From NCBI GenBank assembly GCA_944323725.1, contig CALUTP010000022.1, positions 1 to 64,000 of the forward strand: 64,000 bases of DNA, in the 5' to 3' direction. The position numbers and the translations under genes are program-made. The stretch comes from Candidatus Gastranaerophilales bacterium (GTDB lineage: Bacteria; Cyanobacteriota; Vampirovibrionia; Gastranaerophilales; Gastranaerophilaceae). Positions within the stretch are counted from its first letter, which is position 1; every line of letters begins with the position of its first letter. Below, piece after piece: positions 1 to 64,000 of this stretch. The notes beneath the pieces were generated by a model. That model ran no database searches, had not been told where the DNA came from, and saw nothing but the letters and a program-made list of their open reading frames with translations.

Positions 1-70
1 GATATACTCGGATACACAATAGATATCCGCTGAACCAGTATAGAGGGTATGGATAAAAATTAGGTGGTAC

Positions 71-85
71 TTTGATAAATGAGGC
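71..85. repeat. Candidate left attachment site of the Rep/recombinase element
   Basis: The 15 bases here match 14 of 15 bases at 3873-3887; the first 11 (TTTGATAAATG) are identical. The right copy runs into the 3' CCA end of tRNA-His. The two copies are in direct orientation and bracket the replication protein, the small ORF and the serine recombinase. That is what recombination between attP and a tRNA-adjacent attB would leave. The assignment is inference: the match is short, and serine recombinases often share only a very short core. Confidence 0.45.
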
Positions 86-137
86 TCAGAAAATTTCCTG
101 TATTTTGTAAATCTTTACCCCTAATGGCGTAAATTAT

Positions 138-169
138 AAATTAAGTTGAAGCAGGCTTTAACTTAATTT
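138..169. repeat. 32-bp near-perfect palindrome
   Basis: Ten bases (AAATTAAGTT) are repeated inverted at 160-169. An inner AAGC/GCTT pair meets at a central AG, and only one symmetric position is mismatched. It lies between the candidate left attachment site and the promoter at 183-211. It could be a binding site for the recombinase or another dimeric protein, or a hairpin ending transcription that enters from the left. The sequence alone does not decide. Confidence 0.6.
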
Positions 170-182
170 TAGCTTTAAAAAG

Positions 183-211
183 TTGAGAAAATATAGGATT
201 CATGTTATAAT
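183..211 (+). promoter_or_regulatory. Sigma-70-type promoter of the replication gene
   Basis: TTGAGA at 183-188 and TATAAT at 206-211 are separated by 17 bases, a near-consensus housekeeping promoter. Transcription would start near 218. That leaves an unusually long leader of about 245 bases before the replication gene at 464. The leader contains inverted repeats at 287-313, 385-399 and 435-451. Confidence 0.65.
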
Positions 212-286
212 AGAGACATAATTTATAGTAAGAAGTTAATCTTAACATACTGAGAAAGGTATTGTTATAGCCGTTCTTACTAGACT

Positions 287-313
287 AGACGTTATACATA
301 AGTATATACGTCT
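287..313 (+). repeat. Inverted repeat in the rep leader
   Basis: AGACGTTATAC is followed after a few bases by GTATATACGTCT, an imperfect palindrome of about 27 bases. Placed in the untranslated leader of a rolling-circle-type initiator gene, it is a candidate initiator binding or nicking region, or an RNA control hairpin. Neither role is demonstrated. Confidence 0.45.
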
Positions 314-384
314 AAGTGTAGTACGAATTTGGCAAGAGGCTGTAATGAAGATTACTATCTTACAATACGCATTTAGACAGATGC

Positions 385-451
385 TCTGCGTTAAGCAGAA
401 ATTTTCTGATGTGAATTTTTCCATTAGCACAGCTTCTTGCCTCAAGCAAGA
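385..451 (+). promoter_or_regulatory. Two short hairpins just upstream of the rep start
   Basis: TCTGC-GTTAA-GCAGA at 385-399 and TCTTGC-CTCAA-GCAAGA at 435-451 are perfect stems of 5 and 6 bp, each with a 5-base loop ending in AA. The second ends where the likely ribosome-binding sequence AGAAAGG (about 449-455) begins, so folding could affect initiation at 464. Similar paired leader hairpins control copy number in some plasmids. This is inference from position. Confidence 0.35.
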
Positions 452-463
452 AAGGCTAAAACA

Positions 464-2074
464 ATGGAAAAACTTCACAAAAGAGGTAATAGTACCTCAT
501 CTTTCTCAGCCCAAGAAACAACAGGTAGTAATTTGCTACTTTTTGAACAGACTGAACCTGAATTTAATGAGGATGAAACAAACGACTTTGACACTGCACC
601 TGAGAAGAGACCTGCTCTCAGTACAATGCAAACACATTTAAAGTGGCTGAATAAAAGGCTTACAAACACTATTGAATTGGACATTTTCTGCCAGCAGTTT
701 GACCGGCTAAAAATGGCTATTGATTTGAATATACATGCTGCAGATATTGAGTTTAAATTTGATATCGCTTCAAGCAACATGCGTATATCTAAATGTCCTG
801 AAAAAATTCCAAGCAGACAGGAAGAGCGACAACAGTTTATTGAAGAGTATAGAAATCCTGACCCTCCATTTCACAATGTCGTTATAAGTGAAGAAGAGTC
901 AAGCAAAATTGATGATAAACTTGTTGCAGATATTATGGCTACAATTAATGAAGATTATGATACGGTTGAAGCCAATATTACATATAGCATTGATGATAGT
1001 GATTCTGAAGAAAATGACATAACAGCAGATGAGACAATTGAGACAGAAAAGCTCGGAAATATTAAGTCAGAACTTCCTAACTGTAAAATAAGTTACGAAA
1101 TATACTCTCAAAACTTTGGAATTTATAATATATACATTAAAAACGGACTTCTTGTTATTTATCTTAGCGGAAAATTCATGGGAAAATCCGGAGTGCTAGG
1201 GTATATAACGAAAGATAATATTTATCAATGTCTTACGAAGGTCTGCCACCTAGCTGGCTTTACTTTTAATATTAAAGAGTTTATTAGAGAGGCTCATGTA
1301 TTTCTATGTGATGTATGTATTGATATTCCGCAGAAAGATATTAAAGAAGTTGAAAAAGATATAAGGGCATTAAGCTCTATGCTGCCTTTATCATCAAGCA
1401 GCCATGAGTGCAAGAAATATGGCAATCACGGAATATTGCTTAAAAGCAGAGCAAAAAATATAGGAAGTTCGTTTATTGCATATAGTAAATGGCATGATTT
1501 AATGCTAAGTGCGAATAAGGGGAAAAGAACTCCTGCATATATAAATGAAATAGGAATGAGCGGAAAGAATATTGCCAGAACCACTCTGCGTCTTGAGTGT
1601 AAAATGTACAAACTGGAAGACATACGCACCTTACTTGAAGTACCTTATTATTATAAAAAAGTGATGCTTAGTGATGTCTTAAATAGTACTGCGAAGCCTA
1701 TTTTAAAAAGATTAGAAGCATTTGATTGCACAGAAAGTATCCTTAAAAAAAGAATTTCTCTTTATGTCGAAGGGGAAGAAAAAAGCGAACAAGAAGGCTT
1801 ACAAGGTGTTCAAGTCCGTGAAAGACTTGCTGCCGAACGTATTGGAGAACTAGTAAGGGATAATAACTTTGATATAAGAAAAGTCAAAGATGATTTAATA
1901 ACAGAGTATAACATTAATGATGAAAATACTATAAAAGGCTTAATTCCTTATATTAAAGACAGTTACTGGAGTTTCTTGTTATATAGGAAGCCTAAAGCAA
2001 TTAAACGAGTTATATGCCTGCTTGATAAAATACATATTTATTATGGCAGAAAGGCAGGTAGCCAAAATGCCTAA
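464..2074 (+). CDS. Phage/plasmid replication initiator, II/X (G2P)-like
   Basis: Predicted 536-residue protein. The first ~215 residues are polar and strongly acidic, probably disordered. The next ~200 resemble the filamentous-phage gene II/X initiator family: a strand pattern ending in SGKFMG, a later FLCDVCIDIP (the D.C.D-type strand of these proteins), and TTLRLECKMY. Such proteins nick one strand to start rolling-circle replication. I chose ATG 464 because AGAAAGG lies about 8 bases upstream; an in-frame TTG at 437 lacks such support. It overlaps the next ORF by 8 bases and forms one operon with it and the serine recombinase. The catalytic tyrosine cannot be assigned by eye. It could instead be another Rep class. 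Confidence 0.6.
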   Translation: MEKLHKRGNSTSSFSAQETTGSNLLLFEQTEPEFNEDETNDFDTAPEKRPALSTMQTHLKWLNKRLTNTIELDIFCQQFDRLKMAIDLNIHAADIEFKFDIASSNMRISKCPEKIPSRQEERQQFIEEYRNPDPPFHNVVISEEESSKIDDKLVADIMATINEDYDTVEANITYSIDDSDSEENDITADETIETEKLGNIKSELPNCKISYEIYSQNFGIYNIYIKNGLLVIYLSGKFMGKSGVLGYITKDNIYQCLTKVCHLAGFTFNIKEFIREAHVFLCDVCIDIPQKDIKEVEKDIRALSSMLPLSSSSHECKKYGNHGILLKSRAKNIGSSFIAYSKWHDLMLSANKGKRTPAYINEIGMSGKNIARTTLRLECKMYKLEDIRTLLEVPYYYKKVMLSDVLNSTAKPILKRLEAFDCTESILKKRISLYVEGEEKSEQEGLQGVQVRERLAAERIGELVRDNNFDIRKVKDDLITEYNINDENTIKGLIPYIKDSYWSFLLYRKPKAIKRVICLLDKIHIYYGRKAGSQNA

Positions 2075-2231
2075 GGATAAACTCGGTATAAAATTCATCT
2101 CTTATGATTTATTGAAATTACAAGAAGAAGACATAAATGATTTAACACAATTTGTTGTAAAACTTGCAGAGCAAGGATTTAAAGATAATATAATAAAAGG
2201 GGCATTCCCAGGAAAGGATAGAAATGAGTAA
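2067..2231 (+). CDS. Small protein between rep and recombinase
   Basis: Predicted 54-residue charged protein beginning MPKDKLGIKF. The ATG at 2067 overlaps the rep stop by 8 bases (ATGCCTAA), and its own stop overlaps the recombinase start by 8 bases (ATGAGTAA). This repeated geometry supports translational coupling and this start over the ATG at 2043. I do not recognise the family. Its position suggests a recombination directionality factor or a copy-control protein, but nothing in the sequence proves either. Confidence 0.55.
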   Translation: MPKDKLGIKFISYDLLKLQEEDINDLTQFVVKLAEQGFKDNIIKGAFPGKDRNE

Positions 2232-3939
2232 AACGGCTATTATTTATGTAAGAGTCTCTACAGAAGAACAGAAGAAGAAAGGTTACAGTATCAGCGGTCA
2301 AACCCAGAGATGTATTGAATTCGCTAAACGTAACGACTATAGCGTTATTAAAATCTTTACAGATGAAGGTAAGAGTGCAAAGAACCTAAAAAGACCGGAA
2401 CTACAAGAAATGTTTCGATACATTAAATGTAATTCCAGAAAACCGCAAGCCTTAATCTTTTGGAAGTGGGATAGGCTCTCTCGTGGTGAAGATGCTGATT
2501 ATGTTGAATTAGGAAAACTGTTTGACAGATACAACATAACACCTTTGTCTGTTGAAGAAAACAATGAAACCTCGCCAGAAGCAAAACTCATGAGAAAAAT
2601 TACCAGAGCTACAAGTGCTTATGAACTAGACAAAGACTCTCAGAGAACAAAAATGGGTATGCTGAGAAAAGCAGAAGAAGGTTTATTCCCAGGAAAAGCT
2701 CCTATCGGATACTTGAATGTGCGAGATGAACACGATAAGGGAATTATTGTTGAAGATATTAAAACCTCCCCATACATAATTAGCATATTCCAGCATTATG
2801 CAAGTGAAAATGGACATTCTTTAGAAGCTCTTGGGCAGATAATGTTTAAAGAAGGTTTCAAGGATAAATATGGTAATCCTTATAAAGCAAGGAAGTTTGA
2901 AGAAATTCTCAAAAACCCTTTTTATACAGGAGACTTTATCTGGGCTGGTAAACGTTATCAAGGTAAACATAAACCGATAATAGATAAAAAGCTGTTTTAT
3001 AGAGTACAGGAGAGGTTTGGCAATACTAACAAGCCTAAATATAATGATAAGAACTTCACATATACGAACTTTATCACTTGTGCAAAGTGTGGATGTTATA
3101 TGACCGCAGAACGCAAGAATGGTGCGCATAACAGCGGTAATTATATATATTATCACTGTACTAATAGAAAGAAAATGCACTCAAGCCTTAAAGGCTTGAG
3201 TGTGAGGGAAGAGGTAATTGACACAGCTTTTCAAGATATTATAAGCAGTATCGCAATACCTACATATATAGTTACAAGTTTAAAAGATAAGATTATATCA
3301 AGTCTTGATAAACTATATGAAGCTGAAAATAAACTTATTGAGTCAAAAATGAAACGCATTAAGGAACTTGACCACTTAATAGCAAGAAGTTACGAAGACA
3401 AATTGCTAGGAAAACTTCCTCCTTCATACACGGAAGAATTGTTTAATAAACAAAGCTCTGATTGGCAGAAAGAAAGAGATATACTTGCGATTGATATTAA
3501 AGAAAGTAACAATATTAACAGCAGTGTATATAAGAATATTGACCTTATAATTAACTTCTGCAACAAAATGCCTGATTTATATATTAATGCCTCTATTGAA
3601 GATAAAAGGTGTATAATGAGAATGCTCATTGAAGATATTCAATATGCTGACGGCGAGCTTGTCGTTAAACTCAAACCAATCTTTGAGGCAATGAGACTTC
3701 TTAAAGAGACTGAAAACATTACAGAGCATTCTAATGTTAGAACCCTGAAAAAGCCTTTAAATAAAGAGCTTCTAGAATATTTGAACGAACAAGTTTCATC
3801 AGTGATAAATGCTAAGGTTAGAACCCTCGAAACCCGCATTATTCCTAACAAAAAAGACCCCGAAGGGTCAAATTTGATAAATGGGGCGGATAGTGGGATT
3901 CGAACCCACGTATATCGGAACCACAATCCGAGGTCTTAA
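2224..3939 (+). CDS. Large serine recombinase (site-specific integrase)
   Basis: Predicted 571 residues. The N-terminal resolvase domain (about 1-140) has the catalytic serine in YVRVST and the conserved LIFWKWDRLSRG. A recombinase domain follows (about 160-280), then a zinc-ribbon region (CAKC at about 284, YHC at about 313) and a coiled-coil/C-terminal arm. The fourth zinc ligand expected near residue 320 is not evident. Family members cut both strands at attP and attB and exchange them through a serine-DNA link. The last ~19 codons are antisense to tRNA-His, so the annotated C-terminus is partly host sequence. In a circular form joined at the candidate direct repeat, the frame would instead end about 9 codons past the core. 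Last gene of a three-gene operon. Confidence 0.9.
   Translation: MSKTAIIYVRVSTEEQKKKGYSISGQTQRCIEFAKRNDYSVIKIFTDEGKSAKNLKRPELQEMFRYIKCNSRKPQALIFWKWDRLSRGEDADYVELGKLFDRYNITPLSVEENNETSPEAKLMRKITRATSAYELDKDSQRTKMGMLRKAEEGLFPGKAPIGYLNVRDEHDKGIIVEDIKTSPYIISIFQHYASENGHSLEALGQIMFKEGFKDKYGNPYKARKFEEILKNPFYTGDFIWAGKRYQGKHKPIIDKKLFYRVQERFGNTNKPKYNDKNFTYTNFITCAKCGCYMTAERKNGAHNSGNYIYYHCTNRKKMHSSLKGLSVREEVIDTAFQDIISSIAIPTYIVTSLKDKIISSLDKLYEAENKLIESKMKRIKELDHLIARSYEDKLLGKLPPSYTEELFNKQSSDWQKERDILAIDIKESNNINSSVYKNIDLIINFCNKMPDLYINASIEDKRCIMRMLIEDIQYADGELVVKLKPIFEAMRLLKETENITEHSNVRTLKKPLNKELLEYLNEQVSSVINAKVRTLETRIIPNKKDPEGSNLINGADSGIRTHVYRNHNPRS
3178..3202 (+). repeat. Perfect hairpin inside the recombinase gene
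   Basis: CACTCAAGCC at 3178-3187 is inverted at 3193-3202 with a TTAAA spacer; the stem is 10-11 bp. It sits in the coding region just after the zinc-ribbon cysteines. No T-run follows, so it is not a standard terminator. A stem this long is unlikely by chance and may be a DNA or RNA signal of the element. Confidence 0.6.
3731..3832 (+). repeat. Two near-identical 20-base direct repeats near the recombinase 3' end
   Basis: CTAATGTTAGAACCCTGAAA (3731-3750) and CTAAGGTTAGAACCCTCGAA (from 3812) recur 81 bases apart. The core GGTTAGAACC in the second copy is a palindrome with a central AG. Both copies are in the same reading frame (VRTL) but lie close to the candidate element end, so they could be recombinase or accessory binding sites rather than a protein repeat. 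Confidence 0.4.
3850..3869 (-). terminator. Rho-independent terminator downstream of tRNA-His
   Basis: On the minus strand GACCC-TTCG-GGGTC is followed by six T. This is a stable tetraloop hairpin only 12 bases beyond the tRNA CCA end. It lies inside the recombinase reading frame and inside the candidate element boundary, so the element may supply the terminator for the host tRNA. Confidence 0.75.
3873..3887. repeat. Candidate right attachment site overlapping the tRNA-His 3' end
   Basis: Right copy of the direct repeat described at 71-85. It covers the tRNA CCA end and first acceptor bases on the complementary strand. Integration at this point leaves the tRNA intact. Integration at tRNA 3' ends is common for mobile elements, though more often with tyrosine than serine recombinases. 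Confidence 0.45.
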
Positions 3940-3958
3940 CCACTTGACGATATCCGCC
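3882..3958 (-). tRNA. tRNA-His (anticodon GTG)
   Basis: The minus strand folds as a complete tRNA. The acceptor arm GCGGATA pairs with TATCCGC. The anticodon stem TCGGA/TCCGA holds the loop TTGTGGT with anticodon GTG, and the T arm is GTGGG-TTCGAAT-CCCAC. An encoded G at position -1 is the hallmark of tRNA-His. The discriminator C is followed by an encoded CCA (3882-3884). The gene is the apparent insertion target of the element to its left. Confidence 0.97.
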
Positions 3959-3973
3959 ATAAGTTACTTTTTA

Positions 3974-4001
3974 ATGTTATCATAAAAATTATCTAAATCA
4001 A
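3974..4001 (-). promoter_or_regulatory. Probable promoter of tRNA-His
   Basis: The minus strand shows TTGATT (3996-4001) and TAACAT (3974-3979), spaced 16 bases, about 8 bases before the expected start of the precursor. The terminator at 4013-4042 separates it from rpaB on the same strand, so a dedicated promoter is expected. Confidence 0.4.
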
Positions 4002-4012
4002 GTGTTTATAGT

Positions 4013-4042
4013 AAAAAATCCACTAATTTTAGTGGATTTTTT
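4013..4042 (-). terminator. Terminator after rpaB
   Basis: AAAAAATCCACTAA at 4013-4026 is the perfect complement of TTAGTGGATTTTTT at 4029-4042. The hairpin has a T-run on either strand. It ends the rpaB transcript and would also work in the other direction. Confidence 0.8.
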
Positions 4043-4063
4043 AATTTTTATTTTTTAGAAAAA

Positions 4064-4813
4064 TTAGCTTATTCTTTGAAACATATACCCGATACCTCGA
4101 GCTGTTAATATTAATTCAGGATTAGCCGGATCTGTTTCAAGTTTTGAACGCAATCTAGAAATATGTACGTCCACTACCCTTGTATCAATTCTATGATCTG
4201 GTGGATATGCCCAGACATGTTGTAGGATTTCATTTCTAGAAAATGCTTGTCCTGAATTATTTACAAGAAGTTCAAGTAAGCTGAATTCCATACCAGTTAA
4301 ACGAATTCTCTCATTTTTTCTAAAGACTTGACGTCTAGCTGTATCTATTTTTATATTACCAGTAGTAATAACATTTTTAGTAACTTTTCCTGATGGAGTA
4401 ACTGTTTCTCTATTATTTGTTCTTCTTAATACAGCTTTTACACGAGCTTCTAATTCTTTTGGTGAAAATGGTTTAATCACATAATCATCAGCACCAAGTT
4501 CCAAACCTGTAATTCTCTCAGAAACATCTCCAAGAGCAGTAAGAATAATAATAGGAACGTCTGCAGTTCTTCTTATTTCTCTAGTTACGCCATAACCATC
4601 CATTTTTGGCATCATTACATCTAATACTACCAAATCCGGATTATACTTATTAAAAGCATTCACAGCTTCTTCTCCATCAGCTGCTGTTACTACATCATAA
4701 CCGGCCATTTTTAATCTTGTTTCCAAAATACGTCTGATACTTGCTTCATCATCTGCAAGTAAAATCCTTTGACGATCTTCTGTATCATTAGGCATTTCAA
4801 CATTTTCTGTCAT
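4064..4813 (-). CDS. rpaB: OmpR-type response regulator, RpaB-like
   Basis: Predicted 249 residues. Receiver domain (about 15-130) with acidic pair DD21-22, phosphoacceptor D65 in LVVLDVMMPK, T92 and K114 in VIKPFSP. A winged-helix DNA-binding domain follows (about 150-248), ending RGIGYMF. The stretches SIRRILETRL, ITGLELGADDY and RIRLTGMEFSLLELLV closely match my memory of cyanobacterial RpaB, the essential partner of the NblS/Hik33 kinase in light and redox stress control. No kinase gene is adjacent. Finding this regulator without any photosynthesis gene is the best single lineage marker in the window. The paralogue RpaA, or a generic PhoB, is less likely. Confidence 0.85.
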   Translation of the reverse strand: MTENVEMPNDTEDRQRILLADDEASIRRILETRLKMAGYDVVTAADGEEAVNAFNKYNPDLVVLDVMMPKMDGYGVTREIRRTADVPIIILTALGDVSERITGLELGADDYVIKPFSPKELEARVKAVLRRTNNRETVTPSGKVTKNVITTGNIKIDTARRQVFRKNERIRLTGMEFSLLELLVNNSGQAFSRNEILQHVWAYPPDHRIDTRVVDVHISRLRSKLETDPANPELILTARGIGYMFQRIS

Positions 4814-4919
4814 AGTCTTTTCTTTTCCTTACGTTAATAATCTACACCTATACTACCAATTAATATAATTAAGATATAAATATTACAAAATATTTATTTT
4901 TTTTAATAATTATAACGTT

Positions 4920-4948
4920 ATATTAACCTAATTTTACAAAAAATGCAA
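4920..4948 (-). promoter_or_regulatory. Probable rpaB promoter
   Basis: The minus strand carries TTGCAT (4943-4948), a 17-base spacer and TAATAT (4920-4925). This leaves a leader of about 100 AT-rich bases before the rpaB ATG. A TTTTACAAA segment overlaps the spacer; I could not find a properly spaced pair of the HLR1 half-sites known for cyanobacterial RpaB. Confidence 0.4.
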
Positions 4949-4981
4949 GCACTTTTTATTTTTTTTTCAAAATTTTGATGT

Positions 4982-5284
4982 TTATTTTAGTAAATAGCGG
5001 CTAGAACAGCTAAATCCATTACTTTCAGGAGTACAATCTCCATTTTTATTGCTTTCATATAGATATTCATAAGCAATTGGTTTAATAGCTTTCTCCATAA
5101 TATATAAGATATAAATATCTTTTCCTAAGGTATTAGGCTTTTGTAATCTGTTTACATCTATTGTTATCCACCCGCAGCGTTTATAATTAAAATACCCTTC
5201 GTATGTATATTCGCAAGTTGCACTGTCTAGAAAAAATAATACAACACTTCCCTTTGCCTTATCTTTTCTCCTTAATGTGATGTA
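4982..5284 (-). pseudogene. 5'-truncated pseudopilin remnant
   Basis: An open frame of about 100 codons on the minus strand ends at TAA 4982-4984 and has no plausible start. Its translation contains CGWITIDVNRLQKPN, TLGKDIYILYI and a Cys-bearing end (GDCTPESNGFSCSSRY). This matches the C-terminal pattern of the intact pseudopilin at 15607-16308 (IYVDVNGSKPPNQVGIDFF, then a Cys-containing tail). The hydrophobic N-terminal helix is missing. An in-frame stop at 5285-5287 and the divergent Xre gene mark where the rest was lost. I read it as a decayed copy left by recombination. Confidence 0.65.
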
Positions 5285-5353
5285 TTACTTCATAGTAAAT
5301 CTATTATAACAAAAGAAAATATAAATATGCGAAAATATGAAGTAATGTATCAC
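5277..5353. promoter_or_regulatory. Inverted repeats flanking the Xre gene promoter
   Basis: The 18 bases at 5277-5294 recur inverted at 5336-5353 with two mismatches. Between them lies an AT-rich promoter-like segment (TATTATAAC, 5302-5310). The right copy ends exactly before an in-frame ATG at 5354. The layout suggests an autoregulatory operator pair for the adjacent Xre repressor. Confidence 0.5.
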
Positions 5354-5551
5354 ATGATAATTTCTGCTAATATAAAGAAGCTTCGAAAAACCTCTAAACT
5401 CTCGCAGGAAGAATTTGCAGAAAAAATTAACTGCTCACGAGAATTTATAAGCAGAGTAGAAAACCTTAAAGAGAAAGTCAGTCTAAAAATGCTTCTTAAA
5501 CTTTCTGAAATCTTTAAGGTTAGTCCCAAATATTTCTTTGAAGAAAATTAG
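5327..5551 (+). CDS. Xre/Cro-type helix-turn-helix regulator
   Basis: Small DNA-binding protein (74 residues from ATG 5327; 65 if it starts at ATG 5354, which begins MIISANIKKL like many family members). The HTH motif is LSQEEFAEKINCSREFISRV, and the C-terminal helices are typical of Cro/C1 proteins. No ribosome-binding sequence precedes either ATG. It faces kdsB tail to tail with a 4-base overlap. The flanking inverted repeats suggest it controls its own promoter. Target genes are unknown. Confidence 0.8.
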   Translation: MRKYEVMYHMIISANIKKLRKTSKLSQEEFAEKINCSREFISRVENLKEKVSLKMLLKLSEIFKVSPKYFFEEN

Positions 5552-6282
5552 AGTTTATTTGCTATTATTTGTTTGAATTTTTCTAAATCTTCTTTTGTAT
5601 CAATACCTACAGGAACAAAATCTACGATTGAGGTTTTTATTTTCATTCCATTTTCCAAAGCTCTTAATTGTTCTAAACTTTCAGTTTTTTCCAAAGGTGT
5701 TTGTGGTAGTGAAGTCATTTTTATTAAAGCTTTACGTTTATAGCCGTAGATTCCTAAGTGTCCATAGAATGTTGTTATTCCAGTATTTCTTTCATAAGGT
5801 ATTTTGGAGCGTGAAAAATATAGAGCATATCCATTATTATCAATTACACATTTTACCAAATTGGGATTATTAATTTCCCTCTCATCTTTTAAAACCCTTA
5901 TTAAAGTTGAAATGTCAGCTTTATCATCTTCTTGAACATTTCTAGCTACAGCATCAATACTTTCAGATTTGATAAGAGGTTCATCACCTTGAAGATTTAC
6001 TATATATGAAATTTCAGGATGTCGTTCTACGACTTCTCGAATCCTGTCAGAACCGCATTTGTGGTTTACCGAGGTCATTTCAACATTTCCGCCAAAAGCT
6101 TTGACTGCATCATAAATTCTCTCATCATCAGTTGCTACTATGATAATATCAGCAAGTTTTGCCTGTTGCGCTTTTTCATAAACCCATTGAATAATAGGCT
6201 TTCCATTAACTTCAATTAGGGGTTTGCCTTCTAGTCTTGATGAACCATATCTTGCAGGTATAATTATTGCAGTTTTAGACAT
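5548..6282 (-). CDS. kdsB: 3-deoxy-manno-octulosonate cytidylyltransferase
   Basis: Predicted 244 residues, normal for KdsB. The N-terminal nucleotide-binding loop reads IIPARYGSSRLEGKPL. NLQGDEPLI provides the metal-binding aspartate region, and YFSRSKIPY and HLGIYGYK are family signatures. It activates Kdo as CMP-Kdo for transfer to lipid A precursors, so it implies an outer membrane with LPS or a Kdo-bearing glycolipid. GGAGG precedes the ATG. Its start overlaps the upstream membrane-protein gene by 8 bases. It is the last gene of the accD-accA-prmA run, whose other members are unrelated in pathway but all housekeeping. Confidence 0.95.
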   Translation of the reverse strand: MSKTAIIIPARYGSSRLEGKPLIEVNGKPIIQWVYEKAQQAKLADIIIVATDDERIYDAVKAFGGNVEMTSVNHKCGSDRIREVVERHPEISYIVNLQGDEPLIKSESIDAVARNVQEDDKADISTLIRVLKDEREINNPNLVKCVIDNNGYALYFSRSKIPYERNTGITTFYGHLGIYGYKRKALIKMTSLPQTPLEKTESLEQLRALENGMKIKTSIVDFVPVGIDTKEDLEKFKQIIANKL

Positions 6283-6688
6283 TTTTATCCTCCAAAAAAT
6301 CTTTTATGATTGCATATTCTTTTCTACCCAAAACTAACTCTATTTTATTATTATCTGACTTAATAACTAATTTTGAAGTAAATTTGCCTGTTAAACTTAA
6401 TTGAGATAAATCATTAATAAGTAATGCGTTGTTAAACATTTTAAAAATAACGAAATTTGAGTAAATTTCCATTTTTACACAAAAGCCTCTAAATATCAAA
6501 TAGTCGATAGAATCGAGTCTGACTGTAAAAATATTTGTAGGAATTTCTGAAAGATTAGTTTTGAGTTCTTCATAATTATAGTTAAATATGCTGTTAATAA
6601 GATCTTTGAATATTTTAAATAGCAGTGTAAAAATTAAACCTGCTCCCAACAAAAAAAAGATCAATATTAAAATATCAAAATTAGACAA
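6275..6688 (-). CDS. Small membrane-anchored protein of unknown function
   Basis: Predicted 137 residues: one N-terminal transmembrane helix (about 4-26, ILILIFFLLGAGLIF) followed by a ~100-residue soluble domain, probably facing the cytoplasm. I chose the TTG at 6688 because AGGGAG lies about 7 bases upstream and 11 bases separate it from the prmA stop. The alternative ATG at 6727 would overlap prmA by 28 bases and add 13 unlikely residues. It is translationally coupled to kdsB by an 8-base overlap. No recognisable family. Confidence 0.6.
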   Translation of the reverse strand: MSNFDILILIFFLLGAGLIFTLLFKIFKDLINSIFNYNYEELKTNLSEIPTNIFTVRLDSIDYLIFRGFCVKMEIYSNFVIFKMFNNALLINDLSQLSLTGKFTSKLVIKSDNNKIELVLGRKEYAIIKDFLEDKNV

Positions 6689-6699
6689 AAGTATTCTCC

Positions 6700-7590
6700 C
6701 TATGATTTTACAATCAGTGCAACCCATTGATTTTGGTGCATTTCTTCTACCAGTTCAAGATTATATTTTTTTATTGCGTCGAGTACAACTTGCTTTTTTT
6801 CATCTAAAATTCCAGAAAGAACCAAATAAGCTCCACCTTTCATGATGGATTTTAGGTCGCCCATAATTTCTGCCAATATGTTGTGCAAAATATTTGCCAA
6901 TACAAAATCAAATTGTTTTGATATTTTATCAGCTGTATTCAATTCAAATTTACACTCAGCATTATTTTTCTGGGCATTTTCAATAGCAACATCAATGACT
7001 GTCTCATCATTATCGCAGCCATAAGCCGATTTAGCACCAAACTTTTTAGCACAGATAGCTAAAATCCCAGATCCCATTCCAATATCTGCTACTTCTGCAT
7101 TTTGAGGCATATATTTTTCAATAGCCTTCATGCAAAGTTGTGTTGTAGCATGTGTGCCTGTTCCAAAAGCACATCCAGGCTCAAGTTTAATAATAACTTC
7201 ATTATCTTGTTTAGGGGTATATTCAATCCAATCAGGTACAACAGTTATTCTGTCAGAGACATGAGTTACATCCCATTTTTCTTTCCATTTTCTAGACCAG
7301 TCTTCGTTTTCTTTTTCAACATAAGAAAATTCCCAACTACCTAGTTCCTCATCAGAAAAACCTCTGGATTTTAGTATTGTACGTTGCTCTTTTAAAATAT
7401 TATCAACATCAGCTTTTTGCGTAAGAAAAACTCTAAGTGTTCCTTCTGTTGTAGAAATCATTTCAAGGTCTTTATAACTTTCTTCAGCGAGTACTACTCC
7501 TTCACAGGGAAAATTTTCAAAACATATATTTGATACAATTTCTTCAATTTCAGGATTAATTTTAATTTGTAATTCAAAATATGAGCTCAT
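6700..7590 (-). CDS. prmA: Ribosomal protein L11 methyltransferase
   Basis: Predicted 296 residues, matching PrmA. It has an N-terminal substrate-recognition domain, the linker LEPGCAFGTGTHATT, the SAM-binding motif VADIGMGSGILAI, and FVLANILHNIL in place of the usual NILANPL. It trimethylates lysines and the N-terminus of ribosomal protein L11 using S-adenosylmethionine. It follows accA by 3 bases, so it is in the same operon. Confidence 0.93.
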   Translation of the reverse strand: MSSYFELQIKINPEIEEIVSNICFENFPCEGVVLAEESYKDLEMISTTEGTLRVFLTQKADVDNILKEQRTILKSRGFSDEELGSWEFSYVEKENEDWSRKWKEKWDVTHVSDRITVVPDWIEYTPKQDNEVIIKLEPGCAFGTGTHATTQLCMKAIEKYMPQNAEVADIGMGSGILAICAKKFGAKSAYGCDNDETVIDVAIENAQKNNAECKFELNTADKISKQFDFVLANILHNILAEIMGDLKSIMKGGAYLVLSGILDEKKQVVLDAIKKYNLELVEEMHQNQWVALIVKS

Positions 7591-7593
7591 ATT

Positions 7594-8547
7594 CTACTCC
7601 AAAAAAGCCCCCATTTTGCGGAATTTTTCGTATCTTTGAGCTTTTAATTCTGAGCTGGAATATTTAGAAAGTTCTTCTATGCTTTCAATAATAGTTTTTT
7701 TCATTTCATTACAAACTAAGTCATAATCATTATGAGCTCCACCGAGAGGTTCTTTTATTGCGCCATCAATAATATCAAATTTCATTAAATCAGGAGCAGT
7801 AATTTTTAAAGCTTCGGCAGCATCACTAGCACGAGAAGCATCACGCCATAATATAGAGGCACATCCTTCAGGAGAAATTACTGTATAATATGCGTGCTCA
7901 AGTAAAAATACTTTATTAGCAACAGCTAATCCAAGAGCACCTCCAGAGCAGCCTTCTCCTGTAATAATTGCAATTACAGGGACATCAAGCTTAGCCATTT
8001 CTCTAAGATTTACAGCGATAGCGATACCCTGTCCTGTTTGTTCTGCACTTATACCTGGATATGCTCCTGGAGTATCAATGAGTGTTACAATTGGCATTTT
8101 AAATTTATTAGCATGTTTGAATAATCTTAGAGCTTTCCTATATCCTTGAGGTTGAGGCATACCAAAATTATACTCTAGATTTTCTTTAGTGGATTTTCCT
8201 TTCATTGTACCTACTATCATAATTGGTTTGCCATTAATTTTAGCTAGACCTCCTATAATAGCTCTATCATCCATGCCTTCTCTATCGCCATGAAGTTCTA
8301 TAAAATCAGTACAAATGTGATTTACATAATCCAAAAAGTTTGGCCTTTCTGGATGTCTAGCTATTTGTAATTTTTGTGCAGGCTTTAGATTTTCATACAA
8401 ATCTTTTTTGTAATCTTCTGCCTGTTGTTCAAATGTTTCTATTTCTTTATTTAAATCCATGCCGGACTCCATGCTTATTTTTTTTAATTCTTCTATTTTT
8501 TCCTGAATTTCCATAATAGGTTTTTCAAAATCCAATACTGTTGTCAT
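7594..8547 (-). CDS. accA: Acetyl-CoA carboxylase carboxyltransferase alpha subunit
   Basis: Predicted 317 residues, the usual size. Family signatures include RPNFLDYVNHI, FHGDR-like ELHGDREG, TLIDTPGAYPG and GEGCSGGALG. With AccD it forms the carboxyltransferase that moves CO2 from biotin on AccB to acetyl-CoA, the first step of fatty acid synthesis. It lies 29 bases after accD. accB and accC are not in the window, but a biotin ligase is present at 51436. Confidence 0.96.
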   Translation of the reverse strand: MTTVLDFEKPIMEIQEKIEELKKISMESGMDLNKEIETFEQQAEDYKKDLYENLKPAQKLQIARHPERPNFLDYVNHICTDFIELHGDREGMDDRAIIGGLAKINGKPIMIVGTMKGKSTKENLEYNFGMPQPQGYRKALRLFKHANKFKMPIVTLIDTPGAYPGISAEQTGQGIAIAVNLREMAKLDVPVIAIITGEGCSGGALGLAVANKVFLLEHAYYTVISPEGCASILWRDASRASDAAEALKITAPDLMKFDIIDGAIKEPLGGAHNDYDLVCNEMKKTIIESIEELSKYSSSELKAQRYEKFRKMGAFLE

Positions 8548-8576
8548 TGTATATCCTTTTTCTCATTAATATCTGA

Positions 8577-9440
8577 TTAACTGTGCATAGCTAAGATGTT
8601 ACCAAGTGTTTTCCTTAAATCCTTACGTTTTGATACGACATCGACTTGTCCATATTTAAGTAAGTATTCAGCAGTTTGAAAATCTGACGGTAACTTTTGT
8701 CTTATAGTTTGTTCGATAACTCTTCTTCCAGCAAACCCTACTCTAGCTCCTTGTTCAGCAACAATTATGTCACCAAGCATTCCAAAACTTGCTGTAACAC
8801 CTCCAAAAGTCGGTTCTGTAATTAGATTGACATAAAGCAGCCCAGCCTCATCAAGCTTTGCGCAAGCGCAGGATGTCTTTGCCATTTGCATAAGGCTTAA
8901 AGCACTTTCTTGCATTCTGGCTCCTCCAGAAGAAGTAATAGCAAGTACAGGAAGTCTCAATTCTATTGCTTTTTCGATTAATCTGGTAACTTTTTCACCA
9001 ACAACGCTGCCCATAGATCCACCCATAAAGTCAAAATCCATAACAGCTGTAGCGACTGGATGCCCTTCAATTTTAGCAATTCCTGTAACTACTGCATCAT
9101 TAAGGTTTGTTTTTTGTTGAGCTTTTTCTAATCTGTTTTTATAAGACTCAGTATCTACAAAGTTTAGTGGATCTGTCGGTTTTATTTCAGAAAAAAGTTC
9201 TTCAAATGAATTTTCATCGAATAGTTGTTTTATTCTTTTTGAATTATTTATTCTAAAATGATAGTCGCATACTGGACATACCATATCATTATTTGCTAAA
9301 TCTTCTTTTAAAAGTTGAGCGTCGCAGTGTACACATTTTACCCATAAATCCGGGTTTTGTTCGACTTCAGCACGAGCTTCCAGTTCACGTCTTTTTATTT
9401 GTGCCTCTTTACGTTTTTCAAACCAATCTTGAATAGTCAT
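8577..9440 (-). CDS. accD: Acetyl-CoA carboxylase carboxyltransferase beta subunit
   Basis: Predicted 287 residues. The N-terminal four-cysteine zinc ribbon reads CVHC (about 36-39) and CPVC (about 55-58). The crotonase-like core contains MDFDFMGGSMGSVVGEK and TSSGGARMQE. It is the partner of AccA and the first gene of a five-gene minus-strand operon (accD-accA-prmA-membrane protein-kdsB). The upstream gap contains an inverted repeat ATTGT-TC-ACAAT near 9509-9520 that might be an operator. Confidence 0.96.
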   Translation of the reverse strand: MTIQDWFEKRKEAQIKRRELEARAEVEQNPDLWVKCVHCDAQLLKEDLANNDMVCPVCDYHFRINNSKRIKQLFDENSFEELFSEIKPTDPLNFVDTESYKNRLEKAQQKTNLNDAVVTGIAKIEGHPVATAVMDFDFMGGSMGSVVGEKVTRLIEKAIELRLPVLAITSSGGARMQESALSLMQMAKTSCACAKLDEAGLLYVNLITEPTFGGVTASFGMLGDIIVAEQGARVGFAGRRVIEQTIRQKLPSDFQTAEYLLKYGQVDVVSKRKDLRKTLGNILAMHS

Positions 9441-9559
9441 AAATTATTATCCCTAAATTAATATAATCTTTTTACCACCCTATTATACACAAAAAAAAAT
9501 CAGACGCAAATTGTTCACAATGGTCAATTTATTTTAAAATAATCAAATGAAAATTATAC

Positions 9560-10012
9560 TTAATAGTTAATCTTAGAAGCTCTAGCCATTTCTCTTTTTT
9601 GGTCTTTTTTTGCAATATCTTCACGTTTATCATGGATTTTTTTACCTTTAGCAAGTCCAATTTCTATTTTAGCAAGAGCTTGTTTGAAGTATATTTCCAA
9701 AGGTACTATTGTATATCCCTCTTTTTTTACTTTAGTCTGCATTTTTAGGATTTCCTTTTTTGTTAAAAGAAGTTTTCTAGTCCTTTTGGGTTCATGATTG
9801 TATCTATTGCCATTTTCATATGGAGATATATGGCAGTTATATAGAAAAATTTCATTATTATCTATTTTACAAAAACTATCTTTTAGATTTATTGCACCAA
9901 TTCTAATAGACTTAATTTCTGTTCCTGTAAGTACAATTCCAGCTTCATATTTTTCAAATATTGTGAAGTCGTGGAATGCTTTTCTATTAGTAGTAATTAT
10001 TTTTCGTTCCAT
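9560..10012 (-). CDS. smpB: SsrA-binding protein
   Basis: Predicted 150 residues with the SmpB barrel: FEAGIVL-like YEAGIVLTGTEIKSIR, LYNCHISPYE, PKRTRKLLL and a basic tail with GKKIHDKRE. It delivers tmRNA to stalled ribosomes. I start it at ATG 10012 (MERKIITTN). A TATAAT at 10019-10024 ends 6 bases upstream, so the alternative ATG at 10030 would lie upstream of the transcript. This suggests a leaderless mRNA. No tmRNA gene was recognised in the window. Confidence 0.93.
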   Translation of the reverse strand: MERKIITTNRKAFHDFTIFEKYEAGIVLTGTEIKSIRIGAINLKDSFCKIDNNEIFLYNCHISPYENGNRYNHEPKRTRKLLLTKKEILKMQTKVKKEGYTIVPLEIYFKQALAKIEIGLAKGKKIHDKREDIAKKDQKREMARASKINY

Positions 10013-10034
10013 AAGCTGATTATAACACATAAAT

Positions 10035-10826
10035 TTATCTTTTTGACAGTTTTAATCTTTCTTCTTGAATTGCATTTTTAAGCATATTTGATATTACATC
10101 TATTTTTTCATCAAAATAGAAATTCTTTGTATTAATCGGCTCAGTTTTTTGACTCAAAACGTTTGGGTGATATTCCTCTATAGCATTTTGATAGAAGTTA
10201 CCAGTATTGTATGCATTTCGTTCATTAATTAATCTATATCTAAAATCTTGTAGTGTATTGATTTTTTCATCATTAGTTTTATTTTTGAAATATTTTTCAA
10301 GTTTTTTTATGAGAACTGGTATTAGGTCTTTACGATTTTGTTTTTTTACTGATTGTAATTCTTTATCAAAAAATTGATGATAATTTTTATTTCTATAGCC
10401 TTTACTTGTCATGTTAATTACTCTTTGAGTATATTTAGGGTTTGCAAACCAGCTAAAAAGGTGGTCAGTTTCATGCATAAGTGTTCCAAATTCCTGTAAG
10501 CTAAGGGATTTTGTTATAGCATTAGGTTTAATTTGTACAAAATATCCCTCCACATTTCCTTTTTTGTTTGAACCTATCATTACTCTGCCAGTTGCATTTG
10601 TATTATTTTCAAGTCCGCTTACTTCAATTCTTTTATGTGATGAAAGTAACTTTAGGTATAGTTTTTTAATTTTTGAAAGTTTTACATCATAAATTCCGAA
10701 TTCATCTTTTACTAAATTATAAAAGTCTGCGGTTAATTTTTGAGCATACTGATATCTGGAATTAGGAGAACCTTTCCCTTTAAACTGGCTTACTGGAATT
10801 TTTGCGGTTTTCAGAACTTTGAGCAT
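10035..10826 (-). CDS. Hypothetical protein with an HExxH motif
   Basis: Predicted 263 residues, basic, no clear membrane helix. Near residue 114 it reads TLMHETDHLFSWF, an HExxH zinc-binding signature, and NERNAYNTG lies about 85 residues later, where a third ligand (E) could sit. This pattern suggests a zinc peptidase-like fold, but the family is not recognised. The N-terminus carries FKGKG at residues 15-19, a short motif shared with other hypothetical proteins here. The smpB promoter elements lie just beyond its stop. Confidence 0.5.
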   Translation of the reverse strand: MLKVLKTAKIPVSQFKGKGSPNSRYQYAQKLTADFYNLVKDEFGIYDVKLSKIKKLYLKLLSSHKRIEVSGLENNTNATGRVMIGSNKKGNVEGYFVQIKPNAITKSLSLQEFGTLMHETDHLFSWFANPKYTQRVINMTSKGYRNKNYHQFFDKELQSVKKQNRKDLIPVLIKKLEKYFKNKTNDEKINTLQDFRYRLINERNAYNTGNFYQNAIEEYHPNVLSQKTEPINTKNFYFDEKIDVISNMLKNAIQEERLKLSKR

Positions 10827-10858
10827 ACTTCATTAAAACAAATGAATGTTAAAATTTG

Positions 10859-11821
10859 CTATATGTATAAATGACACTTTACTTTATGTGATTCTGATAT
10901 TTTTATATATGATGGGTTTTGTTCAGCACATCTTTCAAAACATTTGGAGCATCTTGTGTGAAATTTGCATCCTTTAGGTAAATCAGATGGTGATGGTAAG
11001 TCTCCTTGAAGTATTGTTCTTTCTGATTTTATACCGCTTATTTGGGGTACTGCACTTAATAATGCTTGTGTATATGGATGTTTTGGGGACTTAAATATTT
11101 CTTCTGTGGTGCCAATTTCTACAATTTCACCAAGATACATTATAGCAACTCTGTCTGCTAAGTATTTAATAACACTCATATCATGTGTAATTAAAACGAA
11201 TGTTAGATTAAAGTCCTCTTTAAGTTCTTTTAGCAGGTTAATGATTTGTGCTTGAATGCTTACATCCAAAGCACTGACAGGCTCATCAGCTAGTATGAAT
11301 TCGGGATTTAATACAAGAGCTCTTGCTATTGCTATCCTTTGTCTTTGTCCCCCTGAAAATTCGTGTGGATAAAGCTCTAGGCATTCTTCACTTAAACCTA
11401 CTTTTTTAATTTTTTCTTTTATTATTTTAAGAATTTCTTTTTGTGAATACTCTGTATTAATTAGTAAAGGCTCTTTTAGTGTATCTATAATTTTCATTTT
11501 AGGGTTAAGACTTGAATATGGATTTTGAAATACCATTTGAGTACTTTTCCTGAAATTTTTTAATTCTTTTTTATTCATTGTTAGGATATTATGTTGTTTA
11601 AAATTAATTTGACCTGATTTTGTTGGTTCTAATTTTATAATTGCCTTTGCAAGTGTTGACTTCCCGCATCCTGATTCTCCAGCAATAGCAAGAATTTCTC
11701 CTCTTTTGATATTAATAGACACTCCATTGACAGCATGTATAATTTGGTTTCCACCTAATATCCCTTTGTTTGTTTTATATTCTACATACAAATCTTTTAT
11801 TTCAAGTAAATTATCAATCAT
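10859..11821 (-). CDS. Dipeptide/oligopeptide ABC transporter ATPase (DppF/OppF type)
   Basis: Predicted 320 residues. Walker A GESGCGKST, signature FSGGQRQRIAIARAL, Walker B FILADEP and the switch histidine in LITHDMS are all present, so it should be active. The C-terminal extension has the KHPYTQALLSAVP motif and the four-cysteine segment (C-F-H-T-R-C-S-K-C-F-E-R-C) of the peptide/nickel transporter ATPases. The permeases, binding protein and partner ATPase are not adjacent, so it is an orphan here; substrate cannot be assigned. Confidence 0.88.
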   Translation of the reverse strand: MIDNLLEIKDLYVEYKTNKGILGGNQIIHAVNGVSINIKRGEILAIAGESGCGKSTLAKAIIKLEPTKSGQINFKQHNILTMNKKELKNFRKSTQMVFQNPYSSLNPKMKIIDTLKEPLLINTEYSQKEILKIIKEKIKKVGLSEECLELYPHEFSGGQRQRIAIARALVLNPEFILADEPVSALDVSIQAQIINLLKELKEDFNLTFVLITHDMSVIKYLADRVAIMYLGEIVEIGTTEEIFKSPKHPYTQALLSAVPQISGIKSERTILQGDLPSPSDLPKGCKFHTRCSKCFERCAEQNPSYIKISESHKVKCHLYI

Positions 11822-11869
11822 AAAAAAAGTTTATATTAATTTTATTTTAAATGCAATTATATAAACCGG

Positions 11870-12085
11870 CTATTCAATATTCAATAGTTCGTGAATTTTA
11901 AGTCCTAAATTATTCGCAATTTTAAATAATGTATCTAAGGATGCTTTTTTTTCACCTCGTTCAATTTCTCCAAGGTAATAATCATTTATTCCAGCAAGTT
12001 CAGCAAATTTTTCACGTGATAACTTTTTTTCTCGTCTTAGGTTATAAATTTTTTTCCCTAGTTTTTCGTAAAAACCTCTTGTCAT
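11870..12085 (-). CDS. Xre-type helix-turn-helix regulator
   Basis: Predicted 71 residues, essentially one Cro/C1 HTH domain (LSREKFAELAGINDYYLGEI), ending in LGLKIHELLNIE. It is transcribed divergently from the pseudopilin at 12153 across about 67 bases, so it may control that gene or itself. It resembles the Xre protein at 26145 more than the one at 5327. Confidence 0.8.
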   Translation of the reverse strand: MTRGFYEKLGKKIYNLRREKKLSREKFAELAGINDYYLGEIERGEKKASLDTLFKIANNLGLKIHELLNIE

Positions 12086-12152
12086 TTTTTCATCTTATGA
12101 TATTATGATTTTAATAACATTGGCTATGAGCCAATATAACAAGGAGGTAAAT

Positions 12153-12884
12153 ATGAAAAATAAAGGCTTTACTCTATCAGAGGTACTAATTACTCTTGGT
12201 ATAATTGGTGTTATAGCAGCAATGACACTGCCAACATTGATTGGAAAATACAAAGAGAAAGTTCTGGTAGCTCAAGTTAAAAAATCGTATTCTCAACTAC
12301 AAAATGCATTAAAAATGTATGCAGCAAAAAACGAATGTTCAGATACTAGTTGTATTTCTGATGTGAATATATCCTCAGAAGAATTGACAAGAAGGTTTTT
12401 TGAACAATTTAAAGGAGGATTTCTTTGTGATAGTAATTCAAAGGCTAAAAGTTGTTTAGATACTTATATGATCAAATCTAATACACCAACTAATAATGGA
12501 CTTGGGCTCACTGGTTATGGTGATACTTTTAGTACACCATATTTTATAGCTCCAGATGGTTCTTCTTATAAGGTTATCCAAAGACCATCTTGTATCTATA
12601 TTTCAACTTTTAATAAACGTGATGAAAATGGCTTTTATATTGATGAAGATGGTGATGGTGTATATGATACTATAGAGGAAGTTACTGATTGTTGTGCGAT
12701 ATTATATTTTGATGCTAATGGTCCGCATAAAGGCCCAAATCAGTTTGGTGCGGATGTATATAGAATTGATTTGAAAAGTAATGGAAAATTTATTTTTTCT
12801 ATTGGAAATCTTAATAAAACATTGTCAACTGATAAATTATACTATACTCCTTATAATCCTGGTACAGTAATGAAATTTGATTAG
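12153..12884 (+). CDS. Pseudopilin-like protein (copy A)
   Basis: Predicted 243 residues. It has a type II secretion/type IV pilus prepilin N-terminus, MKNKG-FTLSEVLITLGIIG: cleavage after G5, methylatable F6, E at +5. A soluble, cysteine-containing domain follows, with an acidic DEDGDGVYD segment that could bind calcium. I chose ATG 12153 because AAGGAGG precedes it by 7 bases; the ORF extends to 12105 without support. The first 74 bases match the gene at 20629 in 73 positions, while the remainder differs. Its stop abuts the convergent recR gene. No assembly ATPase or prepilin peptidase is nearby. Confidence 0.85.
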   Translation: MKNKGFTLSEVLITLGIIGVIAAMTLPTLIGKYKEKVLVAQVKKSYSQLQNALKMYAAKNECSDTSCISDVNISSEELTRRFFEQFKGGFLCDSNSKAKSCLDTYMIKSNTPTNNGLGLTGYGDTFSTPYFIAPDGSSYKVIQRPSCIYISTFNKRDENGFYIDEDGDGVYDTIEEVTDCCAILYFDANGPHKGPNQFGADVYRIDLKSNGKFIFSIGNLNKTLSTDKLYYTPYNPGTVMKFD

Positions 12885-13481
12885 TTAAATTTCTCTTCTG
12901 CCTTCAATAGCACGGGCAATTGTAATTTCATCGGCATATTCAAGGTCGGCTCCCACAGGCAGACCGAATGCTATTCTTGAAATCTTTATACCGAAAGGTT
13001 TTATAAGTTTGCTTAAATATAAGCTTGTAGCTTCTCCTTCGACAGAGGGGCTTAATGCTATAATAACCTCTTTAACCGCTTCATCAGTTAAACGGTTAAG
13101 AAGTTCTTTAATTCTGATATCATCAGCACCAATACCATCCATAGGCGATATTAGACCTTGTAATACATGGTAGAGACCTTTGTATTCATTTGTTTTTTCA
13201 ATAGCGATTAGATCTTTAGTTTCCGCTACAACACAAATTGTTGATCTATCTCTTGTAGCAGATTGACAAATTTCGCAAGGGCTTGTTGAAGAAAGGTTAA
13301 AACATATTTCGCAAGTGTGAGTATTTGCCTTTGCCTCAACAATACTCTGTGCAAATTTTTGTACTTCACTCATTGGCATTCTTAATAAATAAAATGCCAT
13401 GCGTTGAGCAGATTTCGGCCCTACTGAGGGAAATCGCTGGAAGTGTTCTATTAATGTTGCTATAGATTTTGGGTAAATCAT
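12885..13481 (-). CDS. recR: Recombination protein RecR
   Basis: Predicted 198 residues. An N-terminal HhH region (FPSVGPKSAQRMAFYLL), a four-cysteine zinc finger (CEIC...CEIC), a Toprim domain (ICVVAETKDLIAIE) and the C-terminal YADEITIARAIEGRREI are all typical. It acts with RecF/RecO in loading RecA at gaps. Its ATG overlaps the ybaB stop by one base, a standard ybaB-recR pair. The last 27 bases recur at 21300-21326 beside another pseudopilin. Confidence 0.96.
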   Translation of the reverse strand: MIYPKSIATLIEHFQRFPSVGPKSAQRMAFYLLRMPMSEVQKFAQSIVEAKANTHTCEICFNLSSTSPCEICQSATRDRSTICVVAETKDLIAIEKTNEYKGLYHVLQGLISPMDGIGADDIRIKELLNRLTDEAVKEVIIALSPSVEGEATSLYLSKLIKPFGIKISRIAFGLPVGADLEYADEITIARAIEGRREI

Positions 13482-13798
13482 TAGAAGCCTAGACCAGGAA
13501 TATTTAATCCACCAGTTGCTTGTTTCATTTTAGATTCCATTTCTTTTGAGGCTTTATCGCTTGCTTGATTGATTGCAACGGTAATAACATCTTCAAGTTC
13601 TTCTGCTGTATCTGTACTGATGGAAAGCGCTTCTGCATTTAATTTTATTGATTTGAATTTTCCTTGTCCATCGCATACCACTTTAACTGCTCCGCCTGCG
13701 GATTCTCCGGTTATTTCCATTTTTGAAAGCTCTTCTTGTGATGCTTTTAATTTAGCTTGTACATTTTGAGCTTGTTTCATAATTTGCATAATATTCAT
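13481..13798 (-). CDS. ybaB: YbaB/EbfC nucleoid-associated protein
   Basis: Predicted 105 residues. It begins with a coiled-coil helix (IMKQAQNVQAKLKASQEELS), then GESAGGAVKVVCDGQGKFKSI, the hallmark strand segment, and ends in a glycine-rich tail. It binds DNA as a dimer. Coupled to recR, as in many bacteria. ATATCCTCC-type Shine-Dalgarno complement precedes it. Confidence 0.93.
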   Translation of the reverse strand: MNIMQIMKQAQNVQAKLKASQEELSKMEITGESAGGAVKVVCDGQGKFKSIKLNAEALSISTDTAEELEDVITVAINQASDKASKEMESKMKQATGGLNIPGLGF

Positions 13799-13877
13799 TA
13801 ATATATCCTCCTTAGTCTGTATATAATACCATGTTAAGATTTTTGTGTAGTTTCACTTTTTATTATACAATAAAAAT

Positions 13878-14684
13878 ATGCAGAGCAAAACTTATGTTTC
13901 ACAATCTTTAAGAAATGGAAAACTAATAAGATGGACTTTTATGCCTTTAAAAGTCTATATTGCTCCTATGAATTTTTATTCAAAACAAGGCGAGGATTAT
14001 AAATATAAACAATTAGTAAAGCGAGCACTTGATGCTTGGCAGACAGCTACTGGTGGGCGTGTTAAATTTACAATTGTACCTACTTTGCTTGAATCCAATG
14101 TTAATATTGATTGGAAAAGAGTTGAGAGAAAAGCTCTTGGTCATTGTTATTTTTCTTTTGACGGCGCAAATAGATTATTTGGTGCAGAGGTGGCAATTGG
14201 TCTGACTGATGGCTTAATCCATAGTTCATACGGTGCAGAAAGCGAAGTATATCACACAATTTTGCATGAAATTGGTCATGCTATTGGTTTAGGTCATAGT
14301 CCCTATAAAACTGATATTATGTATACCCCTCATCAAAAAGGTATCCATGATATTTCTGAGGGAGATATTTTAACGGTGAATTGGCTATATAAGCTCCCTC
14401 AAGGAGCTACTGTTGCAGAAGTTGCTTCTATGTATTCTATGGGAGGTTCTGATATCGATGAAATAATTTTCAGAGTTATGAGTAAAAACTCCCAAAGTGA
14501 GTTTGAAAAGGTTAAAAAAAATGTTAAATTACCACCTCAAAGAAATTTGCTAGAAGAACAGGAAAATATTGCACTGTTAAGAAAATATCATATGGCTTTG
14601 CAAAATGTTTCTATTTCAGAAGATATGAAAAAAATTATTATTCAAAATAGTAAAAAAGGAAAAAATAAGTGGGACTTAGGGTAG
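13878..14684 (+). CDS. Matrixin-like metzincin protease
   Basis: Predicted 268 residues. The zinc site reads HEIGHAIGLGH (about 133-143) and the Met-turn DIMYTP follows about 10 residues later, as in matrix metalloproteinase-like (M10) enzymes. Upstream, KRALDAWQTATGGRVKF is the typical first helix of the catalytic domain. A ~100-residue polar C-terminal extension follows. No signal peptide is visible, which is unusual for a family that is normally exported; another start upstream is not apparent. TATTAT lies about 11 bases before the ATG and there is no ribosome-binding sequence, suggesting a leaderless transcript. It overlaps the next gene by 16 bases. Confidence 0.8.
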   Translation: MQSKTYVSQSLRNGKLIRWTFMPLKVYIAPMNFYSKQGEDYKYKQLVKRALDAWQTATGGRVKFTIVPTLLESNVNIDWKRVERKALGHCYFSFDGANRLFGAEVAIGLTDGLIHSSYGAESEVYHTILHEIGHAIGLGHSPYKTDIMYTPHQKGIHDISEGDILTVNWLYKLPQGATVAEVASMYSMGGSDIDEIIFRVMSKNSQSEFEKVKKNVKLPPQRNLLEEQENIALLRKYHMALQNVSISEDMKKIIIQNSKKGKNKWDLG

Positions 14685-15601
14685 TTATTTTAGGGCGTAG
14701 TGAAATGTTATTGAATCTAATTAGAGGTTCAATGCTTGCTAATGCTCAAATTATTGGCATATTCCGTTATGAAAGGACTAAATTTTTCCCGTTAGTTTTG
14801 GCTATTCGCGATTTTTTCAAAAGTTCGCCTGTGCTTACATTTGTTAAAAAACATAAAATTTACGATATCCCTTTTAAAAGTGCTAATTCAGATGAATTCA
14901 AAAAATTCCTTGTAAAGGAAAATATAGATGTGGTACTAGTTGGCTCTTGGGCAGAAAAAATTAACAAAGAAATAATAGATATTCCAGTAATTGGTATGAT
15001 AAATGTTCATCCATCGCTGCTTCCGGAATATAGAGGTCCAAATCCTTATTTACAAACTATTTTGCATGGGGAAACCCGCTCTGGGGTGACTTTTCATTTG
15101 ATGAATCAAAAATTTGATGCTGGTCCTATTCTTGCGCAAAAAGAAATAGAAATTTTATCTGGTGATACTGGTAAAGAGCTTAAAAATAAAACAGTCTTTC
15201 AAGCAAGATTATTATGTGCAAATTTACTTGAAAAGCTTGAAGGAGGGTTTGTTATTCCACTTGAACAAGATGAAAAATTAGCATCCTATTACCCAAATAT
15301 TGCACCAGAAGAAATGACACTTAATTTTAGTAAAGAATCTTCTCAAGAACTTTTAAATAGAATACGAGCTTTTCATCCTTGGCTTAGAACTTATTTTCAA
15401 TATGGAAAAAACTTTTTTATAGTAAATCCCTACCAAGTTGAAATTGTTAATAAATCAGGTGATACGGGTAAGGTTATTGATAAAGAGCTCCTATCGCTTA
15501 CTGTCGCAACAAAAGACGGTAAAGCATTAAAACTTTCAAAATTAAAATTATACAGATTCCCATTATTAACTAAACTTTTTATAAAAAATATAAAAATTTA
15601 G
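14669..15601 (+). CDS. Formyltransferase, methionyl-tRNA formyltransferase-like
   Basis: Predicted 310 residues, GTG start after AAAAGGA. The hydrolase/transferase core has the catalytic N-H pair in INVHPSLLPEYRG and the D in FDAGPILAQ, with a C-terminal OB-like domain ending in LSKLKLY. This matches Fmt, which formylates initiator Met-tRNA with 10-formyl-THF. The N-terminus lacks the exact MKIIFMGTPDFA start of canonical Fmt and begins VVILGRSEML. A formyltransferase for a sugar nucleotide is therefore a possible alternative. It overlaps the matrixin gene and is probably co-transcribed with it. Confidence 0.7.
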   Translation: MGLRVVILGRSEMLLNLIRGSMLANAQIIGIFRYERTKFFPLVLAIRDFFKSSPVLTFVKKHKIYDIPFKSANSDEFKKFLVKENIDVVLVGSWAEKINKEIIDIPVIGMINVHPSLLPEYRGPNPYLQTILHGETRSGVTFHLMNQKFDAGPILAQKEIEILSGDTGKELKNKTVFQARLLCANLLEKLEGGFVIPLEQDEKLASYYPNIAPEEMTLNFSKESSQELLNRIRAFHPWLRTYFQYGKNFFIVNPYQVEIVNKSGDTGKVIDKELLSLTVATKDGKALKLSKLKLYRFPLLTKLFIKNIKI

Positions 15602-15606
15602 TTAGT

Positions 15607-16308
15607 CTATTTTTTAGGACATCTTTTTCTTCCATTCCATCCTAAATCAGTACAGTGTAAATAATCCATATTTTCATTGTAGATTACCCATGCAGCACAG
15701 GCAAATCCGGCTTTATTAATGCATTTTTCTTTAAAAAATTCATTCCCGTAATATCTAGGAGCACCTGATGGAACAATTGCATTATCAAACAAATAAAAAT
15801 AAAAGAAATCAATACCTACTTGATTCGGTGGTTTTGATCCATTAACATCAACATATATTTGACCATATTTGCTATAGTCTTTTGCCGCAGATGTATTAAA
15901 CATAACCATTGTTCCATCGTTAAGAATCATTGCTGAACGATCATTTAATATATTCCAGTTAACATAATTTGTACCGTCAATATTTTTATAAGTAACATTT
16001 GGGAAACAGCCATATCCATTTTTACATATTTTTATGTGTTGCATAAACGGTGAAAAATAATTAAGCAAAACCTGTTCGCCGCCACCATTTTCTTCCATTG
16101 AAATCCCCCAATTAGCAATTTCGCCATATTTTTCTTGAGCTAAAATGAAGGCTTGTTGAAGAGCTGAGTATGTTTTTTTTAGTTGAGTTATAGCAGTTTG
16201 TTCTTTAGTAGAAGTTACAATTGCGGGAATGGTTATAGCTGCAATAACACCAATAATTCCAAGAGTGATTAATACTTCTGCCAAAGTAAAAGCTTGCTTT
16301 TTTTTCAT
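15607..16308 (-). CDS. Pseudopilin-like protein (copy C)
   Basis: Predicted 233 residues. Prepilin leader MKKKQA then FTLAEVLITLGIIGVIAAITIP, followed by a soluble domain with the family motifs YVDVNGSKPPNQVGIDFF and several cysteines near the C-terminus (four in the last 40 residues). It encodes the same N-terminal protein motif as copies A and B but with different codons, so it has diverged from them at DNA level. It follows hydG by 14 bases on the same strand, with its own AAGGAG-type site. Confidence 0.85.
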   Translation of the reverse strand: MKKKQAFTLAEVLITLGIIGVIAAITIPAIVTSTKEQTAITQLKKTYSALQQAFILAQEKYGEIANWGISMEENGGGEQVLLNYFSPFMQHIKICKNGYGCFPNVTYKNIDGTNYVNWNILNDRSAMILNDGTMVMFNTSAAKDYSKYGQIYVDVNGSKPPNQVGIDFFYFYLFDNAIVPSGAPRYYGNEFFKEKCINKAGFACAAWVIYNENMDYLHCTDLGWNGRKRCPKK

Positions 16309-16322
16309 ATAATCTCCTTATG

Positions 16323-17741
16323 TTAAAATCTGAAATTTCTGCTACCAGATTCTATTTTAATCAGATCTTTTTCAACAGCATTTCTTATTTCTTTATTTTC
16401 AATTATTTTTGTCTCTTTGTCAATAAGTTTATATCCGATTTTTTTTGTCTCTGGAGAGGCATAATCTTCTAAGTATTCCTTCAAAGTTAAAATAGCATTT
16501 GGATGGCAAAAATTATGAATTTGTTGTTTTTTACAAACTTCCATAAATTTTTCACCGGTTCTACCATTAACGTAGCAAGATGTACAGAAGCTAGGAAGAT
16601 AGCCTAATTCCATAAGCCATTTTATAACTTCATCAAGGGGACGTTTATCTGATATGTCAAATTGTGCAGAATTTTCATCATCAGGCATTGGTTTGAAGTA
16701 TCCTCCAACACTTGTTTTTGAACCGCCGCTCATTTGGGATACCCCAAGATGGAGGAGTCTTTTTCTACATTCCTCGGATTCTCTTGTTGAAATTATCATA
16801 CCTGTATAAGGTTTGGTTATACGAATACAGGCAACAATTTTTGCAAAAGTATCATCATCTATTCCATTATCAAAAGTTGAAGGGTCAATATCTTCAGCTT
16901 TTCTTATTCTTGGAACACTTATAGCATGGGGGCCTACTCCAAAAGCAGCTTCGAGATGTTCAGCATGCATGATTAATCCTGCAAATTCATATTTGTAAGA
17001 CTCTAAGCCAAATAAAACTCCAAGACTAACATCGTCAATACCTGCTGTCATAGCTCGATCCATAGCTTCTGTATGGTATGCATAATTGTGTTTAGGACCT
17101 GTTGGGTGCAGCCTTTCATAGCTTTCTTTATTATAAGTTTCTTGAAATAGAACATATGTTCCAATTCCTATTTCATGCAGCTTTTTATAGTTTTCTACGC
17201 TTGTAGCAGCTATATTTACGTTAATTCTTCGGATAGCACCGTTTTTGTGTTTTACGCTGTATATGGTCTTTATTGATTCTAAAATGTATTCAATAGGATT
17301 ATTTACAGGATCTTCTCCTGCTTCTATAGCAAGTCTTTTATGCCCCATATCTTGAAGAGCTATTACTTCTTTTCTTATTTCATCCTGTGTTAATTTTTTT
17401 CTAGGAATGTGGGAGTTTTGCTTATGATAAGGGCAATATACACATCCATTAACACAATAATTTGAAAGATATAAAGGCGCGAATAACACAATTCTATTTC
17501 CATAGAAGTCTTTTTTTATTTGTTCTGCAAGTTTATATATTTCTTCATTTTTCTCTTTAATTTCACACGCAAGCAGAACAGATGCTTCTCTATGTGTAAG
17601 ACCATTTTTTTCTTTTGCTTTTGCAAGAATTTTATCAATTAATTCAATGTTATTTTTGTTTTCATCAGCATATTTTAATGTTTCAAGAATTTCTTCATGG
17701 TTGATAAATTCCTCAGCTTTGTGTGAATTTGGATTATACAT
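16323..17741 (-). CDS. hydG: [FeFe]-hydrogenase H-cluster radical SAM maturase HydG
   Basis: Predicted 472 residues. The radical SAM cluster motif is CVNGCVYC (about 97-104), the CX3CX2C pattern of the tyrosine lyases ThiH/HydG. HydG differs from ThiH by a C-terminal auxiliary cluster, and here three cysteines occur in CTSCYVNGRTGEKFM then CKKQQIHNFCHPNA (about 385-412). HydG splits tyrosine to give CO and cyanide for the hydrogenase active site, so the cell should have an [FeFe]-hydrogenase. HydE, HydF and the hydrogenase are not in the window. Confidence 0.93.
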   Translation of the reverse strand: MYNPNSHKAEEFINHEEILETLKYADENKNNIELIDKILAKAKEKNGLTHREASVLLACEIKEKNEEIYKLAEQIKKDFYGNRIVLFAPLYLSNYCVNGCVYCPYHKQNSHIPRKKLTQDEIRKEVIALQDMGHKRLAIEAGEDPVNNPIEYILESIKTIYSVKHKNGAIRRINVNIAATSVENYKKLHEIGIGTYVLFQETYNKESYERLHPTGPKHNYAYHTEAMDRAMTAGIDDVSLGVLFGLESYKYEFAGLIMHAEHLEAAFGVGPHAISVPRIRKAEDIDPSTFDNGIDDDTFAKIVACIRITKPYTGMIISTRESEECRKRLLHLGVSQMSGGSKTSVGGYFKPMPDDENSAQFDISDKRPLDEVIKWLMELGYLPSFCTSCYVNGRTGEKFMEVCKKQQIHNFCHPNAILTLKEYLEDYASPETKKIGYKLIDKETKIIENKEIRNAVEKDLIKIESGSRNFRF

Positions 17742-17809
17742 TATAAAATCTCCCTATCTTATTTTTCATGTTAATCCCCTAAAAAATAAAAGTAAAGGAA
17801 AGTAAGTTT

Positions 17810-18862
17810 TTACAGAACTATTCCCCCGCCTATTAAATGTCCATTATAAATATCATAAAAAACCCCCGCTTGACCTTTTGTTACGGAGCTTACCGGTTCA
17901 TAAAATATAATATTAGCGGTATTATCTTCTTTTATTAATACTCTTGCTTTTTGGGCTTTCATATTATAACGTATTTTTACCAACGCATCAAATTCATTAT
18001 TTTTTTGTGGATAAGATAAGTTAAGATTATTAATAGAAAGTTTTGTTTTTAAGTTATCTTCATTTTTCCCTAAATATACAATATTTTTTTCTGAGTCAAT
18101 TTCTATTACATATAACGGGTAAGATGCAGCTATGCCGATTCCTTTTCTTTGCCCTATTGTATATTGATAGCTTCCGGAATGTTCGCCGAGTTTTTTACCT
18201 GTATTAATTTCTATGAAATCTCCTTTTTTAGTCCCAAATTTATTTATAAGATATTTTTTTGTAGTATTTGGTTTTTCAATAAAACAAATATCCTGGCTTT
18301 CTTTTGATGATTTGGATGGTAAATCATATTTTTCAGCAATTTCTTTTACTTCAGATTTTTTGTATTCATGTAATGGGAAAAGAGTTCTAGAAAGTTCCTT
18401 TTGATTTAGTCTGTATAGAAAATAAAGCTGGTCTTTATGCTCATCTTTTGCAGGGTATAGTTTAAAAAATCCATTATCATATTTTATATTAGCATAGTGC
18501 CCTGTTGCAAATACATCAGCTTCCAAAGTATTTATTGAATAATTAAAAATGTCACCCCATTTTATAAATTGATTACACATAATACAAGGGTTTGGAGTCT
18601 CTCCTTTTGCATATGAATTTTCAAAGTAATCAATTACATTTTGTTTGAATTTTTTGGTAACATCAATTTCATAGTGTTTTATGCCAAGTTTTTTACAAAC
18701 TTCTTTTGCATTCTCGCATACTGTATCAGCAGAATTAGAATTTATCATTCTCCCAGTAATGCCTATGACGTCAAACCCTTTTTGTATCAATAGTAATGCA
18801 GTGACAGAGCTGTCAATTCCTCCGCTCATTGCTACTGCTACTCTTTTTCGTCTCATACTCAT
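17810..18862 (-). CDS. mnmA: tRNA 2-thiouridine synthase MnmA
   Basis: Predicted 350 residues. The PP-loop reads AMSGGIDSSV, the first catalytic cysteine is in NPCIMCNQFIKWG, and the second in SQDICFIE. GQRKGIGI and a C-terminal beta-barrel follow. It thiolates U34 of tRNAs for Lys, Glu and Gln using sulfur relayed from a cysteine desulfurase. ATG 18862 and ATG 18856 are both possible starts. It is transcribed divergently from the gene at 18990. Confidence 0.95.
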   Translation of the reverse strand: MSMRRKRVAVAMSGGIDSSVTALLLIQKGFDVIGITGRMINSNSADTVCENAKEVCKKLGIKHYEIDVTKKFKQNVIDYFENSYAKGETPNPCIMCNQFIKWGDIFNYSINTLEADVFATGHYANIKYDNGFFKLYPAKDEHKDQLYFLYRLNQKELSRTLFPLHEYKKSEVKEIAEKYDLPSKSSKESQDICFIEKPNTTKKYLINKFGTKKGDFIEINTGKKLGEHSGSYQYTIGQRKGIGIAASYPLYVIEIDSEKNIVYLGKNEDNLKTKLSINNLNLSYPQKNNEFDALVKIRYNMKAQKARVLIKEDNTANIIFYEPVSSVTKGQAGVFYDIYNGHLIGGGIVL

Positions 18863-18989
18863 ATTAATTACACTAGCACAAATATAATTTTATTTATAAT
18901 ATTAAGATTTATTTCTTTTGCTTTTAAAAAAATTACTTTTGAAGTATTATACAAGTAGTAAAATTATAATATTGGGGAGATATTCCGAA

Positions 18990-20054
18990 ATGATTAAAAA
19001 TACAGATAAAGTTATAGGTATTCCAAGAGCAATGTCTTTTTATCATAATTACCCATTTTACCATGGATTCTTTTCTGCATTGGGTATTAAGATTATTTTA
19101 TCTGATGTAACAACAAAGCAGACTCTTTCTAGTGGTTCTGCCCTTGTAGTAACAGAGACTTGTCTTCCTATTAAAATATATGTCGGGCATATTCTTAATC
19201 TGCTTGATAAAGGTGTAGATAAAATTTTGGTTCCATCAATTCAATCAATTGCACCTAAAATCTATAATTGTTCAAAAATAAGAGGACTACCAGATTTAAT
19301 AAGGAATGTTGTGAAACGTGATTTTACTATGATTGAGGCAACGCTTGATAAATCTGAAAAAAATCAAGGTTTATATGAATTTTTAGCAGAAACAGTTGCA
19401 CTATTTGGAATAACTGATGAAAAATTAATTAAAGAAGCTTCAAAAGCTGGATGGAGGACATATAATAACTTCCATATTATGTCTAAATCAGGTATGAGTT
19501 ATAAAAAAGCTATGAATTATGCACTTCAAGGTAAGGTATTTATAGAAAGTGCATCAGAAGAACATCCAATTTCAATTGCCTTAGTCGCTCATGGGTATAA
19601 CATCTATGATGACAGAGCTTCGATGAAAATAATTGATAAATTAGAAAAAATGGATGTAAAAGTCTATTCTTCTCTTCAATTATCGAAAGAGCAGATGATA
19701 GAGGGTATAAACGCTTTAGGAGAAAATCTATATTGGGCTAATGAGTATGAGATGACAGGTACGGCTGGACATTATCTGAAAGATAATAAAATTGACGGTA
19801 TTGTAGCTTTGAATGCTTTTGGATGTGGACCGGATTCTTTAATGATAGAAAGAATTGTTAGAAAAGCTAAACATTTTAATAAGCCGATACTTCATTTAAC
19901 TATTGATGAACAAACTGGTGAGGCAGGATTTATCACACGTCTAGAAGCTTTTGTTGATATGCTATTCCGTAAAAAACGTGCTAAGATTATTAATAAAATT
20001 GATATTAATACTCAGGAATACATTCCTAATACGAATTTTATAGAGACAAAATAA
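18990..20054 (+). CDS. 2-hydroxyacyl-CoA dehydratase activase-related protein (DUF2229)
   Basis: Predicted 354 residues. VIGIPRAMSFYHNYPFYHGFF is the characteristic N-terminus of the DUF2229 part of activase-type proteins; TETCLPIKIYVGHI, NAFGCGPDSLM and LTIDEQTGEAG are further family blocks with conserved cysteines. The ATPase (BcrAD/BadFG) half is absent, so this is a stand-alone form, probably an iron-sulfur protein of unknown substrate. I chose ATG 18990, which follows GGGGAGA; the ORF extends upstream to 18918 without support. It ends at the strong terminator at 20070. Confidence 0.75.
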   Translation: MIKNTDKVIGIPRAMSFYHNYPFYHGFFSALGIKIILSDVTTKQTLSSGSALVVTETCLPIKIYVGHILNLLDKGVDKILVPSIQSIAPKIYNCSKIRGLPDLIRNVVKRDFTMIEATLDKSEKNQGLYEFLAETVALFGITDEKLIKEASKAGWRTYNNFHIMSKSGMSYKKAMNYALQGKVFIESASEEHPISIALVAHGYNIYDDRASMKIIDKLEKMDVKVYSSLQLSKEQMIEGINALGENLYWANEYEMTGTAGHYLKDNKIDGIVALNAFGCGPDSLMIERIVRKAKHFNKPILHLTIDEQTGEAGFITRLEAFVDMLFRKKRAKIINKIDINTQEYIPNTNFIETK

Positions 20055-20069
20055 ATTTTTATCATCAAT

Positions 20070-20103
20070 AAAAAAAGAGGTTGTATAAACAACCTCTTTT
20101 TTT
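20070..20103. terminator. Bidirectional terminator between the activase-like gene and rpsU
   Basis: GAGGTTGT-ATAA-ACAACCTC at 20077-20096 is a perfect 8-bp stem flanked by an A-run on the left and eight T on the right. It therefore terminates both the plus-strand gene ending at 20054 and rpsU coming from the right. Confidence 0.9.
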
Positions 20104-20119
20104 TATATTTTAAAAAGTC

Positions 20120-20293
20120 TTACACTTTTCTTTTACGAGCAGCTTCAGACTTGCGTTTTCTTTTTACGCTCGGTTTTTCATATCTTTCACGTTTTTTTAC
20201 TTCGGAAAGGATACCGGCTTTTTGGATTTTCTTTTTGAAACGTCTTAATGCGCTTTCAATTGATTCATTTTCGCCAACTTTAACTTCTGCCAT
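20120..20293 (-). CDS. rpsU: 30S ribosomal protein S21
   Basis: Predicted 57 residues, read directly from the minus strand: [19 protein letters not shown] followed by [20 protein letters not shown] and a lysine/arginine-rich tail ending RKRKV. This is the full-length S21 pattern. AAAGGTGG lies upstream of the ATG. S21 helps mRNA pairing at the 30S platform. Below many length cut-offs, so easily missed. Confidence 0.95.
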
Positions 20294-20396
20294 CTTGTTT
20301 TCACCACCTTTCCGTATCTTGTATTTTAAATTTATATTATTATTATAAATTAAAATTTTTAAAATTCAAGTCTTGAGGGTATTTTATAATTTTATG

Positions 20397-20425
20397 TTGA
20401 AAAATTTATAAAAATGCTATATAAT
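20397..20425 (+). promoter_or_regulatory. Strong sigma-70-type promoter of the G-tract leader unit
   Basis: TTGAAA (20397-20402), 17-base spacer, TATAAT (20420-20425). Expected start near 20432, giving a short transcript to the terminator at 20535-20564 or, on read-through, into the pseudopilin at 20629. Confidence 0.7.
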
Positions 20426-20454
20426 AAAAAAGGAAATATGATAGGAGCTTAAGT

Positions 20455-20502
20455 ATGGAAAACCTAGTAATTACAGCTATTTCGGGGGGGGGGGCAGCCT
20501 AA
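20455..20502 (+). CDS. 15-residue leader peptide containing an 11-G tract
   Basis: ATG 20455 follows TAGGAG by about 7 bases and encodes MENLVITAISGGGAA, then TAA. The glycine codons come from eleven consecutive G at 20484-20494, very unusual in such AT-rich DNA. Loss of one G would extend the frame to about 46 residues, ending in an aromatic-rich tail across the terminator hairpin. The ORF has a strong promoter upstream and a terminator downstream, so it is probably transcribed. Function unknown: attenuator leader, small protein or a phase-variable switch are all possible. A sequencing error in the G run cannot be excluded. Confidence 0.5.
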   Translation: MENLVITAISGGGAA

Positions 20503-20534
20503 TTTAAGCTCATGTAATAGTATTGTTTTGAAGA

Positions 20535-20564
20535 ATCAGCCAAATTATTATTGGCTGGTTTTTT
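20535..20564 (+). terminator. Terminator/attenuator before pseudopilin copy B
   Basis: CAGCCAA (20537-20543), loop ATTATTA, TTGGCTG (20551-20557), then GTTTTTT. A classical intrinsic terminator 65 bases upstream of the pseudopilin start, so it could act as an attenuator for it. Confidence 0.8.
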
Positions 20565-20628
20565 ATGATTTTTATTTTGTTAAAAATAACTATTAAACCC
20601 TAATCAAATTAATTGGAGGAATAAACAA

Positions 20629-21303
20629 ATGAAAAATAAAGGCTTTACTTTATCAGAGGTACTAATTACTCTTGGTATAATTGGTGTTATAGCAGCAATG
20701 ACGATACCTGGATTAGTAGCAAAGCATAGAAAAATTGAGACAGTAACAAAGTTAAAAAAGATTTGGATGTTATTAGCAAATGCTCAGCAGATGTCAATAT
20801 ATGAGAATGGTCCGTCAAAACAGTGGGAATATCCGTGTAATAGTACTGAAATAACAGTTACAGAATTTTTTAATAAATATTATAGACCTTATTTGAAGGT
20901 AGATTTTGTTAAACGTAAAAGACATAAGGTATATAATCAGAATGGAACTGATTCATTTTATGATCAACATTTCCGAGATGAAATGTCTAATAATGTATTT
21001 AGGACAAATGATGGTATTTGTATAACACCATGGAATAATAATCAATTTTTAGTTTTTGGAGTGGATTTGAATTGTGAAAATCCTCCAAATATTATTGGTA
21101 GAGATGTATTTGATGTAGCCGAATTATATTGGTTTGGTCGACATTTAAATGTTCCTGAAGCAAGTTCAAAACCTGATGCTATTAGAAATAATTCAATTTA
21201 TAACTGTAAAACTTATGTATATGTAGGATGGCCTGTTCGTTGTTTTTCAATTATATATTATGATAATTGGGAGATAAAAGATGATTATCCAATAAAATTT
21301 TAA
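20629..21303 (+). CDS. Pseudopilin-like protein (copy B)
   Basis: Predicted 224 residues. Prepilin N-terminus identical to copy A (MKNKG-FTLSEVLITLGIIG), then a different soluble domain with cysteines and the family block PPNIIGRDVFDV. TTGGAGG precedes the ATG. Bases 20629-20702 match copy A in 73 of 74 positions, and 27 bases starting at the stop codon match the recR end found after copy A. The region between is unrelated at DNA level. This suggests recombination using conserved ends. Confidence 0.85.
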   Translation: MKNKGFTLSEVLITLGIIGVIAAMTIPGLVAKHRKIETVTKLKKIWMLLANAQQMSIYENGPSKQWEYPCNSTEITVTEFFNKYYRPYLKVDFVKRKRHKVYNQNGTDSFYDQHFRDEMSNNVFRTNDGICITPWNNNQFLVFGVDLNCENPPNIIGRDVFDVAELYWFGRHLNVPEASSKPDAIRNNSIYNCKTYVYVGWPVRCFSIIYYDNWEIKDDYPIKF

Positions 21304-21362
21304 ATTTCTCTTCTGCCTTCAATAGCGCTAACAATATTAGCTTCAGGATTATATTTGAAGTA
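21300..21362 (-). pseudogene. Remnant of a recR 3' end
   Basis: Twenty minus-strand codons end in NIVSAIEGRREI and a stop, matching the RecR C-terminus TIARAIEGRREI. The final 27 bases are identical to 12885-12911. An in-frame stop at 21366-21368 closes the frame upstream. It is a displaced piece of recR carried next to pseudopilin copy B. Confidence 0.6.
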
Positions 21363-21383
21363 TCTTTATTGAAATAACTTGTA

Positions 21384-24353
21384 TTAAGCTGATAGAGTAA
21401 AGATTTCGTAGATTTCTTCGTCTGAAAGTTCTGTGATAATCTTTTCGCCTTCGTAAACTGCAAGATCTGCCAGTTCTTTTTTCGCTTTTAGCATTTCATC
21501 AATTTTTTCTTCAAAAGTACCTAACGTAATCATTCTATGTACCATTACATTCTTATCTTGACCAATACGATAAGTCCTATCGGTAGCTTGATCTTCAACT
21601 GCAGGATTCCACCACAAGTCATAATGGATTACATTAGTGGCACTTGTTAGGTTTAGACCAGTACCTCCTGCTTTTAACGATAGAATCATTACCTTTGCAT
21701 CATCTTCGTTTTGGAATCTGTTAATTAATTCTTCTCGTTGAGGTACAGTTAATGAGCCATGGAAAAACAGAGGTTCAGTATTACATTCTTCTGCAATAAC
21801 TTTACATAATATATCACCCATTTCCTTATATTGTGTAAATATGAGTGTCTTTTCACCATGATCCAGAATACTTTCCACTGTGGAAATACATTTATCCATT
21901 TTCCCAGAAAGTTCTCTACTGATTTCTCCGGATTTTAAGAACTGATAAGGATGGTTGCATATTTGTTTTAGTGCGGTAATAAGTTTGAAAATATTTCCAC
22001 GTCTGTTTATACCGGAGAATGAACTGATTTTTTCCATCATTTCATTTAATGTCTTTTCGTAAAGAACAGCCTGAGGTTTTGATAAGTAGCAGTATTCGTT
22101 TAGCACCATCTTTTCTGGTAAATCTGAAATAACATGCTTATCCGTTTTTAGACGTCTTAATACGAATGGTGAAACTGACATTTTTAATTTTGCAGCACGT
22201 GAATTTTCTTTAAATCTTTCAATTGGTATGGCATAACTTTTTTGAAATTCTCTTAAAGAACCTAGATATCCTTGGTTTATAAAGTCGAATATACTCCATA
22301 GCTCAGTTAATCTATTTTCTACCGGAGTACCTGTCATAGCAACTTTAACATCAGCTTTTAATGTTTTGATAGCTAATGTCTGAGCTGTATCTGGATTTTT
22401 AATGTTTTGAGCTTCATCTACAATAACCATTCCCCAGCTTTGTTTTTTTAATTCTTCAACATCTATTCTCATAATTGCATAAGTTGTAAGTATTACATCA
22501 TGTTTAATGTCTAATTGTCTTTCTGCTCCATGGTATATCACAGCATCTAGAGATGGAGCAAACATTTGTAATTCTTTCATCCAATTACCCATAAGAGTTG
22601 TCGGGCAAATAACTAAAACAGGTTTTTTGAGTGTATCTTCCTCTTTCATTTTTAGTATAAGAGAGATGATTTGAATTGTTTTACCTAATCCCATATCATC
22701 AGCCATACAAACCCCAAATCCTTTAGATACATTTGTCCAAAGCCATTTTAGACCGGTTTGCTGATAAGGTCTTAGAATTCCTTTTAGTGACTCTGGAGGT
22801 GTTACATCTATTGGTTTCGTGAAATCTTGGATTACTCTTGCAAAAGCTGCATCATAATCAAAATCATATTGAGCAAGCTGTCCTGACATTGAGGCGTGGA
22901 TTAATTCCATTCTCGACATAGATTTGAAATTGGCTTTTGCTATTTGCTCAAAGATTTTTTTACTTTCTTCTTTATCGATTAAAACATATTTATTTTTATA
23001 TTTAATTAATCCATTACTGCTTTCAACGAGTTTGTTAAATTCTTCAACTGAAATTTTATCATTCCCTATCGCAATCTCATAAGAAAAATCAAGAATATCA
23101 TCCAGTGCAATTTTTGAAGCTGATGAATTATTGAAAATATCAGCTAAATCCTGAGAACGTGATGCTTTTACTTTTGCATTAATAGATGCTCTAGGTACAA
23201 CGATATTTATGAGTTCTTTAGGCAGAATAACTTCAATTTGAGCTTTTTGCAGGTAGTATGCAGTTTTAGTTATAATTTTATACACCTCATTAAGGTTTAA
23301 ATCTAATGCAAGTTTATCTTCATCTTCAAATAAGTCTTCCAGTTCAGGCATATATCGTATTGCATAATTTAGCTGTTTTTCAACTATTTTTGCTATATCT
23401 GAAGAATTAGCCCCGAATATTTCGTCCTTATGATATAGTTCATCAATTAGCACACTTTCATTGGTCTTACGATTTTTGATATGTACTTTTAGCTGGAATA
23501 ATTCATCCTCTAATTTTTCAATTTTAAAAAATGGTATAACATCATATTTTCCAAGATATAATTCATCAAACCATTGAGAAAAATTTTCGGCAATATCAAT
23601 CCCGCGCATTACAGAACGCTGTTCTAAATCTTTTATCATATATGTTCCAGATTTTACATCCTTAAACTTATATGCCTTTATTCCTAAAAATTTGTAAATT
23701 ACATAATTCATATAATTATGAATAAAATCATTTACAAAATTATTAGGTTTTTCTCCTTTAATAAAAAGCTTTTCTGGAATATTTTCTTCAAACTGATTGA
23801 TGATTCTAGCAACTTGCTGGTTTGGTATTATAGGTTCATATACAATTTTAAACATTGAACCTTTTATTTTTATTGTTGGAATGAAATATAACTTTTCGAT
23901 GAGCTTCATAACAAAATGAGCAAGAGAATTCATATAGATAAATGTCGGAGTAAGTGCATCCATATCAATGACATCACCAAAGCCTCCAAAATAATCCATT
24001 ACCAGATCAAGGCTCATTGCATATCCGACTTCGTTTTCTAGAACTTGAGGCCGGAATCTAAATAATGAGCCTTTTGATTTCAGGTAATATTCGAAATTAT
24101 TTGTCGGAGTAATAAAAAATGAAAGCTTGTCATTTTCATTAACTAAATAAAAATTAGTATTTCTTGCAGGAGAATGCGGGCTTAGAAAAACATCCTTAAA
24201 TTCATCTTCAACTGTCTGATAAATAAGACTTAAAGTATATCTAAAATCCTTATTTTTAAATCCTTCAGGGTTTTCAGACAAGTTAAAAAATAATTCATCA
24301 ATATTATTTTTTTTCAAAGTGAAATCTATATTTAAGTTATTTGTCGTAGCCAT
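21384..24353 (-). CDS. SNF2-family DNA-dependent ATPase/helicase
   Basis: Predicted 989 residues. About 530 N-terminal residues belong to the bacterial SNF2-associated region. The ATPase has LRPYQQTGLKWL (motif Q region), Walker A in ADDMGLGKT, VIVDEAQNIKN (motif II), MTGTPVENRL (III), LSLKAGGTGLNLT (V) and DQATDRTYRIGQ (VI). All helicase motifs are intact. Such proteins translocate on duplex DNA or remodel bound proteins; the specific role is unknown. It is 17 bases downstream of gpmI on the same strand. Confidence 0.92.
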   Translation of the reverse strand: MATTNNLNIDFTLKKNNIDELFFNLSENPEGFKNKDFRYTLSLIYQTVEDEFKDVFLSPHSPARNTNFYLVNENDKLSFFITPTNNFEYYLKSKGSLFRFRPQVLENEVGYAMSLDLVMDYFGGFGDVIDMDALTPTFIYMNSLAHFVMKLIEKLYFIPTIKIKGSMFKIVYEPIIPNQQVARIINQFEENIPEKLFIKGEKPNNFVNDFIHNYMNYVIYKFLGIKAYKFKDVKSGTYMIKDLEQRSVMRGIDIAENFSQWFDELYLGKYDVIPFFKIEKLEDELFQLKVHIKNRKTNESVLIDELYHKDEIFGANSSDIAKIVEKQLNYAIRYMPELEDLFEDEDKLALDLNLNEVYKIITKTAYYLQKAQIEVILPKELINIVVPRASINAKVKASRSQDLADIFNNSSASKIALDDILDFSYEIAIGNDKISVEEFNKLVESSNGLIKYKNKYVLIDKEESKKIFEQIAKANFKSMSRMELIHASMSGQLAQYDFDYDAAFARVIQDFTKPIDVTPPESLKGILRPYQQTGLKWLWTNVSKGFGVCMADDMGLGKTIQIISLILKMKEEDTLKKPVLVICPTTLMGNWMKELQMFAPSLDAVIYHGAERQLDIKHDVILTTYAIMRIDVEELKKQSWGMVIVDEAQNIKNPDTAQTLAIKTLKADVKVAMTGTPVENRLTELWSIFDFINQGYLGSLREFQKSYAIPIERFKENSRAAKLKMSVSPFVLRRLKTDKHVISDLPEKMVLNEYCYLSKPQAVLYEKTLNEMMEKISSFSGINRRGNIFKLITALKQICNHPYQFLKSGEISRELSGKMDKCISTVESILDHGEKTLIFTQYKEMGDILCKVIAEECNTEPLFFHGSLTVPQREELINRFQNEDDAKVMILSLKAGGTGLNLTSATNVIHYDLWWNPAVEDQATDRTYRIGQDKNVMVHRMITLGTFEEKIDEMLKAKKELADLAVYEGEKIITELSDEEIYEIFTLSA

Positions 24354-24370
24354 AATTCATCCATCTAAAT

Positions 24371-25897
24371 TTATTTAATTAAAGATTCGCATTCCATTTC
24401 TGTTGGTTTTTTAATATCCAGCAACTGTAATACAGTAGGTGCAATGTTGCATAAAGCTCCATCATCTTTAAGTTGTAATTCTTTTGGTGCATTTATTAAA
24501 ACAAATGGAACTTTATTTGTAGTATGAGCAGTTTGAGGCTTGCCAGTTTCAGAGTTAACCATAACTTCGCTGTTTCCATGATCTGCTGTTAAAAGCATTG
24601 TAATACCGTTTTTAATACAGGCATCAGCAATTTTACCTACACATTCATCAACTACATGACATGCTTTAGTCGCAGCCTCAAGTACTCCTGTATGACCTAC
24701 CATATCAGGGTTTGCAAAGTTTACTAGTATGAAACCGTATTCGGGATTCTCTATTGCTTTTAAAACATTCTCACAAACTTCAGGTGCACTCATTTCAGGT
24801 TGTAAATCATACGTTGCAACTTTTGGAGAAGGTACCAAAACTCTTGTTTCATGTGCTTGCGGCTCATCAATTCCACCATTAAAGAAGAATGTAACATGGG
24901 CATATTTTTCAGTTTCAGCAGTTCTGAATTGTTTTATTCCATTAGCTTCCAAAACATCACCTAAAATATTTACCATATGTTCTTTAGGAAATGCTACAGG
25001 GAATGTGAAATCCTCATTGTAGCTTGTCATTGTAATATAGCAAATATTTTTAAGAACCTTCTTTCTATTAAATCCATCGAAATTTTCAAACATAAGGGCT
25101 TTTGAAATTTCTCTAGCCCTATCTGGTCTATAGTTAAAGAAAATAATTGCATCGTTATCGTGAATTCTACTTTCTTCCCCGCCAATTACTGTAGGTAGTA
25201 CAAATTCATCATTATCGCCTCGTGCATATGATTCTTTTACTCCATCACAAGCAGATGCGCTATGTTCGCCTTCGCCTAATAATAAAGCGTTATATCCTTT
25301 TTCTACTCTATCCCAGCGATTATCTCTGTCCATTATGTAGTATCTTCCAATAATCGTTGCAATAGGAGGAAGGTTGTATTTCTTCAGTTCTGCTTCTACT
25401 TTTTCTAAGTATGTGCAAGCACTTTGAGGCGGAGTATCACGACCATCTAAGAAAGCGTGTACATATACTTTTTTTAAACCTTCATCCGCTGCTAATTTAA
25501 TTAGTGCCATAACGTGATCAAGTGATGAATGTACTCCCCCTGTTGATACAAGTCCAAAAATATGAAGTGCAGAATCATTTTTTTTCGCATGATTAACTGC
25601 TTTTAAAAATCTTTCATTTTTGAAGAAAGATCCATCTTTAATTGCTCTATTAATTTTGGAAAGATCTTGATAAACAATTCTTCCAGCACCTAAATTAAGG
25701 TGACCAACTTCACTATTACCCATTTGACCCTCAGGCAGTCCTACATATTCACCGTCTGCATGAATTGATATGCTCGGGTATTCTTTTTCCAGCGCGTTAA
25801 CATGAACCGGTTGAGCTAGCTTGGTTGCATCAGTCTCCGGATGATTTCTGCTGATACCCCAGCCGTCCATAATACATAATAAAACTCTTTTACTCAT
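24371..25897 (-). CDS. gpmI: 2,3-bisphosphoglycerate-independent phosphoglycerate mutase
   Basis: Predicted 508 residues, normal length. CIMDGWG supplies metal ligands, the nucleophilic serine is in GQMGNSEVGHLNLGAGR, HAFLDGRDTPP and MLLTADHGNSEVM are alkaline-phosphatase-superfamily signatures. It interconverts 3- and 2-phosphoglycerate in glycolysis/gluconeogenesis with Mn2+. Confidence 0.97.
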   Translation of the reverse strand: MSKRVLLCIMDGWGISRNHPETDATKLAQPVHVNALEKEYPSISIHADGEYVGLPEGQMGNSEVGHLNLGAGRIVYQDLSKINRAIKDGSFFKNERFLKAVNHAKKNDSALHIFGLVSTGGVHSSLDHVMALIKLAADEGLKKVYVHAFLDGRDTPPQSACTYLEKVEAELKKYNLPPIATIIGRYYIMDRDNRWDRVEKGYNALLLGEGEHSASACDGVKESYARGDNDEFVLPTVIGGEESRIHDNDAIIFFNYRPDRAREISKALMFENFDGFNRKKVLKNICYITMTSYNEDFTFPVAFPKEHMVNILGDVLEANGIKQFRTAETEKYAHVTFFFNGGIDEPQAHETRVLVPSPKVATYDLQPEMSAPEVCENVLKAIENPEYGFILVNFANPDMVGHTGVLEAATKACHVVDECVGKIADACIKNGITMLLTADHGNSEVMVNSETGKPQTAHTTNKVPFVLINAPKELQLKDDGALCNIAPTVLQLLDIKKPTEMECESLIK

Positions 25898-26144
25898 ATC
25901 TATATCCCTCTAATGTAAGATTTAAACCTGTATTGAATTACAATACTACAATATTTGAATTTTATCAGGAACATATTTTAATTACAAGAGTGTTTTTATT
26001 ATCTAAGAAATTAAAGTTTACTGGTATCATCTTGATAATCATTGCTAGTTATATTTCAATTACTATAATATAACTAATAATATATAAAATAATAGCCAAT
26101 AGATTAATACAAGTTATTGCTCAAGTTTTGTATTATTATAACTA

Positions 26145-26363
26145 ATGAATAAGGAAGAATTATTAAAAAGATTTGGAAAAAATGTTAAAATAGAGCGTAT
26201 AAAAAAAGACCTTACGCAGGAGCAACTCGCAGAAAATATGGATGTAAGCCAAAATTACCTTGCTTGTATTGAGTGTGGACGTCAAAATATGTCTTTAGCT
26301 AAAGTGCTAGAACTTTCTCAGGCATTAGGTATTAATATTGAAAACCTTTTGAGATTTTCATAA
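26145..26363 (+). CDS. Xre-type helix-turn-helix regulator
   Basis: Predicted 72 residues, one Cro/C1 HTH domain (LTQEQLAENMDVSQNYLACI) ending in ALGINIENLLRF. TATTATAAC lies directly upstream of the ATG with no ribosome-binding sequence, consistent with a leaderless mRNA. It is isolated, convergent with the amidohydrolase-like gene. The upstream 25898-26144 gap is AT-rich and shows no other gene. Confidence 0.8.
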   Translation: MNKEELLKRFGKNVKIERIKKDLTQEQLAENMDVSQNYLACIECGRQNMSLAKVLELSQALGINIENLLRFS

Positions 26364-26368
26364 TTCTA

Positions 26369-27679
26369 TTATAATGAAAATCTAGTTTCATTTTTTTTAA
26401 CTATTTTTCTGCCGCAGGAATACGTAGCATAAGGTTGAGGATTTTTAATTATTGCTGTGTAATCTTGACCTTCTTCTATTTTAAATACATTGAAATCTGC
26501 ATCTTTTCCTATTTTTATAGAACCTATGCTATTGTCAAGTCTTAAAATTTTAGCTGGATATATAGTTAGATATTTTATTAGTTCTTCAAGTGATATTGAA
26601 TTATTTCTGTTTGTTTTAATAGCTAATTCTAGAAGATTGTAATTTTTATCAGGAAGAAAACTTTGTGATGAAAATCCGAAATTTTCTGGAAAGTATTTTA
26701 AAACAGTATCAAAATCAAGTTTTTTATTGCAAATTTCAGCACTGTAATAAGGCTGATATATATATTTTACTCCAGTTCCAGCAAGCGCTTCAAGTTCTGA
26801 TTCACTCAGGTAATTTGCATTAGCTGTAAGTACTTTATGAGTGAGTACTTTTAAGTTATCTAGATATTCTACAGGATTAAGATCTTTGCTGTATGGCGAA
26901 ATTTTTCTTAATCCCATAAATTTATGTAATAAATCAATATCCGAAAAACCATGTTCAAGCCATTCTATCTCATCTTTAGATTCAGCAAATCTTGTCATTA
27001 ATAACATATTATGTTTACGACAATATTTAGAAAAAAGATTCCACATTTTTTTGTGAACGCCAGATTCAGAGTTAAGCATTATACCGATATGTGTATGCTC
27101 CCCTTTGTGTTGAATTAAGTCTTCAACTTTAGCTCTAATATCTTTGAATTGTTTTTTACTTTTTTCAGAAGTATCAGAAAAAATTTCAAAAAATAAATAT
27201 GTTTTAATTGGGAGTTTGTTTATTGTCTCAAAATATTTAAATTCTTTTGAAACTTGTGCAATGCAGGTTGTACCTGCTTTTATTGCCATTGTAACCCCAT
27301 CATCAAAAGATTTAAGTTTTTCACTTCTGTCAAATGCAAAATAATGAGTTAAAATATTAGCCCATTTTAGTGAATAGTTATCAGGTTTTACCCCTGCAAA
27401 ATTGTAGTTTTTACTAAAATTTCTAAAAAAGTGTTTTATTTTATTTTTTATGCAAGAAGGTCTAGTTTTACCTGTGTTTGTATATTGGAATTGGGTCATT
27501 AAATCAATAAAACCAGGAGTAATTACTGCATTTCCTAAATCTTTAACGTGCTTGGTGTCAAAATTGACATCACTATTAGGTATCAGGTTGACTATTTTCC
27601 CTTCGTCAACTACCAAAGCCGTATCTTTAAGTATTGTATTTTCTGATGTTAAAATCCATTTAGCTTTATAACACTTCAT
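26369..27679 (-). CDS. Amidohydrolase-fold protein lacking metal ligands
   Basis: Predicted 436 residues with the layout of the SsnA/AtzA/MtaD amidohydrolases: a split beta-sandwich (WILTSENTILKDTALVVDEG, GKDADFNVF near the end) around a TIM-barrel, with AVITPGFID, AGTTCIAQ and IYPAKILRL. The usual H-x-H after PGFxD is replaced by LMTQFQY. The barrel H before ESKDE is absent (MTRFAES). The next H (…AH/GH) reads TANANY, and the catalytic D region reads SSQSFLPD. So all recognisable metal ligands are lost while the frame is intact. I infer a catalytically dead or repurposed paralogue. Confidence 0.75.
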   Translation of the reverse strand: MKCYKAKWILTSENTILKDTALVVDEGKIVNLIPNSDVNFDTKHVKDLGNAVITPGFIDLMTQFQYTNTGKTRPSCIKNKIKHFFRNFSKNYNFAGVKPDNYSLKWANILTHYFAFDRSEKLKSFDDGVTMAIKAGTTCIAQVSKEFKYFETINKLPIKTYLFFEIFSDTSEKSKKQFKDIRAKVEDLIQHKGEHTHIGIMLNSESGVHKKMWNLFSKYCRKHNMLLMTRFAESKDEIEWLEHGFSDIDLLHKFMGLRKISPYSKDLNPVEYLDNLKVLTHKVLTANANYLSESELEALAGTGVKYIYQPYYSAEICNKKLDFDTVLKYFPENFGFSSQSFLPDKNYNLLELAIKTNRNNSISLEELIKYLTIYPAKILRLDNSIGSIKIGKDADFNVFKIEEGQDYTAIIKNPQPYATYSCGRKIVKKNETRFSL

Positions 27680-27751
27680 AAAGTTTCCTCTTAAATTAAT
27701 TCTACATTACTGTGTTATAAAAAGCAAGGTAAAGTATTTTATTATTAAGCT

Positions 27752-28753
27752 TTAAATATTTTTGGGATCAAACCTTTTATCAAATTCTTTTAAGGAATCT
27801 ATACTATAAGCTTCGACTTGATGAAAGTCTTTTTCTCCTTTCATTTTTACTAAAATTGGGAACGGTTCAAATTTGCCATCTTTATATATACCGTGTTGAA
27901 CTCCGTCTTTTACAATATCTTGTTTTGCTATTCCAGCTATTTTACCATTTTCATATGCAAAATTATATCTTGTAACTTTTGTTGTATCGAAAAATTCACC
28001 TAAAGAATCATCATATACTGTGGCTTGATACAGTTTATTTTGATGATAGAATTGCTGGTGAGTACGTCCTTTTCCATTTCCTTTCATAGTGTACTTAAGG
28101 ATTTCAACCCCTTCAAATGGTTCAGTTTCTCCAATCCCTGTTATTGAAAAGGGCTTTTCCTCAACTGTTCCTTTAATATATGGAGCGAGGATTTCTGGAG
28201 TTGTTTTAACTCTTCTATCAACTATTTCTTTAATTTCTTCTATTTTATTATTTGTTTGATTTTCTTCTTGCGAAGGAATATCAGTATTTGATTCAGAAGT
28301 ATTATCAGCTTTAATTTGAGTGTTTTCAGCATTATCTGATTTTTTAGGCTGTTCTATATTACTATCTGTTTTAATATCTCCTGTGTTTAATTCGTTGTCA
28401 GGATTTTTTTTGATGATATTAGTGTCATTCGATAAAGTTTCTTCAGGAGTTTTAGGTTTTATTTTAGGATTATTTTCTGGAATTTCAGGATTAATTTCTG
28501 GAGTTGGATTCTTGTGAGTTTTAATTTTTCTTTTAATTCCATTAGCTGTATCATCAATATTCCCAGTCGAAGTCTTTTTCCCTTTTCTTACTATTGCATA
28601 AGTTGCAAGCCCTATAGCAGCTAAACCGGCAATTCCATACCCTATTTGCTTAGCTGAAATTTTTGATTCTTTTTGCCCTTCTATAGGTTTATTAATATTA
28701 TTTTCTGCAAAAGTAGGTCTGTAATTGATGTTTTGTATTGCGTTAATTCTCAT
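27752..28753 (-). CDS. Membrane-anchored protein with long disordered linker
   Basis: Predicted 333 residues. A short polar N-terminus (with RPTFAEN at about 12-18) leads to a transmembrane or buried helix (about 36-55, GYGIAGLAAIGLATYAIV). A Pro/Asn/Glu/Lys-rich low-complexity linker of about 120 residues follows, then a compact C-terminal domain of about 130 residues rich in aromatic residues (RTHQQFYHQNKLYQATVYDD). No known family. The domain may face the outside or the cytoplasm; orientation is unclear. AAGGAA precedes the ATG. Confidence 0.6.
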   Translation of the reverse strand: MRINAIQNINYRPTFAENNINKPIEGQKESKISAKQIGYGIAGLAAIGLATYAIVRKGKKTSTGNIDDTANGIKRKIKTHKNPTPEINPEIPENNPKIKPKTPEETLSNDTNIIKKNPDNELNTGDIKTDSNIEQPKKSDNAENTQIKADNTSESNTDIPSQEENQTNNKIEEIKEIVDRRVKTTPEILAPYIKGTVEEKPFSITGIGETEPFEGVEILKYTMKGNGKGRTHQQFYHQNKLYQATVYDDSLGEFFDTTKVTRYNFAYENGKIAGIAKQDIVKDGVQHGIYKDGKFEPFPILVKMKGEKDFHQVEAYSIDSLKEFDKRFDPKNI

Positions 28754-28812
28754 GTTTATATTCCTTATATTTCATTCATGCATATAAGACACAAAGAAAA
28801 AATTTTTTGCTA

Positions 28813-30096
28813 CTATCCGTAAAATTCATCTGCATAATAAGCAAATTCTAGATGCCCGACTATAATTGTATCACCATCCTTTACTCCCATAGATTTTAAT
28901 TTGTCAAAAACTCCCATGCTTGTTAGGATATTTTGAAATCTAATTACTTGTTCAACATTTCTAGCATCTGTTACTTGAGCAAGTCTGGAAATTTTACCGC
29001 CAATAATTATATATGTATCTTTTGAGACTTTACTTATTTCAAAAGCGCTGTCATCATTATTGTAAGCAGCAAAATCCTCTTCTACGACTATTTCAGATAT
29101 AGGTTTTTCAATTTCATCAACCTTTTGTGACATAAAATTCAAAAGCTTTTCTACATTTTCTCCTGTAACTGCTGAAATTAAAAATACATCATCAGATTCT
29201 TTTTTAAATTCAGTAAGTAATTCATTTTTTCTAATATCATCAATTGCATCAATTTTATTAAGGGCAATGATTTGATATAATTTTCCAAGTTTTTCAGAAT
29301 GTTTTTCCAGTTCAAGATTAATTTTTTTGTAATTATCTATTGGATCGTCAGCAGTTGTATCGATAATATGTACAAGGAAACGACATCTTTCGACATGTCG
29401 TAAAAAGTCATGTCCAAGTCCTATTCCTTCGGATGCTCCCTCAATGAGTCCTGGAATATCCGCCACTACATAACCATCACCTGATGGTTTTCTTACGACA
29501 CCTAGATTTGGAATAAGAGTTGTGAAAGGGTAATCTGCAATTTTAGGTTTAGCAGAGCTTATTCTGCTAATGAAAGTTGATTTTCCAGCATTGGGCATTC
29601 CAAGAAGCCCAACATCAGCTATAAGTTTCAATTCCAGTGATAATTCTCTTTCAATCGGCGGTTCTCCAGGTTCGCAAAATTGCGGGGCTCGTTTTTGTGC
29701 GGTTGCAAATCTAGCGTTACCTCTACCGCCTCTTCCGCCCTGAGCAACAAGAACTTTTTGTTCATGATGTACTAAGTCTGCTATTATATTACCTGATTTT
29801 ATATCTTTTACAACTGTACCTACAGGTACTTTTATATATAAATCTTTAGCACATTTGCCATGGCAGTTTTTAATACCACCATTTTCACCACATTCAGCTT
29901 TAAATACGGATTTATATTTAAAGTCCATTAAAGTGGACATATTTTCATCAGCAATTAAGTAGACATCTCCGCCTTTACCTCCATCACCACCGGCGGGGCC
30001 TCCTTTATCGACATACTTTTCTCTGCGCCAAGCTACCATTCCATTTCCGCCACGACCAGAAACTACTCTTATTTTCGTTTTATCTAAAAATTGCAT
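28813..30096 (-). CDS. obgE: GTPase ObgE/CgtA
   Basis: Predicted 427 residues. The N-terminal glycine-rich Obg fold contains GGDGGKGGDVY and GGRGGRGNARFAT. The G domain has G1 GMPNAGKST, G3 DIPGLIEGA and G4 NKID. A C-terminal OCT domain ends in HLEFAYYADEFYG. It acts in 50S ribosome assembly and stress control. Divergent from tsaD. Confidence 0.96.
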   Translation of the reverse strand: MQFLDKTKIRVVSGRGGNGMVAWRREKYVDKGGPAGGDGGKGGDVYLIADENMSTLMDFKYKSVFKAECGENGGIKNCHGKCAKDLYIKVPVGTVVKDIKSGNIIADLVHHEQKVLVAQGGRGGRGNARFATAQKRAPQFCEPGEPPIERELSLELKLIADVGLLGMPNAGKSTFISRISSAKPKIADYPFTTLIPNLGVVRKPSGDGYVVADIPGLIEGASEGIGLGHDFLRHVERCRFLVHIIDTTADDPIDNYKKINLELEKHSEKLGKLYQIIALNKIDAIDDIRKNELLTEFKKESDDVFLISAVTGENVEKLLNFMSQKVDEIEKPISEIVVEEDFAAYNNDDSAFEISKVSKDTYIIIGGKISRLAQVTDARNVEQVIRFQNILTSMGVFDKLKSMGVKDGDTIIVGHLEFAYYADEFYG

Positions 30097-30134
30097 TTTA
30101 TATCCCTTAATTTTATTTGTATTATAATAATACT

Positions 30135-31211
30135 ATGAAAATGATAAAAGAAAAATTATTCACTAAAGAAAAGGTTTTTATTGGTCCAGAAAGCGGATAT
30201 GATAATTATATAATGGCAATTGAATCAAGTTGTGATGAAACAGCTTGTGCAATTGTTAAAAACGGTCGAGAAGTTATAGCTAATGTTGTAGCTTCTCAAA
30301 TAAAGACTCATGAAAAATTCGGAGGTGTTATCCCTGAAATTGCGGCAAGAGAACACCTCGATTCTATCAATATTGTAATTGAAGAAGCCTTTAATCAAGC
30401 TAAGGAAAATGCAGGGATTGAACCAAAGGATATCACAGCTTTTGCTGGTACTGTTGGACCAGGTCTTGTAGGCTGTTTGCTAGTAGGATTGAATGCTGCA
30501 AAAACACTGGCTTTAGTGTATGATAAACCGTTTATTGGGGTAAATCATTTAAATGCACATCTTTGCGGAAATTATATTGATACAGAATTGAAACCTCCAT
30601 TTATGGCGTTACTCGTAAGTGGAGGACATACTCAAATTATTGACGTTAAATCATATTCAGAGCAGTATATTTTAGGTGAAACTATTGATGATGCTGTAGG
30701 CGAAGCTTATGATAAAGTTGCTAGATTAATAGGTCTGCCATATCCAGGAGGCCCTCGTTTAGACAAATTAGCTCAGGAAGGTAATCCGAAAGCATATCAT
30801 CTCCCAGAAGCAAAAGTTGATGGGTATAATTTTAGTTTTAGTGGATTAAAAACTGCTGTGTTGAGGTTAGTTAAAAACTTAAAACAGCAGTATAATGCTG
30901 ACGTTTTGCCAGATAATATTGTAAAAGATATCTGTTCAAGTTTTCAAGAATGTGTTTCTTCAACTTTATTGAAAAAATTAAAACGAGCTGCTGAGGGAAA
31001 TGGCTATTCACAAGTAGTAATTGCAGGAGGCGTTGCTGCAAATTCAGAAATTAGGCGTAAAATTTTTGATCTTGAAAAAGAAAATTACAGAGTTTATGCA
31101 CCTCCAATGAAATATTGTACTGATAATGCTGCTATGGTAGCATCTTGTGCTTATTTCAATACAAATACTTTTGATGATATTAATGTTGAAGTATTCTCAA
31201 GAGTTAAATAA
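30135..31211 (+). CDS. tsaD: tRNA N6-threonylcarbamoyladenosine transferase TsaD
   Basis: Predicted 358 residues from ATG 30135. AIESSCDETACAIV is the Kae1/TsaD N-terminal signature, metal ligands lie in NHLNAHL, and SGGHTQI and AGGVAANSEIR are further blocks. It transfers threonylcarbamoyl to A37 of ANN-decoding tRNAs. There is an N-terminal extension of about 26 residues compared with usual family starts; ATG 30213 (MAIESS) is the alternative. TATAAT at 30123-30128 ends 6 bases before ATG 30135 and no ribosome-binding site is present, suggesting leaderless translation from 30135. Confidence 0.93.
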   Translation: MKMIKEKLFTKEKVFIGPESGYDNYIMAIESSCDETACAIVKNGREVIANVVASQIKTHEKFGGVIPEIAAREHLDSINIVIEEAFNQAKENAGIEPKDITAFAGTVGPGLVGCLLVGLNAAKTLALVYDKPFIGVNHLNAHLCGNYIDTELKPPFMALLVSGGHTQIIDVKSYSEQYILGETIDDAVGEAYDKVARLIGLPYPGGPRLDKLAQEGNPKAYHLPEAKVDGYNFSFSGLKTAVLRLVKNLKQQYNADVLPDNIVKDICSSFQECVSSTLLKKLKRAAEGNGYSQVVIAGGVAANSEIRRKIFDLEKENYRVYAPPMKYCTDNAAMVASCAYFNTNTFDDINVEVFSRVK

Positions 31212-31298
31212 GTTAATAAAATTTAATATTTTGATTTAATGATGCAATTTTTGATATTTATAGTTTTTATTTGAAATGAAAATTAGAAGGAAAATTGT

Positions 31299-32684
31299 GT
31301 GCAAATAAATCATTTCAATGATAATTATAAATCCAAAAATAATATTCAGTTTAAAGGTTTAACTTCAATAATGTCTAAAAGGATCTCATCAAATCCTGAT
31401 TATTTGGACAAATTAAGTCAAGTTTATACAAGGGAAAATGGGAGTGTTGGAAATCTTCCAAAAGATTTGTTTCAATTATTTAAAACTAGCTCCAGAGTTG
31501 AAAATTCTAAAAAAATAGCACTTGTAAAAGATGCTTTAAATGAAGCAAACGATATTTTATCTGGAATAGAGGATTTAAAAATCCAAATCGGGCGAGAAAT
31601 GAAACCAAATGGCTTAGTTAATACCTTTTTACCTAAAATAGCAAAATTAAATATTCAACCTGAACGAATCCCTCGTATAGTAACTGAAATGCGAAAAAGA
31701 TTTACTCCAGACAAAAGTATTCTTAATGAATATGCAGAAAAGGCTGCAAAAGTTTTACAAAAAAGATTTATTGAATCTGGAATTATTCCACCTTCAAATA
31801 GAGTTCAGTTAACATATATAGATCAAGGAAAGTTTAAAAATGCATTTAAGATGCAGATTCTTGATGAAAATGATAAAGACATTATTCATCCAAAAGTTAT
31901 ATTAAGTTTTAAATCTCAAAATTCATCTATGGAGCAGATAAATGTATTGCTTATGCTTATGAAAAAATATTTTCAAGGAATAAAGCCAAAAGAATATTTA
32001 TCAATTATAACAAATATATTAGACCATGCATCATCAAAAGTTGTTCCTCAAAACCAAAAGGAGTTATACAAAAAGTCTTTACTTGAAATATATAGCAAGA
32101 TGAAAATGAAAAATGAAGAAGATAAATTTATGGATCTTATTAAAAATACCATGTATGAAGAAATAAAATACAATGGTATTGGCCCTGAAAGTAATATTAC
32201 TCAATTTATAAAAAGATCAGCAGGTCATCCAATGAAACCTTCTGATTTTATTGATGTATTTTATTTAAATACTTTGCATAATGTTGGTATTTCTGAATTT
32301 TCTGATAAGTCGCTACCTCCTATTACTAAAAAAATTAACTTGCATAAGTATGGTTTATTTCATGATGATTTGTTGACAAATAAGAATAATGAAGTTGAAG
32401 GAAGAGTAATAGATTACGGTGGAATAAAGCCTCTTTGGGGTATGCATGAGCTTTCTGATAATAAAGTTGCTCGACGTTATTATCATAAGATATCTCAGAT
32501 TTTATATAAAGATGAGCGAGATACCCAAATTGAAAGAGTAAAATATTGGAACAAGTTATATAAGGAAGCTGTAAATGCGTCAATACCTAATCATAATGAC
32601 ATTTTACTGGCTCTAAGGAAGGCAAAAACAATTATTAGTCCAGAATATTGGCATTTATTGGCAGATGTTAAGGCAGCTTTTTAA
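31299..32684 (+). CDS. Hypothetical protein, possible divergent kinase-like fold
   Basis: Predicted 461 residues, GTG start after AGAAGG. The N-terminus has IQFKG at residues 16-20. In the second half, YIDQGKFKNAFKM followed by VILSFK resembles a kinase glycine loop and beta-3 lysine. Later, GLFHDDLLTN followed by GRVIDYGG resembles the catalytic HxD...N and the DFG-type metal site. The spacing and order fit a protein-kinase-like or phosphotransferase-like fold, but overall similarity is too weak to be sure. The 3' end overlaps convergent gshB by 30 bases. Possible role in effector-like or signalling chemistry is speculation. Confidence 0.4.
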   Translation: MQINHFNDNYKSKNNIQFKGLTSIMSKRISSNPDYLDKLSQVYTRENGSVGNLPKDLFQLFKTSSRVENSKKIALVKDALNEANDILSGIEDLKIQIGREMKPNGLVNTFLPKIAKLNIQPERIPRIVTEMRKRFTPDKSILNEYAEKAAKVLQKRFIESGIIPPSNRVQLTYIDQGKFKNAFKMQILDENDKDIIHPKVILSFKSQNSSMEQINVLLMLMKKYFQGIKPKEYLSIITNILDHASSKVVPQNQKELYKKSLLEIYSKMKMKNEEDKFMDLIKNTMYEEIKYNGIGPESNITQFIKRSAGHPMKPSDFIDVFYLNTLHNVGISEFSDKSLPPITKKINLHKYGLFHDDLLTNKNNEVEGRVIDYGGIKPLWGMHELSDNKVARRYYHKISQILYKDERDTQIERVKYWNKLYKEAVNASIPNHNDILLALRKAKTIISPEYWHLLADVKAAF

Positions 32685-33638
32685 ATTGCTCTTGGAAGTT
32701 TTTGAAAAGATAAAATTTGTGATTTCTTTTTCTAATTCGCACCTAAAATAATTATTAATTTCTTTTATGAAATAACAAGGGCTTGTGACATTAATTTCAA
32801 TTATTTGACCATCAATTACATCAAGTCCTGCCATACAAATCCCCATTGTATTTAATTTTTCTGCTACAAGGGTAAATTTTGCTTTTTCAATATCTGTAAG
32901 TTCGGCTTTTACTATATTAGCATCACAATGCTCATTAAATTTAAAGTCATTATTTGATGGAAGCTTTTGGATACAATAATCTAGAACTTTATTACCAAGC
33001 AGTAGTACCCTTTTATCTCCATATTTTGCTTTTTCTATGTATTTTTGCACCATAACAAGTGTTGATTGATTATTTGTCATTGCATTGATAATTACAGAAG
33101 TGTTCTTGTCCCTTTTTTTTAGGTACATTACTCCAGCTCCAAAGCAGCGATTAAGTGGTTTTAGTATTATTTCCTCATTTTTATCTAGAAAAGCTAATAT
33201 GTCTGATTTTGATGCAGTAACCATATTTTCAGGCATAAACTCTAAAAATTTCAGTGTGTGTAATTTTTCATTAAAATCTCGTATTGCCTGAGGTTCATTA
33301 ATTATAGTAGTTTTATTTCTATCTACAAAGTCAAATATGTAGGTCGAATTTATGTAATCCAAATCAACAGGAGGATCTTGGCGAAACATGACAAGTTCAA
33401 AATCTTCTATTTTTTTATAAAAATCTTGTTTATCATAAAAAATATTCCCATACTTAGAGTATGTTTCATAGCAATGTGCATAAGCTTTTGCTTCAATAAG
33501 ACTCAAATTATCTATAGTAGTGATGAATACATTATTATTTTCATTAAGGAATTCTCTAATTAACCAAAAATTAGTTACAAGATTGTTAAATTCAAAGTAT
33601 TTGAGTTCTACTCTATCAATGATAAATAATATATTCAT
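32655..33638 (-). CDS. gshB: Glutathione synthetase (ATP-grasp)
   Basis: Predicted 327 residues. FRQDPPVDLDYI, NEPQAIRDFNEKL, IILKPLNRCFGAG and EINVTSPC match prokaryotic GshB, which joins gamma-glutamylcysteine and glycine with ATP. The glycine-rich loop reads NRCFGAG where I recall DGMGG in proteobacteria. gshA is not in the window. If no gamma-glutamylcysteine ligase exists in the genome, another ATP-grasp substrate should be considered. Confidence 0.8.
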   Translation of the reverse strand: MNILFIIDRVELKYFEFNNLVTNFWLIREFLNENNNVFITTIDNLSLIEAKAYAHCYETYSKYGNIFYDKQDFYKKIEDFELVMFRQDPPVDLDYINSTYIFDFVDRNKTTIINEPQAIRDFNEKLHTLKFLEFMPENMVTASKSDILAFLDKNEEIILKPLNRCFGAGVMYLKKRDKNTSVIINAMTNNQSTLVMVQKYIEKAKYGDKRVLLLGNKVLDYCIQKLPSNNDFKFNEHCDANIVKAELTDIEKAKFTLVAEKLNTMGICMAGLDVIDGQIIEINVTSPCYFIKEINNYFRCELEKEITNFIFSKTSKSNLKSCLNICQ

Positions 33639-33657
33639 AAAAATCCTCTTTTCAAAA

Positions 33658-33708
33658 AAATATTACCACCAATAAATTTGAATCACAATCTCAAGGATGG
33701 TAATATTT
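33658..33708 (-). terminator. Probable terminator of the UPF0173 gene
   Basis: On the minus strand AAATATTACCA pairs perfectly with TGGTAATATTT after a ~29-base loop, and the right arm merges into seven T. It lies between the metallo-hydrolase stop and the gshB start. The long loop makes the call less certain. Confidence 0.5.
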
Positions 33709-33734
33709 CATAAATACAAATATAAATATTCGGA

Positions 33735-34400
33735 CTATTTAATTTCTTCAGGATTTAATATACAGCATGTTGTGTTATTTATCTGCATAAGCTGAGCAAA
33801 TTTTTGTAAGTCGGCTTGAATTTCAGGGAATGTATTGTAGTGCATAGGGATTACAGTTTTTGCACCTAACCAATCAGCTGCTACTACAGCATGTTCAATA
33901 TCCATTGTATAATTCCCGCCAATAGGAAGAAGTGCTATACTTGGTCTATATAATTCCTTGTATGTTTTAAAATCTGGTGATAAACAAGTATCTCCCGCAT
34001 GGAAAATTCTAACACCTTCAATATCTAATAAAATGCTCGCTGCAACACCGCCATATGTACCGTCAGGAAGTGAGCTAGAATGATATGCTGGTAAAAATAT
34101 TGCACGTCCCCAGTCGTAATTTAACCAGCTACCAAGACAAACTGGACGAGTTTTTACTTTTTTACCAGAACAATAAGTTGCTACTTCAGTTATTGCAGTA
34201 ATTGGAGCTTTCTTTTCCTTTGAAATTTCAATTGCTTCCCCAAGATGATCAGAATGACCATGAGTTACGAAAATGTCAACAATATTTGACTGTTTATAGT
34301 CATATTTAGGATTAATTGAAACAAGCGGATCAATAAGAATTGATTTGTCACCTGTTTTAATTTCAAAAGCACTGTGTCCAATGTATTTTAAATCTACCAT
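33735..34400 (-). CDS. UPF0173-type metallo-beta-lactamase-fold hydrolase
   Basis: Predicted 221 residues. LKYIGHSAFEI starts the fold, THGHSDHLG is the HxHxDH metal site, HAGDTCLSPDF holds another ligand set and PMHYNTFP the final histidine. All ligands are present, so it should be an active metal-dependent hydrolase; the physiological substrate of this family is not established. Confidence 0.88.
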   Translation of the reverse strand: MVDLKYIGHSAFEIKTGDKSILIDPLVSINPKYDYKQSNIVDIFVTHGHSDHLGEAIEISKEKKAPITAITEVATYCSGKKVKTRPVCLGSWLNYDWGRAIFLPAYHSSSLPDGTYGGVAASILLDIEGVRIFHAGDTCLSPDFKTYKELYRPSIALLPIGGNYTMDIEHAVVAADWLGAKTVIPMHYNTFPEIQADLQKFAQLMQINNTTCCILNPEEIK

Positions 34401-34480
34401 ACTACTCTCTCCTTATTTTTTCGTTGTAAACATTTATGGCTTTTATATTAAAATAGCATTTTTTATAATAAAATACAACT

Positions 34481-35536
34481 ATGAATTATGAAAAATCAAT
34501 GAAAAGGTGTATAAAATTAGCAAAACGAGGCTTGGGATGGGTATCTCCGAATCCTCTTGTAGGATGTGTTATATATGATAAAAATGGAAATCTTATTTCG
34601 GAGGGATTTCATGAAAAATATGGAGAAAGCCATGCTGAGCGTAATGCACTTTTAAAATTAAAGCAAAATGAAGCAATAGGGGGGACATTAATTGTTAATT
34701 TAGAACCTTGTTCTCACTATGGTCATACTCCTCCTTGTGCTGATTTAATTATTGAACGTGGAATTAAAACAGTTGTAATTGGTATGAGAGATGTAAATCC
34801 TATCGTGTCAGGGAATGGAATAAAAAAACTTATTGATGCTGGAGTTGAAGTAGTTGAAAATGTTTTAAATTTAGAATGCGAAAAGCTTAATGAAGTATTT
34901 ATAAAAAATATGATAGAGCATAAAACCTTTGTTGCTATCAAGACTGCAACAACACTTGATGGTAAAATAGCAGCAAAAAATGGGTCATCAAAGTGGATTA
35001 CTGGTGAATCCTCAAGAGAAGAAGTTAAGAAAATAAGAAATTCATATGATGCAATAATGACAACATCTTCGACTATTATTGCTGATAATCCTACAATGGA
35101 GCATAAAATAAAAATTATATTAGATAGGAATTTACGAACTGATTTTTCTTCAAATATTTATAAGTCAGGCCGAATAATAGTTTTTCACGATGAGACTTTA
35201 GCTTCACCGAAAGAATTAACTATTGATTTCGTAAAAACGCCTATTAAAGATGAAAAATTAGATATAAAATTTATTTTAAATAAACTTTATGAACTGAAAA
35301 TTATGAGCGTGCTAATTGAAGCGGGTGGACACTTTAATGGATCTATGCTAGAATATGCTGATAAAATTTATCATTTTATTGCTCCAAAAATACTAGGAGA
35401 TAATGAGGGTATTTCTTGTTTTGATTATAGAGCAATTAGTGATATAAATGACAGTTTAAAGTTTAAATTAGATGATATTGAAAAGTATGGAAACGATATT
35501 TTATTAACTTACTATCCTATAGTGAAGAAAATTTAA
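34481..35536 (+). CDS. ribD: Riboflavin biosynthesis deaminase/reductase RibD
   Basis: Predicted 351 residues. The N-terminal deaminase has HAERNALL and EPCSHYGHTPPCADLI zinc-site motifs and NPLVGCVI; the C-terminal reductase begins AIKTATTLDGKIA and has TTSSTIIADNP. It performs two consecutive steps from the GTP-derived pyrimidine. The rest of the rib pathway is elsewhere. TATAAT at 34464-34469 ends 11 bases before the ATG and there is no ribosome-binding sequence, another likely leaderless gene. Confidence 0.94.
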   Translation: MNYEKSMKRCIKLAKRGLGWVSPNPLVGCVIYDKNGNLISEGFHEKYGESHAERNALLKLKQNEAIGGTLIVNLEPCSHYGHTPPCADLIIERGIKTVVIGMRDVNPIVSGNGIKKLIDAGVEVVENVLNLECEKLNEVFIKNMIEHKTFVAIKTATTLDGKIAAKNGSSKWITGESSREEVKKIRNSYDAIMTTSSTIIADNPTMEHKIKIILDRNLRTDFSSNIYKSGRIIVFHDETLASPKELTIDFVKTPIKDEKLDIKFILNKLYELKIMSVLIEAGGHFNGSMLEYADKIYHFIAPKILGDNEGISCFDYRAISDINDSLKFKLDDIEKYGNDILLTYYPIVKKI

Positions 35537-35553
35537 GGAGTTATAATATATTT

Positions 35554-36939
35554 ATGAAAATTAAAAAGTCAAATGTTGCAGGAATATTTTATCCTAAAGA
35601 TAAAGATAAATTATTAGAGATGCTTCAGGATTTCTCTGCAAGAGATGAAAAATCTTCAACTTATTTTTCTCGATTGATTATAGTCCCTCATGCAGGACTT
35701 GTCTATTCTGGAGCGTTGGCTGCTGAGGGATATAAATATTTAAGCAGTAATGTAAAAAATATATTTATATTTGCACCATCTCATTATAGCAGAATTTTTG
35801 GATGTGTTGTTCCTTCTTATGATGCTTTTGATACACCTTTAGGCCTTGTTCAAGTTAACAAATCTATTACAGCTTCTATTGGTTGTGATGTTAATGATGA
35901 ATCTTTTGAAAAAGAGCACTCAATAGAAGTTCAGCTTCCTTTTATACAATATTTTTATAATAAAACACAAATCTGTGCAGAACATTCTGAATTTTGTATT
36001 CAGGAAAATTCTAATGTAAAAATTGTTCCAATTCTATATGGGTGTACTGACTATAATGTAATAAAGGATATCATCTCAAAATATTATGATAATCCGGAGA
36101 ATGCTTTTGTAATTTCTACAGATTTAAGCCATTTCTACCCAGAAAGAGAATGCAATAGAATAGATAATTATACCGCACAGTTAATTGAGACAAATAATAT
36201 AAATAATTTTGAAGTAGAGCAGGCTTGCGGAGCTGTAGGCGTATGTGGAGCTGTAAGCTTTGCTTGTGATAATAATTTTTCATTTATAAGAGTAGGACTT
36301 ACGAATTCTGCTAAAGAAACGGGTGATAGCTCACGAGTGGTAGGTTATGGCTCTTGGTTTATGTATGAAGGTGAAAAAAACAATTACATAAAAAGGTTCT
36401 TCTCTGATTTTGTAATTGATGTATGTAAAAAAAGTATTTTATCAGGTTTCCAACTCGGCGATTTTTCACCAACTTCTTATCCAGCTGTTTTTGAAGAAGC
36501 AGGGGCTTCTTTTGTAACTTTAGAGGTTAATGGCTATCTTAGAGGTTGTATAGGGTCGATAGTTGCTCATAGATGCTTGATTGATGATCTTATTGAAAAT
36601 GCTCACTCTTCAGCATTTAAAGATCCTAGATTTAAGCCTTTGACAAGAAATGAATATGAAAATATAAAAATATCAGTTTCGCTGTTATCTTCTCCTGAGC
36701 GTATAGTATTTAGCAGTGAAGAAGAATTGCTTTCAAAAATAACCCCATTTGTTGATGGGATTATTATTCGTGATGGTAATTACCAAGCGGTATATCTTCC
36801 TGTTGTCTGGGAACAGCTCCCTGACAAACAAAACTTTTTAAATTCACTAAAACAAAAGGCAGGATTACCTCCTGATTATTTTTCTAAGGATTTTCAGGCT
36901 TTTAGATTTAGTTCATTATCAATTAAGCAAGAGTGTTAA
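35554..36939 (+). CDS. MEMO-AMMECR1 fusion (AmmeMemoRadiSam system B+A)
   Basis: Predicted 461 residues. The first ~270 are a MEMO-family domain: IVPHAGLVYSGALAAEGY, APSHYSRIFG, HSIEVQLPF, DLSHFYP and CGAVGVCGAV carry the conserved His/Asp/Cys residues of this dioxygenase-like fold. The last ~180 are an AMMECR1 domain with TLEVNGYLRGCIGSI. The two are often adjacent to, or fused near, a radical SAM protein in the AmmeMemoRadiSam system of unknown function; that third gene is not here. AAGGAG precedes the ATG and the gene follows ribD by 17 bases. Confidence 0.85.
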   Translation: MKIKKSNVAGIFYPKDKDKLLEMLQDFSARDEKSSTYFSRLIIVPHAGLVYSGALAAEGYKYLSSNVKNIFIFAPSHYSRIFGCVVPSYDAFDTPLGLVQVNKSITASIGCDVNDESFEKEHSIEVQLPFIQYFYNKTQICAEHSEFCIQENSNVKIVPILYGCTDYNVIKDIISKYYDNPENAFVISTDLSHFYPERECNRIDNYTAQLIETNNINNFEVEQACGAVGVCGAVSFACDNNFSFIRVGLTNSAKETGDSSRVVGYGSWFMYEGEKNNYIKRFFSDFVIDVCKKSILSGFQLGDFSPTSYPAVFEEAGASFVTLEVNGYLRGCIGSIVAHRCLIDDLIENAHSSAFKDPRFKPLTRNEYENIKISVSLLSSPERIVFSSEEELLSKITPFVDGIIIRDGNYQAVYLPVVWEQLPDKQNFLNSLKQKAGLPPDYFSKDFQAFRFSSLSIKQEC

Positions 36940-37210
36940 GCTGGCAAAGTCTTTCAGCAGAAATAATTCCATCCATCTTGCCTTCTCTTGAATTGTTTGC
37001 GATAACTGATTTAATTGCAACTTTGTTAAATTCTTGCATTTTATTTTGATTATAAGCTAATTTTTTACTGTTTGTGTTTAATGTATCAAAAAGAACATTT
37101 AGTTTTTGATCTGTACTTAAGTTGTAAAATTTACTGTGGTCTTCTTTTACTTCATAGTATTCAGGACATTTTCCAAAACTTGTTGTCTGGTGTAAAGGCA
37201 TAATTTTCAT
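36923..37210 (-). CDS. Small hypothetical protein
   Basis: Predicted 95 residues, starting MKIMPLHQTTSFGKCPEYYE, helical and charged, without membrane segments. The TSFGK at 10-14 resembles the F-x-G tag of other hypothetical proteins here. AGGAGA-type sequence precedes the ATG. The 3' end overlaps the convergent fusion gene by 17 bases. Family unknown. Confidence 0.5.
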   Translation of the reverse strand: MKIMPLHQTTSFGKCPEYYEVKEDHSKFYNLSTDQKLNVLFDTLNTNSKKLAYNQNKMQEFNKVAIKSVIANNSREGKMDGIISAERLCQLNTLA

Positions 37211-37273
37211 GATTTTCTCCTTTCTTGATTGTTATGAAAATATATAAAACATCAACTTTAAATTTTTTGCTAC

Positions 37274-39166
37274 TTAGTCAATAATTTTTCCATCAAATAG
37301 GTTAATTACCATATTTACCATATCAGAGTTTGAATTCATTAACTCGTTATTTTGCGTTTTTTCTGATTGTTGAACTTCATCTTGAATTTCTTCGATATTA
37401 TTTTCGCCTAGTTCTTCAATTTCATCTTCTTTGTTTAATTGAGGTGATTGTTGTTGAATTAGATGTTTTGTTAGTTGCCTGGGAGACACCGCTTTTACAG
37501 GCATGTCATCCGGCAGAGGTAATCTGATGGTGACATTTGAATTTTCTTGAGAAAATATCGCATCAAGTGCATCGGTAATCATTTTCTTTTTATTCCCACT
37601 AGCAACCTGATTTAGGAAAATTTCATTTTTCATTGTAAGAATAGTTTCTTCAGGAGAAATTTTTACAGGGTTTGCCCACTGTTTTAATAGTGCTCTAGTA
37701 GGTGCACTCTGAATATTTTGAAGAAGTGTCCCCCAAAGTGTTGCAATATCATTTTCAGTATTTTCTACATGTTGAGATTTTGGCATTGGAGAAAAATCAG
37801 TTTCTTGTTGATTTTCTTGTATTGGAAGATTTTTCCCAGAAACTTTACTTTCAGTAACTGCTCCAGTTTGTTCCTCATTGTTGTGTTTAATTTGAACTGT
37901 AGATTCTGTCGGTTTTATTGGCTTTTCTTCTGTTAAATCTTTTATTTTCTGTCTATTTAAAATTGGTGCTGGTGGAGTTTTATAACTTGGGCTAATGTTT
38001 GGAACGGGAACTCCACTTTCCAGTTTTGTAATACGATTTTGGAGTTCTAACAGTGAAGTATTTTCAGCTAAATTTGCTAAGTCTATAATCCCGACTTCAA
38101 GCCATAATCTTGGATTATTTGTAGTTTTTACATCTTTGATATAATTTGATGTTTTATCTATTAAAAATGTAATTTGTTGTGTTTCTAAACTTTGTGCTTG
38201 TTTTGTGAGCTCTTTTATTTGAAAATCGTTTAGCTGCGTAAGTTCAAATACAATTTCTGGTCTGCAATTTTTAACTATCAGCATATTTTTGAGATAATCT
38301 AAAAAATTTGTAAGTATTTGTGTGGGTTCATTACCAGAGTTGTATATATTTTCTAAAATTTCAATAGCATCTTGCGGTGTTGAATTTATTATACCTTCTG
38401 CAAGTTTATATAAAGTATCAAAAGATAGTCTCCCAAGCAGATTATTAATATCATCAGTCGAAATAGCTTCTTCACCATCTAATATGCTCAGTTGGTCTAA
38501 AAGTGCTATACTATCACGCATTCCCCCTGCTGAGTTTTTAGCAATCGTAAATAAAGCATCATCAGTTATATTGATTTTTTCTTTATCTGAGATATATCTT
38601 AGATGTTTGACAATATCATCTGTAGTAATTCTTCTGAAATCAAATCTTTGACAGCGGCTTTTAATTGTATCTAAAACTTTATGCACTTCAGTCGTTGCAA
38701 GTATAAAAATAACATTTTTAGGCGGTTCTTCAAGCGTTTTTAATAAAGCATTAAATGCCGTATTTGAGAGCATATGGACTTCATCTATAATATATATTTT
38801 ATATCTGCTGTTTACAGGTGCATACATTACTTTTTCTAAAATATTTTGAGCATCTTCAACTTTTCTGTTGCTTGCAGCATCAATTTCTATTACATCCATT
38901 GGTACAGAATTTGTGATATCAATGCAATTTTCACATTTACAACAAGGGTTTATTGTCGGGCCGTTTTTACAATTTAGTGATTTTGCAAAAATTCTAGCAG
39001 TAGAAGTCTTCCCAGTACCTCTTGGACCTGTAAATAGGTATGCGTGTGAGATTTTGTTCATTGCAATAGCATTAGTCAGGGCTTTTTTGATATGTTCTTG
39101 ACCAACTACTTCTTCTAATTTTTGAGGTCGATATTTTCTATATAATGGAATATATTTTTCGTTCAT
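37274..39166 (-). CDS. dnaX: DNA polymerase III subunits gamma/tau
   Basis: Predicted 630 residues. YRPQKLEEVVGQEHI starts the clamp-loader ATPase; Walker A is GPRGTGKTSTARI, four zinc cysteines lie in C-KNG...CCKCENC, IIDEVHML is Walker B and LLKTLEEPP the conserved SRC-adjacent region. A long, charged C-terminal part (about 370-630) corresponds to the tau region that binds the polymerase and helicase. I see no obvious frameshift slippery run to make a short gamma. Confidence 0.94.
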   Translation of the reverse strand: MNEKYIPLYRKYRPQKLEEVVGQEHIKKALTNAIAMNKISHAYLFTGPRGTGKTSTARIFAKSLNCKNGPTINPCCKCENCIDITNSVPMDVIEIDAASNRKVEDAQNILEKVMYAPVNSRYKIYIIDEVHMLSNTAFNALLKTLEEPPKNVIFILATTEVHKVLDTIKSRCQRFDFRRITTDDIVKHLRYISDKEKINITDDALFTIAKNSAGGMRDSIALLDQLSILDGEEAISTDDINNLLGRLSFDTLYKLAEGIINSTPQDAIEILENIYNSGNEPTQILTNFLDYLKNMLIVKNCRPEIVFELTQLNDFQIKELTKQAQSLETQQITFLIDKTSNYIKDVKTTNNPRLWLEVGIIDLANLAENTSLLELQNRITKLESGVPVPNISPSYKTPPAPILNRQKIKDLTEEKPIKPTESTVQIKHNNEEQTGAVTESKVSGKNLPIQENQQETDFSPMPKSQHVENTENDIATLWGTLLQNIQSAPTRALLKQWANPVKISPEETILTMKNEIFLNQVASGNKKKMITDALDAIFSQENSNVTIRLPLPDDMPVKAVSPRQLTKHLIQQQSPQLNKEDEIEELGENNIEEIQDEVQQSEKTQNNELMNSNSDMVNMVINLFDGKIID

Positions 39167-39207
39167 GATAATAATAATATAACAAAAGTTATTAAAAAGG
39201 ATAAATT

Positions 39208-40089
39208 ATGAACTTAATTAAACCGCCGAATTTAAATGAGGGTGATACAATCTCAATTATAGCGCCTGCAGGGTGCGTAGAGTATGATGAAATTATGAAA
39301 GCTCAAAAGTACTTTGAGGATATCGGCTTTAAGGTTAAGTTAGGAAGACATCTATTCAATTCTTATAGGTATATGTCTGGAACTGATGAAGAAAGATTAG
39401 AGGATTTACATAATGCCTTTTTAGATACTGAAGTCAAGGCTATCATATGTGCAAGAGGCGGGTATGGTTCTATAAGACTTATTAAATTTATAGATTTTGA
39501 AATTATAAGACGTAATCCTAAAATATTTTGTGGATTTTCTGATATTACTGCATTATCGTTGATGATGGTAAAATATTCAGATTTAATTACATTTTCAGGC
39601 CCCATGGCGCAATCTGATTTTAACGGTATAACTGAATTTACTGAAAAATCATTTTTTAATGTTATGTCGGGAGATAATGAAGAATATTTCTCTACCTGTA
39701 CTATTCGTTCAGGAAACGCTGAGGGAATAATATTCGGTGGAAATCTTTCTACTATTGTTTCTTTGTGCGGGATTGATTTTATACCTGATAGTGATTTTAT
39801 ATTTTTTACTGAAGATTTAAATGAGCCAGCTTATAAAATTGATAAAATGCTTAATCAGCTTGTAAATATGAAAGAGTTTCGCACATACTGTAAAGGGATT
39901 TTATTCGGTGAATTTTTGGATTGCGGGGATGAAAAATGGCTCAATGAAATATTTGCAGAAACTGCATCACTCCTTAATGTACCTGCTTATGGTGGTTTTA
40001 AATTTACTCATGGTGATAATAAACAAACAATTCCAATTGGAGCTTTTGGAATATTGCAAGATGGAATTTTATCATATAAAATGATTTAA
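39208..40089 (+). CDS. ldcA: LD-carboxypeptidase (peptidase S66)
   Basis: Predicted 293 residues. IAPAGCVEY, ICARGGYGSIR, the nucleophilic serine in FCGFSDITAL, TEDLNEPAYKIDKMLNQL with the catalytic Glu, and the His in FTHGD form the S66 Ser-Glu-His triad. It removes the terminal D-Ala from tetrapeptides in murein recycling. It begins a run with rsmE and the CCA-transferase gene. Confidence 0.88.
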   Translation: MNLIKPPNLNEGDTISIIAPAGCVEYDEIMKAQKYFEDIGFKVKLGRHLFNSYRYMSGTDEERLEDLHNAFLDTEVKAIICARGGYGSIRLIKFIDFEIIRRNPKIFCGFSDITALSLMMVKYSDLITFSGPMAQSDFNGITEFTEKSFFNVMSGDNEEYFSTCTIRSGNAEGIIFGGNLSTIVSLCGIDFIPDSDFIFFTEDLNEPAYKIDKMLNQLVNMKEFRTYCKGILFGEFLDCGDEKWLNEIFAETASLLNVPAYGGFKFTHGDNKQTIPIGAFGILQDGILSYKMI

Positions 40090-40101
40090 AGGAGTTATAT
40101 A

Positions 40102-40842
40102 GTGCCACATTTTTTCATAAAATCAGAAAATGTAAATAATGGTTTTGCTTATATAAATGATAAGGAAAACTATAAGCATATAGTAAAGTCTTTGCGTTCT
40201 AAAATTGGAGAAAAATTACTTTTAATTGACGAAAATAAAATTCAATACGAAACTGTTATTGAACAAATTACCAACAGGGAGATAACAGCTAGAATTGAAA
40301 ATAATTATAAATCTGATAGAAGTCTTGATTTTAGATTATATCTTGCGCAAAGCCCACTTAGGAGTGACGCGCAGTCTGTCATTATTGAAAAAGCCACAGA
40401 ATTGGGGGTTGAGGCAGTATATCCTATTCTTACTGATAATTGCAGCCTCAATAAAAGTGTTATTGAAAAGAAAATAACAAAGTGGCAAAGAACAATGTAT
40501 GAGGCTTCTAAACAGTGTGAAAGAGCCGATATTCCAACTTGCGAAAAATCTGCGACATTAGATAATTTAACGCATGAAAAATCATTTGACAAAGTTATTG
40601 CTTTTTGTGAAAGAAATGCTGATTTAACTTTGCATTCTTATTGTCTAGATAAGCCTATTAAAAAAGGTGAAAGTCTTCTTGTCATAATTGGGCCTGAAGG
40701 TGGATTTTCTGATAGGGAATTTGAGTTTTTTGAAAAAAATAATATTCCTATGCTTACTTTAGGCAATTTGATATTGAAAGCTGAAACTGCGGTAGTTGTT
40801 GCCTTAGGAAATATTATTTATGAATACTCTAATCAAAACTAA
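40102..40842 (+). CDS. rsmE: 16S rRNA (uracil1498-N3)-methyltransferase
   Basis: Predicted 246 residues, GTG start after AAAGGAG. An N-terminal PUA-like domain leads to the SPOUT knot with IIEKATELGVEAVYPILT, EASKQCERADIP, IGPEGGFSDREFEFF and LGNLILKAETA. It methylates U1498 of 16S rRNA. Its 3' end overlaps the next gene by 23 bases. Confidence 0.94.
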   Translation: MPHFFIKSENVNNGFAYINDKENYKHIVKSLRSKIGEKLLLIDENKIQYETVIEQITNREITARIENNYKSDRSLDFRLYLAQSPLRSDAQSVIIEKATELGVEAVYPILTDNCSLNKSVIEKKITKWQRTMYEASKQCERADIPTCEKSATLDNLTHEKSFDKVIAFCERNADLTLHSYCLDKPIKKGESLLVIIGPEGGFSDREFEFFEKNNIPMLTLGNLILKAETAVVVALGNIIYEYSNQN

Positions 40843-42247
40843 AATTGTATCTGACAAAATTCTTTCTAAAATTGCACAGTCTTGTGACAATGAAATTTAT
40901 CTTGTCGGCGGAACAGTGAGAGATTTCCTAATGGGAAAGGATAGTTTTGATAAGGATATTATTGTTGTGGATGAGGATGCCAAGGATTTTACCCTAAAGC
41001 TCCAAAAAGTTTTTGATGCGGTATTTGTACCGCTAGATGAACTAAATAAAATTTATCGGCTGGTTTTGCCTGATAAAATTAACTATATTGATGTCACAAA
41101 CCCGATAGAAGGCTCTTTACACAAAGATTTAATGCGTCGTGATTTAACTATTAATGCTATAGCTGTAAATATTAGAACGGCGGAAGTGATTGATTTATGT
41201 GGTGGTGTTACTGATATTCATAACCATACAATTAACTGCATAAGTGAACATAATTTTGAAGATGATCCTTTGAGGCTTTTGAGAGTCTATCGGTTTCAGG
41301 CAACACTGGGTTTTGAGCTCACTGCAGAAACTATTCATGCAATATGTAAATTTGCAAAGCTTATTCAGAAACCTGCTGTTGAACGCATTGTTCACGAATT
41401 AATACTTTTATTTGGTGGGAAATATGCTGATAAAGCTATTTTGAATATGAATAAAACTTGGCTTTTAGAAGAAATTTTCCCTATAGTAAATGACTTGAAA
41501 CAAGTTCCTCCAAATACACATCATCATTTGGATTTGTTTAATCATTCAATTGAGACTGTAAGACAAATTCAGTTAATTTATGAAAGTGCAACTGATGTTG
41601 TGAGAGAGCACCTGGATAAAGTTGATTTTGGTGGAGCATCAAGGCTTGCACATTTAAAACTTGCAGCTTTTTTGCATGATATAGGAAAGTTTTCGACTTG
41701 GACTATTGAAGAAGATACAGGACGCCATAGATTTATAAAACATGATGATGTCGGGGCAAAGATGTCTATTAAAATTTTGAAAAATATGAATTTTTCAAAT
41801 AAGCAGATTGAATATATATCCTCTATGATTAGAAATCACATCTACCCGTCTCAGGTTATGGCTGCTCCTGAAGTTGATTATAACTCTCCAAACGGTGAAA
41901 AAGTTATGATGAGATACGTTAGAAAGATGGAAGATAATTCTATTGATGCCATTATTCTTGCTAAGGCTGATAGATTATCAGCGCGGGGTGAGGCGGTGTC
42001 TGATGAAATTGTTGAAAAAAATCTTTCTAATTTAAATAAACTTTTAAATTTTTATTTGAGTGTAAAAGATACTCTGGAACCTTTACATGTTTTGCTGGAT
42101 GGTAATGATGTTATGAAACTTCTAAATATTAAACCTTCTAAAAAGCTTGGAGAAATAATGAATGCTCTTCATGAAGCGCAATTATCTGGTGATGTGCAGA
42201 CAAAAGAACAAGCTGTTGACTATGTAATGTCTTTTTTCTGCAATTAA
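40820..42247 (+). CDS. CCA-adding enzyme/poly(A) polymerase family protein with HD domain
   Basis: Predicted 475 residues. The class II nucleotidyltransferase head has YLVGGTVRDFLMG, FDKDIIV (metal-binding D-x-D analogue), RRDLTINAIA and DDPLRLLRVYRF. A C-terminal HD phosphohydrolase domain has AAFLHDIGK. It repairs or adds tRNA CCA ends or adds poly(A). At least tRNA-His in this genome already encodes CCA, so repair is a reasonable role. No ribosome-binding site is evident; it probably relies on coupling with rsmE. Confidence 0.85.
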   Translation: MNTLIKTKIVSDKILSKIAQSCDNEIYLVGGTVRDFLMGKDSFDKDIIVVDEDAKDFTLKLQKVFDAVFVPLDELNKIYRLVLPDKINYIDVTNPIEGSLHKDLMRRDLTINAIAVNIRTAEVIDLCGGVTDIHNHTINCISEHNFEDDPLRLLRVYRFQATLGFELTAETIHAICKFAKLIQKPAVERIVHELILLFGGKYADKAILNMNKTWLLEEIFPIVNDLKQVPPNTHHHLDLFNHSIETVRQIQLIYESATDVVREHLDKVDFGGASRLAHLKLAAFLHDIGKFSTWTIEEDTGRHRFIKHDDVGAKMSIKILKNMNFSNKQIEYISSMIRNHIYPSQVMAAPEVDYNSPNGEKVMMRYVRKMEDNSIDAIILAKADRLSARGEAVSDEIVEKNLSNLNKLLNFYLSVKDTLEPLHVLLDGNDVMKLLNIKPSKKLGEIMNALHEAQLSGDVQTKEQAVDYVMSFFCN

Positions 42248-42596
42248 AATTTTTTATAGCTGAGCATGCTTTTTGATTTTAATTATCTAAATTATATATT
42301 TTGTCTATATATTATTACATTTTATCTTTTTATCTTTACAAAAATTTACAAAAATTTTTATAAATTATTTTGTCATTTTTTTTCTTTTATATCTGTTATT
42401 TTGTAAATTTTAAAATATTTTTTTGCAAAATGTTTTAAAATTATACTATTTTTATAAAAAAAAACAAAATTGCATCTTAATATTAACTTTACATTGTGCT
42501 AATTTAGCGCAACTTTTTTTATTGACCACTTTTATAAAAAATGTGATGTTGTTATAATAAGTGTATTAAATACAACACAAGCCAGACGATATTGTT
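42248..42596. other. AT-rich intergenic region
   Basis: No gene is visible on either strand. It contains long A and T runs, an imperfect inverted repeat around 42246-42290 (AATTAAAAT...ATTTTAATT) that may end the preceding transcript, and the promoter elements listed at 42550-42558. Confidence 0.6.
42550..42558 (+). promoter_or_regulatory. Extended -10 promoter of the tandem membrane-protein genes
   Basis: TGTTATAAT is a perfect extended -10 element, about 40 bases before the ATG at 42597. TTGACC at 42522-42527 is 25 bases from the -10, too far for a standard -35. TGTATTAAATACA just downstream is an odd-centred palindrome that could be an operator. Confidence 0.5.
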
Positions 42597-44294
42597 ATGA
42601 TAGATAAGATTAGTGTAAGTGTAGATAAAAATAAATATACCCCTGATAAAAAAGGTAAAAATTTTAATCCAATTTTCAAAGGTAATGGAGTTGGTGAGTT
42701 AGTTCTTAAAGGCATTCAGGCTTGTGAAAGAGAGCCTATGCTCAACGTTACAGTTCTTGATTTAGCTACAGCAATTCTTCCAAGAACTTTTTTTGAAACA
42801 TTTATTGGGTCTAAGAAAAAAGATGAAAATGGAAAAGAAACTAATGAACGTAAATTAAATGTGATGGGTGGTTTTGAAGCTTTTAGAAGAGAGTCATCAG
42901 GCTTATTAATAAACTGTATTATACCTAGTTTTATTGTAATAGGTGCTGCTAAGCTATTAAACAAGCCGATTATGGGTGATTTTAATAAGTCTAATCTTAC
43001 TAAATGCTGGGCTAATGGTGATGCAATAAATAAAATCGAAAAATATTATAAGGCTTCAAATGGGGCAAATAATGAGGAAAAAGTTTTCAATACATTAAAA
43101 AGCATGTTTAATGACATTGAAGGAGTAAATGGTGACGTTGCTAAAGATGGATTGAAAAAATTTAAGGATATTTTTGCAAATGATAGTGAATATGAGGAAA
43201 CTCTAAGAAAAATTGCAAAAAATATTGTCTCAGACTCTCCTAAAAAAGATGTTACCAAAAAAGCTTTTGAAACTATTGTAGGCAAGACTGGTATTTCAGA
43301 AAATATAAAATTTAAGGATGATAAAGGTTATTTCTCTAATAGCTTTAAATCCCTTCTTGAAAGTACTTCAGATATTCTGCATAGTGTCGTAAAAGAAGGT
43401 ATTGAAAATGACTCTGATAAGTTAGCTAAATTTTTCTCAAAATCTAAAAAACTCGTTAATTTAAAGAGTATAGCTGGATTAGGAGTAATTATTCCATTAG
43501 CAATTTCAGCTCAGCCTATTAATAGGTGGATTACTCACAAACTTTCAGGCAAAAAGGGTGCACCTCTTTATAATGATGGTAAAGAAAGAATTCTTACAAA
43601 AGAAGAAAAGAGAAAATTAACAGCTCAAAAATTCTTTGCAGTGCCATTAATGGCAGGAGTAGCAGGATTATCAATGATAATGGATAGACCAAGCTTGAAA
43701 ATGTTCCAGTTTAAAAATATTTTTCCAACAATGGATCAGGCAAGAATTATTTCAGCAGCAACATTTTCCAGCCGTATTGCAGCCTCTGAAGATTCTAATG
43801 AACTAAAAGAAAATACAATTAGAGATATTGCTACTTTCTCAAGTTTTTATTTTTTAGGCGATTATGCAGCAAAAGGTATTGCAACTCTTATAGAGCATTT
43901 GAATAAAGATAAGGGTATTCAGCTAATCAATAGGTTAAAAAAACAAGATCCTAATGCTAATATCTTCAAACGATTCTGGAATTGGGCAAAACATACTACA
44001 ATGAAATCAACAGATGAGTTGGAAGCAATTGCAGATAAGGCGTTAAGAACAAAACATAAAAATTTGAGAAGTGTTTGCCAACTTGGTAATATAGCATTCT
44101 CATTAATTTCTCTTGGCGTATTTATTCCTCTATATACTAGAACTCAAACGAATAAAAAAGAACTTGCTAAACGCAAGGCTTTGAATGAACAAGCTCTTAA
44201 GATGGCCTCAGAAGGCTCAACGGGCACCACTTTTGGTTCAAATGCCAATCCTCTATTAAAATCACAATCATTTAAAGCTTTTTTAAATTCGTAA
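42597..44294 (+). CDS. Lineage-type multi-helix membrane protein (paralogue 1)
   Basis: Predicted 565 residues. F27-K28-G29 lies in the polar N-terminus. Hydrophobic segments occur around LLINCIIPSFIVIGAA, LGVIIPLAISAQPIN, FFAVPLMAGVAGLSM and IAFSLISLGVFIPLY, with a long helical charged region (about 140-290) between. It shares a colinear set of blocks with the next gene: IPRT, E-x-x-RRES, QPIN-(R/K), QFK-x-x-(F/L)PT-(M/I)DQ and a SR-x-(A/W)A motif. No known family comes to mind. Role unknown; a membrane or cell-envelope structure is a guess. Confidence 0.55.
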   Translation: MIDKISVSVDKNKYTPDKKGKNFNPIFKGNGVGELVLKGIQACEREPMLNVTVLDLATAILPRTFFETFIGSKKKDENGKETNERKLNVMGGFEAFRRESSGLLINCIIPSFIVIGAAKLLNKPIMGDFNKSNLTKCWANGDAINKIEKYYKASNGANNEEKVFNTLKSMFNDIEGVNGDVAKDGLKKFKDIFANDSEYEETLRKIAKNIVSDSPKKDVTKKAFETIVGKTGISENIKFKDDKGYFSNSFKSLLESTSDILHSVVKEGIENDSDKLAKFFSKSKKLVNLKSIAGLGVIIPLAISAQPINRWITHKLSGKKGAPLYNDGKERILTKEEKRKLTAQKFFAVPLMAGVAGLSMIMDRPSLKMFQFKNIFPTMDQARIISAATFSSRIAASEDSNELKENTIRDIATFSSFYFLGDYAAKGIATLIEHLNKDKGIQLINRLKKQDPNANIFKRFWNWAKHTTMKSTDELEAIADKALRTKHKNLRSVCQLGNIAFSLISLGVFIPLYTRTQTNKKELAKRKALNEQALKMASEGSTGTTFGSNANPLLKSQSFKAFLNS

Positions 44295-44304
44295 AGGAAA
44301 GATC

Positions 44305-46053
44305 ATGAAAATTCAACACATAGCCCCTCAAAATGTAGATAGAAATAAGAATACTAATTGCAGTTGTAAAGACAATAAAATAAATTTTACAGGTGTTTCG
44401 GATGCTGCTACATTATTATTAAGATTTTTAGATACAAATCAAGCGGTAGGAGCAAATTCAGTAGATTTATGTTCTATGGTAATACCAAGAACAGCATATG
44501 ATATGAAAAAAAGAGGTCCAGAAGCTGGATTAGAGACTGCAAGACGTGAATCTATGGGAACTCTTAATCATTCTCTTGTAGGTACCTATGGTGTGCTAGG
44601 AGGTATGCTTGTAGCTACTGCTTTAAATAGAAATTATGGTATTAGAGCAGATAAGATTTTTGCTGATAATAAAACTACTGATATTCTTGCAAAGTATTGG
44701 CATAATGCAGTTAAAGCTGAACAAGAATCTATAAAACTAAATCCAGAACGAGAATTAAATCCTATTAAAAAATATTTAAATGATGTTATTGATAATGTAA
44801 AAGTGTTTAATACTGCTAAAAATTCAGAAACTGGCTGGGCTAATATTCCAGATGCTGATAAAAAGTTAGTAGTTGATAAGCTTTATACTCTTCTAAGTGA
44901 AGGTAAAGCAGATAAAATTGATAAAGAATCGCTAGCATATATTAAATCAGTTATTACAGCTTCAACAGGTGGTGAAAATGTTAGACTAGAACTCAGAAAA
45001 GGTAATAAAATTCTAGAAGCTTCTTCAAATACACTTCAAACATTAATTGAAAATATCCATAACTTATCTAAAACCTTTGTTAAGTCTGATGTTAAAAAGA
45101 TTTTTGAGAGTTCAAAAAGTGTTGATTCAAATTCATTTGTTAATGCTTTAAAATCAATGAATAGTAAGCGTACAGCAATAGGGCTGGGTATAGCAACAGC
45201 TATTGGTATGTCAACACAGCCTATTAATAAATATTTGACATTCAAAAAGACAGGCCAAACTGGATTTGTAGGTGTTCCTGGCAGAGAAGAGGATCATTCA
45301 ACTGGTTTTAAAATCTTAAAAGGTATAACTGGAGTGCTTTTTGGTCTTGGAATGATTTCTACAATTACTCACAAACCAAAGGAATTTATGAGTAAAATTC
45401 AATTTAAAGGAATGCTTCCTACAATAGATCAACTCAAATTTGTCTATGGTATGACAATAATGTCAAGATTATGGGCAGCAAGAGATAAGGATGAGCTAAG
45501 AGAATCAGCTGTCAAAGATACTCTAGGATTTTTAAATTTATTAGTTCTAGGAGCACTTGTTACTAAATACACTGCAAAAGCACTTGATAAATCTAAGGCT
45601 TTATTCAATAAAGTTGCTGGGAAAAATGGACTTGGTACATTAAAAACTAGAGATGAAGTATTGTTATCAGCATTAAAAGATAATGGAATATCAACAGTAA
45701 AAGACGGAAAAGCGCTTAAGTTTAAGGAGTTACTAGAGAAAATAAAAGAACTGCCTGAAGATAAGCAAAAATTTGTAAAATCACAATTAAATACACTAAG
45801 TATTTCTCAAGTTGTGGGTTATTTGTACTCTTGTCTTGTATTAGGTCTAGGAGTTCCTGCATTAAATAAACATATGACAGAAAAATCTGATGCAAAATTT
45901 AAGGCAAAATTCGCTGCGCAACAAGCTCAGCAAAATTCTGCAAATCAATTATCTAAAAATTTATCTACTTCATTTGGGCAAAATAAATTTTCATTAGATG
46001 ATGTGATTGGAACTAATCAAAGCAAAGAATTTATTTCAAAACATATGCAATAA
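44305..46053 (+). CDS. Lineage-type multi-helix membrane protein (paralogue 2)
   Basis: Predicted 582 residues, 10 bases after paralogue 1 and probably co-transcribed; AAAGGAAAG precedes the ATG. F28-T29-G30 lies in the N-terminus after a CSC pair. Shared blocks with paralogue 1 include SMVIPRTAYD, ETARRESMG, STQPINKYLTF, QFKGMLPTIDQLKF and MSRLWAARDKDELRES. Hydrophobic segments match in position. The C-terminus is Gln/Asn/Ser-rich. Function unknown. Confidence 0.55.
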   Translation: MKIQHIAPQNVDRNKNTNCSCKDNKINFTGVSDAATLLLRFLDTNQAVGANSVDLCSMVIPRTAYDMKKRGPEAGLETARRESMGTLNHSLVGTYGVLGGMLVATALNRNYGIRADKIFADNKTTDILAKYWHNAVKAEQESIKLNPERELNPIKKYLNDVIDNVKVFNTAKNSETGWANIPDADKKLVVDKLYTLLSEGKADKIDKESLAYIKSVITASTGGENVRLELRKGNKILEASSNTLQTLIENIHNLSKTFVKSDVKKIFESSKSVDSNSFVNALKSMNSKRTAIGLGIATAIGMSTQPINKYLTFKKTGQTGFVGVPGREEDHSTGFKILKGITGVLFGLGMISTITHKPKEFMSKIQFKGMLPTIDQLKFVYGMTIMSRLWAARDKDELRESAVKDTLGFLNLLVLGALVTKYTAKALDKSKALFNKVAGKNGLGTLKTRDEVLLSALKDNGISTVKDGKALKFKELLEKIKELPEDKQKFVKSQLNTLSISQVVGYLYSCLVLGLGVPALNKHMTEKSDAKFKAKFAAQQAQQNSANQLSKNLSTSFGQNKFSLDDVIGTNQSKEFISKHMQ

Positions 46054-46096
46054 CTAAAAATTCGTATTTTTATGATATAGTTTTTAAAAAATCTTT

Positions 46097-47029
46097 TTAT
46101 TGCATTTGAGAATTAGAGCCTGATACAACTTCAATAATTTCCTGAGTAATTGCGAATTGTCTAGATTTGTTGTATTCAACAGATAGAGTTTGTATCATTT
46201 TTTCCGCATTAGATGTCGCCGCAGACATTGCGGTCATTCTGCTGGCAAGTTCACTTGCTTGCGCTTCTAAAAGTGCTTGATAAATAATATTGGTTATATA
46301 CATAGGAACAATTTTTTGTAATATATTATGTTTATCTGGCTCAAATTCCATAAGCGGATCAATTATATTATCATGAAGCTGTTCTTTCAATTCTTCTGGA
46401 GTTTTTAAAGGTAATACAACCCAATCTTCAACAAAATAGCTCATCATATTTTTAAATCTTGTCGTAATGATTTCTATTTTATCAATTTGCTTAGAAACAA
46501 AATATTCAGCCATATCTTCAACAACTAATTTTGCGCCTTCCCCTGAAGGTTTATTAGCAAGACTAATATATGTTTTTTCTATTGTGGAGCCGAGTTGTAT
46601 GCATTTACGTTTTAATGAAGATATACCTTTTTGACCAATTATAAAAAGTTTGGTATCAATTCTTTTAGACTTATATTCTTCGATTTTATTGATAGTTTTT
46701 CTAACAATATTTGCGTTGTATGCTCCTGCAAGACCTTTATTGGAGGTAATGACAAGCAATCCTACAGTTTTAACATCTCTTGTTTTTAATAATTCTGGAT
46801 AATTATCTACTGCAGATTTAATTTTTAATGTATGTGTACTATATGCGCCTACAGAGTTGAGCAGTTTTTTAAACATATTATTAAGTTCAGCAGTGAAAGG
46901 TCTAGATGCTTTAACTGTATTTTCAGCTTTTTTTACTTTAGCTGCAGCAACCATTTTCATTGCTCTGGTAATTTTTTTTGTACTTTCAACACTTTTTATT
47001 CTGTTTTTAATATCTTTTAAATTAGCCAT
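46097..47029 (-). CDS. atpG: ATP synthase gamma subunit
   Basis: Predicted 310 residues. The N-terminal helix has IKNRIKSVESTKKITRAMKMVAAAK, GLAGAYNANI marks the core and the C-terminal helix ASELASRMTAMSAATSNA the rotor contact. It is the central stalk. I do not see the extra ~35-residue redox/inhibitory insertion known from photosynthetic cyanobacteria and chloroplasts. Last gene of the operon; beta and epsilon are not downstream. Confidence 0.95.
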   Translation of the reverse strand: MANLKDIKNRIKSVESTKKITRAMKMVAAAKVKKAENTVKASRPFTAELNNMFKKLLNSVGAYSTHTLKIKSAVDNYPELLKTRDVKTVGLLVITSNKGLAGAYNANIVRKTINKIEEYKSKRIDTKLFIIGQKGISSLKRKCIQLGSTIEKTYISLANKPSGEGAKLVVEDMAEYFVSKQIDKIEIITTRFKNMMSYFVEDWVVLPLKTPEELKEQLHDNIIDPLMEFEPDKHNILQKIVPMYITNIIYQALLEAQASELASRMTAMSAATSNAEKMIQTLSVEYNKSRQFAITQEIIEVVSGSNSQMQ

Positions 47030-47045
47030 AATTTTACCTTTTTAA

Positions 47046-47258
47046 CTAATCTAGGATTGTTATTAAAATTGAAATAATCCCAACAAGTAAAATAAGAATA
47101 AGGAGTCCTTTTACAAAATTGCATCTTTCAGCACATTTAGAGTTATTCTTACAAACCATTCTGCCGTTTCTATCTGCTGCACATTCAAGACATAGTCCTT
47201 TTCCACAGTTTGTACATACTGCAAAAGCATCTCTATCATGGTGATTGTAGCATTTCAT
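47046..47258 (-). CDS. Small B-box-like zinc-finger membrane protein
   Basis: Predicted 70 residues. An N-terminal zinc motif, CYNHHDRDAFAVCTNCGKGLC followed by C-AAD and further cysteines, resembles the B-box/“double zinc ribbon” start of some bacterial membrane proteins. A C-terminal transmembrane helix (about 48-68, LLILILLVGIISILITI) follows. It sits between atpA and atpG on the same strand with gaps of about 16-20 bases, so it must be co-transcribed with the ATP synthase. I know no ATP synthase subunit like this. Confidence 0.7.
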   Translation of the reverse strand: MKCYNHHDRDAFAVCTNCGKGLCLECAADRNGRMVCKNNSKCAERCNFVKGLLILILLVGIISILITILD

Positions 47259-47278
47259 ATTAGACTCCTTTCTTATTT

Positions 47279-48799
<1,521 letters not shown>

Positions 48800-48812
48800 T
48801 CATAAATTCTGC

Positions 48813-49370
48813 TTATCTTAATAATAAGTCTTTACTGATTTTATCAATTTTATTTTTTAAGCTTGTATCAATAACGTCATCGTTAATTTTGATAACAAGT
48901 CCTGCAATTATTCCATTGTCAATATTCCAACGGGGTTGTACTTGTTTTTTTAATTTTTCTTCTAATTTAAGTGCGATTCCTTTTTTCTGTTCATCAGTAA
49001 GTGCTATTGCAGATGTTACAATAACAGGTTGTATGTTGTTAATTTTATTTAATTTTTTTACATAAGCTGCATAAATTTTAGAGAATTCTTCGAAACGTTT
49101 TTTTTCAACGAGAATTTTTAAGAAATTTACAATGGGTTTGTGTATTTCTTTTGTAAAAATTTCATTAATAATATCAATTTTAGTATCAAATGCTACAATA
49201 GGATTTTTTAGTACATCGAATAATTCTGGAGCCATATCTAGAATATCCTGTACAGTTGTTAAATCATCATAGACTTCATTATAAGACATAATACCGTCTA
49301 ATACTATTTTTATAAGTGCATCTGCATAATTTTTTGCTGAAATTGATAATCTTTCGTCAAAATCTCTCAT
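48813..49370 (-). CDS. atpH: ATP synthase delta subunit
   Basis: Predicted 185 residues. N-terminal helical bundle (YADALIKIVLDG), C-terminal domain ending NGIIAGLVIKINDDVIDTSL, the family signature. It links the top of F1 to the peripheral b/b' stalk. Three bases separate it from atpF. Confidence 0.93.
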   Translation of the reverse strand: MRDFDERLSISAKNYADALIKIVLDGIMSYNEVYDDLTTVQDILDMAPELFDVLKNPIVAFDTKIDIINEIFTKEIHKPIVNFLKILVEKKRFEEFSKIYAAYVKKLNKINNIQPVIVTSAIALTDEQKKGIALKLEEKLKKQVQPRWNIDNGIIAGLVIKINDDVIDTSLKNKIDKISKDLLLR

Positions 49371-49373
49371 AAT

Positions 49374-49883
49374 TTATAATTGAATCCTGTCTAATTCTTT
49401 TATACTTTCATTAATATACTTTTCATGTAATTCAGGTTGCTTTTCTAGTACTGACATAATATGATTCCTTGCCAACTCTATAGATGCTTTTGCCGTTTTA
49501 TCAGTTAAAGCTGTGGAGATAGTTTTTTCTTCATTTAAAATAACTTTATCAATATTAGATTTGATTACCTCAATTCCTTTTTGAGTATTATCAAAAATCT
49601 GTTCAGCAATCATTTTTGCTCTTGACTCAGCATCTTTCAAAGTTAAATTAATTTCATCATCCAAATGCTCAATTGATTTTTTTGCTTCTGCTAATTCACT
49701 TGAGGCTTTTGACTTTTCATCTTCAGCCAATTTTATACTTTTAACAATATCATTTTTTAGATTTTCAATAATTTCTCCAATCTTAATTTTTTTAAAAATG
49801 ATTGCAAAAATTAATACAAGTATTGCAAAGTTAAATGTATTCGTTTGAACTATTGTATTCCAAAGGTTAGCAAGTTCATTCAT
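49374..49883 (-). CDS. atpF: ATP synthase b subunit
   Basis: Predicted 169 residues: one N-terminal transmembrane helix (FNFAILVLIFAIIF, about 18-31) and a long charged coiled coil. Peripheral stalk. The paired, different b' gene upstream shows a heterodimeric stalk, as in cyanobacteria and chloroplasts. Confidence 0.88.
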   Translation of the reverse strand: MNELANLWNTIVQTNTFNFAILVLIFAIIFKKIKIGEIIENLKNDIVKSIKLAEDEKSKASSELAEAKKSIEHLDDEINLTLKDAESRAKMIAEQIFDNTQKGIEVIKSNIDKVILNEEKTISTALTDKTAKASIELARNHIMSVLEKQPELHEKYINESIKELDRIQL

Positions 49884-49884
49884 T

Positions 49885-50352
49885 TTAATTTAGTATCCTG
49901 TTTATTAAATCAGTATCATTATTAGCAATTTTTGTTTCTGTCCCAAGTACTTTAGTCGAAATAATCTCTGCAAGATCTTTCACTTTTGATTTTAATTCTT
50001 CTGTAGTTTTTACAGCCTCGCAATGAAGGTTTTCTTTTGCAGAATTTATTTTTTCTTGGGAAAAGTTCTTAGCTTCCTGTGTAAGATTTTTGGAATTAAT
50101 ATTAGCGTCATTTACTTTATCTGAAATAAGTTTTTTAGCTTCTTTTTGAGTTTTAGAAATTCTATCTTTACGTGTATTATTAATTGATAATGCTTGATTT
50201 TTTGCATTTTCAGCATCGGCATAATTTGTGTTAATAATACTATCCCTTTCCGAAATAATTTTTTCTAAAGGTGCATAGAAAATTTTATTCATTATAAAAG
50301 TGAAAACTAAAAAGCTTATAATAGATATTAAAAATGTTGCATTAAATTCCAT
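49885..50352 (-). CDS. ATP synthase b' subunit
   Basis: Predicted 155 residues. MEFNATFLISIISFLVFTF gives the membrane helix, then FYAPLEKIISERDSII, the classic b/b' hinge, and a coiled coil. Being first of two unequal b genes, between c and b, it matches the cyanobacterial atpG/b' position. One base separates it from atpF. Confidence 0.88.
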   Translation of the reverse strand: MEFNATFLISIISFLVFTFIMNKIFYAPLEKIISERDSIINTNYADAENAKNQALSINNTRKDRISKTQKEAKKLISDKVNDANINSKNLTQEAKNFSQEKINSAKENLHCEAVKTTEELKSKVKDLAEIISTKVLGTETKIANNDTDLINRILN

Positions 50353-50366
50353 TAATTAATCTCCAA

Positions 50367-50603
50367 TTATTTACCAAGTAGCTGGAATGCAATTACGAAT
50401 GCATACAAAGCACAAGCTTCAGATAATGCTGCACCTAGAAGGAAGAATCCGAAAGCTTTTCCTGCTACTTCTGGCTGACGAGATACAGCATCCATTAATC
50501 CTTTTGTTGCAAGTCCAATACCAAGTCCAGCTCCGATAGCACCAAAACCAATTGCTATACCTGCACCTAACTGTGCTAATTGTGCTAATGAATTTGTTTC
50601 CAT
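50367..50603 (-). CDS. atpE: ATP synthase c subunit
   Basis: Predicted 78 residues, two transmembrane helices with the RQPE loop. The ion-binding glutamate is in LSEACALY. Compared with the known Na+ c-ring motif, the helix-1 glutamine is replaced (GLGIG) and the serine after the glutamate is alanine, so H+ coupling is expected. Confidence 0.95.
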   Translation of the reverse strand: METNSLAQLAQLGAGIAIGFGAIGAGLGIGLATKGLMDAVSRQPEVAGKAFGFFLLGAALSEACALYAFVIAFQLLGK

Positions 50604-50636
50604 GTTTGTCTCTCCTTTTTTATTTTAATTGTAATA

Positions 50637-51326
50637 TTAATGTTCTTCTCCTGTTGCTGATGAAACGTAAGCAATAGTCAGCATCATAAATACAGTAGCC
50701 TGAATAAATGCTACTAGAATTTCAAAGAGCATAATCGGAAGCGGTAGAAAATACGCTGATAGTCCGAGTGCAATGCTTACAAGAATTTCGCCTGCAAAAA
50801 TATTTGCAAAAAGTCGGATTGCAAGACTTAAAGGACGAGTAACCATTTCTAAAAGTTCTACAAGTGCCATAACTATTCCTGTAAAGCTAAATTCATGCAA
50901 AAAGTATTTAGGACCTTTTTGTTTAATTCCCATTCCTACGTAATATACAAGAACAATAACAGCCATAGCTGCCGTCAAATTAATATCATTAGTCGGGGAA
51001 GCAAGTTCACCTGATTTTAAATGAATTATTCTTAAAGGAAGCTGTCCCATCAAGTTTGCTGTGAGTATGAACAAAAATAATGATGCAACAAGAGGAACAT
51101 GCTTTCTATTATCATTTGGAATCATTGTATCTAAAGTTCCCCAAAAAAATCTTAAAACACTTTCACATACGGCTTGAATTTTTCCAGGAATTACAGAGAG
51201 TTTTCTAGTAGCAAATATTGCAAATAGAATAATAACAGCCATAGCAAACCACATAGTAAATATAGTATCTAGGTTTACTGCTAAATTATGATCTGCAATA
51301 TTAAAAGTATAAACCCAATGTTCCAT
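50637..51326 (-). CDS. atpB: ATP synthase a subunit
   Basis: Predicted 229 residues, several membrane helices. RPLSLAIRLFANIFAGEIL contains the essential arginine of the proton path. First gene of the operon; no atpI is seen upstream. GGGAGAG precedes the ATG. Confidence 0.96.
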   Translation of the reverse strand: MEHWVYTFNIADHNLAVNLDTIFTMWFAMAVIILFAIFATRKLSVIPGKIQAVCESVLRFFWGTLDTMIPNDNRKHVPLVASLFLFILTANLMGQLPLRIIHLKSGELASPTNDINLTAAMAVIVLVYYVGMGIKQKGPKYFLHEFSFTGIVMALVELLEMVTRPLSLAIRLFANIFAGEILVSIALGLSAYFLPLPIMLFEILVAFIQATVFMMLTIAYVSSATGEEH

Positions 51327-51362
51327 ATAAAATACTCTCCCTCAAAATTTATTTTAACTCCT

Positions 51363-51394
51363 AAAAAAAAAATCGCAAATTTTTTTTGTTTGCG
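51363..51394 (-). terminator. Hairpin plus T10 in the atp operon leader (possible attenuator)
   Basis: On the minus strand CGCAAA (51394-51389) pairs with TTTGCG (51379-51374), followed after one A by ten T. It lies about 40-70 bases upstream of the atpB start with no gene behind it on that strand, so it looks like an attenuator in the operon leader. The stem is only 6 bp, so it may be weak. Confidence 0.4.
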
Positions 51395-51435
51395 TTATTA
51401 TTAATATGAAATTCCGTTGATTGATGAGGGGAAAT

Positions 51436-52155
51436 ATGAAAACGGTTTACCTCGAAAAGGTAGAATCTACTAATTTATTTGCTAAAGAACATTTGCAAGA
51501 TTTTGCAGATGGAACTGTTGTGCATGCAAAGGCTCAAACTGCTGGAAGAGGAAGATTGCAAAGGAAATGGGTAGATTTAGGAGAGGGAAATTTATTTATG
51601 TCATTTGTGTTAAAACCTTCATCATGTTTTTGTGAAATATACTCTAATTTGACTCAGTATTTATCAATTGTATTAGCGGAAGTGCTTGATGAATACGGTG
51701 TTTCAACTGAAATAAAATGGCCGAATGATGTACAAGTTAATGGTAAAAAAATTGCAGGAATTTTATCTGAAACTGTTATGCAAGGAAGTGATTTTAAAGG
51801 TTTAGTATTAGGTGTAGGAGTCAATTTGAACGCCCAAAAAGAGGATTTTGATTTAATACCAGATAAAATTGTAACATCTCTTAATCTTGAAATAGGTAAA
51901 AGCGTAAATCTAGATGAGTTCAGAAATAAGCTGGTAGAAAAATTTTTTAGCAGATATAACGACTTTATAGAAAAAGGCTTTGAAATTATAAAAGACGTTT
52001 ATATTAAGAAATCATGTTTTTTAAATCGAGAAGTTAATGTCAGAATTTTTAATAATACTAAAAAAGGTATAGCAAAATCAATTACAGACAAAGGTGAATT
52101 GATTTTAGTTGATAAAAATAAAGAATTAGTACTTACTATAGGAGATATATTATGA
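51436..52155 (+). CDS. birA: Biotin-[acetyl-CoA-carboxylase] ligase
   Basis: Predicted 239 residues, catalytic domain only, no N-terminal DNA-binding domain. ESTNLFAK, AGRGRLQRKW and KWPNDVQVNGKKIAGIL are the biotinyl-AMP and transfer motifs. I chose ATG 51436, which follows GAGGGGAAAT. It overlaps oadG by 4 bases (ATGA), which ties the ligase to the biotin-dependent pump; it should also serve acetyl-CoA carboxylase. Confidence 0.94.
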   Translation: MKTVYLEKVESTNLFAKEHLQDFADGTVVHAKAQTAGRGRLQRKWVDLGEGNLFMSFVLKPSSCFCEIYSNLTQYLSIVLAEVLDEYGVSTEIKWPNDVQVNGKKIAGILSETVMQGSDFKGLVLGVGVNLNAQKEDFDLIPDKIVTSLNLEIGKSVNLDEFRNKLVEKFFSRYNDFIEKGFEIIKDVYIKKSCFLNREVNVRIFNNTKKGIAKSITDKGELILVDKNKELVLTIGDIL

Positions 52156-52397
52156 TAGAACATTTTATTGAAAATTTAGAAATTGGCGTTGTTCTAATGC
52201 TGATAGGTATGGGTGTAGTATTTTCATTCCTGTATATTTTGGTATTGGCAATGCGAGTTATGTCAAAATTTGTTTTGTATTTAAACAAATTATTCCCAGA
52301 AGTTGTTCCAGTTATTGAAAAGGCAGGCAAGAAAGTTAATGTAGCTGTAGAAGAAGCCATTGCTGTAGCTATAGCTGTAGCAAAAGCAAGAGGGTAG
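52152..52397 (+). CDS. oadG: Oxaloacetate decarboxylase gamma-like subunit
   Basis: Predicted 81 residues: an N-terminal transmembrane helix (GVVLMLIGMGVVFSFLYILV) with the GMGVVF signature of OadG, then a short helical tail with alternating Ala-Val-Ile repeats. It would tether the alpha subunit to the membrane beta subunit. Confidence 0.85.
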   Translation: MIEHFIENLEIGVVLMLIGMGVVFSFLYILVLAMRVMSKFVLYLNKLFPEVVPVIEKAGKKVNVAVEEAIAVAIAVAKARG

Positions 52398-52429
52398 TTA
52401 ACAAGATTAAGTGAAAGGATATATATATT

Positions 52430-54217
52430 ATGGGAAAAAAACTTATTAAAGTAATGGATACGTCTTTTAGAGATGGTTTCCAATCAGTTTATGGAGCTAG
52501 AGTATTTGTAGATGACTTTATTCCAGCTCTTCAATCAGCAGTAAATGCTGGGATTAAGCATTTTGAAGTTGCAGGTGGTGCAAGATTCCAATCACCAATT
52601 TTCTATTGTAATGAAAATGCGTTTGAAACTATGGATAAAATAAGAGCTGCAGTTGGCCCGGATATCAACTTACAATCATTGGCTCGCGGAGTTAATGTAG
52701 TAGGTCTTGATTCTCAACCTAGAGATATTATTAATTTACACGCTAAAATGTTTAAAAAACATGGTGTTACAACTGTTAGAAACTTTGATGCATTAAATGA
52801 TGTAAATAACCTTATTTATTCTGGTCAATGTATTAGAGATAACGGATTAAAACATGAAGTAACTATTACAATGATGGAATTGCCAATTGGTTGTGAAGGT
52901 GCTCATGACGCAGCTTTTTATGAAAAAGTTTTAAGAAGTATATTAGATGCAGGTATTCCATTTGACAGTTTAGCATTCAAAGATGCTTCTGGTACTTCAA
53001 ATCCAAGAAAAGTTTATGAAACAGTTAAACGTACAAGAGAAATCTTAGGTCCAGATGCTCATATTAGATTCCACTCACATGAAACTGCTGGGACTGGTCT
53101 TGCAGCGTATCTAGCAGCTCTTGATGGCGGTGCTGATGGTATCGACTTGTCTATGAAACCAGTTTCAGGTGGTACTGCACAACCTGATATTGTATCAATG
53201 TGGCATGCTGTAAAAGGTACTGATTATGATTTAGGTATTGATGTTGAAAAAATCTTAGAGACTGAAGAGATTTTCAAAGAATGTATGAAAGATTATTTCT
53301 TACCTCCAGAAGCTTTAGCAGTTAATCCAATGATTATTCAATCTCCTCTTCCAGGTGGTGCTTTAACTGCAAATACTCAAATGCTTCGTGATAATAACTT
53401 AATGGATAAATTCCCTGAAGTGGTAGCTGCTATGAAAGAAGTTGTTATGAAGGGCGGTTTTGGAACTTCAGTTACTCCAGTATCTCAATTCTATTTCCAA
53501 CAAGCATTTAACAATGTTATGTTTGGACCTTGGAAAAAAATAGCAGAAGGTTACGGTAAAATGGTTCTTGGATATTTCGGTAAAACTCCTTGTGAACCAG
53601 ATGCAGATGTTATTAAGATAGCATCTGAACAGTTAAATCTACAGCCTACAACAGAATTGGTTGTTGACTTAAATGATAAAGATGAAACTAAAGGCATTAA
53701 GGCAGCTACAAAACGTCTTGAAGATGCAGGGCTTCCTGTTAATGATGAAAATATTTTCATTTCAGCTGCTTGTAAAGAAAAAGGTATATTATTCCTAGAA
53801 GGAAAAGCTACAATCGGTGTTAGAAAATGTGAAAAAGGTTCTAATGAACCATCAACTGATGAAGCTAATGGATATACAGTCACAGTTAATGGTAAAAAAT
53901 ATGCAGTAGCCTTTGAGGGTAAAAAAGCTACAGTTAATGGTAAATTGTATGATTTTGATATAAAAGCGGGGATTGAAGCTAATACACATGCATCAAGCGG
54001 AGAGGGTACTCCAATTAAAGCTGCTCTTCCAGGCAACGTATTAAAAGTTCTTGTCTCAAACGGTGATAATATTGAAGAAGGCGACGTAATTGCAGTCATC
54101 GAAGCTATGAAAATGGAAACAGAAATTAAATCTCCTGTCTCAGGTACTGTAAAATCTGTTGATATTGAAGTCGGTGATAAAGTCGTAACTGGTCAAGAGT
54201 TAGTTACAGTCGGTTAA
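52430..54217 (+). CDS. oadA: Oxaloacetate decarboxylase alpha subunit (biotin carboxyltransferase)
   Basis: Predicted 595 residues. The carboxyltransferase barrel starts MDTSFRDGFQSVYGARV (metal D), with the transfer lysine region in LAFKDASG and metal histidines in IRFHSHETAG. The C-terminal biotinyl domain has the biotinylated lysine in IEAMKMETEI at about residue 560, next to a Pro/Ala-type linker. It moves carboxyl from oxaloacetate to biotin. A related substrate such as methylmalonyl-CoA is not excluded, but this sequence is of the pyruvate/oxaloacetate type. Confidence 0.9.
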   Translation: MGKKLIKVMDTSFRDGFQSVYGARVFVDDFIPALQSAVNAGIKHFEVAGGARFQSPIFYCNENAFETMDKIRAAVGPDINLQSLARGVNVVGLDSQPRDIINLHAKMFKKHGVTTVRNFDALNDVNNLIYSGQCIRDNGLKHEVTITMMELPIGCEGAHDAAFYEKVLRSILDAGIPFDSLAFKDASGTSNPRKVYETVKRTREILGPDAHIRFHSHETAGTGLAAYLAALDGGADGIDLSMKPVSGGTAQPDIVSMWHAVKGTDYDLGIDVEKILETEEIFKECMKDYFLPPEALAVNPMIIQSPLPGGALTANTQMLRDNNLMDKFPEVVAAMKEVVMKGGFGTSVTPVSQFYFQQAFNNVMFGPWKKIAEGYGKMVLGYFGKTPCEPDADVIKIASEQLNLQPTTELVVDLNDKDETKGIKAATKRLEDAGLPVNDENIFISAACKEKGILFLEGKATIGVRKCEKGSNEPSTDEANGYTVTVNGKKYAVAFEGKKATVNGKLYDFDIKAGIEANTHASSGEGTPIKAALPGNVLKVLVSNGDNIEEGDVIAVIEAMKMETEIKSPVSGTVKSVDIEVGDKVVTGQELVTVG

Positions 54218-54240
54218 TCAAAATAGAAAAGGATTAGAAA

Positions 54241-55416
54241 ATGAATATTACAGACAGCTTATATAAATTATGGCAGTCAACTGGTATAGCAAACTTTGTC
54301 CAGCCAGTTGATCCAACAATTACCAGCGGGTTTGAACAATTCCTGCATCAATACGGTTCACCGATTATGCTTGTAATTTGTTTATTCTTACTCTGGTTAG
54401 GTATAAAAAAACAATTTGAACCGTTATTGCTTGTTCCAATTGCATTTGGCGGTTTGTTATCAAATATTCCAGTTGCAGATATTGCAGGTCCTCATGGATT
54501 TTTGGGTATTATTTATGAAGCAGGTATTCATCAAGGGTTATTCCCATTAATAATTTTTATGGGCGTAGGGGCCATGACTGATTTCGGGCCGCTAATTGCT
54601 AACCCTAAGACAGCACTGTTAGGCGGAGCTGCTCAATTCGGTATTTTTGGTGCTTTATTACTAGCACTTTGCTGTTTTGGGTTTACACTTCCTCAATCTG
54701 GTGCTATTGGTATCATTGGTGGTGCTGATGGTCCTACTTCTATTTACGTTACTACAAAACTTGCTCCTGAATTATTAGGTGCAATTGCAGTTGCAGCTTA
54801 TTCTTATATGGCACTTGTGCCGGTTATTCAACCTCCAATTATGAAGCTTTTAACAACCGAAGCTGAACGTAAAATTGAAATGAAACAATTAAGAGAAGTT
54901 TCAAAAAGAGAAAAAATTGTATTTCCTCTTGTTGTGCTTGGTCTTTGTATTGTTTTATTGCCAGATGCTTGTCCGCTTATCGGTGCTTTAACTTTTGGTA
55001 ATTTGTGTAAAGAATGCGGTGTTGTTGAAAGACTTTCAGATACTATGCAGAATGCTTTGATTAATATTGTAACTATTTTCTTAGGGTTGTCAGTAGGGTC
55101 AAAACTATCTGCTGATCAATTTTTAACTACACAAACTTTATTTATTTTAATTCTCGGTATTCTTGCATTTAGTTTTGCAACTGCTGCAGGGGTTTTATTT
55201 GCAAAAATTATGAACCTGTTCTCTAAGGATAAAATTAATCCTTTAATTGGTTCAGCAGGAGTTTCAGCGGTACCTATGGCAGCACGTGTTTCTAATAAGG
55301 TAGGACTGGAAGCAAATCCTCAAAACTACTTATTGATGCACGCTATGGGACCTAATGTTGCAGGTGTAATTGGTTCGGGTGTTGCTGCTGGTATATTGCT
55401 GGCACTTTGCCATTAA
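54241..55416 (+). CDS. oadB: Oxaloacetate decarboxylase beta subunit (Na+ pump)
   Basis: Predicted 391 residues, about 9-11 membrane helices. [12 protein letters not shown] and [17 protein letters not shown] are the OadB family blocks; the first includes the aspartate in the Na+ path. It decarboxylates carboxybiotin and exports Na+. It closes the birA-oadG-oadA-oadB operon and is followed by a strong terminator. Confidence 0.94.
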
Positions 55417-55431
55417 TTATATCTATATTAT

Positions 55432-55462
55432 AAAAAAGGCCGTTTTATAACGGTCTTTTTTT
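55432..55462 (+). terminator. Terminator of the oad operon
   Basis: GGCCGTT-TTAT-AACGGTC with flanking A6 and T7 runs. Clear intrinsic terminator 16 bases after oadB. Confidence 0.9.
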
Positions 55463-55514
55463 ATTTCTTTTTATGTATTAGAATATTAAAAAATATTATG
55501 AAAGGGGATAGTTT

Positions 55515-56132
55515 ATGAAAAGAATTGCTATTATTGGATCTGGGCGTGGAGATAATTTTGAAGCTATTGTTAAGTATTTTTCAGAAAAGAATGTTGAAAT
55601 TACTTGCCTTTCTGATAATATTAATTCAGATATTTTAATTTGTGCTAAAAAATTAGGAATTAAAAATAAATATTTGCCATTTGAGGAAAATGCAGAGTAT
55701 TTTGGTGCTAGGAATTTTGATTTAATTGTACTTTGTGAATATGCTCAAAATTTACCTGATGATGTTTTAGAATTAGGTAAATTTATAAATATTCATCCAT
55801 CATTATTACCTGCGTTTAAGGGAAAGGATGCAATTAGTAGGTCTTACATGTCAGGGGTAAAGGTTAGCGGTGTTACAGTACATTGGGTGACTGATGAATT
55901 GGATGGCGGCAAAATAATTGCTCAGTATCCTATATTAATACCTAATCTTATGCATTTTGATGAATTTGAATCAGAAATTTATAAACTTGAGGATATATTG
56001 TACCCAAAAGTTATAGAATGCATTTTAGAGGATAAAGTATTTGATTTTGCTGATTTAATAGTTTCAACATGCAATAGTACTTGTTCTGGAAAGTGTTCTG
56101 AAAATGATAATGGAGGATGTGGATGCCATTAA
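55515..56132 (+). CDS. purN: Phosphoribosylglycinamide formyltransferase-like (PurN) with Cys-rich tail
   Basis: Predicted 205 residues. GSGRGDNFEAIV binds the phosphate, NIHPSLLPAFKG gives catalytic N and H, and VHWVTDELDGGKII the catalytic D. All are intact, so it should transfer formyl from 10-formyl-THF to GAR. The last ~20 residues are unlike PurN: CNSTCSGKCSENDNGGCGCH, with five cysteines, probably metal-binding. It overlaps the next gene by 10 bases. Confidence 0.85.
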   Translation: MKRIAIIGSGRGDNFEAIVKYFSEKNVEITCLSDNINSDILICAKKLGIKNKYLPFEENAEYFGARNFDLIVLCEYAQNLPDDVLELGKFINIHPSLLPAFKGKDAISRSYMSGVKVSGVTVHWVTDELDGGKIIAQYPILIPNLMHFDEFESEIYKLEDILYPKVIECILEDKVFDFADLIVSTCNSTCSGKCSENDNGGCGCH

Positions 56133-56917
56133 AAATCATGCTTGCAGGTGAGGAATTAGGTAAAAATTCTAAGTTGTTTTCAGTATTTTCGCAATCCTCA
56201 TTATGCGATGAAATTCTATTCTCTGCTAGTAATAAACCTGATTTGATATTTTTTGGGAATCAACTTTCTTCAAGATTTGAATTAGCTGATATTTTACGAA
56301 AAGAAAGCTATAAGTGTATTGGTGTTAGTAAAAAATTTTCTCAACTTGAAACCTCTAGAATTACTGCTAAAATTTTTATTGTTAATAACGGAATAATGTC
56401 TGCGAAGCTTTTGCCAATTGAATTTCCTAATTTCCCTCAGGTCATTAAGACAAATGAACTTATATTTGGAAAAAATGATGTAAAAATAGTTTATTCTCAA
56501 GCTGAAAAAGATTTATTTACAAGAGAAATTATGCCAAATAAATATTTTATAGAAGAATTTTTATCAGGTGAAGAAATTTTTCTCGTTTCATATGCTTATA
56601 ATGGCAGATTAATTAATTTTAGACCTGAAAAAATAATAAAAGAAGAGAATTTATTACAGGAAACTTTTAATTTGGAATTGTCTAAGATACAAAATTTAAA
56701 GCTTAAGTTTTATTTGGAAAAGTTTGAAAAAGCTTTAAATAAAGAAGGTGTAGATTTTAATGGTTTGATATATTCCGGATTAATTTGGGCATATGATGAT
56801 TGGTATGTTATTCAATACAAGTTTTCTTTAACTAATTTAGAATATGATATATTATTGAAAAATTTAAAAAATGATTTTCTTGATATTATAGTAAACGGTA
56901 TAGAACCTGAATATTAA
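56123..56917 (+). CDS. PurD-like ATP-grasp protein with lost catalytic residues
   Basis: Predicted 264 residues versus about 420 for PurD. ATG 56123 follows GGAGG by 6 bases. The order of PurD blocks is recognisable: CIGVSKKFSQLETSR (for xGPskaaaqlE-SK), YFIEEFLSGEEIFLVSY (for the E-E-F-L-x-G-E strand) and FNGLIYSGLIWAYDDWYVIQY. Where PurD has E-F-N-x-R-x-G-D-P-E, with the metal-binding E and N, this reads QYKFSLTNLE. The glycine loop is also gone. I infer a non-catalytic paralogue, probably working with the adjacent PurN. True GAR synthetase must be elsewhere. Confidence 0.6.
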   Translation: MPLKIMLAGEELGKNSKLFSVFSQSSLCDEILFSASNKPDLIFFGNQLSSRFELADILRKESYKCIGVSKKFSQLETSRITAKIFIVNNGIMSAKLLPIEFPNFPQVIKTNELIFGKNDVKIVYSQAEKDLFTREIMPNKYFIEEFLSGEEIFLVSYAYNGRLINFRPEKIIKEENLLQETFNLELSKIQNLKLKFYLEKFEKALNKEGVDFNGLIYSGLIWAYDDWYVIQYKFSLTNLEYDILLKNLKNDFLDIIVNGIEPEY

Positions 56918-57012
56918 ATATAAATTTATAGATGATAGTCTAAATTAATTAGTGCATTTTGTTTAAGCATGGTGTATAATATTAATAAATTTTAGAGAGG
57001 GGTTTAAAAAAT

Positions 57013-58248
57013 ATGTCAATTGATGATGCTCTAGTTATGATTTTAGCCGGTGGTGAAGGTAAACGATTATTACCTCTCACAAAGGATCGTGCAAAACCAG
57101 CAGTTCCGTTTGGTGGAAGATATAGGATTATTGATTTTGTCTTAAATAATTTTATAAATTCTGGCTTTTTCAAAATAAAAGTTTTGACACAATATAAATC
57201 AGATTCTTTAAATAAGCATATAACAAGAGGCTGGGCATTATCACCTTTTTTAAATCAATATGTAGACTTAGCACCTGCTCAAATGCGTACAGGATCTGAT
57301 TGGTATAGAGGTACTGCAGACGCAATTTATCAAAATGTTTTCCATATTACAGATGAAGACCCTGATTATGTTTGTATTTTCGGGGGAGATCATATCTATA
57401 AAATGGATGTGTCTCAGATGCTAAATTACCATAAAGAAAAACTTGCAGATTTGTCTATTTCAGCTATACCAATCCCTATTGAGGAGGCTTCTGAATTTGG
57501 AATAATTGAGGTAGATGATGATTGGAGGCTTATAAATTTTGTTGAAAAACCAAAGGATAAGCCTAAATCAATTCCAGGTAATCCTAATATGTGTTTGGCT
57601 TCTATGGGAAATTATATTTTTAACAAAGATATATTATTAAAAGCTCTAGAAGAGGATGAAACTATTGAATCATCTAGTCATGATTTTGGTAAAAATGTAA
57701 TTCCAATGTTGTTAAATCAAGGAAAGCGAATATTTATTTATAATTTTGCATCTAATGAGTTTCCTGGAATTACTGATGCAGAAAGAGGCTATTGGAGAGA
57801 TGTAGGAAGTATTGATGCTTATTGGCAGGCAAACATGGATTTGTTACAGTCAAATCCTGAATTAAACTTATATTCAAAAGAATGGCCGCTAAGAACATTT
57901 AATTATAATTATCCTCCAGCTAAATTTATCTGGCAGGAAGGCGATAGAGTTGGTATGGCTACAAATTCTATGGTATCAGAAGGATGTATTGTTTCAGGTG
58001 GAAGTCTTTCTCGTTGTGTGCTTTCGCCTAAAGTAAAAATAAATAGTTATTCTCAGATATATGAAAGTATTTTAATGGAAAATGTTGAAGTGGGAAGATA
58101 TTCTAGAATAAAAAAAGCTATTATTGATAAAAATGTGTATATTCCTCCTAATACTAGAATTGGTTATAATAAAGAAGAAGATATAAAAAGAGGTTTCCAT
58201 GTATCACCGGGTGGGGTAACTGTGGTACCTAAAGGAGCTATTTTGTAA
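57013..58248 (+). CDS. glgC: Glucose-1-phosphate adenylyltransferase
   Basis: Predicted 411 residues. The N-terminal [20 protein letters not shown] nucleotide loop, [24 protein letters not shown] and a C-terminal left-handed beta-helix domain ([15 protein letters not shown]) match GlgC. It makes ADP-glucose for glycogen. GAGAGGGG precedes the ATG. Other glg genes are not in the window. Confidence 0.95.
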
Positions 58249-58378
58249 TACCTATTGCATATTAATTTCCTTTAGTGTAATATTTCTACGCCGAAATAAG
58301 ATTGTAAATATTTCTTAAAAATCCTTATTCTTAAGGCAATTTTTGGGATTGATTATCTTTATTGATTTGGGTAGAAAT

Positions 58379-58981
58379 ATGGTATCAGTAAGTTCTATAG
58401 GAAATTCATATGCGCAGAATTCAGTATCTCAGAAAATAGGTACTATTGGTCGTCGTGTTTATAATTCTATTCCGAATACCGTTTTTAAGAAGGACTACTG
58501 GATTGATAAAATCGCAGTTATGGGGAAAAAGTGTTCATCAGCTGAGCAAAGATTAATACTTGGGGTTACTGCTCTGGCAACTCAGCCTTTTATTGATGCA
58601 CATAATAAAAGCGTCGATGAACAAACTAGAAAAGTCTCTGTCGCAAGAACTATAGCTAAGATAGTTGCTGGTACTTTAACAGGTTTTGCTATAAGAAAAG
58701 GATGTATAAAAGCTATTGGTGCTTGGTCTAAAAAAGCTGGAGATGTTGATAAGGCTGGTAATCTTATAAAACTTACTAAATTGAATACTTTCTTTACTCC
58801 AAAAGGAAAATTAGCTAAAGATCCAGACGCATTTGAACAGTATAAAAATGCTCTTGGTACAATTGTTGCACTGGTAGTTATGATGTTTACTAACTTTTTA
58901 ATTGATGCACCGCTTACAAAATTAATAACTAATTTTCTCATTGAAGACCCCAAAAAAGCTGACGGAGGTAAAAAATCATGA
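58379..58981 (+). CDS. Lineage-type membrane protein, first of a pair
   Basis: Predicted 200 residues from ATG 58379 (after GGGTAG; the ORF extends to 58343 unsupported). Central hydrophobic stretches at about 62-72 (ILGVTALATQPF), 96-108 and 165-180 (VALVVMMFTNFLI). ALATQPFIDAHNK resembles the QPIN block of the proteins at 42597 and 44305, so it may be a distant shorter relative. It overlaps the next gene by 4 bases (ATGA). Confidence 0.5.
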   Translation: MVSVSSIGNSYAQNSVSQKIGTIGRRVYNSIPNTVFKKDYWIDKIAVMGKKCSSAEQRLILGVTALATQPFIDAHNKSVDEQTRKVSVARTIAKIVAGTLTGFAIRKGCIKAIGAWSKKAGDVDKAGNLIKLTKLNTFFTPKGKLAKDPDAFEQYKNALGTIVALVVMMFTNFLIDAPLTKLITNFLIEDPKKADGGKKS

Positions 58982-59634
58982 AATCTCCGGCTAAATTGTT
59001 TGATGAATTTAAAACTGTAATTTACAAAAATTATGGTGAAAATCCTGGTAAAATGCTTGTTCATACAGGTGTACTCGGTTGGATTTTATCTTCGCTTGCT
59101 CAAATTGCTGCTGTTGTATTCAATGATAAGATATCAAAAGAACAAAAAGTGTTTTTAATCCCTCAAGAAATGGCTGATGCAGCAGCAAATATTATCTCTT
59201 TTTATGTAGTTACAAACTCAGTTAAAGCTTTAGGCTCAAAACTAGTTAAGACTGGTAAATTGTCTACTCCTAAAATTCTTGCATATTTAGAAAAAACCGG
59301 TATTCCAATTAAGTCTAAAAAAGGTATTGAAAGTCCTGTTGGAAAGTGGGATTTTGATATAACAAAACTAGCTAATTTTGATGAAATTTCAAAAGATTTC
59401 AAACAATTTAAAAATGGTGTCGACGTCGGTGCTAGCTTAGTTGGCTCAATTGTTTCATCAAACATAATAACTCCAGTTATAAGAAATGAATATGCTGCAA
59501 AACGTCAAAAAAATGCAATTGCAAAAATGAAAGCAAAACAGATGAATAATTTAGAGACTCCAAAGGGAATTTCTTTAGCTGAATACCAAAATATAGCTGC
59601 TAGGCATCCTTATTCTTCTGGTTTAAAAGTTTAG
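58978..59634 (+). CDS. Lineage-type membrane protein, second of a pair
   Basis: Predicted 218 residues. A membrane segment near residues 28-44 (VLGWILSSLAQIAAVVF), helical middle, second hydrophobic stretch GASLVGSIVSSNIITPVI then a basic tail. Translationally coupled to the previous gene, suggesting the two proteins work together. Family unknown. Confidence 0.5.
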   Translation: MKSPAKLFDEFKTVIYKNYGENPGKMLVHTGVLGWILSSLAQIAAVVFNDKISKEQKVFLIPQEMADAAANIISFYVVTNSVKALGSKLVKTGKLSTPKILAYLEKTGIPIKSKKGIESPVGKWDFDITKLANFDEISKDFKQFKNGVDVGASLVGSIVSSNIITPVIRNEYAAKRQKNAIAKMKAKQMNNLETPKGISLAEYQNIAARHPYSSGLKV

Positions 59635-60168
59635 TATTTTGATTGCTCCAATAATAATAAATAATATTAAAAATGCAAATATACCTATAAGTTTATAAAA
59701 CTGTGCAAATTCTGAATTGTTATTTATTATATATAATTTTTCGAGAGTTTTTCTTGAATAATCTTGTTTTAGTTCATTTTTTGTTCGGTTAAATGATGTT
59801 TGTAAAAGTTGTTTAAATGCGTAGATATTTTCCAAATCCCTTCTTGCAAGAGGATTTGATATTGCGATTTTTTTAATCTTTATATTATCAGAATCGCTTA
59901 ATTCATTGTCAATATATGCGGATAAATTTGCTTTAAATCTTTTATATTGTGCGGTTTCATATGTTGAATCAGGTTCATCTTCTTCTGAAATTTTCGATTT
60001 AATTTCGCTAAAATTTTCAAGAATTTTCCTTAATTTTTTATATTTTTCCATACATCGAGGGCATAATGCAAGATGTTCATTAATTTGCCTGCTTAGAGAC
60101 TTATTTAATTTATTTTCGATGTAAAAAGTCAGTAATGTTATAACTTGATTACAGTTAAGTTCATGCAT
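59623..60168 (-). CDS. Anti-sigma factor, zinc-finger type
   Basis: Predicted 181 residues. The N-terminal ZAS-like motif HLALCPRC (H-x3-C-x2-C) with an upstream C is typical of anti-ECF factors, and a C-terminal transmembrane helix (about 155-177) anchors it. I chose ATG 60168 because AAAGGAGGT lies immediately upstream; the longer ATG at 60183 would contain that site. It lies directly after the ECF sigma gene, its probable partner. Confidence 0.85.
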   Translation of the reverse strand: MHELNCNQVITLLTFYIENKLNKSLSRQINEHLALCPRCMEKYKKLRKILENFSEIKSKISEEDEPDSTYETAQYKRFKANLSAYIDNELSDSDNIKIKKIAISNPLARRDLENIYAFKQLLQTSFNRTKNELKQDYSRKTLEKLYIINNNSEFAQFYKLIGIFAFLILFIIIGAIKILNF

Positions 60169-60179
60169 AGTACCTCCTT

Positions 60180-60779
60180 TCAAATGTGTGCTTTTAATCC
60201 GTTTTGAAGCTTTATTCTCGCTCTAGAAATCCTTGATTTTACAGTACCTACACTTGCATTAGTTGCTTCTGCAATTTCTTCATAACTTAGCCCCTGTAAT
60301 TCTCTTAGAACTATTGCAATTCTGAATTGTTCCGGCAATTCGATTATTGCTTTTTTTATAATCTTTTCCATTTCATTAGTAATACATTTTTCAGGCGGTT
60401 TGCATTTAGGATCAGGTAGAACTGACTTTAGTGAAAATGTACTTTCTTCATCTACTTCTTCATCAATAGAAATGGTATCAGGTTTCCTAGATGTTTTTCT
60501 TAGTTCATCATAAAAAAGGTTTGTGACAATTTGATTAAGCCAGCTTTTAAAATGTTTTGGATTTTTTAAGTTTTGTATATTTCTTGCGAGTCTTAATAGT
60601 GCTTCCTGAGTTAAATCTGCAACATTTTCTCGTTTATTTGTAAGATAGGAAAAAGTTGCAAATACATTTTTCTGTTCACGTTTTATAAGCTCTTCCAATG
60701 CTTTAAAGTCGTTCTGTTGAGATAAAACAACTAGTTCTTCCAAATTCATTTTACGATATTGTAGCTTATTAGAGGTCAT
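60180..60779 (-). CDS. ECF sigma-70 factor
   Basis: Predicted 199 residues. Region 2: ADLTQEALLRLARNIQNL and FKSWLNQIVTNLFYDELRK. Region 4: LPEQFRIAIVLRELQGLSYEEIAEATNASVGTVKSRISRAR. Complete extracytoplasmic-function sigma factor. It is 12 bases upstream of the anti-sigma gene, and probably autoregulated. The regulon is unknown. Confidence 0.95.
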   Translation of the reverse strand: MTSNKLQYRKMNLEELVVLSQQNDFKALEELIKREQKNVFATFSYLTNKRENVADLTQEALLRLARNIQNLKNPKHFKSWLNQIVTNLFYDELRKTSRKPDTISIDEEVDEESTFSLKSVLPDPKCKPPEKCITNEMEKIIKKAIIELPEQFRIAIVLRELQGLSYEEIAEATNASVGTVKSRISRARIKLQNGLKAHI

Positions 60780-60879
60780 TACAAAACTCCTTACTTAAAT
60801 AGTAAGGAATTTTATAAAAGAAATGTTTACGCTAAAATACACAATAAACGGGCTATATTTTATTATGAATAATTATAAT

Positions 60880-62121
60880 TTATTTTGCGGAAATATAACC
60901 TCTTAATGCTGTGTAAGCAGCAACATATGGGGATGCTAGATAAATAAATCCATTAACATTTCCCATTCTACCTTGAAAATTTCTATTTTGAGTTGCAAGA
61001 CAAACTTCCCCATCAGCTAAAGTTCCAGCATGAACTCCAACACAAGGCCCGCATCCAGGAGGTAAAATTGTGGCATTGGCTTCTACAAAAATAGTTATTA
61101 AACCTTCATCAAGAGCTTTAAGATAGACATCTTTTGATGCAGGACATATTAACATTCTTACATCTGGATGAACTTTATTACCTTTTAGAATTTTTGCAAT
61201 TGTTCTCAAATCTTCAATTCGTCCATTTGTACATGTCCCTACAAAAACTTGATTGACTTTAACATCATTTAATTTATCAACAGTTGTAGTATTGTCAACG
61301 GTATGCGGACAGGATACAGTATGAGGAACGTCTTCTGCATTAATTTTTATAATCCTTTCATATACGGCATCATTATCAGCTTTTATTGTACGGAATTTAT
61401 CTTCACGACCTCGTAATTTCAAAAATTCTTTAGTTTTTGCATCAGCTTCAAAAAGTCCAGCTTTTGCGCCTGCTTCAACTGCCATATTTGCAAGGGTAAA
61501 TCTTTCAGACATTGGCATATTTTCGATCGTATCACCGCAAAATTCCAGAGCCTTATATGTTGCGCCATCTGCACCTATTAAGCCTATCAGATGTAGCATT
61601 AAATCTTTTGAGCATATGCCTGGTTTGAATTTTCCTGTAACTTCGATTTTAAATGTTGCGGGAACTTTTAACCATGTTTTTCCAAGAGCCATAGCTACAG
61701 CTATATCAGTAGAGCCCATGCCAGTTGCAAATGCACCTAGTGCACCAGATGTACAAGTATGAGAATCAGCACCTACTAAAATTTCTCCAGGATTTACAAA
61801 TGTTTCAACTAAACGCTGATGGCATACCCCTGCTCCCACATCAGAAAGTATAGCACCATATTCCTTTGAAAAGTCCCTTAATACAGTATGAGTATTGGAA
61901 AGTTCTTTTCTTGGACTTGGCGATGCATGATCTATGAAAAGAATACTTCTTTGAGGATTCTTCAGTTTGGGAATACCAAGTTTTTTAAACTCTTGAACAG
62001 TTAATGGGCCAGTTCCATCTTGAACTGCGGTAACATCAACATTTGCAATAACAAGTTCACCAGCTTTTACATTGTGTCCAGCATGTTCAGAAATTATTTT
62101 TTCAGCTAAAGTCATTCCCAT
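60880..62121 (-). CDS. leuC: 3-isopropylmalate dehydratase large subunit (LeuC/HacA type)
   Basis: Predicted 413 residues, the shorter second type of LeuC. [4Fe-4S] cysteines are in FVGTCTNGR and PPGCGPCVG; GADSHTCTSGALGAFATGMGS is the aconitase signature. With LeuD it isomerises isopropylmalate in leucine synthesis; homoaconitase is a related possibility. leuD and other leu genes are not adjacent. Confidence 0.88.
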   Translation of the reverse strand: MGMTLAEKIISEHAGHNVKAGELVIANVDVTAVQDGTGPLTVQEFKKLGIPKLKNPQRSILFIDHASPSPRKELSNTHTVLRDFSKEYGAILSDVGAGVCHQRLVETFVNPGEILVGADSHTCTSGALGAFATGMGSTDIAVAMALGKTWLKVPATFKIEVTGKFKPGICSKDLMLHLIGLIGADGATYKALEFCGDTIENMPMSERFTLANMAVEAGAKAGLFEADAKTKEFLKLRGREDKFRTIKADNDAVYERIIKINAEDVPHTVSCPHTVDNTTTVDKLNDVKVNQVFVGTCTNGRIEDLRTIAKILKGNKVHPDVRMLICPASKDVYLKALDEGLITIFVEANATILPPGCGPCVGVHAGTLADGEVCLATQNRNFQGRMGNVNGFIYLASPYVAAYTALRGYISAK

Positions 62122-62151
62122 ATAAATATCTCCTTATTTATTATTGATTTA

Positions 62152-62181
62152 ATTTTATCATAAAAAATAATTTGATATCAA
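62152..62181 (-). promoter_or_regulatory. Probable leuC promoter
   Basis: Minus strand TTGATA (62176-62181), 18-base spacer, TAAAAT (62152-62157), then AAGGAGAT before the ATG. The rest of 62182-62350 is AT-rich and shows no gene. Confidence 0.45.
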
Positions 62182-62350
62182 TGAAACTATTTAAAAAATA
62201 ATAAGCTGATTTGTAATTGTTCAGAGTTATTAGTTGTAATTATGTTGTTTTCATATTTATAATACCAAACTAACTCTTGTAGAATAAAAATATTAATTTT
62301 TAGATTTTACTTTTTAGGTTTTTATTTCATTTATGTAAATACAGATTTAA

Positions 62351-63868
62351 TTAGCCAAAGATTTTGAATGTAGATTCGACATTCTTTTCAATAACTCGTT
62401 GTACTGCATCCATTTCTGTTGAAATTGCATCTTGTTCTGTATCTAATTGTTTTAATCTTAATTCTAAATTCTTGTCTTCTAATTGAGTAATCTCTATTTT
62501 ATTATTTATATCTTCTATAGCTTTATCATAAGTTGTTTTATCATATTCGTACTGATTCATTGCATCATTGTATGCATCTTGATCAGTAATAGTTTCAGTT
62601 GTTAACGCATAAGTAACTTCATCTTCTGTGCCAGGATTAAGTGTAATATTTATATATCTTCCTGAAGTATCTTGCTCAAGTTTAGCAGTTGTCCCCTTAA
62701 TTTCGTTTGTTGTTCTGCTAGTGCCAATTTTATATGCCTCAATATAGGATAGGCTACCGCTTGTCGTATCCTTATATATTGCATTTTCAAGATCATTTAC
62801 TTTGTAAAAATAAGGTTCCCAAGCTCCACTTGTGGTGTTTTGAATATATCTTACCATCCAGGCTCCACCGCCAAATTTTTGTGTAAGCATTGTAATATAT
62901 TCGTTTTCTTCATTTTCCAATTCATTTAGTTGAGCTGCTGATAGTGTAGACAAATAGGCATCATTACCAGTATATTTTGTTATAAGACCATTTTCATCTC
63001 TTTCTGCCTCTTCTATTTTACCTAATGATCTTAATTTAGTTCCTCCTATATAGTAGATATCAGCTTCATTTCCAAAACTATTAATTAATTTAGTAACTCT
63101 GTTTTTAAGGTAGTCCTTTCTAGCTTGTGGAACATTATTACCTCTTTCTGCTCCATCAAGAATTGGTTTTGTTGCATCAACAGTTCCACCAGATACATCT
63201 TTTAAAAATTCATATAATAAATCAACGATTTCTTGTTGTTCTGGAGTCCCTACTAATTGTGCACTAATTTTATCCATTAAAACTTTGTTGCCATTTGAAC
63301 CTGAGGAAGCGGTAGTAGTCCACCAGCGAGAGTTTGTATAATTTTTATCCATTCCAAATGGAAATACAGTGAGTTTATTTCCATCAGAAGTAGTATAATC
63401 TCCAGCTACTAACATGTGAGTTAATGTGTGAGCAAAGTGTGCTGCATCATAATTTTGTATTGCCGTAGTATAGCAACCTCCATTAGTACCTGTTAAAAAT
63501 TGTTCATATAATTCTCTATTAATTGGGGTTTCAGTTAATCTAGTTACAACGTGAGATGGTGTAGATACGATAGAATTGTCATCTTGATAACTTCTTGTAT
63601 ATGAAATTAAATAATTACCATCACCTTGTGCAATAAGGGAAGTAATACAATTGGAAAGTGCTCCATCAGTAAAGGTATATACTGTTTTTGTATAATCTTC
63701 TACTGAAGGTGGAACTGGAACACTCATTCCTAATAATTGGTTGTAATAATTGGCAGATTGATTAGAAAGGGTAGTTCTTTGCTGATTTATTTGCTGCCCT
63801 TCATATTCAACATTAGTTTTTCTAGCTGTAAGCCCTAAAAATCGAGCTTGCGATGCTGCCATTCCCAT
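62351..63868 (-). CDS. Large coiled-coil protein with MAASQARFLGLTARK N-terminus
   Basis: Predicted 505 residues. The N-terminal amphipathic helix (ASQARFLGLTARKTNVEYEGQ) and C-terminal coiled coil (about 425-500, ending VESTFKIFG) form matching helices around a Thr/Ser/Asn-rich central region (about 60-420). That layout resembles flagellin- or hook-like structural proteins, whose terminal helices pack together, but it is not a clear member. I recall similar N-termini in uncultured gut Melainabacteria but cannot name a family. No signal peptide; secretion route unknown. The remaining 63869-64000 holds only its upstream region. Confidence 0.5.
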   Translation of the reverse strand: MGMAASQARFLGLTARKTNVEYEGQQINQQRTTLSNQSANYYNQLLGMSVPVPPSVEDYTKTVYTFTDGALSNCITSLIAQGDGNYLISYTRSYQDDNSIVSTPSHVVTRLTETPINRELYEQFLTGTNGGCYTTAIQNYDAAHFAHTLTHMLVAGDYTTSDGNKLTVFPFGMDKNYTNSRWWTTTASSGSNGNKVLMDKISAQLVGTPEQQEIVDLLYEFLKDVSGGTVDATKPILDGAERGNNVPQARKDYLKNRVTKLINSFGNEADIYYIGGTKLRSLGKIEEAERDENGLITKYTGNDAYLSTLSAAQLNELENEENEYITMLTQKFGGGAWMVRYIQNTTSGAWEPYFYKVNDLENAIYKDTTSGSLSYIEAYKIGTSRTTNEIKGTTAKLEQDTSGRYINITLNPGTEDEVTYALTTETITDQDAYNDAMNQYEYDKTTYDKAIEDINNKIEITQLEDKNLELRLKQLDTEQDAISTEMDAVQRVIEKNVESTFKIFG

Positions 63869-64000
63869 TATTGGATTCCCTTTGATTATTTCCCAGTTAT
63901 ATAACGGTATTTTATGATTAAATCTTTAAATAATGTTACAAAACTTAAAATTTAACAAACATCAATCCAAGTTAAGCAATTGCTTAATTTTTCAAGTTCA

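Follow-up and report, generated by a model that had tools for sequence, protein, structure and literature searches.

Positions 1 to 3881 of the window (the whole 64,000-nucleotide stretch analysed, from a Candidatus Gastranaerophilales genome labelled G000) very probably represent the tRNA-proximal end of an integrative element. The element would belong to a family spread through Gastranaerophilales, in which the excised circle would be copied by a rolling-circle-type initiator, Rep. Judged by analogy, and as far as the evidence goes, it appears to work like an integrative mobilizable element (IME) or an integrative replicon. The following features were located.

1..1, no strand: first base of contig C22 (179,053 bases); since base 1 is also the first base of the contig, the left edge of the window is an assembly break and not a genomic flank
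71..85, forward: left copy of a 15-bp repeat (TTTGATAAATGAGGC), not regarded here as the left attachment site
138..169, forward: near-perfect palindrome with 15-bp arms and a fold z-score of just -1.4, which might terminate an upstream unit or form an origin hairpin
183..211, forward: promoter-like site upstream of Rep, a consensus match of the form TTGAGA-17-TATAAT plus an extended -10
464..2074, forward: Rep, predicted rolling-circle-type initiator related to G2P / Rep_trans, with an ATG start (conserved residues, profile, fold)
2067..2231, forward: 54-aa protein (p54), a small ORF between Rep and Rec with a putative function
2224..3939, forward: Rec, large serine recombinase of 571 aa, catalytic motif RVS with Ser12 (domain matches)
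3815..3881, forward: element right-end block, in the Rec frame, common to G298 and the G198 relic
3856..3869, reverse: element-borne intrinsic terminator serving tRNA-His (comparison with G298 and G198)
3882..3887, forward: putative crossover core, about TGGGGC, at the tRNA-His 3′ end (analogy with the resolved TGTCGT core of Leu elements)
3882..3957, reverse: tRNA-His (GTG), the integration target, intact (tRNA call)

Genes of the window copy

The three genes described by the first-pass annotation, for an initiator, a 54-residue protein and a large serine recombinase, were confirmed at 464-2074, 2067-2231 and 2224-3939, with reading frames overlapping their neighbours by a few bases. Rep could alternatively start at a TTG at 437. 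Rec possessed Resolvase, Recombinase and Zn-ribbon domains with an intact catalytic domain and matched PHROG 95 (“integrase”). Its best NCBIfam matches, CcrB and CcrC, were both below the model cut-offs. The Rec stop codon ends 58 nt into the tRNA-His gene, and the last 19 codons before it are tRNA antisense. Upstream of Rep, the succession of the palindrome and the promoter-like site (138-211) would fit a border between two transcription units inside the element, although the total of such promoter-like sites in the region was not above chance. Several palindromes were present upstream of Rep and no common motif was found among them.

Queried as a single sequence, Rep had no family match in Pfam, PHROGs or NCBIfam and zero matches in the phage, plasmid, IMG/VR and genome_contigs collections. 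The members of a wide alignment (A1) had diverged too far for pattern scanning, and a closer alignment was used instead, which detected relatives in genome_contigs and none in IMG/VR. In the alignment of Rep with 24 homologues, D287, Y340-x-K342 and R376-x-E378 were invariant (numbered from the ATG at 464). The G2P N-terminal family Phage_CRI (PF05144) was matched weakly by 12 of the 25 aligned members, with a best E of 1.4e-4. The best PDB neighbours of the predicted Rep model (mean pLDDT 76.5) were the rolling-circle initiators RepDE (Z 8.5) and Geobacillus Rep (Z 7.5), with a TBP fold behind them (Z 5.5), and its neighbours in a viral library included an Inoviridae sp. G2P. A PDB sequence search with the Rep profile gave zero matches. 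The best reading of profile and model is that Rep is a rolling-circle-type initiator, of predicted activity and with weak similarity to G2P. By profile and fold, the element thus encodes the relaxase or RCR-type initiator that characterises IMEs.

The G2P-like initiator, with the Inoviridae neighbour of its model, is what would be expected if the element were a filamentous phage or its satellite. We consider this very improbable. The element of G048, a genome of the same genus, is complete (the window copy is not), and its searched proteins matched no coat, Zot-like or other virion family in Pfam or PHROGs, including the Zot-like assembly ATPase and small coat proteins that would be diagnostic. 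With the lack of Rep matches in phage, plasmid or viral-contig collections, the earlier label of satellite is not supported.

A small ORF adjoined 33 of 38 recombinases on their upstream side, with or without Rep, and many of these ORFs share a pattern. The 54-aa protein is therefore a candidate recombination directionality factor or regulator, a putative partner of Rec, and the small protein found beside most recombinases offers a ready candidate for such a factor.

Spread, cargo and attachment sites of the family

Rep homologues were found in 38 of 288 genomes and in 18 of the 41 genera of the host's family. The named records with Rep were mostly Candidatus Gastranaerophilales MAGs, the rest being uncultured-bacterium MAGs and a single MAG labelled uncultured Clostridium. 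Far from never adjoining recombinases, Rep lay upstream of Rec in 27 of the fetched loci. Rec ran into a tRNA gene in 32 loci (tRNA-Leu 15, tRNA-His 13, tRNA-Asp 2, tRNA-Ala 2), always in the same reading frame, AAT followed by the tRNA 3′ end. These counts bear out the first-pass proposal of a G2P-like initiator coupled to a serine recombinase in an integrative element at a tRNA gene. Some Rep relatives accompany a tyrosine integrase or other partners, which indicates that modules have been exchanged. The loci L177 and L178 (G298, G350) had a recombinase 70% identical to that of the window but lacked Rep; next to restriction genes they carry a small resolvase and an ORF of 359 aa that is recombinase-like. 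The replication module is therefore exchangeable.

The mapped relatives measured about 6-12 kb (6.0-11.7 kb). Some carry restriction-modification cargo, and thus genes against viruses, which sits at the left in mapped or partly mapped elements. The G048 element carries a type IIG enzyme and a PDC-S42 candidate, and the G086 and G298 elements have a type I and a type III enzyme beside them, respectively. In G198 a recombinase relic was adjoined by an SspD-like gene and a convergent neighbour (L058 8171-10153), and homologues of these two genes occur early in contig C18 of the window genome (L134 1033-3147). The family would thus form a set of gut mobile elements of Gastranaerophilales with fixed tRNA sites across many species, some with restriction systems.

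Boundaries were resolved in G048, in which the element occupies a tRNA-Leu site that is empty in G076, G184 and the window genome. The attB sequence (G076, G000) reads ...TTTTATGG-TGTCGT-AGGCGGG, attL in G048 reads ...TTTTATGG-TGTCGT-TAACGTT and attR reads ...GTTAAA-TGTCGT-AGGCGGG. The G048 element thus has attL and attR with a 6-bp core, TGTCGT, and measures 11,717 bp core to core against the empty sites in G076, G184 and G000; the window contig carries the right end only. In the resolved relatives the shared core corresponds to the 3′ end of the tRNA gene, with TGTCGT in Leu elements and about TGGGGC in His elements. The right-end block with its terminator was identical in G298, from another genus, and in the G198 relic, the tRNA genes differing beyond TGGGGCG. 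As the same block adjoins differing tRNA-His genes, the terminator belongs to the element. Its sharing by three congeners had suggested a host sequence, a candidate ruled out by the same comparison. In G150, two elements lie in tandem at tRNA-His with the terminator and tRNA 3′ end repeated. Right-end relics at tRNA-His were found in G198, G010 and G220, that of G198 also retaining the last recombinase codons.

Three further loci showed irregular borders. At the left border of L182 (3817-3940, G036:C4) there were two tandem copies of the tRNA-His 3′ end plus terminator, 101 bp apart, probable traces of repeated insertion. In L140 (G122:C4, reverse strand, about 7370-7600) a unit of ~190 bp adjoins tRNA-Leu between two exact tRNA 3′ ends (TGTCGTAGGCGGGACT). 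Its noncoding block recurs near tRNA-Leu in other species, with similar blocks in L142 (G198) and L138 (G076), and the unit is MITE-like or an excision relic. The element of L071 (10560-10704, G043:C12) was 99.4% identical to that of L070, and its recombinase ends early, at GGAACCCGC: unrelated sequence takes over 57 bp short of where the tRNA junction usually lies, probably through deletion or secondary recombination.

The comparison of loci shows that the serine recombinase family inserts these elements at tRNA 3′ ends through conservative recombination, using a short core whose length is 6 bp in the resolved case. A terminator comes with the element, so that the tRNA gene stays intact and terminated, and elements accumulate in tandem at one tRNA, some with restriction-modification cargo at the left. 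After excision, Rep would nick the circle and rolling-circle replication would follow, p54 acting as the presumed partner of the recombinase. Rep may double as a relaxase for mobilisation. A stronger version, in which Rep is mainly a relaxase, replication is secondary and the element is an IME passed on by conjugative elements, seems rather unlikely. It would agree with the presence of the elements in many species and with a survey of 144 streptococcal IMEs in which 118 had RCR-initiator-like relaxases, including some of the phage PHA00330 type (PMC5704250). However, the complete G048 element yielded no coupling protein and no oriT could be identified, there being no known oriT motif for such a Rep.

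The left end of the window copy

The first-pass annotation had bounded the element by a short direct repeat. The repeat itself stands (71-85 and 3873-3887, one mismatch), and was reached by only one of 300 shuffles in a post hoc test. Its role as a pair of element bounds is not supported, given the contig end and the core mismatch. The expected left boundary is the host terminator, then about TGGGGC, then element sequence. The part that 71-85 has in common with the right copy is TTTGATAAA, which is element right-end sequence, and TGAGGC replaces the core, so that the shared letters are on the wrong side of the crossover point. What lies tRNA-distal of the core, the terminator and ...GATAAA, is part of the right end of the element and would not be expected at the left. 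No terminator hairpin was found before 71-85 and no tail after it, where the frame stops after NEAQKISCIL. Since core, terminator and tail all fail, we do not take 71-85 for the left attachment site.

It is improbable that the element is nevertheless complete at 3.8 kb, bounded by this repeat and holding only Rep, p54 and Rec. In its favour are the rarity of the repeat among shuffles and the absence from bases 1-437 of an ORF of the usual upstream gene. In addition, the right end in G206 likewise finishes with TTTGATAAATGGGGC, which is present at the G141 tRNA-His too, such that 71-85 could be a mutated tandem junction. Against it, besides the failings of 71-85 just described, all left ends mapped in relatives are at least 6 kb away and all have a tail. 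The earlier description as a minimal, cargo-free element of about 3.8 kb rested on a truncated contig and is not supported, the mapped relatives being larger and some of them carrying cargo.

It is more economical to suppose that the contig ends within the element, so that the window copy lacks its left part; 71-85 could still be a degenerate tandem junction. Two observations sit uneasily with this preferred reading, namely the failure to find a left end for the window copy and the low probability of the repeat by chance. Bases 1-437 contained no left end of any relative, no Rec tail and no resemblance to relatives. When G000 was searched for the missing part, nothing resembled the small resolvase of the family at more than 27% identity, bases 1-450 did not recur and there was no match to a left-end tail, the tail being so short a query that this empty answer shows little. 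Two contigs were tried as left neighbours. Contig C18, considered for its homologues of the G198-relic genes, was dropped as its first 1 kb holds no element gene, and the end of C10, considered for its genes found left of tRNA-His in relatives, had no attachment site in its last bases. A further contig of the window genome (L135, G000:C3:1-5000) starts 38 bp before tRNA-Leu(GAG), a known insertion site. Assembly breaks such as this one may mark further elements.

Exchange of the recombinase tail and relation to known systems

Closing the G048 element into a circle in silico extended its Rec frame from 568 to 614 codons. The additional tail is encoded at the left end of the element. Similar tails, 30-50 aa in length and conserved within target groups, were found at the left ends in G043, G046, G138, G166, G206, G168, G036, G309 and both G150 elements, and in relics in G122 and G220. 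At left ends they mostly stood directly after terminator and core, in phase with the Rec frame. At the tandem junctions in G150 and G081, chromosomal recombinases had such a tail. The in-phase tails and the tandem junctions therefore place attP inside the 3′ part of the recombinase gene. At the level of sequence, we show that the circular form encodes a longer and different C-terminus than the integrated form, and integration, as read from the same comparison, replaces the tail with tRNA-antisense codons. The attachment site is located within the integrase gene by the tails in the relatives, and by the frame running through the core in the window. The excised window circle would read ...GATAAATGGGGC, then non-tRNA sequence in the Rec frame, ending in a tail that resembles the G150A and G206 tails.

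Tail identity was 82% between G048 and G043 and 56% between G168 and G309. Changes at codon positions 1, 2 and 3 numbered 7, 3, 8; 11, 6, 14; and 7, 4, 13 in ungapped pairs, position 2 being the least changed. Length and sequence differed between the Leu and His groups. The exchange at each integration and excision might toggle Rec between two modes of action, with its directionality set by the DNA itself, although we hold this tentatively. If tail exchange controls Rec, nature would offer an example of an enzyme altered by the very recombination that it carries out, of relevance to the choice of direction by serine integrases. It is also possible, if doubtful, that the exchange is a by-product of an attP at the gene end, with no regulatory effect. 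The group differences and the retention of the whole catalytic domain by the integrated Rec are consistent with a by-product, whereas the similarity of tails within groups, their phase with Rec as checked at left ends, and the low rate of change at codon position 2 argue against it.

A description of these Gastranaerophilales elements was not found in the literature searched, which covered few subscription papers. Inoviruses (filamentous phages) share the initiator family, weakly by profile and fold, but neither morphogenesis nor coat genes were found here. SCC elements (CcrA/B/C) likewise possess a large serine recombinase and cargo with restriction systems. They are defined by integration into rlmH by CcrA/CcrB or CcrC, whereas here the target is a tRNA 3′ end, the Ccr models scored below cut-off, Rep is of the rolling-circle type and the recombinase gene spans the attachment site.

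As in the archaeal “suicidal” (SSV-type) integrases, the attachment site lies in the integrase gene and integration alters the gene (PMC8371274). Self-splitting integrases have been reported only for archaeal tyrosine recombinases, which are split from their catalytic part (PMC8371274). Unlike these, Rec is a bacterial serine recombinase with its N-terminal catalytic domain intact and only the C-terminal tail exchanged. Rec therefore resembles the self-splitting integrases in part but is not a member of that group.

Among described classes the closest is that of IMEs whose relaxases resemble RCR initiators, and the likeness extends to tandem accretion (PMC5704250, PMC5357655). Streptococcal IMEs encode Rel_PHA00330 or MobT/Rep_trans relaxases, and among the IMEs listed in review the tRNA-integrating ones use tyrosine recombinases and the serine ones sit inside genes (PMC5704250, PMC5357655). 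The elements described here differ in belonging to another bacterial phylum, in having a serine recombinase at a tRNA, in that no coupling protein was found, and in the location of attP inside the recombinase gene. Like the streptococcal IMEs, they are small and chromosomal, combine an integrase with an RCR-type initiator, accrete in tandem at one site and carry passenger genes including restriction-modification.
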